Origin: a virus
Length of the DNA stretch: 35,955 bases
Reading direction: 5' to 3' (one strand)
IMG/VR virus record: IMGVR_UViG_3300047392_000229
Span: 1-35,955 of that record
The position numbers and the translations under genes are program-made. Positions 1 to 35,955 of this stretch are shown piece after piece. The notes under the pieces were generated by a model that worked only from the letters and a program-made list of their open reading frames with translations, did no database searches and had not been told where the DNA came from. How positions within the stretch are numbered: the stretch's first letter is position 1; each line of letters begins with the position of its first letter.

Positions 1-19
1 CGATTAAGCACAAGACCCC
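1..19. repeat. Terminal direct repeat from circular assembly
   Basis: The first 19 bases (CGATTAAGCACAAGACCCC) are identical to positions 35937-35955. A short exact terminal overlap is the usual mark of a circular or terminally redundant genome closed by an assembler, so the window is probably one complete phage genome. A physical terminal repeat is possible but would normally be longer. Confidence 0.9.
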
Positions 20-50
20 CACCCACCCCCTATCAACAACAAAAGACCCC

Positions 51-78
51 TTCAAAAAATTTTTTTATAGTTTAGAAT
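51..78 (+). promoter_or_regulatory. Candidate late promoter upstream of terminase genes
   Basis: TTCAAA (51-56, 4 of 6 to the -35 consensus) and TAGAAT (73-78, 5 of 6 to the -10 consensus) are 16 bases apart in a very A/T-rich stretch. A start near 85 would give a short leader carrying the AGGAG site before the terminase small subunit. TATAGT at 66-71 is an alternative -10. This is a consensus match only. Confidence 0.35.
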
Positions 79-105
79 TTGTAGACATTAAATCAAGGAG
101 AAGAT

Positions 106-552
106 ATGGCTGGGTTTCCTATGAGGAGAGCGTTGGAGAAGAAGATAGAGAGTCTGGGAGGGATAGAGTTCGTCACGGCACACATAAGCCAAGGAATGAC
201 AATTGGACGTTTGGCTGAGTTCATAGAGTGTTCTAGACCTATGCTTAGTTTCTGGATAAACCATACTGATGAGCGTAGGGATGCGGTGCTTAAAGCGAGA
301 AAGTTAAAGGCTGAGAAACTGGCTGAAGAGGCTCTAGAGATTGCGGATGAGGCTGATGAGACAAGTAATTCAGGTGTTAACAAGGCTAGACTCCAGGTTG
401 ATACTCGTAAGTGGATGGCCTCTAAGCTTGATCCTGAGAACTATGGAGACACTGCTAAGACCCAAGTGAATATCAGTTTGGGTGACCTCCACCTCCAAGC
501 TTTAAAGCATATGGGTAAGGTAGAACCCATAACCTTGGAAAACAATGAATAA
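106..552 (+). CDS. terS: Terminase small subunit
   Basis: 148 aa. It would recognise the packaging site on phage DNA and hand it to the large subunit. Residues about 30-60 (MTIGRLAEFIECSRPMLSFW and onward) fit a helix-turn-helix. They are followed by a charged helix with the KAEKLAEEALEIADEA pattern and an ARLQVDTRKWMASKLDP segment, both typical of phage small terminases. A clear AAGGAGAAG site lies just before the ATG. The gene overlaps the large subunit by 8 bases, the usual terS-terL arrangement. The nearby repeats across the genome join (35892 to 50) are plausible packaging signals. Confidence 0.9.
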   Translation: MAGFPMRRALEKKIESLGGIEFVTAHISQGMTIGRLAEFIECSRPMLSFWINHTDERRDAVLKARKLKAEKLAEEALEIADEADETSNSGVNKARLQVDTRKWMASKLDPENYGDTAKTQVNISLGDLHLQALKHMGKVEPITLENNE

Positions 553-1939
553 CCCCTTTATTCAGTTCATCACCCTTTACAGGACTGACCCTGTTCTTTT
601 TGTCAAAGAGGTACTTGGAGTAGAGCCTGACGAATGGCAGAAAGACTTCTTGAACGCTGTAGCCTCTGGTGAGCGGAAGATAAGTATTCGTTCTGGTCAC
701 GGGGTTGGTAAGTCAACGACTGCTTCTTGGGCGATGTTGTGGTTCTTGTTGACCAGGTATCCTGTCAAGGTAGTGGTCACTGCCCCTACTTCTGCCCAAC
801 TTTATGATGCTTTGTTTGCTGAACTGAAGAGATGGGTCAAAGAACTACCCCAACCCATCCAAGAGCTACTTGATGTCAAACAAGAGAGGATTGAACTGAA
901 GGCTTCCGCTACTGAGGCGTTTATCTCTGCTAGAACATCTCGTGCTGAACAACCAGAGGCTCTACAAGGCGTCCACTCTGATAACGTGATGTTGGTAGCG
1001 GATGAGGCTTCTGGCGTTCCTGAAGCGGTGTTCGAGGCCGCTGCGGGTTCTATGTCTGGTCACAACGCTCTGACCATCCTTCTGGGCAACCCTGTACGTA
1101 GTTCTGGCTTCTTCTTTGAGACACACAACCGACTGAAAGACGAATGGTGGACTAGAAGGGTGTCTTGTATTGACTCTACCCGTGTCAGTAAAGAATACGT
1201 AGAAGACATGAAATCTCGCTATGGCGAGGAAAGTAATGCTTACAGGATTCGTGTACTTGGAGAGTTCCCCCGTAGTGATGATGACACCATTATCCCGATG
1301 GAACTGCTTGAATCTGCCAAACATCGAGACACAAGAGCCTATGAGGATGCTCCTATTGTCTGGGGACTGGACGTAGCTAGGTTTGGCTCCGACTCGTCAG
1401 TTTTGTGTAAGCGGCAATCTAACGTAGTCCACACCCTAGAGCGGTGGAGGAATCTGGATTTGATGCAGTTAACAGGTGCGGTGGTGGCCCAGTACGAAGC
1501 TTGTGACCATAAGAGTAGACCTGCCGAGATTCTGGTTGACTCAATTGGATTGGGAGCGGGTGTTGTTGACCGACTAAGAGAGCTAAAGCTTCCCGCTCGG
1601 GGGATTAACGTGTCCGAGAGTCCCGCTATGGGCGGTACTTATCTGAACTTGAGAGCGGAGTTGTGGCACAAAGCCAAGGCTTGGCTAGAGAAGAGGGACT
1701 GTAAGATCCCTAATAACGAAGATTTAATCGGAGAACTGGCGACTGTCAGGTACACATTTACTTCTAACGGCAAGATCAAGATTGAGTCCAAGGATGATAT
1801 TCGTAGGAGAGGATTGAAGTCTCCTGACATGGCTGATGCTTTTGTGTTGACATTTGCATCCGATGCCGCCACCATCTCATGGGGGTCAAACAACTCTTGG
1901 GGTAAACCGATTAAAAGGTTAATTCGTGGGCTAGTTTGA
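545..1939 (+). CDS. terL: Terminase large subunit
   Basis: 464 aa, the normal length for this ATPase-nuclease that pumps DNA into the prohead. The Walker A motif is GHGVGKST (51-58). The Walker B region is VMLVADEA (148-155) with D153/E154. GNPVR (181-185) is a likely coupling motif. The nuclease half opens with IVWGLDVARFGSDSS (acidic D276), continues through EILVDSIGLGAG and ends with SPDMADAFVLTFA near the C terminus, giving the RNase H-like acidic set. The start lies inside the small-subunit gene, which favours translational coupling. A terminator follows 16 bases after the stop. Confidence 0.97.
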   Translation: MNNPFIQFITLYRTDPVLFVKEVLGVEPDEWQKDFLNAVASGERKISIRSGHGVGKSTTASWAMLWFLLTRYPVKVVVTAPTSAQLYDALFAELKRWVKELPQPIQELLDVKQERIELKASATEAFISARTSRAEQPEALQGVHSDNVMLVADEASGVPEAVFEAAAGSMSGHNALTILLGNPVRSSGFFFETHNRLKDEWWTRRVSCIDSTRVSKEYVEDMKSRYGEESNAYRIRVLGEFPRSDDDTIIPMELLESAKHRDTRAYEDAPIVWGLDVARFGSDSSVLCKRQSNVVHTLERWRNLDLMQLTGAVVAQYEACDHKSRPAEILVDSIGLGAGVVDRLRELKLPARGINVSESPAMGGTYLNLRAELWHKAKAWLEKRDCKIPNNEDLIGELATVRYTFTSNGKIKIESKDDIRRRGLKSPDMADAFVLTFASDAATISWGSNNSWGKPIKRLIRGLV

Positions 1940-1954
1940 TGCCGTTGCCACTTT

Positions 1955-1982
1955 GAGCTACCTAAACAGTGGCTCTTTTTTT
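1955..1982 (+). terminator. Rho-independent terminator after terL
   Basis: GAGCTAC (1955-1961) pairs with GTGGCTC (1969-1975) around a CTAAACA loop, with one G-U pair, and is followed by seven T. It sits directly behind the terminase large-subunit stop, so it should separate the terminase transcript from the portal and capsid genes at least partly. Confidence 0.85.
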
Positions 1983-1988
1983 GTTTAA

Positions 1989-2008
1989 CACAATATGGTA
2001 CTATTGTG
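1989..2008. promoter_or_regulatory. Perfect inverted repeat in the leader before the small-protein block
   Basis: CACAATA (1989-1995) and TATTGTG (2002-2008) are exact inverted copies with six bases between them. They lie between the terminator and the ribosome-binding site of the next gene. This could be an operator for a promoter here or a small leader hairpin. I find no convincing -35/-10 pair with normal spacing. Confidence 0.45.
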
Positions 2009-2028
2009 CAACCTTTCTGGAGATTTCT

Positions 2029-2214
2029 ATGAAAATGGACGAAGCAGCCAAGAAAATTGGCATGGTAATGGGTGAGTACAAGGACAAGAAGCTCAAGTCT
2101 TCTTCTGGTCAAAAGGTTAAATCCCGTGACCAAGCTATTGCGATTGCTTTGAGCGAGGCTCGTTCCATGCCTAAACGTGGATCTAGAACTGCTACTAATC
2201 GGAGCAAGAAATGA
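2029..2214 (+). CDS. Small basic protein, DUF6496-like
   Basis: 61 aa, lysine-rich. The pattern KIGMVMGEYKDKKLKSSSGQ followed by VKSRDQAIAIALSEARS matches the DUF6496 type of small protein common in phages and some bacteria; its role is unknown. I chose the ATG at 2029 because CTGGAGA lies 6 bases upstream and the family begins with a short acidic or basic helix. A longer frame from 1969 would run through the terminator. The stop overlaps the next start as ATGA. Confidence 0.75.
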   Translation: MKMDEAAKKIGMVMGEYKDKKLKSSSGQKVKSRDQAIAIALSEARSMPKRGSRTATNRSKK

Positions 2215-2357
2215 AAAACGGACTCTATGCCAACATCGCAGCTAAACGTGAGCGCATAGCCGCTGGCTCTAAAGAGAAGATGCGTAAGCCTGGCACTAAA
2301 GGCGCTCCTACTGCCAAAGACTTTAAACAAGCGGCTAAGACTGCTAAGAAAAAATGA
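2211..2357 (+). CDS. Small basic conserved phage protein
   Basis: 48 aa and strongly basic, with GLYANIAAKRERIAAGSKEK, MRKPGTKGAPTAKDF and a lysine-rich tail. The GLYANI...GSKEKMRKPG...GAPTAKDFK pattern is familiar from phage genomes next to DUF6321-type proteins, but I know no function. It is joined to both neighbours by ATGA overlaps, so it is almost certainly translated as part of this block. A nucleic-acid-binding or head-associated role is only a guess from charge and position before the portal. Confidence 0.7.
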   Translation: MKNGLYANIAAKRERIAAGSKEKMRKPGTKGAPTAKDFKQAAKTAKKK

Positions 2358-2650
2358 CTGCGGCTTGGACTCGCAAAGAGGGTAAGAACTCTAAAGGTGG
2401 CCTCAATGAAAAAGGCCGTAAGTCCTATGAGCGAGAGAATCCAGGCAGTAACTTAAAAGCACCAGTAAAGTCTGGTGACAACCCAAGAAGAGCCTCTTTC
2501 CTTGCTCGAATGGGTGGTATGCCAGGACCTGAGAGAAAACCAGATGGTAGCCCTACTCGTTTGTTGCAAAGCCTCCAAGCGTGGGGAGCTAGTTCAAAGG
2601 CTGATGCTAAGGCAAAAGCTAAAGCTATATCAGCTAGGAATAAAAAATGA
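2354..2650 (+). CDS. Small basic protein, DUF6321-like
   Basis: 98 aa. The start TAAWTRKEGKNSKGGLNEKG and the following SYERENPGSNLKAPV, NPRRASFLARMGGMPG and C-terminal LLQSLQAWG match the DUF6321 pattern (AWTRKxGKxxxGGLNxxGRxSY...NPRRxSFxARMxGM). The family is widespread in phages and has no settled function. Position between terminase and portal suggests a packaging or head role, which is inference. Starts and stops overlap both neighbours as ATGA. Confidence 0.8.
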   Translation: MTAAWTRKEGKNSKGGLNEKGRKSYERENPGSNLKAPVKSGDNPRRASFLARMGGMPGPERKPDGSPTRLLQSLQAWGASSKADAKAKAKAISARNKK

Positions 2651-3090
2651 AATGCCCTATCGCAACCTATGACATCAAGGTCAATTTAAAAGCTCGTGAT
2701 TGGGCGTTTAAGAATGTTGGCTATGGTCCTGCTAATCCTGATGAAGAGAATAAAGACTTCTGGAAAGCACGAGCAGATGAATGGCAAACAGATGTTGAGG
2801 ATGCCAAAGAAATGCGTTGCGGTAACTGCGCTGCATTCATCCAGACTCCAGAGATGCTTAATTGCATCCTAAAAGGCATTGATGAAGAGTCTGATGGTTA
2901 TGCCAAAGATGTCCAAGGTGCGGCTAACTTAGGTTACTGTGAACTGTTTGACTTCAAATGTGCGGGCGCTCGTACTTGTTCAGCATGGCTGTCTGGTGGT
3001 CCTATTACCAAGAAGATGACCAAAAATCAGCAGAATATGTTGATGATGGCTAAGACAGAATACGATATGGAAGATGAGGGAGAAGAATAA
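2647..3090 (+). CDS. Cysteine-rich conserved phage protein before portal
   Basis: 147 aa. Cysteines at 3, 58, 61, 73, 98, 105 and 111 sit in the blocks RCGNCAAF, GYCELFDFKC and ARTCSAW, an arrangement that could bind zinc or an iron-sulphur cluster. The block GNCAAF...GYC...FDFKCAxARTCxAW recurs in phage proteins next to portal genes and has some likeness to high-potential iron-sulphur proteins. I cannot settle the ligand. The C terminus is acidic (DMEDEGEE). The stop overlaps the portal start by one base. Confidence 0.7.
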   Translation: MKCPIATYDIKVNLKARDWAFKNVGYGPANPDEENKDFWKARADEWQTDVEDAKEMRCGNCAAFIQTPEMLNCILKGIDEESDGYAKDVQGAANLGYCELFDFKCAGARTCSAWLSGGPITKKMTKNQQNMLMMAKTEYDMEDEGEE

Positions 3091-5336
3091 TGCAACAAGA
3101 TAACCCAATGTTGATGGCTGAAACCTTACAAGGCGAGGCTCAAGAAGATGAAGTGATGTCAGAAGAGGAACTGCAAGGCGTTATTTCTGCTGAAATCACC
3201 GATGCTATCTCCTTCATCGATGATGACATTGGTGGCAATCGTGCATTGGCTACTGAATACTACTATGGACAGGCATTTGGTAACGAAGAGGAAGGCCGTT
3301 CACAAGTAGTTTCTATGGATGTGCGCGATACAGTGCAAGGCATTTTGCCAAGCCTGATGCGTATCTTCTTTGGTCCAGAGCGTGTTGTTGAGTTTGCCCC
3401 CCAAGGTCCTGAAGATGTGGCCTCTGCTGAACAAGCAACCGACTATGTTGACTTTATTCTGAAGCGAGACAACCCTGGCTTTAAGATTCTTCACTCTGCC
3501 TTTAAAGACGCTCTAGTACGCAAGTGCGGAATTATCAAATACTGGTGGGATGAGTCTGTTGAAGTTCGTGCAGATTCGTTCTCAATGCTTGATGAACAAA
3601 GCATGATGATGCTCACTAGCGATCCAGATATTGAGATCTCTGCCGTTCGTGAATACCCAATGCCTGGCATGGAGCCACAAAACGAAGCTCAAGGCATTAT
3701 GACTCCTCCTCCCATGTTGTACGATGTGGAGATTAAGCGCAGAATTAAATCTGGCAAAGTAAAGATTGAGGCTTTACCGCCTGAAGAGTTCCTGATTGAC
3801 CGCAGAGCAAAGTCCATTGAGGATGCTACTTTTGTAGGTCACAGGACCATGAAGACTGTTTCTGACCTAGTTGCAATGGGTTATGACTACGATGAGATGG
3901 TTGAAGAGGCGGGTAATGGTAACGACTTTGACAACAACCAAGAGTACCAAGCTCGTAACCCATTTGCGGTAATCAGCACTGCTAACAATGGTGATCCATC
4001 TAGCAAGAGTCTTATGTACATTGAGGGATACTTAAAAGTAGACTTTGATGGCGATGGCATTGCTGAATTGCGTAGGATTTGCACAATCGGTTCTGGCAAC
4101 AAAGTTGTTCGCAATGAGATCGTTTCTGATCGTCAATTCGCTGACTTCTGCCCAGATCCAGAGCCACATACATTCTTTGGTATGTGTCCCGCTGACGTTG
4201 TGATGGACATTCAGCGTATTAAATCTAATGTCCAACGTGGCATCTTAGACTCCTTGGCTCAAGCTATCAATCCTCGCACTGCGATTGTTGAGGGTCAGGC
4301 CAACATGGATGACGTTCTTAACACCGAAGTTGGTGCAGTTATCCGCATGAGAGCGCCAGGCATGGTTCAGCCGTTTACCACTCCATTTGTTGGTCAAGCA
4401 GCGTTCCCAATGCTTGAGTACTTGGATGACATTAAACAGACCCGTACAGGCATTTCTAAGGCCGCTTCTGGCTTGGATGCAGATGCACTGCAAAGCACCA
4501 CCAAAGCCGCGGTTTCTGCGACTGTGAATGCCGCTCATCAGCACATTGAGATGATTGCCCGTATCTTTGCTGAAACAGGCTTGCGTAAGTTGTTTACTGG
4601 CATCTTGAAGTTGATTACAGAAAACCAAGACAAAGCGCGTATGGTGCGTTTGCGTAATACATTTGTGCCAATTAACCCACGTTCATGGGATGCAAACATG
4701 GATGTGATTGTCAATGTGGGTGTTGGTGATGGCACTCTTGAGGAGCGTGTTGCCCTGTTAACTCAGGTTGCTTCACGGCAAGAGCAGATCATTGCCCAAC
4801 AAGGTCCAAGTAATCCTGTTGTATCAATACCACAGTACACAAACACTTTAACCAAGATGTTGCAGTTGGCGGGTATCAAGGATTCTCAGAATTACTTTAC
4901 TCAGTTACCAGTTGATTGGAAGGCTCCAGAGTCTCCACCACCACAACCTTCTCCAGAGGAGATTCTGGCTAAAGTACAGGCTGAATCTATCCAAGCCGAT
5001 ATCCAGAAGAAAGCCGCTGAACTACAGTTGGATCGTGAAAAAGCGATCATGGCTGATGACCGCGAAAGAGATCGTGTTGAGCAAGATGGTATTTTGCGTA
5101 GATATGAGCTAGAATTGAAATATGGTGTACAAATTCAAAGTGCGGAAATAAATGCCGCAATGAATAGAGATAGAGAATTTATCCGTCAACAAGCTGCAAT
5201 GAGTCAACAAGCTCCAATGGAACAAGCTCAGATGAATCCTCAAATGAGTCCTGACCAAATGATGAATCAAGGTCCAGAGATGAATCCTGATTTCGGAATG
5301 AGCCAAGAGCCTCAACAGCCCCAACCAATGATGTAA
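3090..5336 (+). CDS. Portal protein, SU10-like
   Basis: 748 aa. This forms the dodecameric portal at one head vertex through which DNA enters and leaves. The N terminus is acidic. The core runs through IDDDIGGNRALATEYYYGQ, VRDTVQGILPSLMRIFF and DFILKRDNPGF, typical of long portal proteins of the SU10/P22 type. The C-terminal 120 residues are a Q/E/R-rich coiled coil passing into a Met-Gln-Pro tail, as expected for a portal barrel. It follows the terminase genes and precedes the scaffold and major capsid protein, the standard order. P22-like portal is the alternative family. Confidence 0.92.
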   Translation: MQQDNPMLMAETLQGEAQEDEVMSEEELQGVISAEITDAISFIDDDIGGNRALATEYYYGQAFGNEEEGRSQVVSMDVRDTVQGILPSLMRIFFGPERVVEFAPQGPEDVASAEQATDYVDFILKRDNPGFKILHSAFKDALVRKCGIIKYWWDESVEVRADSFSMLDEQSMMMLTSDPDIEISAVREYPMPGMEPQNEAQGIMTPPPMLYDVEIKRRIKSGKVKIEALPPEEFLIDRRAKSIEDATFVGHRTMKTVSDLVAMGYDYDEMVEEAGNGNDFDNNQEYQARNPFAVISTANNGDPSSKSLMYIEGYLKVDFDGDGIAELRRICTIGSGNKVVRNEIVSDRQFADFCPDPEPHTFFGMCPADVVMDIQRIKSNVQRGILDSLAQAINPRTAIVEGQANMDDVLNTEVGAVIRMRAPGMVQPFTTPFVGQAAFPMLEYLDDIKQTRTGISKAASGLDADALQSTTKAAVSATVNAAHQHIEMIARIFAETGLRKLFTGILKLITENQDKARMVRLRNTFVPINPRSWDANMDVIVNVGVGDGTLEERVALLTQVASRQEQIIAQQGPSNPVVSIPQYTNTLTKMLQLAGIKDSQNYFTQLPVDWKAPESPPPQPSPEEILAKVQAESIQADIQKKAAELQLDREKAIMADDRERDRVEQDGILRRYELELKYGVQIQSAEINAAMNRDREFIRQQAAMSQQAPMEQAQMNPQMSPDQMMNQGPEMNPDFGMSQEPQQPQPMM

Positions 5337-5612
5337 ATGGACGATCTAGAAATTAACCTCGCAAGAGGAGACAAAGCCAGACTACTTCTTGAGGATGAAC
5401 TCCTCAATGAGATGCTGAAACGAATTGAAGATGACTGTTATCGTGAGATCAGGTCTTCCAAATTAATGGAAGGTCCTATCAGGGAGCAAGCTTATTTGCT
5501 TCTCACCACGATAGACATCTTGAGGGCGAAACTACGAGCTGTTATGGATACAGGAAAAATGGCAGAAGTTGCCATTGCTCGTAGACGGGGAAGACCCCCG
5601 AAACTAGATTGA
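5337..5612 (+). CDS. Small charged protein between portal and scaffold
   Basis: 91 aa. Its ATG directly follows the portal stop codon. The protein is largely helical and charged (RLLLEDELLNEMLKRIEDDC, then ILRAKLRAVMDTGKM) and ends RRRGRPPKLD, an AT-hook-like basic tip that might touch DNA. Small helical proteins at this place occur in many podovirus head modules, but I do not recognise a named family. Tight spacing implies co-translation with the portal. Confidence 0.75.
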   Translation: MDDLEINLARGDKARLLLEDELLNEMLKRIEDDCYREIRSSKLMEGPIREQAYLLLTTIDILRAKLRAVMDTGKMAEVAIARRRGRPPKLD

Positions 5613-5633
5613 TTGTTAAACTAAGAGGTAAAT

Positions 5634-6620
5634 ATGTCCGATAACGCACAAGCAGTCGGTTCGATTACAGTAAACCAAGCAGCGCAAAGCTTTGCTACTA
5701 TGCTAGACAGCCAAGAGGGTGTTGACACTGGTGCAGAGGCGCAACCAGAGGAGGAGCAATCCGAATCTGAGTCTGAGGAAGTGGAATCTGCGGAGACGCA
5801 AGATGAAACAGAGGAAACTCCCGAGGAAGTAGAAGGTGAAGACGAAGAGGCCGAAGAAGAAGCTCCGAAGGATGAGAAGTTTATCGTCAAAGTAGATGGT
5901 AAAGAAATCGAAGTCCCGAAGGATGAACTGATCCGAGGTTATCAACGCGAAGCTGACTACACACGGAAAACGCAGAAACTAGCAGAAGAGCGCAAATTAG
6001 TCGAGTCTGAGTTTCAGCAAGTACGTGAAGAGCGTCAAACATACGCTCAGATATTAGGACAATTACAGCAAAAATTGCAGGAGTTTGAGCCTCCAGAGCC
6101 TGATTGGAATCGTTTAGAAGTTGAAGACCCAACTGAATATGCCCGTCAATGGACATCACATCAGCGTAGGCAACAACAGAAATACGCAGTACAAGCAGAG
6201 CAAGAGCGGCTCTTTCAAATGCGACAAGCTGAAGAGCAAAAGCAATTACAACAAACGATGGCTCAAGAAATTGCTAGTTTGAAGGAGAAAATTCCTGAGT
6301 GGAGTTCTCCCGATAAGGCCAAAGTAGAAGGTTTAGCTTTGTTGGAGTATGGTCAAAAATTGGGCTTTTCTGAACAGGAACTTAATACGATTACTGATTC
6401 TCGTGCATTGCTCACGCTTCACAAGGCGTGGAAATATGACCAGATGATGAGTAAGCGTCCTGAGTTCCAAGCAAAGATCAAAAAAGCACCCAAGATGGCA
6501 ACTCCTGGTTCAGCGGGTAGCGTAGGTTCTAAGTCTGGTGAATTGAATAACGCAAAAAAGCGTCTTGCACAAACTGGAAGCGTCAGAGATGCCGCATCCC
6601 TTTTCGAGAAATTCATTTAA
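5634..6620 (+). CDS. Capsid scaffolding protein
   Basis: 328 aa. Scaffolds guide assembly of the procapsid and then leave it. About residues 25-80 are a dense Glu/Ser run, followed by KFIVKVDGKEIEVPKDELI, the signature opening seen in phage scaffolds. A long Q/E/R coiled coil fills the middle (about 100-215). The C terminus is basic and Gly/Ser-rich (PGSAGSVGSKSGELNNAKKR) and would bind coat protein. It lies directly before the major capsid gene. Ribosome site AGAGG precedes the ATG. Confidence 0.88.
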   Translation: MSDNAQAVGSITVNQAAQSFATMLDSQEGVDTGAEAQPEEEQSESESEEVESAETQDETEETPEEVEGEDEEAEEEAPKDEKFIVKVDGKEIEVPKDELIRGYQREADYTRKTQKLAEERKLVESEFQQVREERQTYAQILGQLQQKLQEFEPPEPDWNRLEVEDPTEYARQWTSHQRRQQQKYAVQAEQERLFQMRQAEEQKQLQQTMAQEIASLKEKIPEWSSPDKAKVEGLALLEYGQKLGFSEQELNTITDSRALLTLHKAWKYDQMMSKRPEFQAKIKKAPKMATPGSAGSVGSKSGELNNAKKRLAQTGSVRDAASLFEKFI

Positions 6621-6629
6621 GGAATTATC

Positions 6630-7613
6630 ATGTCAGCTATTACCAATACGTATACCCGATTTGACGCTAAAGGCGTTCGGGAAGATCTTTCAAACGTCAT
6701 CTATCAGATCTCTCCAGAAGAGACTCCATTCATGAGCAACATTGGTCGTGAGAACGTCACCAATACTTTCTTTGAATGGCAAACAGATGATTTGGCAAGT
6801 GCTGTTACAACTAACGCACAGATCGAGGGCGATGACATCACCTCTTTCACTGCCGCTACTCCTACAGTTCGTTTGGGTAACTATACCCAGATTAGCCGTA
6901 AAGATGTAATCATCTCTGGCACTTTGGAATCTGTTGATAAAGCAGGTCGTCGCTCTGAATTGAGCTACCAAATGGCTAAAAAATCTGCTGAAATTAAGCG
7001 CGATATGTGCTCCACAATGTTGGCTAACCAAGCCGCCACTGCTGGTTCTACATCTGCCGCTCGTAAAACAGCGGGTCTGTTGGCCTTCTTGAAGACCAAT
7101 ACAAACGAAGGTACTGGTGGTGGTGATCCTTCATACACAACCATTCCTGATGCAGCTCGTACAGATGCTACAACTACTAACTTGCGTTCATTCAGCGAAG
7201 CATTGCTGAAAGACGTAATTCAGAAGGTGTGGACTGAAGGCGGTTCACCAACTATCGTTATGGCTGGTCCTGTTAACAAGCAGAACTTGTCTAAGATGGC
7301 TGGTATCGCTTCTAGCCGTTTCAACATCAATGGTGGTGCTAAACCCGCTACTTTGATTGGCGCGGCTGATATTTATGTTTCCGATTTCGGTAACGTGAGT
7401 ATTGTTCCCAACCGCTTCCAACGTGAGCGTGATGTTTTTGTGCTTGATCCTGAGTACGCATCAGTTGCTTATCTGCGTCCATTCCAGACAGTTGAACTGG
7501 CTAAGACAGGTGATGCCGAGAAGCGTATGCTCTTGTGTGAGTGGGGCTTGAAAGTTAAGAATGAGAAAGCTCATGGCGCTGTCTATGACCTGAACTCTAC
7601 AATTCAGACCTAA
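6630..7613 (+). CDS. Major capsid protein, SU10/DUF5309-like
   Basis: 327 aa. The start TNTYTRFDAKGVREDLSNVI followed by YQISPEETPFMSNIGR, FEWQTDDLA and NYTQISRKDVIISGT matches the SU10-type (DUF5309) major head protein family. These proteins have an HK97-like fold and build the icosahedral shell. The LDPEYASVAYLRPFQTVELA segment near the C terminus is also typical. AGGAA precedes the ATG. A strong terminator lies 13 bases after the stop, which suits high and separately metered expression of the coat gene. Confidence 0.93.
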   Translation: MSAITNTYTRFDAKGVREDLSNVIYQISPEETPFMSNIGRENVTNTFFEWQTDDLASAVTTNAQIEGDDITSFTAATPTVRLGNYTQISRKDVIISGTLESVDKAGRRSELSYQMAKKSAEIKRDMCSTMLANQAATAGSTSAARKTAGLLAFLKTNTNEGTGGGDPSYTTIPDAARTDATTTNLRSFSEALLKDVIQKVWTEGGSPTIVMAGPVNKQNLSKMAGIASSRFNINGGAKPATLIGAADIYVSDFGNVSIVPNRFQRERDVFVLDPEYASVAYLRPFQTVELAKTGDAEKRMLLCEWGLKVKNEKAHGAVYDLNSTIQT

Positions 7614-7626
7614 TCTGAAATATAAG

Positions 7627-7654
7627 GGGTGGGCTAATAACCCACCCTTTTTTT
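7627..7654 (+). terminator. Strong terminator after the major capsid gene
   Basis: GGGTGGG (7627-7633) and CCCACCC (7641-7647) pair perfectly around CTAATAA and are followed by seven T. This is the strongest intrinsic terminator in the window. Genes downstream lie on the same strand with no clear promoter, so it probably works as an attenuator between coat and tail genes. Confidence 0.93.
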
Positions 7655-7656
7655 AT

Positions 7657-7971
7657 ATGACATCAAAACTATTTAGTGAAGATCCTCTTACTGGTGTACG
7701 TAAGATGTGGCATTACGATGCCGAAAAAGATGAAGCCACTATTGAGACAATTATTGATGCTACACAAGTAGTAGCAGACAATAGAGAAAGATTTAATTCT
7801 TTTGATGAGAGAGCTAGTTGGAAGGGTGATATGCATCATGTGGCATCCATCCCAATGGCGTTGTTTTATCAAATGAAAGCCGAAGGAAAACTTGATGACC
7901 AAGCTTATATGAAGCGTTGGCTCAATGATCCTGATAATCGTGCATTTCGCACTAGACCTGGAGAAGTTTAA
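7657..7971 (+). CDS. Conserved phage protein directly behind the coat terminator
   Basis: 104 aa. The pattern KLFSEDPLTGVRKMWHYDAE, then HHVASIPMALFYQMKAEGKL and RWLNDPDNRAFRTRPGEV is a familiar podovirus protein; I know no tested function. The family start (KLFSxDPLTG) fixes the ATG at 7657. That ATG is only two bases after the T-run of the terminator and has no Shine-Dalgarno site, which is odd. The stop overlaps the next ATG by one base. The ending RTRPG is characteristic. Confidence 0.8.
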   Translation: MTSKLFSEDPLTGVRKMWHYDAEKDEATIETIIDATQVVADNRERFNSFDERASWKGDMHHVASIPMALFYQMKAEGKLDDQAYMKRWLNDPDNRAFRTRPGEV

Positions 7972-8636
7972 TGGATAGTAAGACCATTGGAATTTTGGTT
8001 CCAACACGGGATTTTGTTAACTCTGGATTTGCTTTTGATTTAGCCAGATTGGTTGGATTTACAGTAGGTACATCAAATCACAAAGTAGTTATCTACACTA
8101 GCTCTGGCACATTATTGTCAGCACAGCGTCAGGATCTGGCGAGGGATGCTGTAGCGGCTGAATGCACCCATACTCTCTGGTTAGACAGTGATATGAGATT
8201 TCCAAAGGACACTATTTTGCGTCTTTTGAAGCACGATACTGGTATTGTTTGTGGAAACTATGCAAAGCGTAGATTTCCTACTGAGCCAATTGCAGTGAAA
8301 AAAAATACCCCAGATATGGATGCAACATTTATCAATCGGGTATATACTGATGACGAATCAACAGGACTTGTTGAAGTAGACTACTGCGGAATGGGTGTAA
8401 TGCTCGTTAAATCCGAAGTCTACAAGTCTATGGAATATCCTTGGTTTGCTATCCCTTGGGTTCCCGCTGCGGAAGACTACATTGGTGAAGATGTCTGGTT
8501 TTGCCGTAGAGCCGCCCAAAATGGGCACAAAACATATGTGGATCAAGATCTCTCAAAGCAGATCTTCCATATCGGGACTTTTGAGTACAAACATGAGCAC
8601 GCACTAGCGTGTAGGGATGTAGAAAATGGCACTTGA
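7971..8636 (+). CDS. Glycosyltransferase-like protein (GT-A fold)
   Basis: 221 aa. GILVPTRDFVNSGF opens a nucleotide-sugar-binding fold, LWLDSDMRFP carries a DxD-type motif (D72-S-D74) that would hold the metal, and AAEDYIGEDVWFCRRAAQNG with E173/D174 resembles the acceptor-side acidic motif of GT2-like enzymes. H200 in QIFHIGTFEY is a further candidate metal ligand. Such genes sit among head-tail genes of several podoviruses, where they might modify virion or host glycans; substrate unknown. The overlap with the adaptor gene is 11 bases. A nucleotidyltransferase-like gene at 28580 could supply activated precursors, which is speculative. Confidence 0.75.
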   Translation: MDSKTIGILVPTRDFVNSGFAFDLARLVGFTVGTSNHKVVIYTSSGTLLSAQRQDLARDAVAAECTHTLWLDSDMRFPKDTILRLLKHDTGIVCGNYAKRRFPTEPIAVKKNTPDMDATFINRVYTDDESTGLVEVDYCGMGVMLVKSEVYKSMEYPWFAIPWVPAAEDYIGEDVWFCRRAAQNGHKTYVDQDLSKQIFHIGTFEYKHEHALACRDVENGT

Positions 8637-9246
8637 CACTTATGCGGGGCTAAAGACAACAATAGCAGATTATCTCAATCGGGATGATCTGACTTCTATT
8701 ATTCCAAGCTTTATTACCTTGGCAGAAGCCAAATTCAATCGTAAATTGCGTACCCGTCAGATGGTTAAAAGGGCTACTGCAAGCATTGACACGCAGTATT
8801 TTGCATATCCCGCTGATTGGTTACAGGCCAAAGAATTCATCTTAAACACAAATCCAATCACAGTACTTGAGTTTGCGACTGATGCTTATGCTGATAACTT
8901 AAAAGCCAATAACTACTTTTCTGTTGGAAAACCCGCTTATTACTCAATCTCTGGAACTCAGATTGAAGTGATCCCTGCACCAGATGCTACGTACACTGGT
9001 GAACTTAAATATTATGCTAAGATTACTGCGCTGAGTGATTCAAACACAAGCAACTGGCTATTGGCATACGCCCCAGACTTGTACTTGTATGGTGCTTTAT
9101 TAGAGGCAACTCCATACTTAAAAGACGATGAGCGTCTAGGTACATGGAGTCAACTATACACAAGTTCATTAAGCGATATTGAAGTTGCAGACGAAAGGGC
9201 ATCTGTATCTTCAACTCCTGTTGTTCGCGCCCGTTCTTTAGGATAA
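8626..9246 (+). CDS. Head-tail adaptor protein, SU10-like
   Basis: 206 aa. The N terminus LDTYAGLKTTIADYLNRDDL followed by IPSFITLAEAKFNRKLRTRQM is the usual opening of podovirus adaptor proteins that dock under the portal ring. The middle is beta-rich (FAYPADWLQAKEF, YYSISGTQIEVIPAP), and LLAYAPDLYLYGALLEATPYL is a conserved helix. Its place after the capsid gene and before fibre genes agrees. It starts inside the glycosyltransferase-like gene. Confidence 0.85.
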   Translation: MALDTYAGLKTTIADYLNRDDLTSIIPSFITLAEAKFNRKLRTRQMVKRATASIDTQYFAYPADWLQAKEFILNTNPITVLEFATDAYADNLKANNYFSVGKPAYYSISGTQIEVIPAPDATYTGELKYYAKITALSDSNTSNWLLAYAPDLYLYGALLEATPYLKDDERLGTWSQLYTSSLSDIEVADERASVSSTPVVRARSLG

Positions 9247-9249
9247 AAA

Positions 9250-9645
9250 ATGTCATCATTCAGCGATTACACAGAAAATCTAGTTCTTACTTGGTTGTTT
9301 ACAGGTAGTTCAGCTACTCGTCCAACAGCCTGGTATGTTGGTTTGTTTACTGCCGCACCTAGCGATACAGGTGGTGGTACTGAAGTTTCTGGCAATGCTT
9401 ATGCTCGCGTTGCTACAGGAACTATCTCTGGTTCTGGTACTGCTACTACCTTTAGTAACGCTGCCGCAATTGAGTTTGCTGCCGCTTCTGGTGGCAACTG
9501 GGGAACTATTGGTTGGGCAGGTATTTTTGATGCCAGTACTGGTGGAAACCTGCTTGCTTGGGCTCCTTTGACCACATCTCGCGTGATTAACGATGGTGAT
9601 GTATTCCGTATTCCAGCAACTAGCTTGACTATCACATTGACATAA
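9250..9645 (+). CDS. Phage structural protein, tail-fibre type
   Basis: 131 aa, rich in Gly, Ala, Thr and Ser. SDYTENLVLTWLF, then RPTAWYVGLFTAAPSDTGGG, YARVATG and IGWAGIFDASTGGNLLAW are the blocks of a small virion protein often annotated as tail fibre in mycobacteriophage and podovirus genomes. It is probably a compact beta-sandwich. Which virion part it builds is not visible here. It starts 3 bases after the adaptor stop. Confidence 0.7.
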   Translation: MSSFSDYTENLVLTWLFTGSSATRPTAWYVGLFTAAPSDTGGGTEVSGNAYARVATGTISGSGTATTFSNAAAIEFAAASGGNWGTIGWAGIFDASTGGNLLAWAPLTTSRVINDGDVFRIPATSLTITLT

Positions 9646-9646
9646 C

Positions 9647-10348
9647 ATGGCTGCCTATGGTTCTGGCTATTATGGTGGAGGGAAATACTCCTATGGCGTA
9701 AGCCTTGGAGCCGCTTCCATCAGCGATACCAGTGCCATGACAGTGGCGGCTACACGCTTCTGTTTTGGAGCGTTAGCGATCTCTGATACATCAACTGTAT
9801 CAATCACTGCTAGAACTGTTAAGACTGCCAGTTTTGCAATTAGCTCTTCTAGTTCTGTAAGTGTTTCTGCAAGACGGGTAGCTATTGGTGCTGAAGCTAT
9901 ATCTAGCTCTAGTTCAATGTCTACCTCTGCAATCAGAGTTGGCATTGGTGCGGCAACAATCTCTAGCACTAGCAGTGTAACTGTAGCGGCTCAAAGAGTT
10001 CGCATTGGAGCATTCTCAACAACTGATAACAGTACTCTAGTTGTCAATGGGGTTAGGGTTGCATTTGCTCAAATGAGTGTTGCTGATGCGGCAACAATGG
10101 TTGTTGGATCTCAAGTTGTTGCCAATGCTGTATTCCCGATGGTGGCATCTAGCAGTTTGGTGGTAAATGGACGAAGAGTGCAGTTTGGCGCTTTGGTTTA
10201 TTCATCTGCATCTAGCATGACTATTGCGGGTAATAAAAAGTGGTTGCCTGAAGGCGACACATCTGAATCTTGGACTGATATTGGTGACAACAGTGAAAGT
10301 TGGACAACAATTTCAGATAATAGCGAAACTTGGCAAATAGCCGCATAG
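9647..10348 (+). CDS. Virion protein built of nine 20-residue repeats
   Basis: 233 aa. A Gly/Tyr-rich head (residues 1-20, with [14 protein letters not shown]) is followed by nine consecutive units of exactly 20 residues (21-200). Typical units are [20 protein letters not shown] and [20 protein letters not shown]. The tail has three 10-residue units ending in SESW/SETW. The alternating small and beta-branched residues suggest a solenoid or fibrous beta structure, so a fibre or whisker on the virion is likely. No named family recognised. It starts one base after the previous stop region, inside the tail-gene run. Confidence 0.75.
9707..10246 (+). repeat. Nine in-frame 60-base coding units
   Basis: These encode residues 21-200 of the preceding protein. 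The units keep length exactly (60 bases each) but have diverged in sequence, with the strongest likeness in units 2-5. No indel has broken the register, which points to selection on a periodic protein fold. Confidence 0.8.
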
Positions 10349-10358
10349 AGGTGAAAAA

Positions 10359-11630
10359 ATGGCAGATACCACAACAACCAACTTAGGACTTACTAAACCA
10401 GAAGTAGGTGCAAGTACCGACACATGGGGTGCTAAGATCAATACTGACTTAGACACCATTGATGCGGTGTTTAAGGCTGATGGTACTGGTGGTGCTTTGG
10501 GATCAAGTGCTACTGCCAATGGTGTACTTTATTTAAACGGCACAAAGAAACTGACAAGCGGTTCTGCGCTGGTGTTTGATGGTAGCAATCTAGGCTTGGG
10601 AGTTACTCCTAGTGCTTGGGGAACATACAAAGCATTACAAATTTCAAATAGCGCATATTTCTATGGCTATGGTGATAGCGAACTTGGTATTGGTCAAGGC
10701 GCTTATTACAATGGTGGATGGAAGTATTCTGCAACAGGAGTTCCTGCAAGTTGGTTCAATGTCTACCAAGGCGTTTATAAATGGAATACAGCCGCATCAG
10801 GCACAGCAGGAAACGCCATTACCTTTACTCAGGCAATGACTCTGGATGCTAGTGGGCGGCTATTGGTTGGCACTACTTCATCTATTGGAACTACAAGTGT
10901 AGGGAAGGTGCAGATACTTGGTGGTGAGACTTACATCACAACAAACAGCGAAGTTGGTGGATATGTTGGCGTAAATTCAAATTCTGATAATTCAGTTGCT
11001 ATTGTTGCAGACCCAGATAGTTTGCGTTCAGGTTCGCATATTGCGTTCTATGTTGATGGGTTTTCGGAAAAAGCCCGTATAACGTCAGGCGGTGACTTGC
11101 TGGTGGGGAAGACTACCTCATCCTCAGGTTCTGGTGCTGGTCTTGTTTTGTTTGGGCAAACATCTGCAAGCGGATATGGTCGTGTTGATTTTCATAAAAC
11201 AGCATCTGGCACATTTATAGCCACAGAATTCAATAACAATGGGTCAAGTGTCGGTTCAATCACATATTCCAATACAGCAACTGCTTACAACACATCCTCT
11301 GACTACCGCCTAAAGAACACCATTGCCCCAATGACAGGCGCATTAGCTAAAGTGGCATTGCTTAAGCCTTGCACTTACAAATGGAATGTTGACGGGTCTG
11401 ATGGTGAAGGATTCATTGCCCACGAGTTGGCTGAAGTCTGCCCTCATGCCGTGACTGGTGAGAAGGATGCTGTTGAAACATATACAGATGCAGAAGGCAA
11501 TGAGCAGACTCGCCCTAAATATCAAGGCATCGACACATCATTCTTGGTGGCTACATTAACTGCGGCTTTGCAAGAGGCGGTCGCAGAAATCAATCAACTC
11601 AAGGCACGTTTGGATGCCGCTAATCTTTGA
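10359..11630 (+). CDS. Tail fibre or spike with Peptidase_S74 chaperone domain
   Basis: 423 aa. The N terminus ([20 protein letters not shown], then [11 protein letters not shown]) is the common opening of phage fibres. The middle is Gly/Ser/Thr-rich with GASTDTW and repeated '[17 protein letters not shown]' stretches. From residue 314 the C-terminal 110 residues form an intramolecular chaperone: SDYRLKN gives the Ser314/Lys319 dyad spaced as in the family, with [15 protein letters not shown] and a final coiled coil. In this family the domain trimerises the fibre and then cuts itself off before the serine. Probably the host-recognition fibre. Confidence 0.9.
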
Positions 11631-11639
11631 AGGAAGATC

Positions 11640-11744
11640 ATGGGTTTTGAGGAAATCAAAATTGTATTGATGGCAAGCATTGCAGTTATTGGTGCGTTGC
11701 TGTTTGGTTGCTTAATTGGATTTAATTTAAAGGATAAACCATGA
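11640..11744 (+). CDS. 34-residue single-span membrane protein
   Basis: The small frame has a good AAGGAAG site 4 bases before the ATG and ends in an ATGA overlap with the next gene. After a short charged start it has one hydrophobic segment (VLMASIAVIGALLFGCLIGF) and a KDKP end. It could be a lysis accessory or a membrane peptide; there is no family signature. Confidence 0.6.
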   Translation: MGFEEIKIVLMASIAVIGALLFGCLIGFNLKDKP

Positions 11745-12040
11745 CAACATTTAACTGGTCGATCTCGACAATGGACAGAAACGTAGCAACAGGCTATGTG
11801 GACTGCGCCCATTGGAGTTGCACGGCAGTAGACGGAGAACACTCTGCCTCTGCCTACGCAACAGTCTCATGGGCTGAAGGCACTCCTGCGATTGCCTACG
11901 CATCACTCACAGAAGCCACAGTCCTTAATTGGGTCTGGGAGAGCGTAGATAAAGCATCGACAGAGGCTTCATTGGCGGCTCAGATTGCTTTGCTGAAGAA
12001 TCCTGTAAAAATGTCTGGTACACCTTGGGGTCAAGCATGA
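11741..12040 (+). CDS. Conserved phage protein, DUF7936-like
   Basis: 99 aa. The pattern TTFNWSISTMDRNVATGYVD, AHWSCTAVDGEHSASAY, FxxLTEATVLNWVW and a SGTPWGQA end is a common small phage protein found behind fibre genes. The TExxVLNWV helix and the WxxxAVDG beta region are its typical parts. It may help in fibre assembly, by position only. ATGA overlaps join it to the genes on both sides. Confidence 0.8.
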   Translation: MTTFNWSISTMDRNVATGYVDCAHWSCTAVDGEHSASAYATVSWAEGTPAIAYASLTEATVLNWVWESVDKASTEASLAAQIALLKNPVKMSGTPWGQA

Positions 12041-12132
12041 AACGCCCTAGTTACTGTTGCCAAAAATGTGGTGAACACATAGGTTGGCTTGGTAGATTAT
12101 TAAGAGTAACGCATAAATGTATTTTGGAGTGA
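12037..12132 (+). CDS. 31-residue cysteine protein
   Basis: The tiny frame overlaps the previous stop (ATGA). It starts KRPSYCCQKCGEHIGWLGRL and ends with HKCILE, so CxxC plus a distal H-x-C could bind one zinc ion. Similar tiny YCCxxCGExIGxLGR peptides occur at this place in other phage genomes, which raises my confidence that it is real. Function unknown. Confidence 0.6.
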   Translation: MKRPSYCCQKCGEHIGWLGRLLRVTHKCILE

Positions 12133-12135
12133 AGC

Positions 12136-12279
12136 ATGAAGCTAGAGTTAGATCAGAATGAAGTCCAATATATTCTGAATGTATTGGGTGAGATTCCCGC
12201 AAAGTCAGGTGTTTGGCCTCTGATCGTCAAGATCAAAGAACAGGCTGACGCACAACTTCCTAAAGAGCCATCGGAGTGA
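12136..12279 (+). CDS. 47-residue conserved helical protein
   Basis: Contains LELDQNEVQYILNVLGEIPA followed by SGVWPLIVKIKEQADAQLP. This pattern (VxYxLNxLGxxPxxxGxWPLIxKIxxQAxAQLP) recurs as a small protein near phage lysis and fibre genes. The ribosome site is the TTGGAGTGA that also ends the previous gene. Function unknown. Confidence 0.65.
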   Translation: MKLELDQNEVQYILNVLGEIPAKSGVWPLIVKIKEQADAQLPKEPSE

Positions 12280-12282
12280 ATA

Positions 12283-12507
12283 ATGCAAGAAGTTACCCAT
12301 GCACAAATCTACGAAAGACTGGTCGCAGTTGAAGCCAAAGTAGATACCATTGATAAGAACACAAGTGATCTGGTAGGCGCTATTGAGGCGGCTAAAGGTG
12401 CTGTCAAGGTTCTGAATTGGATAGCTTCTATTGCTCAACCTGTTTTATGGGTTGGTGGTTTGATCTTGGCAGCAGGTGCTGTTTGGCAAACGTGGATTAA
12501 AAGATAA
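12283..12507 (+). CDS. XhlA-like membrane protein, possible holin accessory
   Basis: 74 aa. Residues about 5-45 form a charged helix with heptads (IYERLVAVEAKVDTIDKNTS), then one membrane span (PVLWVGGLILAAGAVWQTWI) and a basic KR end. This coiled coil plus C-terminal span layout is that of haemolysin XhlA and related lysis proteins. A true 3TM holin lies at 21184, so this one may be an accessory, or may anchor something else. GGAGTGA precedes the ATG. Confidence 0.6.
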   Translation: MQEVTHAQIYERLVAVEAKVDTIDKNTSDLVGAIEAAKGAVKVLNWIASIAQPVLWVGGLILAAGAVWQTWIKR

Positions 12508-13154
12508 TGGCTGTTAAGCAACAGTTAGACATACCACCAGTTCCTAATTTGGGAGCTTCTAGTATTTCTTACTCTCAAGAAGTCCAGAATCAAAATAATG
12601 GATCTTTGAGGACTTTTTTCATTAAGTTGGTAAACGCTCTACAGGCGTTAACTTCTGGTGGTGGTGGTAAGTACATCAACTTTCCATTTGGAGCGTTCCA
12701 AAGCCTTGTAGACCAATCTATTGCGTCAGCAAATACTGCTTATGCAATGACACTAGACACTACAGACTTTTCTAATGGTGTAACTACAAGCAATAGCTCA
12801 AGAATCAATGTAACTAATGCAGGTTTGTATAACTTGCAATGGTCTGGTCAGTTTGTTAATACTGATACACAATTACATGATGTGAGCGTTTGGATACGAA
12901 TAAATGGAACCAACTTAACTGGTTCTACAGGATTCATTTCTGTACCAAACAGTCATGGTGGCGTTAATGGTCACTCAATTGTTGGTTGGAATTACTTTTT
13001 ACAGTTGGCTCAAAATGATTATGTAGAGCTTTATTGGTCTGCAACTAATACTGCTGTTTCACTTCAGCACTTTGCCGCTCAGACAAGCCCTACAAGACCC
13101 TCTACGGCATCATTAATTGTTACAATGACCTTTGTTTCAAACCTACCTGATTGA
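12507..13154 (+). CDS. Virion protein with C1q/TNF-like beta-sandwich
   Basis: 215 aa. The start is a linker with coiled-coil potential (SLRTFFIKLVNALQALTSGG). From residue about 57 the pattern FGAFQSLVDQSIASANTAYA, VTNAGLYNLQWSGQF, DVSVWIRINGTNLTGST and ENDYVELYWSATN is that of C1q-like jelly-roll domains in phage structural proteins. Such domains trimerise and often bind receptors. It overlaps its neighbours slightly and lies between fibre and nozzle genes, so a head or tail appendage is likely. Confidence 0.75.
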   Translation: MAVKQQLDIPPVPNLGASSISYSQEVQNQNNGSLRTFFIKLVNALQALTSGGGGKYINFPFGAFQSLVDQSIASANTAYAMTLDTTDFSNGVTTSNSSRINVTNAGLYNLQWSGQFVNTDTQLHDVSVWIRINGTNLTGSTGFISVPNSHGGVNGHSIVGWNYFLQLAQNDYVELYWSATNTAVSLQHFAAQTSPTRPSTASLIVTMTFVSNLPD

Positions 13155-13162
13155 CAAAGAAT

Positions 13163-14638
13163 ATGGCCTACATTCCGCTCCAAATTCCACCAGGTGTCTT
13201 CAAGAATGGTACTGAGTATCAATCTAAAGGTCGTTGGAACAATTCAAACCTAGTTCGTTGGTTTGAAGGGACTATTCGTCCTGTCGGTGGATGGAGAAAG
13301 CGCACAACTACACAGTTGTCTGGCAAAGCTAGGGGTCTTCTTAATTGGCGCGATAACTCAAATAACCGAAGAATTGCTATTGGCACACACTCAAAGCTTT
13401 ATGTTCTGAGTGAAAGTAATACTTTAACTGACATTACTCCTACTGGATTTACTGTTGGTGATGCAGATGCCGTTCAGAAGATTGGTTATGGTTATGGCAC
13501 TTATGGTAGTTATGCCTATGGTGTTGCCAGACCAGACTTAGGATCTGTAACTCCCGCCACTACATGGTCATTGGATACATGGGGTGAGTATCTGGTTGGA
13601 TGCTCGTCTAAAGATGGGCAACTTCTTGAGTGGCAGTTGGATACTGGTGCTGATGCCGCTGCTCTAACAAATGCTCCTACTTCTTGCGTGGGTCTTGTTG
13701 TTACTCAAGAACGCTTTGTGTTTGCCTTGGGTGCAGGTGGCAATCCACGTAAGGTTCAGTGGTGTGACCAAGAGAACAATACAGTCTGGAGTCCTTTGGC
13801 GACAAACCAAGCAGGTGACTTTGAACTAACCACGATTGGGTCAATCCAATGTGCAAAGCGTATTCGTGGAACAACTATTCTGTTCACAGATGTGGATGTG
13901 CATACTGCAACATATATCGGTCCACCCTATATTTACAGTTTTGATCGTGTTGGTACTGGTTGCGGGGTTATTTCTAAGCAAGCAGTAGCCGCCACTGACA
14001 ATGCCTGTATTTGGATGGCAGGATCTGGTTTCTGGATGTTTGATGGCTTTGTTAAGCCTCTACCTTCTGATGTATCAGATTATGTCTACAGTAACCTTAA
14101 CACAACCCAAGCATCTAAGATCTATTGCGTCCATAACTCTGCTTATGGTGAGATCTGGTGGTATTACCCAAGCGTATCCAGTAATGAGATTGATTCCTAT
14201 GTCACGTACAACTATCGTGAGAATCATTGGGCTATTGGTACGTTAGTGCGTACTTGCGGTACTGACAGGGGAATCTTTAACAACCCTATTTTGGTTGATG
14301 CAGATGGCTATGTTTACGAACATGAAGTAGGCAATAACTACGATTCTCAGACCATTTTTGCTGAGTCTGGACCAGTTGAATTGGGTGTTGGTGATAGGGT
14401 AATGAATCTGACAGGGTTGATTCCTGACGAAAAGACTGTTGGCGATGTGAACGCAAGTTTTAGCACAAGGTTCTATCCGAATGCCACTAAATACAACTAT
14501 GGCCCATACACGATGTCTTCTCCTACTTCAGTTCGATTAACTGGTAGACAGATTGCAGTAAAGATTCAGGGTAACACCCAAAATGATTGGCGAGTAGGTG
14601 TAATCAGGTTTGATGGTAAGCCTGGCAGCATGAGATGA
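13163..14638 (+). CDS. Tail nozzle / packaged-DNA stabilisation protein, P22 gp10-like
   Basis: 491 aa. The start AYIPLQIPPGVFKNGTEYQS, then RWFEGTIRPVGGWRKR and the beta-propeller-like repeats (LYVLSESNTLTDITP, WGEYLVGCSSKDGQLLEW, GIFNNPILVDADGYVYEHE) fit the phage stabilisation or nozzle family that plugs the tail below the adaptor. Conserved RFVFALGAGGNPRKVQWCDQ supports this. I chose the ATG at 13163; a TTG 12 bases earlier is possible but less likely. The upstream Shine-Dalgarno site is weak. The end overlaps the next start as ATGA. Confidence 0.85.
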   Translation: MAYIPLQIPPGVFKNGTEYQSKGRWNNSNLVRWFEGTIRPVGGWRKRTTTQLSGKARGLLNWRDNSNNRRIAIGTHSKLYVLSESNTLTDITPTGFTVGDADAVQKIGYGYGTYGSYAYGVARPDLGSVTPATTWSLDTWGEYLVGCSSKDGQLLEWQLDTGADAAALTNAPTSCVGLVVTQERFVFALGAGGNPRKVQWCDQENNTVWSPLATNQAGDFELTTIGSIQCAKRIRGTTILFTDVDVHTATYIGPPYIYSFDRVGTGCGVISKQAVAATDNACIWMAGSGFWMFDGFVKPLPSDVSDYVYSNLNTTQASKIYCVHNSAYGEIWWYYPSVSSNEIDSYVTYNYRENHWAIGTLVRTCGTDRGIFNNPILVDADGYVYEHEVGNNYDSQTIFAESGPVELGVGDRVMNLTGLIPDEKTVGDVNASFSTRFYPNATKYNYGPYTMSSPTSVRLTGRQIAVKIQGNTQNDWRVGVIRFDGKPGSMR

Positions 14639-15039
14639 TAGATTGCAGTCGTTTTACAGAGAATGGGGAACCAAAATGGTGGGTTCCTTATTTTCAAGAA
14701 TCTGAGCAATTATTATTAAATGCGCTAGAATATGGTGACGGGACGCATAGTCTAGAGGATGTCGCAACGGCCCTCGATAAAGATGAAATGCAATTTTGGC
14801 CTGGTAACAACACCGCCATCGTCACCGAAATAGTCAACTACCCCAGAAAAAAGATTATTCATGTATTCCTCGCGGCAGGAGACATGGATGAAGTCATAAG
14901 AATACTTCCTTACATTGAAAAACATGGAAAAAAGGAAGGTTGCGAGAAGTTAGCAATGACTGGTCGCAAGGGTTGGGAAAAAGTTATGGACAAGATCTAT
15001 AAGTTAGAAACAAATGTTTATCTGAGTACGGAGATATAA
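14635..15039 (+). CDS. Conserved protein between nozzle and ejection proteins
   Basis: 134 aa. ESEQLLLNALEYGDGTHSLE, then WPGNNTAIVTEIVNYPRKKI, IHVFLAAGDMDEVIRILPYI and EKLAMTGRKGWEKV form an alpha/beta pattern that looks like a small GNAT-type acetyltransferase fold, but the acyl-CoA loop (Q/RxxGxG/A) is not obvious. Genes of this kind stand before ejection proteins in several podoviruses, where a virion-assembly role is assumed. Enzyme activity is unproven. Confidence 0.65.
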   Translation: MIDCSRFTENGEPKWWVPYFQESEQLLLNALEYGDGTHSLEDVATALDKDEMQFWPGNNTAIVTEIVNYPRKKIIHVFLAAGDMDEVIRILPYIEKHGKKEGCEKLAMTGRKGWEKVMDKIYKLETNVYLSTEI

Positions 15040-15040
15040 G

Positions 15041-16291
15041 ATGAGTCGTTCAAAAACCACAAACGTGTCATCCTCGCAACTTGACCCTGCGATGAGGGAT
15101 CAGTTTCTACAAAACGTAGAAGCATCCAAACAAACTGCGGCAAACTTGGGTGAACGCCAATTCGCTGACTTTACTCCTGACCAACAAGCGGCCTTCCAAC
15201 AAACACGACAGTTTGCAGACCCCAATAGCCAACAGATGCAACAGCTTGGTACTGCGGCTAATATGGCTGAAAGCGCGGGGATGTATCGCCCTCAGAATGT
15301 TCGCGCACAGGGTGTTGGTGCTTCTTTGATGCGGTCTGCCAATATTGATCCTGCCGCTCAATTTGGCGGTGCTAGTGCAGGTCCTGCTGCCCAAGCGCAA
15401 GCCGCAGAACTAAATCGTGGTGATGTCCGAAACATCCAAGGTGGTTCTGTACTTCAGCAAGATATGGGCGCTTACATGAGTCCATATACACAAGCTGTCA
15501 CTCAACAAGGTTTGTCTGATTTAAATCGTTCTAGACAGATTCAACAACAACAGAATGCCGCCAGTGCTACTGCCGCTAAAGCTTTTGGTGGATCACGCCA
15601 AGCTATTGCTGAAGCAGAGACTAATCGTGCTTTTGACGAGAATGCGGCTCGTTTTGTTGGTCAACAGAATGCGTCTGCTTTTCAGAATGCACAACAGATG
15701 GCTCAAGCTGATTTGGCTCGTAATATGCAAGCACAACAGGCTAACCAAAATGTTGACTTGACTACTGGACAACTGAATGTTCAGAACAGACAACAAGTAG
15801 GTTTAGCTAATCAACAGGCCGCTAACCAGATGGCTCAGTTTAACGCTGGTAATCAACAACAAGCTGGTCTAGCAAACCAACAAGCCATGAACACAAGGGC
15901 TTTGAGTCAGGCTCAGTTGCAACAACAAGGTAGCGCGGCTAATCAAGCCGCTATCAACCAAGCAAGTCAGTTCAATGCAGGTAACTTCTTACAAGCTAAC
16001 TTAGCTAATCAACAAGCAGGATTACAAGCTAATCAGCAACGTATTGGTGCTAGTGGATTACTTGCTAATGTTGCAGGTCAAGGTCAACAGATGGGCTTTG
16101 CAGGTGCTAATGCTCTTGCACAACAAGGTGGCGCTCAACAACAGTTGTCTCAAGCTCAGTTGGATGCAGTTCGCAACTTGCCTTTGGAACAACAGCAAAT
16201 TATCAATCAGGCTTTGGGTCTCAATGTTGGTGGTGGCTCTGGTATGCAAAGTTCATCACGCGGTTCTGGATCAAGCTTCTCGCTCAAATAA
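15041..16291 (+). CDS. Gln/Ala/Asn-rich ejection-type virion protein
   Basis: 416 aa. After an ordinary start (LDPAMRDQFLQNVEASKQTA) the protein becomes extremely rich in Gln, Ala and Asn, with recurring blocks such as GLANQQA, ANQQAAN and QFNAGN between about residues 190 and 340. These repeats suggest long amphipathic helices. The end is Gly/Ser-rich. Together with the next two genes it has the size, order and composition of proteins ejected from the head into the host envelope. Exact assignment to a gp7/gp20/gp16 type is not possible by eye. Confidence 0.65.
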   Translation: MSRSKTTNVSSSQLDPAMRDQFLQNVEASKQTAANLGERQFADFTPDQQAAFQQTRQFADPNSQQMQQLGTAANMAESAGMYRPQNVRAQGVGASLMRSANIDPAAQFGGASAGPAAQAQAAELNRGDVRNIQGGSVLQQDMGAYMSPYTQAVTQQGLSDLNRSRQIQQQQNAASATAAKAFGGSRQAIAEAETNRAFDENAARFVGQQNASAFQNAQQMAQADLARNMQAQQANQNVDLTTGQLNVQNRQQVGLANQQAANQMAQFNAGNQQQAGLANQQAMNTRALSQAQLQQQGSAANQAAINQASQFNAGNFLQANLANQQAGLQANQQRIGASGLLANVAGQGQQMGFAGANALAQQGGAQQQLSQAQLDAVRNLPLEQQQIINQALGLNVGGGSGMQSSSRGSGSSFSLK

Positions 16292-16300
16292 GGGGTTATT

Positions 16301-17815
16301 ATGAAATTTCTTTTAGATGAAGACGCTCTTAAAGGTCTAAGCCAACCAGAGCAAGAAGTAGCCAAAGATAAGGCGCTTGGTCAGTTTCTGTTAGGAAGCA
16401 TTTTCGGTGGACAAGGGCTTTCCTCTGGATACCAAGCCGTACAGAATATTATTCCTACGATGCAAAAGCAAAAGCAACAACAAGGTTTGTTGCAAGAGTT
16501 AGCAGGAATCCAACAAGACTTTTTCCCAACAGAAGCACAAGCAGGTCAACGTGCTTTGGCTGCTGAAGGTAAAGGTCCTACAGTTACTGCCGCTGAGAAT
16601 CAGAAAGCTATTTTGCAACAACCAGTTGATACAGGTGCGGCATTGACACGATTAGGTCGTTTGGCAACTAATCCTAATGCTACTCAGATGTTGCCAGGTT
16701 TGACTAAAGTTATTGAAAATCTGCAACCTAAACTCCAAGAAGGTTTATTCATTGGTCCTGGTGGAAACATCATGGGTGCGGCTCCTAAAGTTGATATCAA
16801 AACAGGAACTGTTACTACAGGAACAATGAAAGATGGTAAATTAGACTTTTCTACAGATGTTCTTTCTGGTGCTAAACGCGCTCAAGCACTAAACACATTG
16901 CCTGAACTTGAAAAAGGTCAAGAGTATCTATTTGATGCTAACCAAAATGTTGTTGGTGTTAAAGATGCCGCTGGTTATATTCAATCTATCAGTAATAGAG
17001 CGGCTGCTGAAACTGGTGCTAAAGAATCTAATATTCCAAGATTGATTAAAAATGCTTCTGGTGCAGAGGTATACACTTTTGTTACACCTCCTTCAATGAG
17101 ACAACCAGGTGTTGCCACTCAAGGTGGTACACAAGGTTCTACAGGACAAAATGTAGCAGGTCAAGTCGCTCCAATGCAGGGTAGTGGAGGTGGTGGCGGT
17201 TTAACCACTGTTCAAAATGCTTTGAATGAATCATATAAGCCAATTCTTACAGATGCTTATGCTGGTTACAAACTTGCTTCACAGCGTTCTGGCACATTGC
17301 AACAATTGCAAACTGCACTGAACAACCCTAACTTTGATACAAACGCTTTTGCTCCTGCTAAGACTGCTATTACAAGCTTCTTAACTGCATCTGGTGTTAC
17401 TGGTGACAATGCTAAACAGTATTTGACAAGTGCCGCTTCAATGCGTCAAGGTTTGAATACATTGGCCTCTCAAAGTGTTTCTGAGTTGCCAGGTGCTATT
17501 TCTAACTTTGAAATTGGCTTTGCACAGAACCGATTTGGCACTATTACTGATCCAAAAGACTCAAATAAGTACGCCATTGATCTGATGCAAGAAGCTGATA
17601 AGCGTAAAAAAGAGTTTTATAACTTTGTTTCTAATCCTAGAAATGCGGGTCCTGATGTTATTCAGAAATGGGAGAACTCTGCACAGGGTCAGAAATCATT
17701 GTTTGAAGCACCTGCCTTGCGTAAGTATTTGCCACAAGCTCCAGTTACTTCTGGCCCAGATAAAGGCAAGATTGCCTATCAGATGCCAAATGGTAAATAC
17801 AGGGTTTATGACTGA
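16301..17815 (+). CDS. Putative ejection/internal virion protein
   Basis: 504 aa. Opens KFLLDEDALKGLSQPEQEVA and continues with helical Gln-rich stretches (MQKQKQQQGLLQELAGIQQD). A Gly/Ser/Gln linker (about 265-300, with GSGGGGGL) separates two halves. The second half (ALNNPNFDTNAFAPAKTAIT to the C terminus) is a more ordinary helical domain. Position third from the lysis end, between two other long virion proteins, supports an internal virion role. AAGGGGTT precedes the ATG. Confidence 0.6.
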   Translation: MKFLLDEDALKGLSQPEQEVAKDKALGQFLLGSIFGGQGLSSGYQAVQNIIPTMQKQKQQQGLLQELAGIQQDFFPTEAQAGQRALAAEGKGPTVTAAENQKAILQQPVDTGAALTRLGRLATNPNATQMLPGLTKVIENLQPKLQEGLFIGPGGNIMGAAPKVDIKTGTVTTGTMKDGKLDFSTDVLSGAKRAQALNTLPELEKGQEYLFDANQNVVGVKDAAGYIQSISNRAAAETGAKESNIPRLIKNASGAEVYTFVTPPSMRQPGVATQGGTQGSTGQNVAGQVAPMQGSGGGGGLTTVQNALNESYKPILTDAYAGYKLASQRSGTLQQLQTALNNPNFDTNAFAPAKTAITSFLTASGVTGDNAKQYLTSAASMRQGLNTLASQSVSELPGAISNFEIGFAQNRFGTITDPKDSNKYAIDLMQEADKRKKEFYNFVSNPRNAGPDVIQKWENSAQGQKSLFEAPALRKYLPQAPVTSGPDKGKIAYQMPNGKYRVYD

Positions 17816-17859
17816 GTTTAAACTTTTGAACACAAACTAAGAAAGTTGTAGGTTGTAAC

Positions 17860-19878
17860 ATGGCTACTTATCGTGAAATTGACCCATCAATGCTTGGATT
17901 ACCTGATGGTCAACAAAATAACCAAGGAAACTTAGGCTATCGTGAAGTTGATCCAACATTGCTTGGTCAACCAACACCAAGACAAGCTCCTGCCAAACAG
18001 AATAAAGACTCTGTTGCTCGTCAAGTAGGTTTGACTGCTAGATATGGCATGGAAGGTCTTGGTCAGGTTGCTGACATTGTTGGCACACCTCTCAATATGT
18101 TGATTAACAGGGCTACTGGTAGCCGATTAGGTACGCCTAGTCAGTCCATGTCAAACTTTGCAACTATGCTTGGTTTGCCCCAACCAGAGACTGAATTAGA
18201 GAAGAGTGTTGGCAATGTCACTCGCGCAGTAGCAGGTGTTCCTGCTATGGGCGGTCTTGGTGGCGTAATGCAACAGTCTGGTAGAGAAGTCACTAAAGCG
18301 GTTGGTAGGGGTCTAGCGGCTCAACCTGTTGCTCAAATGGCAGGTGCTACAGCGGGTACTGGAGCGGCTGAAGTTGCTCGTACTCAGTTTGATGTACAGA
18401 ATCCTGCTGCTTTGCTTGCCATCAACTTGGCGGCAGGTTTACCTGCTAGTGCAGTAGCGGCTCGTGCGGGCAATATTCCTTCTGGCACACGCTATCGTGA
18501 TCCACAAACTGGTCAGTTAATTGAATCTGCGGCTAATCGTGGTGTTAATATTGATGTTGGTGATGTTGGTGGGCCAGGCTCTACTTTACTCAAAAAATCA
18601 CGCCAATTTGCTGATACTACTCAATCGGTTAATGAGCAAAAATCTGGTCAAGTTCAGAACTTAATTGAGAAAGTTGCTGAGAGTGTTAAACCTGCAAATA
18701 TGCCAGCAGGTGGTGAAAAGAAAATTATCGCCAATGATTTACGTCAGCAATATCGTACTGCCAAAGACAATGTAAGCCCGATTTTTGATCGTGCTGAGAA
18801 GTTGGCAGGTAACAACCAAATTCCTTTACAGAATACAAACAATGCAACAGTTAACGTCTTGGATCAATTCCCTGCGACAGCGGATACAAACGTCATCAGC
18901 AAAGTTATTGAGCGTACTAACAACCTCTTGCAAGCGGGTGGTGGCACGTATAAAGAACTCCGCGATCTTCAATCGACAGTAGGCGCTGAATTAAGTCGCG
19001 TTCAAAAGGGTGTGCCTGGTGGTGCATACAATGAGAAGCAAGTAAATGCTTTGTCTCAGTTGTACAAAGGTATGGCTGACGACGTAGATGCTTGGGCGGC
19101 TCCAAGGACTATTAACAATCGTCCTGTATACACACCTGCTGGCGCTGAACACGCTCGTGCTATGCAACAGTTCAAAGATACAGTTGTTCCTTTCCGTCAG
19201 GACCCTGATATCTACAAACTTGTTTCAAGCAAGACACCTGCTAACGAAATTGACAAAGCCGCTCAGAGTTTTAGTTTGACAGGTAATCCTGCTACTGCTG
19301 AACTTGCAGTTAACTTGATGTCTGATACTGGTAGACAAGCCGCTCAGTATTCAATCTTGAATGAGGCACGTAATAAGGCCATTACCCCTGATGCTGCGGC
19401 TATGTTCTCAGCACCTGCTTTTACAAGAACATTGAATCTTGGAAGATCTGATTTGCCTACTAGCCAACGCATGGTTATGGGTAGTGGCTCAGATGTTATG
19501 GGTGAAGTTGGTTTATTACGAGATATTGTTGATGCCACTCGTGGTGCAGTTACCCCTAAAGCAACCCCACAAACTGGTGCTTTGAATGTTCCATTTATGA
19601 CTGCGGGTCTAGGTGGTGGCGCGGGTGCAACTGGTGCTTCTGCATTAGGACTAGACCCTGCATTGGGTGCAATGGTTGGTGTGGCAGGTGTTCCTATGGG
19701 AGCAAACAGATTAGCCAATGTACTTGGTAGCCAAACTGGTACACGCTACTTACTTGGTGAACAACTCCAAGGTGCAGGCGGTATGGGTGGTGCTATGGGT
19801 CAAGGCATGAATGAAGCTACCAACAACCCTGACGAGTTCTTCCCAAGGGGTCAAGGTCTTCTAAATATGTTTAGATAA
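17860..19878 (+). CDS. Large putative ejection/internal virion protein
   Basis: 672 aa, the third of the set. The N terminus carries two copies of a YRE(I/V)DP(S/T)(M/L)LG motif. It then has long Gly/Ala-rich, moderately hydrophobic stretches (NVTRAVAGVPAMGGLGGVM; AAGLPASAVAARAGNI; GGGAGATGASALGLDPALGA) that could enter a membrane. A helical central region lies between (about 240-460). This mix of soluble helices and small-residue hydrophobic segments is usual in podovirus ejection proteins. No peptidase or lytic transglycosylase motif is visible. Confidence 0.6.
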   Translation: MATYREIDPSMLGLPDGQQNNQGNLGYREVDPTLLGQPTPRQAPAKQNKDSVARQVGLTARYGMEGLGQVADIVGTPLNMLINRATGSRLGTPSQSMSNFATMLGLPQPETELEKSVGNVTRAVAGVPAMGGLGGVMQQSGREVTKAVGRGLAAQPVAQMAGATAGTGAAEVARTQFDVQNPAALLAINLAAGLPASAVAARAGNIPSGTRYRDPQTGQLIESAANRGVNIDVGDVGGPGSTLLKKSRQFADTTQSVNEQKSGQVQNLIEKVAESVKPANMPAGGEKKIIANDLRQQYRTAKDNVSPIFDRAEKLAGNNQIPLQNTNNATVNVLDQFPATADTNVISKVIERTNNLLQAGGGTYKELRDLQSTVGAELSRVQKGVPGGAYNEKQVNALSQLYKGMADDVDAWAAPRTINNRPVYTPAGAEHARAMQQFKDTVVPFRQDPDIYKLVSSKTPANEIDKAAQSFSLTGNPATAELAVNLMSDTGRQAAQYSILNEARNKAITPDAAAMFSAPAFTRTLNLGRSDLPTSQRMVMGSGSDVMGEVGLLRDIVDATRGAVTPKATPQTGALNVPFMTAGLGGGAGATGASALGLDPALGAMVGVAGVPMGANRLANVLGSQTGTRYLLGEQLQGAGGMGGAMGQGMNEATNNPDEFFPRGQGLLNMFR

Positions 19879-19879
19879 C

Positions 19880-19975
19880 ATGAAAGACTGGCTGCTTGCA
19901 ACTATTGCGGCAGTCAGTCTTGTCGCTCTTATTATTTGGTGTGTATCAATCATTATTTGGTCTTTTAAATGGTAA
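19880..19975 (+). CDS. 31-residue single-span membrane peptide
   Basis: The small frame starts with the ATG one base after the previous stop. After KDW it has a hydrophobic run (LLATIAAVSLVALIIWCVSI) and a Trp-rich basic end (WSFKW). It overlaps the next gene by 7 bases. Together with the membrane proteins that follow it may belong to the lysis region. No family signature. Confidence 0.5.
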   Translation: MKDWLLATIAAVSLVALIIWCVSIIIWSFKW

Positions 19976-20652
19976 CTAAAAAAGCTCCTGTTAAGACTGC
20001 ACCTGCAAAGGTTGCACCTGTAAAGCGATCTACTCCAAAGGTTGTTCCTAAAAAGAATGAGTCCAATACCGACAAGGTAATTGAGCTAATCAAGTGGGTA
20101 GATAACCCATTTAAGCTACTCACAGTTATCTTGTTGTCTTTCATGTTCTTTGCGGGCTACTTTGCTTGGGATTCTCGACAAGTGATCTTGCAAGCCATCA
20201 CTAACTCTAGCCATCAAACAGAGCTAAAAGACACTCCGTCTTTGATGCAAGTGGCTTTATCTGTCCAGCGTGATCTTGAGGCTGAGACTATTACTGTTCA
20301 CAAAGCTAATCTAGCGGTTAACTCTCGAACTACATTGTTTGCACTTACCTCTAAGGGTCAAGACAAAACGATGGATGGAGGAAAATCATCCTTGTTTAAC
20401 AAAGACCCACAACGTAATCAATCAATGATTTCTATGTTGGGTGGTGAGGTTTACTGCGACAAATTGGTGGTGACAGGCAAGAACTCAGACTGGGAAGAAA
20501 AGCAAGGCGTGAAGTATGTCTGTCGCGCAGGAATCCCTCCAACAATGGGTGAGTTTGATGGATATATTTCTGTTGGTTTTAAAGAGGCAGTAGAAGACCC
20601 AACGGAGATTAAGACTCGTATTAACTTGGCTATCAACGAGATGAGTAAATGA
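19969..20652 (+). CDS. Membrane-anchored protein with Lys/Pro/Ala tail
   Basis: 227 aa. Residues 2-30 are a flexible Lys/Pro/Ala segment (KKAPVKTAPAKVAPVKR). One membrane span follows at about 46-67 (PFKLLTVILLSFMFFAGYFA) and then a soluble, probably periplasmic domain with two cysteines (VYCDKLVV and VKYVCRAG) that could form a disulphide. Such proteins stand before holins in related phages. A role in lysis timing or envelope change is inference. Confidence 0.6.
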   Translation: MVTKKAPVKTAPAKVAPVKRSTPKVVPKKNESNTDKVIELIKWVDNPFKLLTVILLSFMFFAGYFAWDSRQVILQAITNSSHQTELKDTPSLMQVALSVQRDLEAETITVHKANLAVNSRTTLFALTSKGQDKTMDGGKSSLFNKDPQRNQSMISMLGGEVYCDKLVVTGKNSDWEEKQGVKYVCRAGIPPTMGEFDGYISVGFKEAVEDPTEIKTRINLAINEMSK

Positions 20653-20939
20653 AATGGATAGTGTTGGCACTATTTTCCATCTGGTTATTAGTATCGGCAC
20701 AACCCAAGCAATGTTTGTTGTCAGACTTTTATGCCTTGAGTTGGATAAGCGAGCCAACAATGCGACACATGGAATTGTCTCGGTGGATAACCACTAATGG
20801 GGATGCGTGTAAGTCTGAGCAACTGGTTGTTTTGTGGAATAACTTAGCATTGTGGGCAGGGGTTGCTGATAGTGCTGAGATGAGAGCCAAGGTTCTTTAC
20901 TACTACGCTAGAGCAAGAGAAAGGGAAGACAAAAAATGA
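20649..20939 (+). CDS. Small exported protein
   Basis: 96 aa. It begins with a signal-peptide-like stretch (KWIVLALFSIWLLVSAQPKQ) with likely cleavage after VSA. The mature part contains C22 (QC), DAC and a helical end with RAREREDKK. There is no lipobox. Placed between a membrane protein and the holin, it could be a spanin-like or other envelope component, but it lacks the Pro-rich or coiled-coil hallmark. ATGA overlaps on both sides. Confidence 0.55.
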   Translation: MKWIVLALFSIWLLVSAQPKQCLLSDFYALSWISEPTMRHMELSRWITTNGDACKSEQLVVLWNNLALWAGVADSAEMRAKVLYYYARAREREDKK

Positions 20940-21175
20940 TTACACTAGATCGGTGGTATCCGCTTGTTTACCCTACCCAATATGATGTGAAGCAAGTGGC
21001 TTTTGATAAGGCCGTGGAGCGTGTCCAAGCAGAATACAAAGAGGCTTTAGAAGCAAACAAGATTGAGTTTAAGACCCGTGAATTGGAAGTAGAACTCTAC
21101 GATAAACGAGCCAGACAGAACACCATTGAGTTGGGTATGTTTGAGAACAGAAGACGATTTCAGATTTTTGTATAA
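20936..21175 (+). CDS. Small charged helical protein before the holin
   Basis: 79 aa. ITLDRWYPLVYPTQYDVKQV leads into a charged helix (AVERVQAEYKEALEANKIEF and onward) with coiled-coil spacing. There is no signal or span. Genes at this place in related phages have no known role. It is linked to the previous gene by ATGA. Confidence 0.55.
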   Translation: MITLDRWYPLVYPTQYDVKQVAFDKAVERVQAEYKEALEANKIEFKTRELEVELYDKRARQNTIELGMFENRRRFQIFV

Positions 21176-21183
21176 GGACTAAT

Positions 21184-21702
21184 ATGCTGACACTACTATC
21201 AACCCTCATTTCATTTTTAATGGGGGGCGTTCCTAAGTTTCTAGAATTCTTCCAAGATCGTGCAGACAAGAAGCATGAACTAGAGCTTGCCCAACTACAG
21301 ATTCAGCGTGAACTGGAGATGCGTAAGTTAGGTTTTGAGGCACAAGAGCGTGTAGAGCATATCAAGTCTGAGCAACTTCAAATGGAGACTTCAGCACAGA
21401 CTACTCAAACCATTGTTGCTGCCCAACAAGCTGAGATGCAAGCCATATATGCTCACGATACTGCACTCAATGAAGGAACAAGCCAATGGATGAAGAATCT
21501 CAGGGCTAGTGTTCGTCCTGTCATTACTTACGGCTTCTTTTTCTTGTTGGTGTTTGTGGATGTGGCTGGATTTTGGTACGGCTACTATATGAGCGTACCT
21601 TTTGATGACTTACTTAATATGTTGTGGGATTCTGACACTCAAGCATTGTTTGCCAGTATTATTGCTTTTCACTTTGGTGGTCGTGCATTTGGTGGCAAGT
21701 GA
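21184..21702 (+). CDS. Holin, 3TM family (GTA-holin type)
   Basis: 172 aa. It would form lesions in the inner membrane and release the endolysin. An N-terminal hydrophobic segment (LTLLSTLISFLMGGVPKFLE) is followed by a long charged coiled coil (residues 25-75) and then two spans: VITYGFFFLLVFVDVAGFWY and ALFASIIAFHFGGRAFGG. The WMKNLRASVRPVITY block and the FxFGGRAFG end are hallmarks of the 3TM holin family. It is directly upstream of the endolysin with a one-base overlap. Confidence 0.88.
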   Translation: MLTLLSTLISFLMGGVPKFLEFFQDRADKKHELELAQLQIQRELEMRKLGFEAQERVEHIKSEQLQMETSAQTTQTIVAAQQAEMQAIYAHDTALNEGTSQWMKNLRASVRPVITYGFFFLLVFVDVAGFWYGYYMSVPFDDLLNMLWDSDTQALFASIIAFHFGGRAFGGK

Positions 21703-22178
21703 TGAAAGTCTCTGCTAAAGCTATTAAGATGATTCAGCACCATGAAGGTGTGCGTCAGAAGCCTTACAGATGCCCTGCAAAGCTATGGACTGTAGGCGTT
21801 GGTCATGTACTGTATCCAGAGCAAGGAAAGCTCAAGATAGACGAACGTGATGGCTTTGCATTAAAGATTGAGGATTTCAGAGTATTTAGCATGGAGGAAG
21901 TAGATGCAATACTTAGAACTGATTTGGATAGGTTTGAGCGAGGAGTGGAGAAGTTCTGTCCAGTACCTCTTACCCAAGGTCAATTTGATGCTTTGGTTAG
22001 CTTTAGCTTTAATGTTGGTTTGGGAACACTACAGAGAAGCACCCTCCGTCAAAAGGTTCTTAGGGGAGATATGGAAGGTGCGTCTGAAGAACTACTGAAA
22101 TATTGCATGGCTGGCGGTAAAGTTCTTAAGGGACTTTTAAACCGCAGGAAAGATGAACAAGCCGTGTTTAAGTCTTAA
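21702..22178 (+). CDS. Endolysin, GH24 lysozyme
   Basis: 158 aa. It cleaves the glycan strands of peptidoglycan. The catalytic pattern is E15 (QHHEGVR), then C24 and T30 in YRCPAKLWTVGVGH. This is the E-8-D/C-5-T arrangement of T4-type lysozymes with the common Asp to Cys change. The downstream FDALVSFSFNVGLGTLQRST helix block is also typical. No signal peptide or SAR span is present, so release needs the holin. A GTG just before the ATG exists, but the ATG overlaps the holin stop and is preferred. The 3' end overlaps the convergent MazG gene by 11 bases. Confidence 0.95.
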   Translation: MKVSAKAIKMIQHHEGVRQKPYRCPAKLWTVGVGHVLYPEQGKLKIDERDGFALKIEDFRVFSMEEVDAILRTDLDRFERGVEKFCPVPLTQGQFDALVSFSFNVGLGTLQRSTLRQKVLRGDMEGASEELLKYCMAGGKVLKGLLNRRKDEQAVFKS

Positions 22179-22470
22179 CAAAAATACCTTCTTTGTTGAG
22201 ATAACCTTTGCGGTCTTTAATCTCCTCGTATGCGCCTTTAAAGCACTCTACAAGGTCAAGATCAGCACAAGCCGCACCCATTACAAGTGTTACAAGAATA
22301 TCACCGTAAGCGTCTGCCATTTCAGCCCTGTCGCCTTTTTCAATTGCCATTAGCAATTCGTTAACTTCTTCTACAGCTTTCCAAGCCTGTGCTTTTGCAG
22401 TGCTGTTCTGGACAATGCCACGGGCCTCACCCCACTGCACAACCTTCATTTCTAAATCTGCATAACTCAT
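22168..22470 (-). CDS. MazG-like nucleotide pyrophosphohydrolase
   Basis: 100 aa. It has the MazG/dUTPase-like all-helical pattern: AWKAVEEVNELLMAIEKGDR with the E-E-x-x-E metal-binding helix, followed by MADAYGDILVTLV carrying the second E/D pair. MazG family enzymes hydrolyse NTPs to NMPs, and phage versions may adjust nucleotide or alarmone pools. The ATG at 22470 overlaps the upstream stop (ATGA) and is preferred over a GTG 9 bases earlier. Last gene of the leftward operon, convergent with the endolysin. Confidence 0.85.
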   Translation of the reverse strand: MSYADLEMKVVQWGEARGIVQNSTAKAQAWKAVEEVNELLMAIEKGDRAEMADAYGDILVTLVMGAACADLDLVECFKGAYEEIKDRKGYLNKEGIFVKT

Positions 22471-22781
22471 ATTGACCACTCTCTTTCGTTTCTACCTGAG
22501 TTTGATTTAACTGTTTTTCCAGTTAATTGGATAAGCCCTAAGACTTTCATTTCATTCAAGCGTCTAGCGACTTGATTGCCATCTAAATCTGTCATTGCAG
22601 CTATGCCATCTTTGCCCAAAGCACCATGCGTTCCTAGGCAGTCTAGGATGACCTGGTGGTGATGAGAAACTACTGGTTTAATGGCCTCTGCCGCCTCAAA
22701 AGAAGTGAGAGGGTCTGTTGCTCGAACTCGTGGGAATTCAGGCATCTTAAAGATTCTGTCGAAAGCACTTTTAATATCCAT
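22467..22781 (-). CDS. Winged-helix-like DNA-binding protein
   Basis: 104 aa. VRATDPLTSFEAAEAIKP followed by HHHQVILDCLGTHGALGKDG, IAAMTDLDGNQVARRLNEMK and VLGLIQLTGKT matches the small phage winged-helix proteins with the ATDPxTSxxAA opening. The second helix and wing would contact DNA. A role in early gene control or replication is likely but not shown. AGGAGT lies before the ATG, and the end overlaps MazG. Confidence 0.7.
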   Translation of the reverse strand: MDIKSAFDRIFKMPEFPRVRATDPLTSFEAAEAIKPVVSHHHQVILDCLGTHGALGKDGIAAMTDLDGNQVARRLNEMKVLGLIQLTGKTVKSNSGRNEREWSI

Positions 22782-22799
22782 TATTGACTCCTATTTGGT

Positions 22800-22845
22800 G
22801 GGCGGTACTAACATTCGTCCGACAAAATTGTCTGCTTTCCCGCCC
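22800..22845. promoter_or_regulatory. Intercistronic dyad with nested small palindrome
   Basis: GGGCGG (22800-22805) and CCGCCC (22840-22845) are exact inverted copies. Between them GACAA and TTGTC (22821-22832) form a second, nested dyad. It lies in the 148-base gap between the SSB-like gene and the winged-helix gene. It has no T-run on the operon strand, so it is more likely an operator or an mRNA-processing hairpin than a terminator. Confidence 0.45.
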
Positions 22846-22929
22846 GTTGATTGGTGAGGCTACTCGCTGCTTCCACGTTAAAGCCAACATTTCTGTCGCA
22901 TGGCATCCGCTTTCGCCTCGTAAACTTAC

Positions 22930-23172
22930 TCAGAAGGGCATCGAATCCCCGTCATCAAAACTGGTGGCTTTAGAACGCTCAGAAGGCTTTGCAATTGGTT
23001 CTTTAGGTGACAGTGCCAACCCCATGAACTTGCCACTCTTACCTTCTTTAATCCATGCTGATAACCAGTAATCTTGACCATCAACTGTGATATTTCCTTT
23101 GTAGTCAGGGTGGTTTCCTGTTTCTTTTTTGTCGTTGCGAAAAAGTACGCCTGAGTTATTCTTCTTTTCCAT
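22930..23172 (-). CDS. Small protein with SSB-like acidic tip
   Basis: 80 aa. NNSGVLFRNDKKETGNHPDY, then GNITVDGQDYWLSAWIKEG and FMGLALSPKE are beta-rich blocks of a common phage early protein. The end, SFDDGDSMPF, is very like the acidic DDxxPF tip with which single-strand-binding proteins recruit partners. It follows the annealing protein gene, so a single-strand DNA or recombination function is plausible. The ATG at 23172 overlaps the upstream TAA, and AAGGAAA precedes it. Confidence 0.75.
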   Translation of the reverse strand: MEKKNNSGVLFRNDKKETGNHPDYKGNITVDGQDYWLSAWIKEGKSGKFMGLALSPKEPIAKPSERSKATSFDDGDSMPF

Positions 23173-23789
23173 TACATTTCCTTCGCTTTCTTTAATGATG
23201 TACGCACTTTGCTTGGGAGTAGAGTCCACAAAGCCACTTTTTGTTCAGCCTCTAGGTTCTCTCCCTCTAACTTGACCCAAGCTGCCTTGGGATCACCTTG
23301 CTCACAAGTAGCAATCAGTTCAACTGCTAACTCTTGCAAGTACTGTAATTCCTCTGGAGGAATATTGTCTGTTGCACCCTGAGTAGGTGTGATGACCACT
23401 TTATCTGATCGTCCACCCTCTTCTGGAAGGTCCTCACCTGCATAGATGTACAGACCAAGACCATGCAAGCTAAGTGCTTTTGTCATGCAACGCATGATGG
23501 CTGTATTGACTTGGAAAGCATCAGGATTAGGGATGGCTTTGTTTCGATAATCCATCACAGGAAGTTGGCAGGTCATTGGTTTGCCAAACATAGTGGCAGT
23601 AACAAATACCATTGCCGTACCATTGATGTCCATAAAACACTTGTCACCAAACATTTCTACCTTGTAGGACGCTGTAGGATCAGCTTTGAGAGCCTCTGCC
23701 CATGCCCAAGCCCATGACAGGTAGGTAAGGTTGTTTTTCTTCTCTGTATGAGAATTAACATCTTTTTTAAGTAACGCCTCTATTGACAT
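23172..23789 (-). CDS. Single-strand annealing protein, DUF1071/Sak-like
   Basis: 205 aa. The block HTEKKNNLTYLSWAWAWAEA, the segment ATMFGKPMTCQLPVMDYRNK, and FQVNTAIMRCMTKALSLHGL with GLYIYAGEDLP are the signature of the DUF1071 group of phage recombinases related to Sak/ERF. These anneal complementary single strands during recombination-dependent replication and repair. The C-terminal 60 residues are a less conserved helical tail. RusA and the Ref-like nuclease on the other early operon would act in the same pathway. Confidence 0.9.
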   Translation of the reverse strand: MSIEALLKKDVNSHTEKKNNLTYLSWAWAWAEALKADPTASYKVEMFGDKCFMDINGTAMVFVTATMFGKPMTCQLPVMDYRNKAIPNPDAFQVNTAIMRCMTKALSLHGLGLYIYAGEDLPEEGGRSDKVVITPTQGATDNIPPEELQYLQELAVELIATCEQGDPKAAWVKLEGENLEAEQKVALWTLLPSKVRTSLKKAKEM

Positions 23790-23790
23790 A

Positions 23791-23979
23791 TTAACCCCTT
23801 TGATTTTCGTCTAACTCTTGTTGAATAATCTCTTTTTGTTGTTCAGGATACAAATCCTTGAACTCGATAAAATCCGCTTCTTGGCAGCAAACTATTTTAT
23901 TCCCTTTGGTTGTCAAGCAATAAGGGCAGTAGTGGATGTCAGAAAACTCTGATACATAGGTCTGGAATAGTGTTTTCAT
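23791..23979 (-). CDS. Small zinc-ribbon-like protein
   Basis: 62 aa. HYCPYCLTTKGNKIVCCQEA supplies CxxC (18, 21) and CC (31, 32), a plausible zinc site. FIEFKDLYPEQQKEIIQQEL is a conserved helix seen with such ribbons in other phages. Function unknown. The start overlaps the upstream stop by one base. Confidence 0.65.
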   Translation of the reverse strand: MKTLFQTYVSEFSDIHYCPYCLTTKGNKIVCCQEADFIEFKDLYPEQQKEIIQQELDENQRG

Positions 23980-24179
23980 CAGTGAAGCCTATCAAAAGCC
24001 ATTTCCCACAGAACATCGCCTGCCAGAATTGTGAGTTTGTCTAACTCCTCCTCTGTCAATGGTGTTCCATCTTCATAAGATCCACTTGAGAAGTAGGCAT
24101 CAGAGAAGTCTGGATAGTCACTGCTATCAACTCCATCTACTTCTAGGTCAATGACCTTTTTTCCATTCAATATCGGCAT
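23979..24179 (-). CDS. Acidic conserved phage protein
   Basis: 66 aa. The pattern VIDLEVDGVDSSDYPDFSDA, YFSSGSYEDGTPLTEEELDK and a helical end recurs in phages and bacterial mobile regions (VEVDGVDxxDYPDFxDAYxxxAxxxDGxxLTxxEL). Net charge is strongly negative. I chose the ATG at 24179 because AGGAG lies exactly 5 bases before it; the GTG two codons earlier would sit on the ribosome site. No function known. Confidence 0.7.
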   Translation of the reverse strand: MPILNGKKVIDLEVDGVDSSDYPDFSDAYFSSGSYEDGTPLTEEELDKLTILAGDVLWEMAFDRLH

Positions 24180-24197
24180 ATTCACTCCTGTTAAATT

Positions 24198-24353
24198 TTA
24201 TTGAACTCGCTCTACCTTTTTTACCAACAAATACTTGTCTCCAAGTTTTCTTACTGAACGAACCCATTGGCGCTCGTAAGATCTCTTTGTCTGTTTGTCA
24301 ATGCAGTAACCTTTAAACAATTGACGCACATGACGGAGTACTTGAACATTCAT
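24198..24353 (-). CDS. 51-residue basic protein, first gene of leftward operon
   Basis: Starts at an ATG with AGGAGAAG 4-5 bases upstream; a longer frame to 24404 lacks such a site. It contains VLRHVRQLFKGYCIDKQTKR, SYERQWVRSVRKLGDKY and LLVKKVERVQ, highly basic with a beta pattern. It may bind nucleic acid. No family recognised. Confidence 0.55.
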   Translation of the reverse strand: MNVQVLRHVRQLFKGYCIDKQTKRSYERQWVRSVRKLGDKYLLVKKVERVQ

Positions 24354-24383
24354 TAACTTCTCCTGTTTTGTTAAGGTGACTGG

Positions 24384-24393
24384 ACTGTAAACT
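24384..24393 (-). promoter_or_regulatory. Inverted copy of AGTTTACAGT before leftward operon
   Basis: ACTGTAAACT is the reverse complement of AGTTTACAGT at 25016-25025. The two copies flank the regulator pair 24463-25016, one in each outward-facing control region, which suits operators for an autoregulatory or divergent switch. Ten matching bases alone could be chance. Confidence 0.35.
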
Positions 24394-24413
24394 ACTTTTT
24401 TCAATAAAAATAC

Positions 24414-24427
24414 TAGGACAAACCCTA
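24414..24427. promoter_or_regulatory. Shared 14-base motif TAGGACAAACCCTA
   Basis: An exact copy lies at 35463-35476. Each copy lies 60-75 bases upstream of the first gene of a leftward operon, and this copy also abuts the -35 element of the rightward promoter at 24429. An operator or activator site is likely. Confidence 0.55.
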
Positions 24428-24428
24428 A

Positions 24429-24456
24429 TAGACAGGGCCATTAAAACTCTTATATT
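24429..24456 (+). promoter_or_regulatory. Rightward early promoter, probably leaderless
   Basis: TAGACA (24429-24434, 5 of 6 to the -35 consensus) and TATATT (24451-24456, 5 of 6 to the -10 consensus) are 16 bases apart. The predicted start is at or next to the ATG at 24463, and no Shine-Dalgarno site precedes that ATG. Confidence 0.6.
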
Positions 24457-24462
24457 TACCGC

Positions 24463-24642
24463 ATGAACATCGAACAAATTGAACAAAAATGTGCTGAAAC
24501 ATTGCTTGATTACGCAATCACAATGTGCAGTGCTTATGTAGACGAACCAGAGGACTTTAATGCCGCTGTAGTCGCTCTTTTAGCCAGGGCTTTAGAGAAT
24601 CATCTAAATCGCCCAATTAATATTCAGGAAATGTATCAATGA
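24463..24642 (+). CDS. 59-residue acidic helical protein
   Basis: The frame begins NIEQIEQKCAETLLDYAITM and continues with AYVDEPEDFNAAVVALLARA, then a short tail. It ends in an ATGA overlap with the winged-helix gene, which argues that both are translated together. It has no ribosome-binding site, and the promoter at 24429 would put the first transcribed base at the ATG. It could be a small regulator or antirepressor working with its neighbour. No family recognised. Confidence 0.6.
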   Translation: MNIEQIEQKCAETLLDYAITMCSAYVDEPEDFNAAVVALLARALENHLNRPINIQEMYQ

Positions 24643-25016
24643 CGCAAGCAAAGGTAATCAAAGCACTCCAAAATGGACCTTTGACCTCACATGAAGTAGC
24701 CAATCTGACTGGTATGCCACAAGCTACAGTCCTGTCTACTGCTAAAAAACTACGCCATCAAGGTAAGTTGACAACAGAAATCATTAAAGTTGGCAGACAT
24801 TGGGTGGCTCAATACACGCTAGATGATGAGCTTATTGAGTACAAGCCAAAGAAGGATGACGAGGAAACACGCTGCAAGCTAAACCCTTTTGACATTCGTA
24901 ACGCCAAGGGCATATTCACCCCTGCTGAGTACCGAGTGATGAACGCACAGGCAAAAAGGCTTTACAAAGCGAATCCAGACTTTACGAAAACAATTACCAA
25001 CAATCAAAGAATTTAA
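24639..25016 (+). CDS. Winged-helix transcriptional regulator-like protein
   Basis: 125 aa. Residues 1-60 read as a winged helix: TQAKVIKALQNGPLTSHEVA, NLTGMPQATVLSTAKKLRHQ as recognition helix, GKLTTEIIKVGRHWVAQYTL as wing. The second half has a KPKKDDEE linker and KGIFTPAEYRVMNAQAKRLY. It lies between divergent early control regions, with inverted AGTTTACAGT copies on each side, so it is the best candidate for an early gene regulator in this genome. A replication-initiation role is the alternative. Confidence 0.75.
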   Translation: MTQAKVIKALQNGPLTSHEVANLTGMPQATVLSTAKKLRHQGKLTTEIIKVGRHWVAQYTLDDELIEYKPKKDDEETRCKLNPFDIRNAKGIFTPAEYRVMNAQAKRLYKANPDFTKTITNNQRI

Positions 25017-25025
25017 GTTTACAGT
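25016..25025 (+). promoter_or_regulatory. AGTTTACAGT, second copy
   Basis: Begins at the last base of the regulator stop codon, about 30 bases before the TTGACA of the next promoter. It is an inverted match to 24384-24393. Confidence 0.35.
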
Positions 25026-25056
25026 AGGCTTTTTTAAGTATTCAATAAAAAAACCA

Positions 25057-25082
25057 TTGACAAGGTAAAAAATGTGTATAAT
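25057..25082 (+). promoter_or_regulatory. Promoter with perfect hexamers and short spacer
   Basis: TTGACA (25057-25062) and TATAAT (25077-25082) both match the sigma-70 consensus fully but are only 14 bases apart, shorter than the usual 16-18. A start near 25089 would place the CGTCTGA hairpin at the very 5' end of the transcript. The short spacer could make this promoter dependent on an activator that twists the DNA. Confidence 0.7.
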
Positions 25083-25087
25083 TAAAT

Positions 25088-25241
25088 CGTCTGAGTGGCA
25101 TCAGACGAGCGAATCAACTTCAAACCCCTCAGATACCTGTGGCGGTCTTGTCAGACAACTGGCGTACTTTTGAGTTGATTCAATCGTCCGTTGTTGCTCT
25201 CGCCAAGAGCCAAGACCACCAGAGTTATTTGAGGGGTTTTT
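25088..25241 (+). ncRNA. Structured RNA with long stem and predicted pseudoknot
   Basis: No convincing gene lies here, but base pairing is dense. CGTCTGA/TCAGACG (25088-25107) makes a 5' hairpin. Positions 25122-25150 pair with 25211-25239 along 29 positions with three mismatches, including AAACCCCTCA with TGAGGGGTTT and GGTCTTG with CAAGACC. GAATCAACT (25111-25119), outside the stem, is the exact complement of AGTTGATTC (25173-25181) inside its loop: a pseudoknot. GCTCT/AGAGC (25196-25210) is a hairpin whose loop CGCCA matches TGGCG (25160-25164). GACAAC (25154-25159) pairs with GTTGTT (25190-25195). The T-run at 25237-25241 could end a free small RNA; otherwise this is a 5' leader of the rightward operon. 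No known class recognised. Confidence 0.7.
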
Positions 25242-25495
25242 GCATTTGGCGACTACACAATGCGGTACGTCGGTGGTTGTGTGTTGGGATACCCTGTTAC
25301 ACGAGCAAGCTAGAGCAGGGACGGTGGGCGAATCCTAGAGCCGAGTGGTTGAAATAGTCTGGGATAGTGCGATTGCGATGACATGGCTCCATACAAGAGG
25401 AATCATCAAGGCACAAGCGAACTTTGGTTTTGACCACGGTAAGGCTGTGCTTTGCTCCAACATTCACCACCAAGAGGTATTAACTTAATAAGGAG
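25242..25495 (+). other. Gene-poor, G/C-richer stretch with further hairpins
   Basis: Between the structured RNA and the next ribosome site I see no convincing gene. Hairpins continue: ACACAA (25255-25260) with TTGTGT (25277-25282); CCCTGTT (25292-25298) with AGCAGGG (25314-25320); CAAGGCACA (25407-25415) with TGTGCTTTG (25446-25454), extended by two pairs past a bulge. CTAGAGC occurs twice (25310, 25335). The stretch is visibly richer in G and C than the flanking genes. It may be the rest of one long structured leader or a second RNA. Confidence 0.45.
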
Positions 25496-25503
25496 ATATG
25501 TAG

Positions 25504-25710
25504 ATGAAGTATCTGGTAAACAAGAGTAAGGAGAATGGTAGGGCACACCTGTGGGATGAAGGTGATACTTACTGCAAGATGTACAGCACAGGCGGATTAA
25601 GAAAAAAACGCTACGAAGTTGTTGACGACAAGGAAGACAAAGAAGTTTGTTTGATGTGTCAAAACGTTTGGAATGAAATCCATACTTATGCAGGAGGCAA
25701 TCATGTTTGA
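25504..25710 (+). CDS. Small cysteine protein, first gene after structured leader
   Basis: 68 aa. KYLVNKSKENGRAHLWDEGD and TYCKMYSTGGLRKKRYEVVD followed by VCLMCQNVW match a small conserved protein (RAHLWDxxDTxCRMxSTGGL...C..C) common in Proteobacteria and their phages. C24, C49 and C52 may bind zinc. AAGGAGA lies 8 bases before the ATG. The gene overlaps the next by 8 bases. Confidence 0.7.
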   Translation: MKYLVNKSKENGRAHLWDEGDTYCKMYSTGGLRKKRYEVVDDKEDKEVCLMCQNVWNEIHTYAGGNHV

Positions 25711-26059
25711 GTCTGGGTTTGAACGCTTCTGGTCAGCATGGCCTAAATCAATACGCAAGGGCGCAAAGTCTGAGTGTTTAAAGAAGTGGAACAAGTTTTA
25801 CTGCGAGACTTGTGTAGATCAAATAATTAAGCATATTGAGTGGATGAAAACCACAGATCAATGGCGCAAAGACAATGGTGCGTATATTCCAGCACCTTTA
25901 GTTTACTTAAACCAACAACGATGGGATGGTGCAGAAGTACCAGAGACTTTTGCTAAACCATTGGTTGACCCTGCATTGGCAAAGATTGAAGTTGATAGAA
26001 AAAAAGCAGCGCCTATGCCTGAACACATCCGAGCAAGATTAGCTGAACTGAGGAAATAA
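25703..26059 (+). CDS. Replication-type protein (helicase-loader/primosome-like domain)
   Basis: 118 aa. FERFWSAWPKSIRKGAKSEC, then KKWNKFYCETCVDQIIKHIE, QWRKDNGAYIPAPLVYLNQQ and RWDGAEV form a domain that in many phages is the C-terminal part of O-like or DnaT-like replication proteins (FWxAYPKKxxKxxAxxxW...YIPxPxTYLNxxRWxD). Here it stands alone. It may load host DnaB or bind primosome parts. The start at 25703 has AGGAGG 6 bases upstream; a longer frame lacks such a site. Confidence 0.7.
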   Translation: MFESGFERFWSAWPKSIRKGAKSECLKKWNKFYCETCVDQIIKHIEWMKTTDQWRKDNGAYIPAPLVYLNQQRWDGAEVPETFAKPLVDPALAKIEVDRKKAAPMPEHIRARLAELRK

Positions 26060-26060
26060 C

Positions 26061-26435
26061 ATGAAATTTAGAAAGAAGCCTGTAATCATTGAAGCTACAC
26101 AGTGGTTTAAAAACGGCGATCATCCATTGGATTACAGCAAAGTTCACGATGGTTTTGAGAATGGAATTTTGCGTCCTTTTTATCCTGTGGAGCGCAAAGC
26201 GAATAGTTGGGAGGGCGACATTGTGCGCTATTACCGAAACCCATGTCTACCAGACGAACGTCAATGCGAAAAGTGCGGGAACATCATGCACGATCACGGG
26301 TGGATTGATACGCTTGAAGGTGGGCATATCGTGTGCCCCGCTGACTGGATTATTACAGGCGTTAAAGGTGAGCACTACCCATGCAAGCCTGATATCTTTG
26401 AAATGACTTATGAGGTAGCTGATGAACTACTTTGA
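26061..26435 (+). CDS. Conserved phage protein with PxDWIITG motif
   Basis: 124 aa. FRKKPVIIEATQWF opens the protein, and GWIDTLEGGHIVCPADWIIT with GVKGEHYPCKPDIFEMTYE closes it, a very common phage pattern with no proven function. The middle holds CEKCGN (CxxC) with HDHG nearby, a possible zinc site that many relatives lack. It starts 1 base after the previous stop. Confidence 0.75.
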   Translation: MKFRKKPVIIEATQWFKNGDHPLDYSKVHDGFENGILRPFYPVERKANSWEGDIVRYYRNPCLPDERQCEKCGNIMHDHGWIDTLEGGHIVCPADWIITGVKGEHYPCKPDIFEMTYEVADELL

Positions 26436-26541
26436 AGCAATGAGACTATTGGACAAGGTGCGTGAAGGCGTACCCTACCCTCTACACCTGATAAACAAAG
26501 CATTGGAACTTACTGGTGACCTTCAGCAGACGGACGATTGA
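26422..26541 (+). CDS. 39-residue conserved helical protein
   Basis: Overlaps the end of the previous gene by 14 bases. YFEAMRLLDKVREGVPYPLH and LINKALELTGDL match small phage proteins with the pattern FExLxxVRxGxxYPxxxINxALxLTGDL. Real in my view because of this pattern. Function unknown. Confidence 0.6.
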   Translation: MNYFEAMRLLDKVREGVPYPLHLINKALELTGDLQQTDD

Positions 26542-26728
26542 AAACCCTAGCGATAGGGTAATCCTTGAGCAGTCAGAGGCTCGGGAACTCTATCGCACTT
26601 GGGAAACAACTAAAAACAATGACTTTGTTCGTGCCAGACTTGAGCGTTGCGAAAGAATCTACGGAACTGGAGCAAGAGATCGAGTCAGAAACTATATGTC
26701 TTTAATGAAAGTAGGTAACCTTGAATGA
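26516..26728 (+). CDS. Small conserved phage protein (RCERIYG family)
   Basis: 70 aa with a GTG start inside the previous gene. VRARLERCERIYGTGARDRV followed by RNYMSLMKVG is a frequent phage block (RxxRCExIYGxGAxxRIRxYM). Its stop codon TGA overlaps the ATG at 26725 as ATGA. That ATG belongs to the second frame in the methyltransferase region, not to the methyltransferase itself. Confidence 0.65.
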   Translation: MTFSRRTIENPSDRVILEQSEARELYRTWETTKNNDFVRARLERCERIYGTGARDRVRNYMSLMKVGNLE

Positions 26729-27713
26729 GTTGGCTTTATTCGCAGGTGCTGGTGGAGGAATACTTGGGGGGCAACTTCTTGGATGGAGAACAGTCTGTGC
26801 CGTTGAATGGGAGCCATACGCAGCTTGCGTACTTGCCGCCCGACAAAATGACGGCCTTCTCCCGCCTTTCCCGATTTGGGATGACGTTCAAACCTTTGAC
26901 GGAAGACCTTGGAGAGGAGTTGCTCAAGTCATTTCGGGAGGATTTCCGTGTCAAGACATATCCATTGCAGGAAAAGGAGATGGACTTGACGGAGAGCGAT
27001 CAGGAATGTGGCGAGAAATGGCGAGGATCATTCGCGAAGTTGGACCAGAGTACGTCTTTGTGGAGAACTCACCAATGCTCCTTTCTAGGGGACTTGGAAC
27101 CGTTCTCGGAGACCTTTCCTCAATGGGGTTTGATGCGAGATGGGGAATTGTGGGAGCAAAAGACGTTGGTGCAAACCACCAAAGGGACAGAATCTGGATT
27201 GTGGCTCACTCCAACAGTAATGGATGGACTACCCGCAAGAAATCCAGAAGCCTTGGAGCGTCAATACCAGAACAACAGGAAAGGCAGATCAACTCACTCA
27301 ACTCTGAGAGAGCAAGTGGTCTATCCTCCACCAAAACAAATGTTCCCGACTCCCAATGCTTGGGATGGCAAGAGGGGTCCTCGGAGCGAGGAGCATCTCA
27401 GAACAAAGAAAGCCCAAGTGACACTGGTCACGGCAGTAGCCCAATTGGAGAGAGAGAACTTTCCGACTCCATGTGCGACAGACTACAAGGGAGCAGATCA
27501 ATCGGGGAAACTGAGGGACAGATTGGATTACGCTGCCGAAAGGGGCGCTACGAAGAACAAAACCTTTACGGCTCCGACAGTACCTGGTGGTCAGTTGAAC
27601 CCGATATTCGTAGAGTGGTTAATGGGATGGACGCTAGGGTGGACAGACTTAAAGCCCTTGGTAATGGGCAAGTCCCCCTCTGTGCCGCCACAGCATGGGA
27701 ACTCCTGAAATGA
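26721..27713 (+). CDS. DNA cytosine-5 methyltransferase
   Basis: 330 aa. Motif I is LFAGAGGGILGG (6-17), motif IV is GGFPCQDIS with catalytic C77, motif VI is ENS (115-117, usually ENV), motif VIII is QRDRIWIVA (154-162), and motifs IX/X end in RLKALGNGQVP. The middle (165-265) is Ser-rich and variable, as for a target-recognition region. It transfers a methyl group from S-adenosylmethionine to cytosine, probably guarding phage DNA from restriction. The start codon is TTG with only a weak TAGGT site. The whole gene is also open in the +1 frame (see the next entry). No cognate endonuclease is seen. Confidence 0.92.
   Translation: MNELALFAGAGGGILGGQLLGWRTVCAVEWEPYAACVLAARQNDGLLPPFPIWDDVQTFDGRPWRGVAQVISGGFPCQDISIAGKGDGLDGERSGMWREMARIIREVGPEYVFVENSPMLLSRGLGTVLGDLSSMGFDARWGIVGAKDVGANHQRDRIWIVAHSNSNGWTTRKKSRSLGASIPEQQERQINSLNSERASGLSSTKTNVPDSQCLGWQEGSSERGASQNKESPSDTGHGSSPIGERELSDSMCDRLQGSRSIGETEGQIGLRCRKGRYEEQNLYGSDSTWWSVEPDIRRVVNGMDARVDRLKALGNGQVPLCAATAWELLK
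26725..27708 (+). CDS. Second long reading frame nested in the methyltransferase gene
   Basis: 327 codons, open through almost the full methyltransferase gene in another frame. It has an ATG start that overlaps the preceding stop as ATGA. The product has features of a real protein: LWRTHQCSFLGDLEPFSETF, then PQWGLMRDGE, and spaced motifs WLTPTVMDG, FPTPNAWDG and FPTPCATD. It ends with GGQLNPIFVEWLMGWTLGWT. I recall the same blocks (xPTPxAxD repeats, GGxLNPxWVEWLMGxPxGWTD) in phage proteins labelled as cytosine methylases, so the frame seems conserved. It lacks methyltransferase catalytic motifs. It is either a true overlapping gene or a trans-frame shadow kept open by codon bias. Confidence 0.55.
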   Translation: MSWLYSQVLVEEYLGGNFLDGEQSVPLNGSHTQLAYLPPDKMTAFSRLSRFGMTFKPLTEDLGEELLKSFREDFRVKTYPLQEKEMDLTESDQECGEKWRGSFAKLDQSTSLWRTHQCSFLGDLEPFSETFPQWGLMRDGELWEQKTLVQTTKGTESGLWLTPTVMDGLPARNPEALERQYQNNRKGRSTHSTLREQVVYPPPKQMFPTPNAWDGKRGPRSEEHLRTKKAQVTLVTAVAQLERENFPTPCATDYKGADQSGKLRDRLDYAAERGATKNKTFTAPTVPGGQLNPIFVEWLMGWTLGWTDLKPLVMGKSPSVPPQHGNS

Positions 27714-28138
27714 CAATGATGATTGTGTATTCAGTTTATGGAGAACCAATAGGTAAAGGGCGGCCCAGATTTGCTAAACGAGGAAACTTTGTTTCTACCT
27801 ACACTCCCCAAAAGACAAAGACCTATGAAGACGAAATCAGGATGATGGCTAAAGCCGCAATGGGTGCATCAGAGCCATTAGAAACGCCTGTAACAGTTGC
27901 AATTTATATCAGAGTTGGAATACCCGCATCATTCTCAAAGCAGAAGCGTAAGGATGCACTGGCAAACATTCTGAAGCCAACAAAGAAGCCAGATGCTGAC
28001 AATATTTTGAAATGTTTTCTAGACGCAATGAACGACATTGTTTATTTAGATGACAAACAAGTTGTTAACATTCATCTAACAAAAGTCTATGCAGAAACAC
28101 CTGCCGTTGAAGTGATGGTTAAGGAAGACTTAGGGTAA
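27710..28138 (+). CDS. rusA: RusA-like Holliday junction resolvase
   Basis: 142 aa. VYSVYGEPIGKGRPRFAKRG opens the RusA fold, and KPDADNILKCFLDAMNDIVY followed by LDDKQVV carries the acidic residues (D in KPDADN, D in LDAMND, D in LDDKQV) that bind the metal. It cuts four-way junctions made during recombination or replication. The ATG at 27710 overlaps the methyltransferase stop (ATGA); an ATG 15 bases earlier is possible. Together with the annealing protein it forms the recombination set. Confidence 0.92.
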   Translation: MTMMIVYSVYGEPIGKGRPRFAKRGNFVSTYTPQKTKTYEDEIRMMAKAAMGASEPLETPVTVAIYIRVGIPASFSKQKRKDALANILKPTKKPDADNILKCFLDAMNDIVYLDDKQVVNIHLTKVYAETPAVEVMVKEDLG

Positions 28139-28197
28139 GTCCCTATTCAAAATATTGCCAAACAGGAATAACATTTAATTTTTAACAGGAGTGAATG

Positions 28198-28446
28198 ATG
28201 GAACAAACTTGGGAATTTGACACAACAACAGGCGAAGGCAGTGAGATCGTCACAGTAGTCTATGAGTACGAAATAGACGATGACAAGTCCACATATAACG
28301 AAGGCATCAAAGAAGTCTGGTTTGAAGGCCGTAATGTGATTGGCCTGTTCTCTGACGAACAATTCAAAGAGCTTGATATGGAAGCTGCAATGCGTTTCCA
28401 CGAACACAAGCTGAACTACAAATACACATCGGACATTGAGCCATGA
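28198..28446 (+). CDS. Small acidic beta-rich protein
   Basis: 82 aa. EQTWEFDTTTGEGSEIVTVV followed by YEYEIDDDKSTYNEGIKEVW is beta-rich and acidic, then a short helix (SDEQFKELDMEAAMRFHEHK). I chose the second ATG (28198) because AGGAG is 6 bases upstream; the ATG at 28195 is too close. The leader TTTAACAGGAGTGAAT is identical to the one before the gene ending at 23979 on the other strand. Function unknown. Confidence 0.65.
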   Translation: MEQTWEFDTTTGEGSEIVTVVYEYEIDDDKSTYNEGIKEVWFEGRNVIGLFSDEQFKELDMEAAMRFHEHKLNYKYTSDIEP

Positions 28447-28583
28447 TTCTTGGTTGCCAACCAAAACAACCAGACACCAAGTGCTTGAACTGTAAAAGGA
28501 ACAAGCCTTTTGGTGTGATTGTTAAGAACTCAAAAGACAAAGCTTGCATCTATATGCCAATCTCTTTATTGGTAAGAACATGA
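28443..28583 (+). CDS. 46-residue cysteine-rich protein
   Basis: ATGA overlaps tie it to both neighbours. Cysteines at 5, 14, 17 (CLNCKRN) and 35 could hold one zinc ion. No family recognised. The tight coupling on both ends is the main evidence that it is translated. Confidence 0.5.
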   Translation: MILGCQPKQPDTKCLNCKRNKPFGVIVKNSKDKACIYMPISLLVRT

Positions 28584-28975
28584 AAGTAGGATTTACTTGC
28601 TCTTGCTTTGATCTACTTCATGCGGGACATATCTCTATGTTGCGCGAAGCAAAGACAGTCTGTGATTACCTGGTTGTTGGATTGCAGACAGATCCAAGCA
28701 TTGATGGACGAAAGAAAAAGCCAGTTCAATCAGTGTATGAGAGATACACACAACTAGAAGCTTGCAAGTATGTGGACAAGATAATCCCATACGACAACGA
28801 GCATGATTTGTACAACTTGTTGGTGACTTTAAACATTGACATCAGGATCATTGGTGAAGACTACATGGAAAAGCCATTCACAGGAATGGAATTAGATACT
28901 CCTGTTTACTTCAACAAAAGAAAGCATTTTTGGAGTACTACTGACTTAAAACAAAGGGTGATTGACAATGACTAA
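28580..28975 (+). CDS. TagD/RfaE-like nucleotidyltransferase
   Basis: 131 aa, the usual length of glycerol-3-phosphate cytidylyltransferase. VGFTCSCFDLLHAGHISMLR contains the HxGH motif of the family, and WSTTDLKQRV is close to the second nucleotide-binding motif (ISTTxLKxRI). IIGEDYMEKPFTG sits in the substrate region. It would join CMP (or AMP) to a phosphorylated alcohol or sugar. Phage copies may alter envelope polymers or supply a donor for the glycosyltransferase-like protein at 7971. The ATG at 28580 overlaps the previous stop. Confidence 0.85.
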   Translation: MKVGFTCSCFDLLHAGHISMLREAKTVCDYLVVGLQTDPSIDGRKKKPVQSVYERYTQLEACKYVDKIIPYDNEHDLYNLLVTLNIDIRIIGEDYMEKPFTGMELDTPVYFNKRKHFWSTTDLKQRVIDND

Positions 28976-29255
28976 AGACGAAGCTCTTAAAGTGGCATTA
29001 AATGTTTTGCGTAATAGATGTGAGCCTGACCATCCTGTATTCATTGTGATTAAAGCCGCACTAGAAGCGAAGGATGAGGCTGTGGCGTTCAAAATCTACA
29101 AGCCGACACCTCCACGACACGCCACCCCTAATGTTCGAGATGCTGAATTACCTTGGGTGTATGACCAAGACCCATCGTCTGGGAATGTTGCATCGATGTG
29201 GGTTACTCCTGTGCAAACAGCGGCAGACATTGAACAAGCAAAGGGAAACGTATGA
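28968..29255 (+). CDS. Conserved MTKDEAL-type phage protein
   Basis: 95 aa. TKDEALKVALNVLRNRC is a common N-terminal block in phages of Burkholderiales and relatives, followed by a variable linker (AVAFKIYKPTPPRHATP) and VYDQDPSSGNVASMWVTPVQ. Function unknown. It overlaps the nucleotidyltransferase by 8 bases. The ATG at 28968 is preferred over a TTG two codons earlier. Confidence 0.65.
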   Translation: MTKDEALKVALNVLRNRCEPDHPVFIVIKAALEAKDEAVAFKIYKPTPPRHATPNVRDAELPWVYDQDPSSGNVASMWVTPVQTAADIEQAKGNV

Positions 29256-29656
29256 AGTCATGCACTTGTTACGCATTAAGGGCTGTTGATTGCACTTGCT
29301 TACCAGCCAAATACGATGAAATTTATACAACACCCGAGCAAGAGCCTGTGGCTTGGTTACATACAAAAATTGAAGGGGTGGCTGTTCCGCATCGACCCGC
29401 TGATTTGGATAAACATCCTGACAGGTGGCAAGCCTTGTACAAAGAACCGCCATCATGCCCAACATGCAAAGCGTTATCCCGTGCTGTGATGTTAGACCAA
29501 ACAAGCCATGACACCACCCCACCACAGCGCAAGCCGTTATCGGATGAGGAGATTGAAAAGATGCGGCATTTAATTGATTGGACAGCGCATTGGTCATATA
29601 ACACATTTGCCCGAGCCATTGAAGCCGCACACGGCATAACAGGAGAAAACAAATGA
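29252..29656 (+). CDS. Cysteine-rich modular small phage protein
   Basis: 134 aa. N-terminal cysteines (CTCYALRAVDCTCLP), a central QEPVAWLHTKIEG block, a CPTC pair (69, 72) and a C-terminal PPQRKPLSDEEIEKMRHLID helix. The QEPVAW and PLSDEEI modules appear in varied combinations in phage early proteins, so the gene looks like a mosaic of exchangeable parts. Function unknown. ATGA overlaps at both ends. Confidence 0.6.
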   Translation: MKSCTCYALRAVDCTCLPAKYDEIYTTPEQEPVAWLHTKIEGVAVPHRPADLDKHPDRWQALYKEPPSCPTCKALSRAVMLDQTSHDTTPPQRKPLSDEEIEKMRHLIDWTAHWSYNTFARAIEAAHGITGENK

Positions 29657-29871
29657 ACATTGAACTTGAATTTGCTTTGTGGTTATGCGTGGTGGCTTTG
29701 TGCGCCATGCCTGTTGGCGCCTTTCAATACAAACGCATATTAATGATGTGTGCAAAACAGCGAACAGCAGAAAAACTGTTGGATGGGAATTTCTACTACA
29801 TCATTCCTGAGAGCGAGTATGTGGAATTTATTGGCTTGAAAAACGTCCACGGCATTAAGGGGGAAGCATGA
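29653..29871 (+). CDS. Small membrane protein
   Basis: 72 aa. One N-terminal span (FALWLCVVALCAMPVGAFQY), then a basic stretch (KRILMMCAKQR) and a soluble tail (YIIPESEYVEFIGLKNV). The positive residues after the span suggest that the tail stays in the cytoplasm. No family recognised. ATGA overlaps on both sides. Confidence 0.55.
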   Translation: MNIELEFALWLCVVALCAMPVGAFQYKRILMMCAKQRTAEKLLDGNFYYIIPESEYVEFIGLKNVHGIKGEA

Positions 29872-30119
29872 CTGAATGGACTCCAGAGGAAGACGAAGCC
29901 TTTAACATGGTTGAGCAAAACAGTAACCTTGGAAAGCAAATATTGCGAGCAAATAAATCTAGTGGCATGGACTGTTGCACCTATGACTGCACCCAAGGAA
30001 GGAACTGTCCTGTACGCAACAAGACGCTAGATGAGGTAGCCCATGAGTTCAGCTTAATGAAGTCATTGGGGGATACGGCACAGAGTTTCGCTGCATTTGT
30101 AAGAGGTATGAAAAAATGA
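29868..30119 (+). CDS. Cysteine-containing small protein
   Basis: 83 aa. TEWTPEEDEAFNMVEQN, then GMDCCTYDCTQGRNCPVRNK, which puts four cysteines within 12 residues, and a helical end with SLMKSLGDTAQSFAAFVRGM. A metal-binding knot is possible. No family recognised. ATGA overlaps on both sides. Confidence 0.55.
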   Translation: MTEWTPEEDEAFNMVEQNSNLGKQILRANKSSGMDCCTYDCTQGRNCPVRNKTLDEVAHEFSLMKSLGDTAQSFAAFVRGMKK

Positions 30120-30508
30120 CTAAAACAGAATTGTTAGACCACTTTGCGGTTAACGCAATGAAAGCCCAAATTGAAAAAATGGGTATTACAAATCCATTTT
30201 CTACTGCACAAACCGCATATCGCATGGCGGTAGAAATGTTAGAACATCGTGAACGCATTTTGCGGGAATGGCAAAAAGAACAAGAGATGCAACACAAACA
30301 GCAAAACTCTGACATTAAAGACCTTGATTTGCCGATTAGGTATCACCGATGTTTAGTGTCAGAGAATATCTTGATGAAACAAGATCTTTGCAACTGGACA
30401 GAACGAGAAGTAAGACGAATTCCAAATCTAGGCGTAAAAGGATTGCAATTTGTTAAAGAAGCAATGGTTTTGCATGGATTGAAATTTAAAGGACAACAAG
30501 ATGCTTGA
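30116..30508 (+). CDS. Phage protein fused to an RNA polymerase alpha-CTD-like domain
   Basis: 130 aa in two parts. Residues 1-50 (LLDHFAVNAMKAQIEKMGIT...AQTAYRMAVEMLEHRERIL) match a common small phage module. Residues 67-125 align by eye with the C-terminal domain of the bacterial alpha subunit: LDLPIRYHRCLVSENILMKQ, then DLCNWTEREVRRIPNLGVKG and LQFVKEAMVLHGLKF. R75, C79, G106 and K108 correspond to E. coli R265, C269, G296 and K298, which touch DNA; N268 is R and S299 is G. It may bind promoter DNA or sigma and activator surfaces and redirect host transcription. Confidence 0.75.
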   Translation: MTKTELLDHFAVNAMKAQIEKMGITNPFSTAQTAYRMAVEMLEHRERILREWQKEQEMQHKQQNSDIKDLDLPIRYHRCLVSENILMKQDLCNWTEREVRRIPNLGVKGLQFVKEAMVLHGLKFKGQQDA

Positions 30509-30668
30509 ACAAAAAAGGGACGCACCTAACAACCCTCCATATTGGGTATGTACTAACTGTAAATGGGCTTTTGAAGCATTACAGGCCGCAAATAGACATA
30601 GATGTAACAACCAAGATAAGGAAGACAATGGGCAAAGGTTCTACTCCAAGAAAATTCTCAGTAACTAA
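30501..30668 (+). CDS. 55-residue C2HC zinc-finger-like protein
   Basis: YWVCTNCKWAFEALQAANRH followed by RC supplies C17, C20, H33 and C35, a good zinc-finger spacing. The gene overlaps the previous one by 8 bases and the following one by 41 bases in another frame. It could bind DNA, RNA or protein. The zinc pattern is the main support. Confidence 0.55.
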   Translation: MLEQKRDAPNNPPYWVCTNCKWAFEALQAANRHRCNNQDKEDNGQRFYSKKILSN

Positions 30669-30828
30669 CGAAGAATACTCAAACCGATGGAACGCCATTT
30701 TCGGAAAAGATAATGACTCGCAAGAAAACAAAGAGAAAGCATTGGAATCTGATCGACCCAATACAGCACGGGATAATCGGAGCATCAATAACCCAGAGGG
30801 ACAAACTGGACAAACTCAGACTTCTTGA
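30628..30828 (+). CDS. Small conserved protein (MGKGSxPRKFSV family)
   Basis: 66 aa. GKGSTPRKFSVTNEEYSNRW and NAIFGKD match a small phage protein with the pattern GKGSxPRxxSVxxxxFxxxWDxIFG. The tail is disordered and polar. AAGGAAG lies just before the ATG. It starts within the zinc-finger-like gene and its last 116 bases overlap the next gene, so three genes are interleaved here. Confidence 0.65.
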   Translation: MGKGSTPRKFSVTNEEYSNRWNAIFGKDNDSQENKEKALESDRPNTARDNRSINNPEGQTGQTQTS

Positions 30829-31174
30829 ATACTCAGCACTAGACGCAATGATTAAAGGCTCTGGAACTATCGCTGACTGGCGAACACTGGTAGATGTGTT
30901 AAACCTGTCTGAGATGATGGCTAAAGGTGGAGTGGGTCCAGAGGTGCTTCCTGTTTGTCAAAAAGCACAGGATAGCCTTCACAAGGCCGCTATGCGTTAT
31001 CAAGAAACAAAGAAGATGGGTTTGGATGGTCAAGGAATCCAAGCGATCAGGGATTTGATTGAGTTTGCAGATCTCCAACAATCCAGTATCTCAAGGTCTG
31101 AATTTGAGAAATACATCCAGAAAACTAAGAACTACATAAAGTCTCATGGCGACAAAGTAGTAGAGATAGTTTGA
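30713..31174 (+). CDS. Conserved helical phage protein
   Basis: 153 aa. Basic start (TRKKTKRKHWNLIDPIQHGI), then helices LLEYSALDAMIKGSGTIADW, RTLVDVLNLSEMMAKGGVGP and a C-terminal IRDLIEFADLQQSSISRSEF. This pattern (DPIxxxIxGxxPL...xLxxLxxGxAxxxDWxxLxxxxNxAExLAxxGxG) is known from many phages without assigned function; it often stands near recombination or late-control genes. The stop is followed by the promoter at 31161. Confidence 0.7.
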   Translation: MTRKKTKRKHWNLIDPIQHGIIGASITQRDKLDKLRLLEYSALDAMIKGSGTIADWRTLVDVLNLSEMMAKGGVGPEVLPVCQKAQDSLHKAAMRYQETKKMGLDGQGIQAIRDLIEFADLQQSSISRSEFEKYIQKTKNYIKSHGDKVVEIV

Positions 31175-31189
31175 TTCTGTAGCTATAAT
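31161..31189 (+). promoter_or_regulatory. Promoter with TATAAT, probably leaderless
   Basis: TATAAT (31184-31189) is a perfect -10; TAGAGA (31161-31166) matches the -35 consensus at 4 of 6, with a 17-base spacer. The predicted start falls at or next to the ATG at 31197, which has no Shine-Dalgarno site. Confidence 0.6.
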
Positions 31190-31196
31190 TCAAGCC

Positions 31197-31517
31197 ATGA
31201 AACAACGTGGCGGCTCCAGAAAAGGCGCTGGTCGAAAGAAGATCAGCGAAGAGGGTAGGACTATCCGAGCAAGGGTAGCGCCTATCCATGAACAAGCATT
31301 GACCTTGGCGGGGAATGGATCTCTGTCCGAAGGAATTAGACGTTTAGCAGAAAAACATTGGAGATTGATTCATGGAGAGCCAGATAGACCCAAGCAAAGC
31401 AATTCAGTATTTGATCGATACCGCACCCTTGTACGCAAAAGCGAAAGCGGATCGCCTATTCTTGGAGGAATACAGAAAATCCAAGAAGGCTCAACTGATG
31501 AGCCAGGCAGGGACTGA
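31197..31517 (+). CDS. Small DNA-binding-type protein (GGSRKGAGRK start)
   Basis: 106 aa. KQRGGSRKGAGRKKISEEGR is a glycine/lysine start common in phage DNA-binding proteins, followed by TIRARVAPIHEQALTLAGNG and SLSEGIRRLAEKHW, which fits a ribbon-helix-helix. The last 48 residues lie in a stretch that also encodes the next gene and are polar and possibly unstructured. A separate promoter with a predicted leaderless start suggests independent, repressor-like control. Confidence 0.65.
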   Translation: MKQRGGSRKGAGRKKISEEGRTIRARVAPIHEQALTLAGNGSLSEGIRRLAEKHWRLIHGEPDRPKQSNSVFDRYRTLVRKSESGSPILGGIQKIQEGSTDEPGRD

Positions 31518-31704
31518 AGTTCTTGGAAAGCAGGAAACCTTTGCTTATGCCCATGAGGAATACATAGAAATTCTAGAAGGCATTAGAGTTGCCGTAGAGA
31601 AAGAAGAGAAGTATCGTTGGCTGATGACCGCTGCCCAAGCCCGTACTGAAGTTTGGAGAACCCAGATGTACTCTGCTCGAACCGAAGTCAGGGCAACCCA
31701 ATGA
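31372..31704 (+). CDS. Conserved phage recombination-region protein
   Basis: 110 aa. DPSKAIQYLIDTAPLYAKAK, then ADRLFLEEYRKSKKAQLMSQ, FAYAHEEYIEILEGIRVAVE and WLMTAAQARTEVWRTQ form a helical protein found beside NinG/Ref-type genes in many phages; its job is unknown. It overlaps the previous gene by 146 bases in another frame. The conserved blocks begin at its own ATG, so the overlap seems real. GGAGAG precedes the ATG. Confidence 0.7.
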   Translation: MESQIDPSKAIQYLIDTAPLYAKAKADRLFLEEYRKSKKAQLMSQAGTEVLGKQETFAYAHEEYIEILEGIRVAVEKEEKYRWLMTAAQARTEVWRTQMYSARTEVRATQ

Positions 31705-31982
31705 ACAACAAGCTGAACGCAAAGGAAAGATTACACCTTGCCCAAGTCAAATCTCTTCCCTGTTCAGTCTGTGATGCTTCAGGACCATCCGATGCTCACC
31801 ATGTCAAACAAGGTCTTCAGTACACCTGCATAGCCCTTTGCCCAGATTGCCACACCAACTCCATACTTGGGTGGCATGGACAAAAAAGAATGTGGGCAAT
31901 TAAGAAGATGGATGAGATTGATGCCCTGAACATCACAATAAAAAGACTTTTGGAAGCCCGTCAGGAAAATTCCGAATTTTGA
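31701..31982 (+). CDS. Ref-like RecA-dependent HNH nuclease
   Basis: 93 aa. VKSLPCSVCDASGPSDAHHV followed by KQGLQYTCIALCPDCHTNSI, LGWHGQKRMWAIKKMDEIDA matches the Ref/RecA-dependent nuclease family (CSVCxxxGPSxAHHxxQGxxxxCxxLCxDCHxGxxxGxHGxRxMW). C21, C24, C42 and C45 would hold zinc; HH and H50 are nuclease residues. P1 Ref cuts DNA at RecA filaments; this one probably works with the phage recombination proteins. It overlaps the previous stop (ATGA) and is the last gene of the rightward block. Confidence 0.85.
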   Translation: MNNKLNAKERLHLAQVKSLPCSVCDASGPSDAHHVKQGLQYTCIALCPDCHTNSILGWHGQKRMWAIKKMDEIDALNITIKRLLEARQENSEF

Positions 31983-32099
31983 AAAACTCAAAAGTTTCAA
32001 AAATTTTGAACTTTCAAAAATTGGTTAAAACGGGTTTCTAAAAACCAAATGACACTTTTCTCAAAATACCCCAAAAATAGGGTTTACCCTTAGTTTTTC

Positions 32100-32148
32100 G
32101 TTAGTTAGCACTCACTTACATCCTGGAGGTTAGTTGGTACTCACTAAC
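32100..32148. repeat. Two dyad repeats 29 bases apart, GTTAGT-N8-ACTWAC
   Basis: GTTAGT (32100-32105) with ACTTAC (32114-32119), and GTTAGT (32129-32134) with ACTAAC (32143-32148), each with 8 bases between the arms. The shared core is ACTCACTWAC. A related dyad, GTAAGT-ACTC-ACTTAC, lies at 32292-32307. The spacing is near three helical turns, as for operators or iterons on one DNA face. Confidence 0.55.
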
Positions 32149-32192
32149 TTAGCAGCAAAAACTGGTGCGTGAGTCGCGGTCCAGATACCCGC

Positions 32193-32206
32193 TAAAATCG
32201 ATTTTA
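32193..32206. promoter_or_regulatory. Perfect 14-base palindrome TAAAATCGATTTTA
   Basis: Exact self-complement in the non-coding gap. GCTAAAA (32191-32197) can alternatively pair with TTTTTAGC at 32213-32220. It could be a binding site or replication element. Confidence 0.45.
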
Positions 32207-32291
32207 AGGCCGTTTTTAGCTTACTTTTTCGTTTCCTAATGGTAGGTATGCGTCAACTACAAAAAATGGCTTAAATCCAAGATCCCAGGAT

Positions 32292-32307
32292 GTAAGTACT
32301 CACTTAC
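32292..32307. repeat. Third ACTCACTTAC dyad
   Basis: GTAAGT and ACTTAC are exact inverted copies with ACTC between them. The core is the same as the two dyads at 32100-32148 but the spacer is 4 bases instead of 8. Confidence 0.5.
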
Positions 32308-32358
32308 TTAAGAGACCCAAAAAAAGAGATTTTGCATCCCTTTTCTTGGATCACCTAA

Positions 32359-32520
32359 TCAGAGAGAGGGCAATAATTGCCAAAAATCCTTTGGTGAAAT
32401 GCACAAAGCTTTGGAATCGGGATCATCCAAAGATTGCACCCAGTAATGACAATCACCCTCTCCTATAACCTCATACATATCAGAATCATCCAGTAAAAGT
32501 ACCCCAATTGCCCCCTTCAT
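32359..32520 (-). CDS. 53-residue protein, last gene of second leftward block
   Basis: KGAIGVLLLDDSDMYEVIGE, then GDCHYWVQSLDDPDSKALCI and SPKDFWQLLPSL. Acidic, probably a small beta fold. The ATG at 32520 is chosen; a GTG at 32544 inside the previous gene is an alternative. The ribosome site is weak either way. No family recognised. Confidence 0.45.
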   Translation of the reverse strand: MKGAIGVLLLDDSDMYEVIGEGDCHYWVQSLDDPDSKALCISPKDFWQLLPSL

Positions 32521-32530
32521 TTGTCCAATT

Positions 32531-32779
32531 TCATTGTGCTGCACGATTGGATTCTCCTAAAAATTGATGCAATTCTGGGTTTTTTTCTTGCAATTCCAAA
32601 GCGATGTAACGCCTCAGGACCAAATCTACAGTTTCCAAATTTTCCCCTGAAAAGTACATCCCTGCTAGATCGCCAGTCTCCACGCCTATGATGTCCTGAA
32701 TGTGCTTGCAAGCCACATCTAAGGCTTCTAATGCAAGCTTAGAGACATCCTCATTGGTCATATAATGCCATGCCTTCAT
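32531..32779 (-). CDS. Conserved small protein (VxTGDLAGxxFSG)
   Basis: 82 aa. EDVSKLALEALDVACKHIQD, then IIGVETGDLAGMYFSGENLE and LVLRRYIALELQEKNPELHQ resembles a helical phage protein with the IGVxxGDxAGxxFSG pattern. Function unknown. The ATG at 32779 overlaps the previous stop (ATGA), with AGGAG upstream. A longer frame to 32848 lacks a start signal. Confidence 0.6.
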   Translation of the reverse strand: MKAWHYMTNEDVSKLALEALDVACKHIQDIIGVETGDLAGMYFSGENLETVDLVLRRYIALELQEKNPELHQFLGESNRAAQ

Positions 32780-32946
32780 TTGTCTAACTCCTCTTCTACG
32801 CCTAAATCCTCTTGAATAACTGCCATAGCGAGACAAATATCCTCCCATTTGGAATCAAATTCTTTTTCGCCTTCAGGAAGTAAGTTTTCTCTGTATGAGC
32901 AAAGGGCTTCCCAAATAATATTAATCTGTTCTTGAATATCGTGCAT
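32776..32946 (-). CDS. 56-residue acidic helical protein
   Basis: HDIQEQINIIWEALCSYREN, then LLPEGEKEFDSKWEDICLAM and an acidic end. A clean GAGGAGG site lies 7 bases before the ATG, and the stop overlaps the next gene (ATGA). Acidic and helical; no family recognised. Confidence 0.6.
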   Translation of the reverse strand: MHDIQEQINIIWEALCSYRENLLPEGEKEFDSKWEDICLAMAVIQEDLGVEEELDK

Positions 32947-32948
32947 TT

Positions 32949-33140
32949 TTAAGCCTCCTCAATATCTTTTAAAAAATCTACTCTTTGCTCATGGCATTTT
33001 TTTGCTAGTTTTAATAAATCTCTAGCGTCATCTTCATCTAATCCGTAATACTCCGAGAATCTCTCAATGGTTAAAAAGTTATTTACCCAATCAAGATAAA
33101 GATCTGCTAAATAATCTCTTAAATAAATTATCTTATTCAT
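32949..33140 (-). CDS. Small conserved phage protein (DWVNNFLTxERFxEYYGL)
   Basis: 63 aa. LRDYLADLYLDWVNNFLTIE followed by RFSEYYGLDEDDARDLLKLA matches a tiny protein common in phages and plasmids; the FxxxYGLxxDxAxxLL part looks like a helix-turn-helix fragment. Function unknown. The start overlaps the previous stop by one base. Confidence 0.65.
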   Translation of the reverse strand: MNKIIYLRDYLADLYLDWVNNFLTIERFSEYYGLDEDDARDLLKLAKKCHEQRVDFLKDIEEA

Positions 33141-33277
33141 TATTTAACCCTCACAGTAAATTCTTGAATATTGAAGTTTCTAATATCGTTTTCTTTAGCA
33201 CATTGAAGGGCTAATTCTCTTGAAGAGAAAACTGCCACAATATCGCCATCTTCAGTTAATACAAAAACTTTATTCAT
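33140..33277 (-). CDS. 45-residue protein
   Basis: NKVFVLTEDGDIVAVFSSRE, then LALQCAKENDIRNFNIQEF, a beta-beta-alpha pattern. GGGGTG precedes the ATG at 33277. A longer frame would run into the large gene upstream without a start signal. It overlaps both neighbours by a few bases. No family recognised. Confidence 0.55.
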   Translation of the reverse strand: MNKVFVLTEDGDIVAVFSSRELALQCAKENDIRNFNIQEFTVRVK

Positions 33278-34028
33278 AATGCACCCCTTTAATTTGAACA
33301 AAACCCGATTGATCCTTTTTAGCTTTACCTTTAGCATATAAAGCCACTACTACATTTTTCGGCTCAATATGTCTTACATCAGTATCATCCCCATCAATTA
33401 CTTCCCAAGATCTAAAGCTTAATGGAATATCCTCTTTTTTCTGAAAAACTACTGCTACTCTAGAATTATTGGGATTTGTTAATCCCTTAATTGATATTGG
33501 CTTTGGGGTAATACTTGAGAATGAATAGGTCAAATCGTAATTGCCTACTGTTTTGCCTTCTAGGTTTCTAGAGGGATGTTTTGTATAGTCATAAAATTGG
33601 ACATTAGGGAATAAGCTAAAAATTGTCCTATTTGGAATTACTTCATAATTTTCCCAAAGGATGTCAGATGTCCCATTAAGACGCACTAAAAGCTTTTGAT
33701 TATTTCTACTAGCCTTTTCTTGCAATTCCCAAATATCTGCACAAAGGGAAAATAAAAAGCTTTTTTGTTGGTTATACCAAAACTCAGTTTTTGATTTTCG
33801 CGCCCGCTGCACGCTATTGAACGCGCCTCTACCTGATGAATAAAGACATCCCTCCATGCATCCTGCAAGCCTTGCAAGGGGACATAGAGTGTCATCAGGG
33901 GTAAGGTATAGGATTGCAGTTAGAAAGCCCATCTTTTCGCCTTTAACTGTCTTTGTGGAGGCAGTACCTAAAAGCTTTTTATAGATGAGACCATCTTTTT
34001 TGATGATTGATTTGTATGGATTAAACAT
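33270..34028 (-). CDS. Conserved phage protein with cysteine cluster, DUF7227-like
   Basis: 252 aa. STKTVKGEKMGFLTAILYLT, then CPLARLAGCMEGCLYSSGRG, LVRLNGTSDILWENYEVIPN and VQFYDYTKHPSR are the blocks of a phage family I know as DUF7227. The spaced cysteines (CPx5GCx3C) could hold a metal or iron-sulphur cluster, and the repeated hydrophobic beta/alpha pattern suggests a barrel, loosely reminiscent of radical-SAM or Gp88-like proteins. No enzyme activity is established. The ATG at 34028 has the AGGCG leader found before other genes of this block. Confidence 0.75.
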   Translation of the reverse strand: MFNPYKSIIKKDGLIYKKLLGTASTKTVKGEKMGFLTAILYLTPDDTLCPLARLAGCMEGCLYSSGRGAFNSVQRARKSKTEFWYNQQKSFLFSLCADIWELQEKASRNNQKLLVRLNGTSDILWENYEVIPNRTIFSLFPNVQFYDYTKHPSRNLEGKTVGNYDLTYSFSSITPKPISIKGLTNPNNSRVAVVFQKKEDIPLSFRSWEVIDGDDTDVRHIEPKNVVVALYAKGKAKKDQSGFVQIKGVHYE

Positions 34029-34054
34029 ATTCACGCCTATTAAAAATTGATTGA

Positions 34055-34288
34055 TTATTTAACAGAGATTAAATGATTGTCTCTGTAGCAAGAATTGAAT
34101 GATGGAGTTCCAAGCTTGATTTCTACTGCATAGATATCGCCTTGATACTCATGCCACCAATCATTTTCTAGATTGTACTGTTTTGCATGGTTATTTAATC
34201 CTAGCTTTAAATGTTCAATAGCTAAGATTTCATTCTCATGGTATGCCTCAAATGAGAAATTCCAAGAATCAAAAATAGCTTTATACAT
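34055..34288 (-). CDS. Small conserved protein of second leftward block
   Basis: 77 aa. YKAIFDSWNFSFEAYHENEI followed by LAIEHLKLGLNNHAKQYNLE and NDWWHEYQGDIYAVEIKLG forms an alpha/beta pattern with many aromatic residues. No function known. AGGAGA lies 8 bases before the ATG. It overlaps the upstream gene by 8 bases. Confidence 0.6.
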   Translation of the reverse strand: MYKAIFDSWNFSFEAYHENEILAIEHLKLGLNNHAKQYNLENDWWHEYQGDIYAVEIKLGTPSFNSCYRDNHLISVK

Positions 34289-34553
34289 TTTTATTCTCCT
34301 CTTCAGTATCTGTTACCTCTTCAGTTTCTGCTACATCTTCAATCTGCATCCACTCTTCAATTATCTGAGTGCCACTACCTAATAATTGTGTAATTGAATC
34401 AAGAATCATTTCGGCATGATATTTATTAAAAGAATCGCTTTTAATATATGCCCTAAATGCAATTAATATCCCAAAAACTGAGTTAACCTCTTCTAATCCT
34501 TCATAAAGCATAAACTCATTTAAAAGCTTTGGATGTTCTTTAGATTTATTCAT
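34281..34553 (-). CDS. Acidic helical protein
   Basis: 90 aa. HPKLLNEFMLYEGLEEVNSV, then FGILIAFRAYIKSDSFNKYH, a helical region, and a strongly acidic tail (EDVAETEEVTDTEEENK). GGGAGG lies 4 bases before the ATG at 34553. The acidic tail could mimic DNA, but that is only a charge-based guess. No family recognised. Confidence 0.6.
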   Translation of the reverse strand: MNKSKEHPKLLNEFMLYEGLEEVNSVFGILIAFRAYIKSDSFNKYHAEMILDSITQLLGSGTQIIEEWMQIEDVAETEEVTDTEEENKNV

Positions 34554-34747
34554 TATGCCTCCCAAGGGTTTTTAATATCTTTAGAAATTACCTCATAACC
34601 CAGTTGTTTAATGAGTTTAATAGCTTGATATGAGAGGGTTTTTGTTTTTGCTAATTCTGCAAATGTTTTTGCTTTATCGCATACAGGATAAAAGAGATAG
34701 CCTCCGTAGGCTTTATCTACTTGAATAGTGATTGTGAGTTTTTCCAT
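34553..34747 (-). CDS. Small protein, type II toxin-antitoxin-like length
   Basis: 64 aa. EKLTITIQVDKAYGGYLFYP, then VCDKAKTFAELAKTKTLSYQ and AIKLIKQLGYEVI. A beta strand pair followed by two helices, a layout also seen in small nucleic-acid-binding proteins. The leader has the shared AAAAGGCGT motif. No family recognised. Confidence 0.55.
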   Translation of the reverse strand: MEKLTITIQVDKAYGGYLFYPVCDKAKTFAELAKTKTLSYQAIKLIKQLGYEVISKDIKNPWEA

Positions 34748-34759
34748 GATTAACGCCTT

Positions 34760-35251
34760 TTAAATTAATTGATATTTGTTAGGGTGATTCTTTTCAAGAT
34801 AGTTAATAACTACCTTTTGATCTAATGTGTTTAATACACTAAATGTATATTTATCATCACCTTCCAATTTAAATGGAGTACCTCTTTTCTTTGCATTGGC
34901 TACTTTTTTATCAAAGTTAGCTTGACTAATTAGCTCTTCAATAAAAAGTGAGGGATCCATGTGGATCATCTCGCCTAGGCAATCCCATTTGGGAAGGGTT
35001 TTGCAAAAGGCATCAAGCTTTGCATAGTTAGGGGTTACCCAATGGCGAAACTGCTTATTTGCCTCTTTGTCATAGTAGCCATCAATCTCTACCTTTGGAG
35101 AGTTGTCATCTAGGGTCATTATTTGGGTTTCGCCTCCTACGCCTTCATTCAGGACTAAGGCAATCTTGTTTCCATCACAGTAGAGAGTGCAGGAATAGCC
35201 TCCGCCATCGTGAGTGTTCCAAGTCTTAAGATTTTTGATTGTGTAGTTCAT
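34760..35251 (-). CDS. Conserved phage protein of second leftward block
   Basis: 163 aa. YTIKNLKTWNTHDGGGYSCT, then LYCDGNKIALVLNEGVGGET, FRHWVTPNYAKLDAFCKTLP and FIEELISQANFDKKVANAKK form a pattern I have seen in phages and bacteria without a function. The first half is beta-rich and the second helical with a basic KKR segment. The repeated leader TTTAATAGGCGT lies before the ATG. Confidence 0.65.
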   Translation of the reverse strand: MNYTIKNLKTWNTHDGGGYSCTLYCDGNKIALVLNEGVGGETQIMTLDDNSPKVEIDGYYDKEANKQFRHWVTPNYAKLDAFCKTLPKWDCLGEMIHMDPSLFIEELISQANFDKKVANAKKRGTPFKLEGDDKYTFSVLNTLDQKVVINYLEKNHPNKYQLI

Positions 35252-35284
35252 GTTTACGCCTATTAAAAAAGAAAAGAAAAAAGC

Positions 35285-35389
35285 TTATTTCCAAAGGATG
35301 TCAAAGTAAGCTAGAAGCCCAAAACAAAGGGCTAGACCCAATCCAATAGCTACTAGAAGGTCTAAGAGGTTTTCTTTGAAGTCTGTCAT
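35285..35389 (-). CDS. 34-residue membrane peptide, first gene of the leftward block
   Basis: After TDFKENLL there is one hydrophobic span (DLLVAIGLGLALCFGLLAYF) and a DILWK end. The AAAAGGCGT leader before the ATG is shared with three other genes of this block, the best evidence that it is translated. It could change the host membrane early in infection. No family recognised. Confidence 0.6.
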   Translation of the reverse strand: MTDFKENLLDLLVAIGLGLALCFGLLAYFDILWK

Positions 35390-35410
35390 ATGTACGCCTT
35401 TTAAGTTGAT

Positions 35411-35427
35411 GTACTCCAATTGAGTAC
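35411..35427. promoter_or_regulatory. Operator-like dyad GTACTC-N5-GAGTAC
   Basis: Perfect 6-base arms around CAATT, about 22 bases before the first gene of the leftward block. The position fits an operator overlapping its promoter or leader. Confidence 0.5.
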
Positions 35428-35462
35428 AGGGATAGGGTAACAGATCTACAGTAGCTGCCCAT

Positions 35463-35476
35463 TAGGACAAACCCTA
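35463..35476. promoter_or_regulatory. Shared motif TAGGACAAACCCTA, second copy
   Basis: Exact copy of 24414-24427. It lies 74 bases upstream of the first gene (35389) of this leftward block. Confidence 0.55.
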
Positions 35477-35724
35477 GGTTTTGCATTTATTTTCATTTGA
35501 TTTTGTAGCCACAATTAGATCTCGGAAATAAAGGGATAACCCATCACTAGGGCTTCTACTCTTATAAGGGATTAGATAGGGGTTAACAGAGGGATAGATA
35601 AGAATAGAGGGATTAGGTAAACAGTAAAAGAAAACCTATAAAGAAATCTTTTAGACACTCCTACAAATACATCCTTTGCGCTTATGAGACAAACTATGCA
35701 AAATATGCATAACCTCAGGACCTA

Positions 35725-35875
35725 GGGTTTCTACTACTGTATGGAAGGCCAGGCTGCAGGGATGTACAGTACTGGACCAACATACAGTAGGGTTTACCCT
35801 AGCCAGGGTTTCTACCTAGGGGTTTACCCTTAAGGGTTTCTACGTAAGGGTAGGGTTTACCAGTAAGGGTTTACC
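35725..35875 (+). repeat. Seven GGGTTTCTAC / GGGTTTACC repeats
   Basis: GGGTTTCTAC lies at 35725, 35806 and 35834; GGGTTTACCCT at 35790 and 35820; GGGTTTACC at 35853 and 35867. All are in one orientation and the two forms alternate in the middle part. GGGTTTACCCT and GGGTTTCTA also occur once each at 32080 and 32032. The array looks like iterons or a row of operators. Confidence 0.75.
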
Positions 35876-35891
35876 CCCCCTTGAGGTAAAA

Positions 35892-35955
35892 GGGTGGGGG
35901 CGCTGTGGCAGGGGAGATTCATACATATCCCCCTATCGATTAAGCACAAGACCCC
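35892..35955. other. Candidate packaging site (cos/pac) at the genome join
   Basis: GGGTGGGGG (35892-35900) is the reverse complement of CCCCCACCC (16-24) across the join. Within it AGGGG (35910-35914) faces CCCCT (35930-35934). CCCCCTATC (35929-35937) recurs at 26-34, each copy followed about 10 bases later by AAGACCCC or AAAGACCCC. It lies next to terS, the usual place for a packaging signal. Confidence 0.4.

Follow-up and report, generated by a model that had tools for sequence, protein, structure and literature searches.

We report that a freshwater phage encodes a structured RNA of ~155 nt, designated RNA1 (class alpha), at positions 25088-25241, just 3′ of an early promoter. The window analyzed is the whole 35,955-nt stretch of IMG/VR virus record IMGVR_UViG_3300047392_000229. 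The predicted stems and a long-range pseudoknot of RNA1 are borne out by sequence comparison. RNA1 may represent a new pseudoknotted class that acts as a cis-acting, terminator-closed leader and sets transcription into the early operon, a reading to which we give just short of an even chance.

Predicted Fold of RNA1

RNA1 lies on the + strand and comprises four helices besides the pseudoknot. The RNA begins with a 5′ hairpin, H1 (25088-25107), in which a stem (25088-25094/25101-25107) closes the loop GUGGCA (25095-25100). The 5′ strand of the pseudoknot, GAATCAACT (25111-25119), forms an exact 9-bp helix with AGTTGATTC (25173-25181); both strands are supported by the double changes and the own-versus-cross test described below. 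The main stem, P2, pairs 25122-25150 with 25211-25239, and a base-by-base check found exactly three mismatches in its 29 positions. It encloses P3 (25156-25193; stem 25156-25165/25184-25193), whose apical loop contains CUUUUG and the pseudoknot 3′ strand, and the P4 hairpin (25196-25210), with the loop CGCCA (25201-25205). The 3′ strand of P2 together with the T-run at 25237-25241 forms a terminator-like end (25211-25241). A preliminary description of this DNA had proposed the hairpin at the first base, the imperfect stem ending in the T-run, and the exact pseudoknot, and all of these were found directly in the sequence.

The minimum free energy of RNA1 is -67.2 kcal/mol, compared with -41.7 ± 3.8 kcal/mol for 200 dinucleotide shuffles, none of which folded as well (z = -6.74). 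As had been claimed, neighboring DNA shows far less pairing: 33 windows of 154 nt gave a mean z of -0.4, with -2.8 as the best value.

Covariation Analysis

In an alignment of 60 divergent RNA1 copies, 96.8% of the cells in a 56-pair model form standard pairs and 27 of the 56 pairs show double compensatory changes; these counts, like all structure counts given here, rest on MAFFT alignments of kindred sequences selected through words they have in common, and do not represent independent events. The covariation score was 0.313; shuffles gave 0.146, and sliding the partners gave 0.08 or less. Within the same set, double changes occur in four of the seven H1 pairs (99.5% paired), in 12 pairs of the P2 helix, which has 25 pairs in the model (98.5% paired), and in three of the ten P3 pairs (94% paired), while the H1 loop is invariant in nearly all copies. 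Relatives thus keep the pairing through compensatory changes.

Eight of the nine pseudoknot pairs show double changes in the 60 sequences. The pseudoknot is also the most variable helix of RNA1, with 62 different helices among 90 distinct copies. A pseudoknot score of at least 7 was reached by 99% of copies with their own partner, versus 8% when partners were swapped between phages, and this own-versus-cross comparison is less sensitive to kinship and to the selection of sequences than the counts are.

The same data bear on whether the pairing simply reflects a protein-coding gene or arose by chance. A 72-aa ORF (25139-25357) does overlap RNA1. However, the fold (z of -6.7) and the covariation across 60 sequences speak against such an origin, as do the frequent single-base gaps between homologues in the linkers of the alignment. 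We give this explanation a negligible probability and regard it as refuted by the covariation; we therefore agree with the initial view that RNA1 holds no convincing gene.

The partner first suggested for the P4 loop CGCCA, the motif TGGCG, occurs at 25140, 25160, and 25247, and neither copy inside RNA1 is conserved; this partner was judged wrong and dropped. We propose a kissing loop between UGGC of the H1 loop and GCCA of the P4 loop. Both loops, GUGGCA and CGCCA, are invariant in most RNA1 copies, and the contacting bases have been exchanged compensatorily in two divergent lineages. One (L182) has the loops GUGGUA and AAACCAA, which would pair UGGU with ACCA, and the other (L154/L417) has AGUCGCUAA and UUAGCC, which would pair GCUAA with UUAGC. 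Some copies vary the bases around the P4-loop core (UGCCA, AUGCCA) and keep GCCA. Judging from estimated helix lengths, P3 stacked on the pseudoknot would roughly match P2 in length, making a closed, side-by-side fold possible.

Distribution and Database Searches

Matches to a 21-mer of RNA1 were found in 10 IMG/VR contigs, to the 5′ hairpin in 41, and to a 19-mer of the 3′ hairpin in at least 119. Almost all copies of RNA1 alpha fall within 153-162 nt; a single copy has 168 nt. All alpha relatives are metagenomic contigs. A BLAST search of the alpha locus against INPHARED phages and PLSDB plasmids returned no match, and no genuine alpha RNA1 was present in the GTDB genome set; two Clostridia matches in the genome scan were attributed to chance, as their flanks lacked the RNA. 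A scan of the window and 13 loci against Rfam 15 at curated scores, including 6S, c4, and riboswitches, likewise gave no match. Searching RNA1 itself with E values up to 5 produced nothing, and permissive thresholds yielded chance matches only, in keeping with the original impression that the fold belongs to no familiar RNA class. Searches of the open-licence literature turned up no account of RNA1.

The window contains one RNA1 copy (model R1), apart from its own antisense shadow, and no second H1-like 5′ hairpin with all seven pairs. A search of the rest of the phage for an antisense target gave a longest match of 13 nt; shuffles reach 15 nt.

Promoter and Genomic Context

The predicted RNA1 promoter (25057-25082, + strand) consists of TTGACA at 25057 and TATAAT at 25077. 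Both hexamers are perfect, as had been stated; the spacer, however, is only 14 bp, and a promoter scan with 16-18 bp spacers misses the site. Spacing of the -35 and -10 boxes in relatives ranges from 14 to 19 bp. Among 94 distinct relatives, the 60 nt upstream of RNA1 carry a predicted sigma-70 promoter scoring above 8 bits in 77%, and in 84 the end of the -10 box is 6-7 nt away from RNA1. None of the 94 relatives has a promoter-like site above 8 bits within 260 nt past RNA1, versus 8.5% of shuffles. The spacers of many RNA1 promoters (e.g., in L250, L140, and L212) contain an inverted repeat such as CGCACA-N7-TGTGCG that resembles a repressor operator.

A winged-helix regulator gene (24639-25016, + strand; HTH_5 (ArsR) match just below the cut-off) precedes the promoter. 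In many relatives, a P22_Cro-like gene occupies this place on the same strand as RNA1. The idea that RNA1 starts the rightward early operon holds insofar as its position is early and promoter-proximal, but RNA1 comes after the regulator gene and is first only under its own promoter. Downstream lie a replication-initiation-like gene (25673-26059, + strand; phrog_9474 replication initiation protein, 8e-14), a methyltransferase, and RusA; relatives carry co-directional RusA, NinB-like, and HNH genes and terminase. At almost every locus, the RNA1 module stands first in a run of co-directional early genes. Those loci with seemingly opposite downstream genes that were inspected look like cases of spurious antisense ORFs.

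The P2 stem ends in CCCC/GGGG followed by TTTTT, as expected of an intrinsic terminator with a GC-rich stem and a T-run. Because the enclosed loop is unusually long (~100 nt), a terminator scan does not list this end. The outer P2 pairs covary and the T-run follows in nearly every homologue, which indicates selection for a terminator-like end.

At most loci, a second conserved non-coding element of ~250 nt, RNA2, lies directly 3′ of the T-run, starting within ~10 nt of it. In the window, RNA2 type A (25252-25500, + strand) occupies the space between RNA1 and the first gene, and in 45 non-redundant relatives of this type, 16 of the 47 predicted pairs show double changes, with 95% of cells paired. 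RNA2 comprises several apparently unrelated structured types (exemplified by L001, L002, L028, L198, L299, and L312), which are combined with different RNA1 classes; none matched Rfam in the loci scanned. Type A also carries a short direct repeat (25385-25480), one copy of which follows GGCTCC and the other TCACCA at the 3′ border of RNA2. The repeat is identical within a phage and differs between phages, with at least 7 nt shared in 77% of cases versus 11% across phages.

Two loci (L154/L417) have no RNA2. There, a 64-aa gene starts at the T-run, with its ribosome-binding sequence (GGGAGG) inside the terminator stem, and is homologous to a gene located behind RNA1 and RNA2 in L015. In another pair (L162/L439), a gene starts ~25-40 nt after the T-run. 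Since RNA2 or genes follow the T-run directly, with neither room nor signal for a promoter, some transcription must pass the RNA1 T-run.

Non-homologous Replacements of RNA1

When loci were fetched by the replication gene, 39 of 77 contained full-length alpha RNA1 and one (L252) a truncated copy. This ~50-nt remnant (L252, 520-580) is fused to RNA2 type C and arose either by deletion in nature or by faulty assembly. Every locus without alpha that was read has another RNA between promoter and RNA2, which we assign to class beta (L204, L218, L299-L378) or gamma (L212, L250, L280-L298). Both are non-homologous to alpha and occupy the same place, with a promoter, a pseudoknot, a long stem, and a T-run. 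In beta, the loop of the 5′ hairpin is paired to a segment that precedes the terminator strand. In gamma, the linker pairs with the interior (92% with own versus 26% with cross partners; 13 copies, 8 helices), the evidence for both classes coming from fewer sequences, with most beta pairings judged by eye.

In the annotated phage MW202484, beta RNA1 and the RNA2 behind it are found downstream of the replication gene instead of upstream, indicating that the module has no fixed link to that gene; promoter, RNA1, and RNA2 seem to move as a unit. A packaging RNA (as in phi29 pRNA) and a replication primer were put aside as explanations of RNA1, given that L147, L138, and others show no fixed link between module and replication gene. 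At L147 (5410-5720; MW202484.1, 33516-33826), an annotated hypothetical protein (33533-33892) overlaps beta RNA1 and RNA2 and is probably a mis-annotated non-coding RNA.

Proposed Function

In the mechanism that we tentatively favor, transcription would start at RNA1's own promoter, RNA1 would form the first ~155 nt of the transcript, and its main stem would double as an intrinsic-terminator-like hairpin. Folding of H1, the pseudoknot, and the kissing loop may hold the 5′ strand of this stem, and the RNA1 fold could set how often polymerase stops at the T-run and releases a ~155-nt RNA. Polymerases that do not stop would run on into RNA2 and the replication genes. RNA1 would act in cis as a stop/go element heading the rightward early operon. 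Apart from the stem itself, a search for complements of the two terminator strands gave no segment with clearly better pairing inside a phage than between phages; the absence of a conserved antiterminator strand makes a classical refolding switch unlikely. A cis-acting role is favored by an RNA start that is fixed relative to the promoter with no promoter downstream, by the proximity of a conserved, structured RNA2 to the T-run, and by the placement of the non-homologous beta and gamma RNAs. Against it, the module in MW202484 does not precede the replication gene, and RNA1 has its own promoter and terminator, as would a stand-alone small RNA gene.

This last point leads to the main rival, which we consider distinctly less probable: a free ~155-nt RNA acting in trans early in infection, whose target might be a host protein, RNA polymerase, or another RNA, with downstream genes served by terminator leakage or upstream transcripts. 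The RNA start at 6-7 nt from the -10 box, the terminator-like 3′ end, the closed tertiary fold with invariant loops, the narrow length range, and the lack of an antiterminator strand would all suit such an RNA. They have to be set against RNA2, or the genes in L154 and L162, directly behind the T-run with no promoter room, an early-operon place that is nearly always the same even for non-homologous classes, and a longest antisense match in the phage no better than shuffles provide. On these comparisons, the evidence leans toward a read-through leader. The variability of the pseudoknot raises a further reading, that RNA1 confers immunity in the manner of P4 CI or P1 c4; its pseudoknot strands would base-pair in trans with leader RNA from a superinfecting relative, forcing termination. 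The 62 pseudoknot sequences in an otherwise conserved RNA, and the similarly variable pseudoknot of class gamma, are what prompt it; variable pairing is, however, expected of any helix kept only for shape, the pseudoknot and terminator stem do not compete, and c4 gave no Rfam match, leaving this reading very improbable. P4 CI and P1 c4 are themselves phage leader RNAs, with termination and RNA pairing as their mode of action. Unlike RNA1, they are smaller and antisense in action.

Antitermination of the kind known from phage HK022, in which put RNA counteracts pausing and termination with no need of protein factors, had been raised as an analogy. HK022 put RNA is ~70 nt long, forms two stem-loops, and occurs as putL and putR; putL lies directly downstream of the early promoter PL and heads the early operon of this lambda-like phage (PMC9378689). 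RNA1, alone or with RNA2, could similarly bind polymerase and render it resistant to later terminators. Its place directly 3′ of an early promoter at the head of a long co-directional operon is the same, and its exchange for other RNAs may parallel the exchange of antitermination systems among lambdoid phages. In contrast, RNA1 is 153-162 nt long, with a pseudoknot, a kissing loop, and a terminator-like basal stem, whereas put has no end terminator, and the window holds one RNA1 where put occurs as two copies per phage, one each for the left and right operon. Membership in the put family is not supported, given these differences in size, fold, and copy number, and we regard a put-like function as improbable.

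Other known systems share individual traits. In lambda, the nutR-tR1 region separates cro from the replication genes and includes a terminator in the path of polymerase, and RNA1 likewise sits between regulator and replication genes with a terminator to pass; it differs in its closed fold, its own promoter, and the lack of a recognized boxA/boxB or N-like system. Attenuating riboswitch leaders are also pseudoknotted and promoter-proximal, with a terminator-like stem ahead of genes, but the RNA1 terminator is its own main stem, with no antiterminator strand found. 6S RNA resembles RNA1 as a long imperfect hairpin of 150-200 nt and differs in that RNA1 has a pseudoknot, a phage leader position, and no Rfam match. 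A more speculative and rather unlikely proposal is an exchangeable two-part RNA cassette behind a promoter: first a terminator-closed pseudoknot RNA, of which there are at least three non-homologous kinds (alpha, beta, gamma), then one of several structured RNA2 types. Freshwater phages would gate early transcription with this cassette where others use protein antiterminators or repressors, and the hypervariable pseudoknot would serve as a type-specific code.

Significance

With RNA1, phage biology gains a large RNA family backed by covariation. To our knowledge, very few systems, HK022 put among them, control early phage transcription by RNA alone. The swapping of unrelated RNAs at one position offers natural comparisons of what a phage leader RNA must do, and the short region with its sigma-70-like promoter should be amenable to in vitro work with E. 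coli polymerase. Together, RNA1 and its beta and gamma replacements suggest that early phage genes are controlled by a kind of RNA module not described so far.
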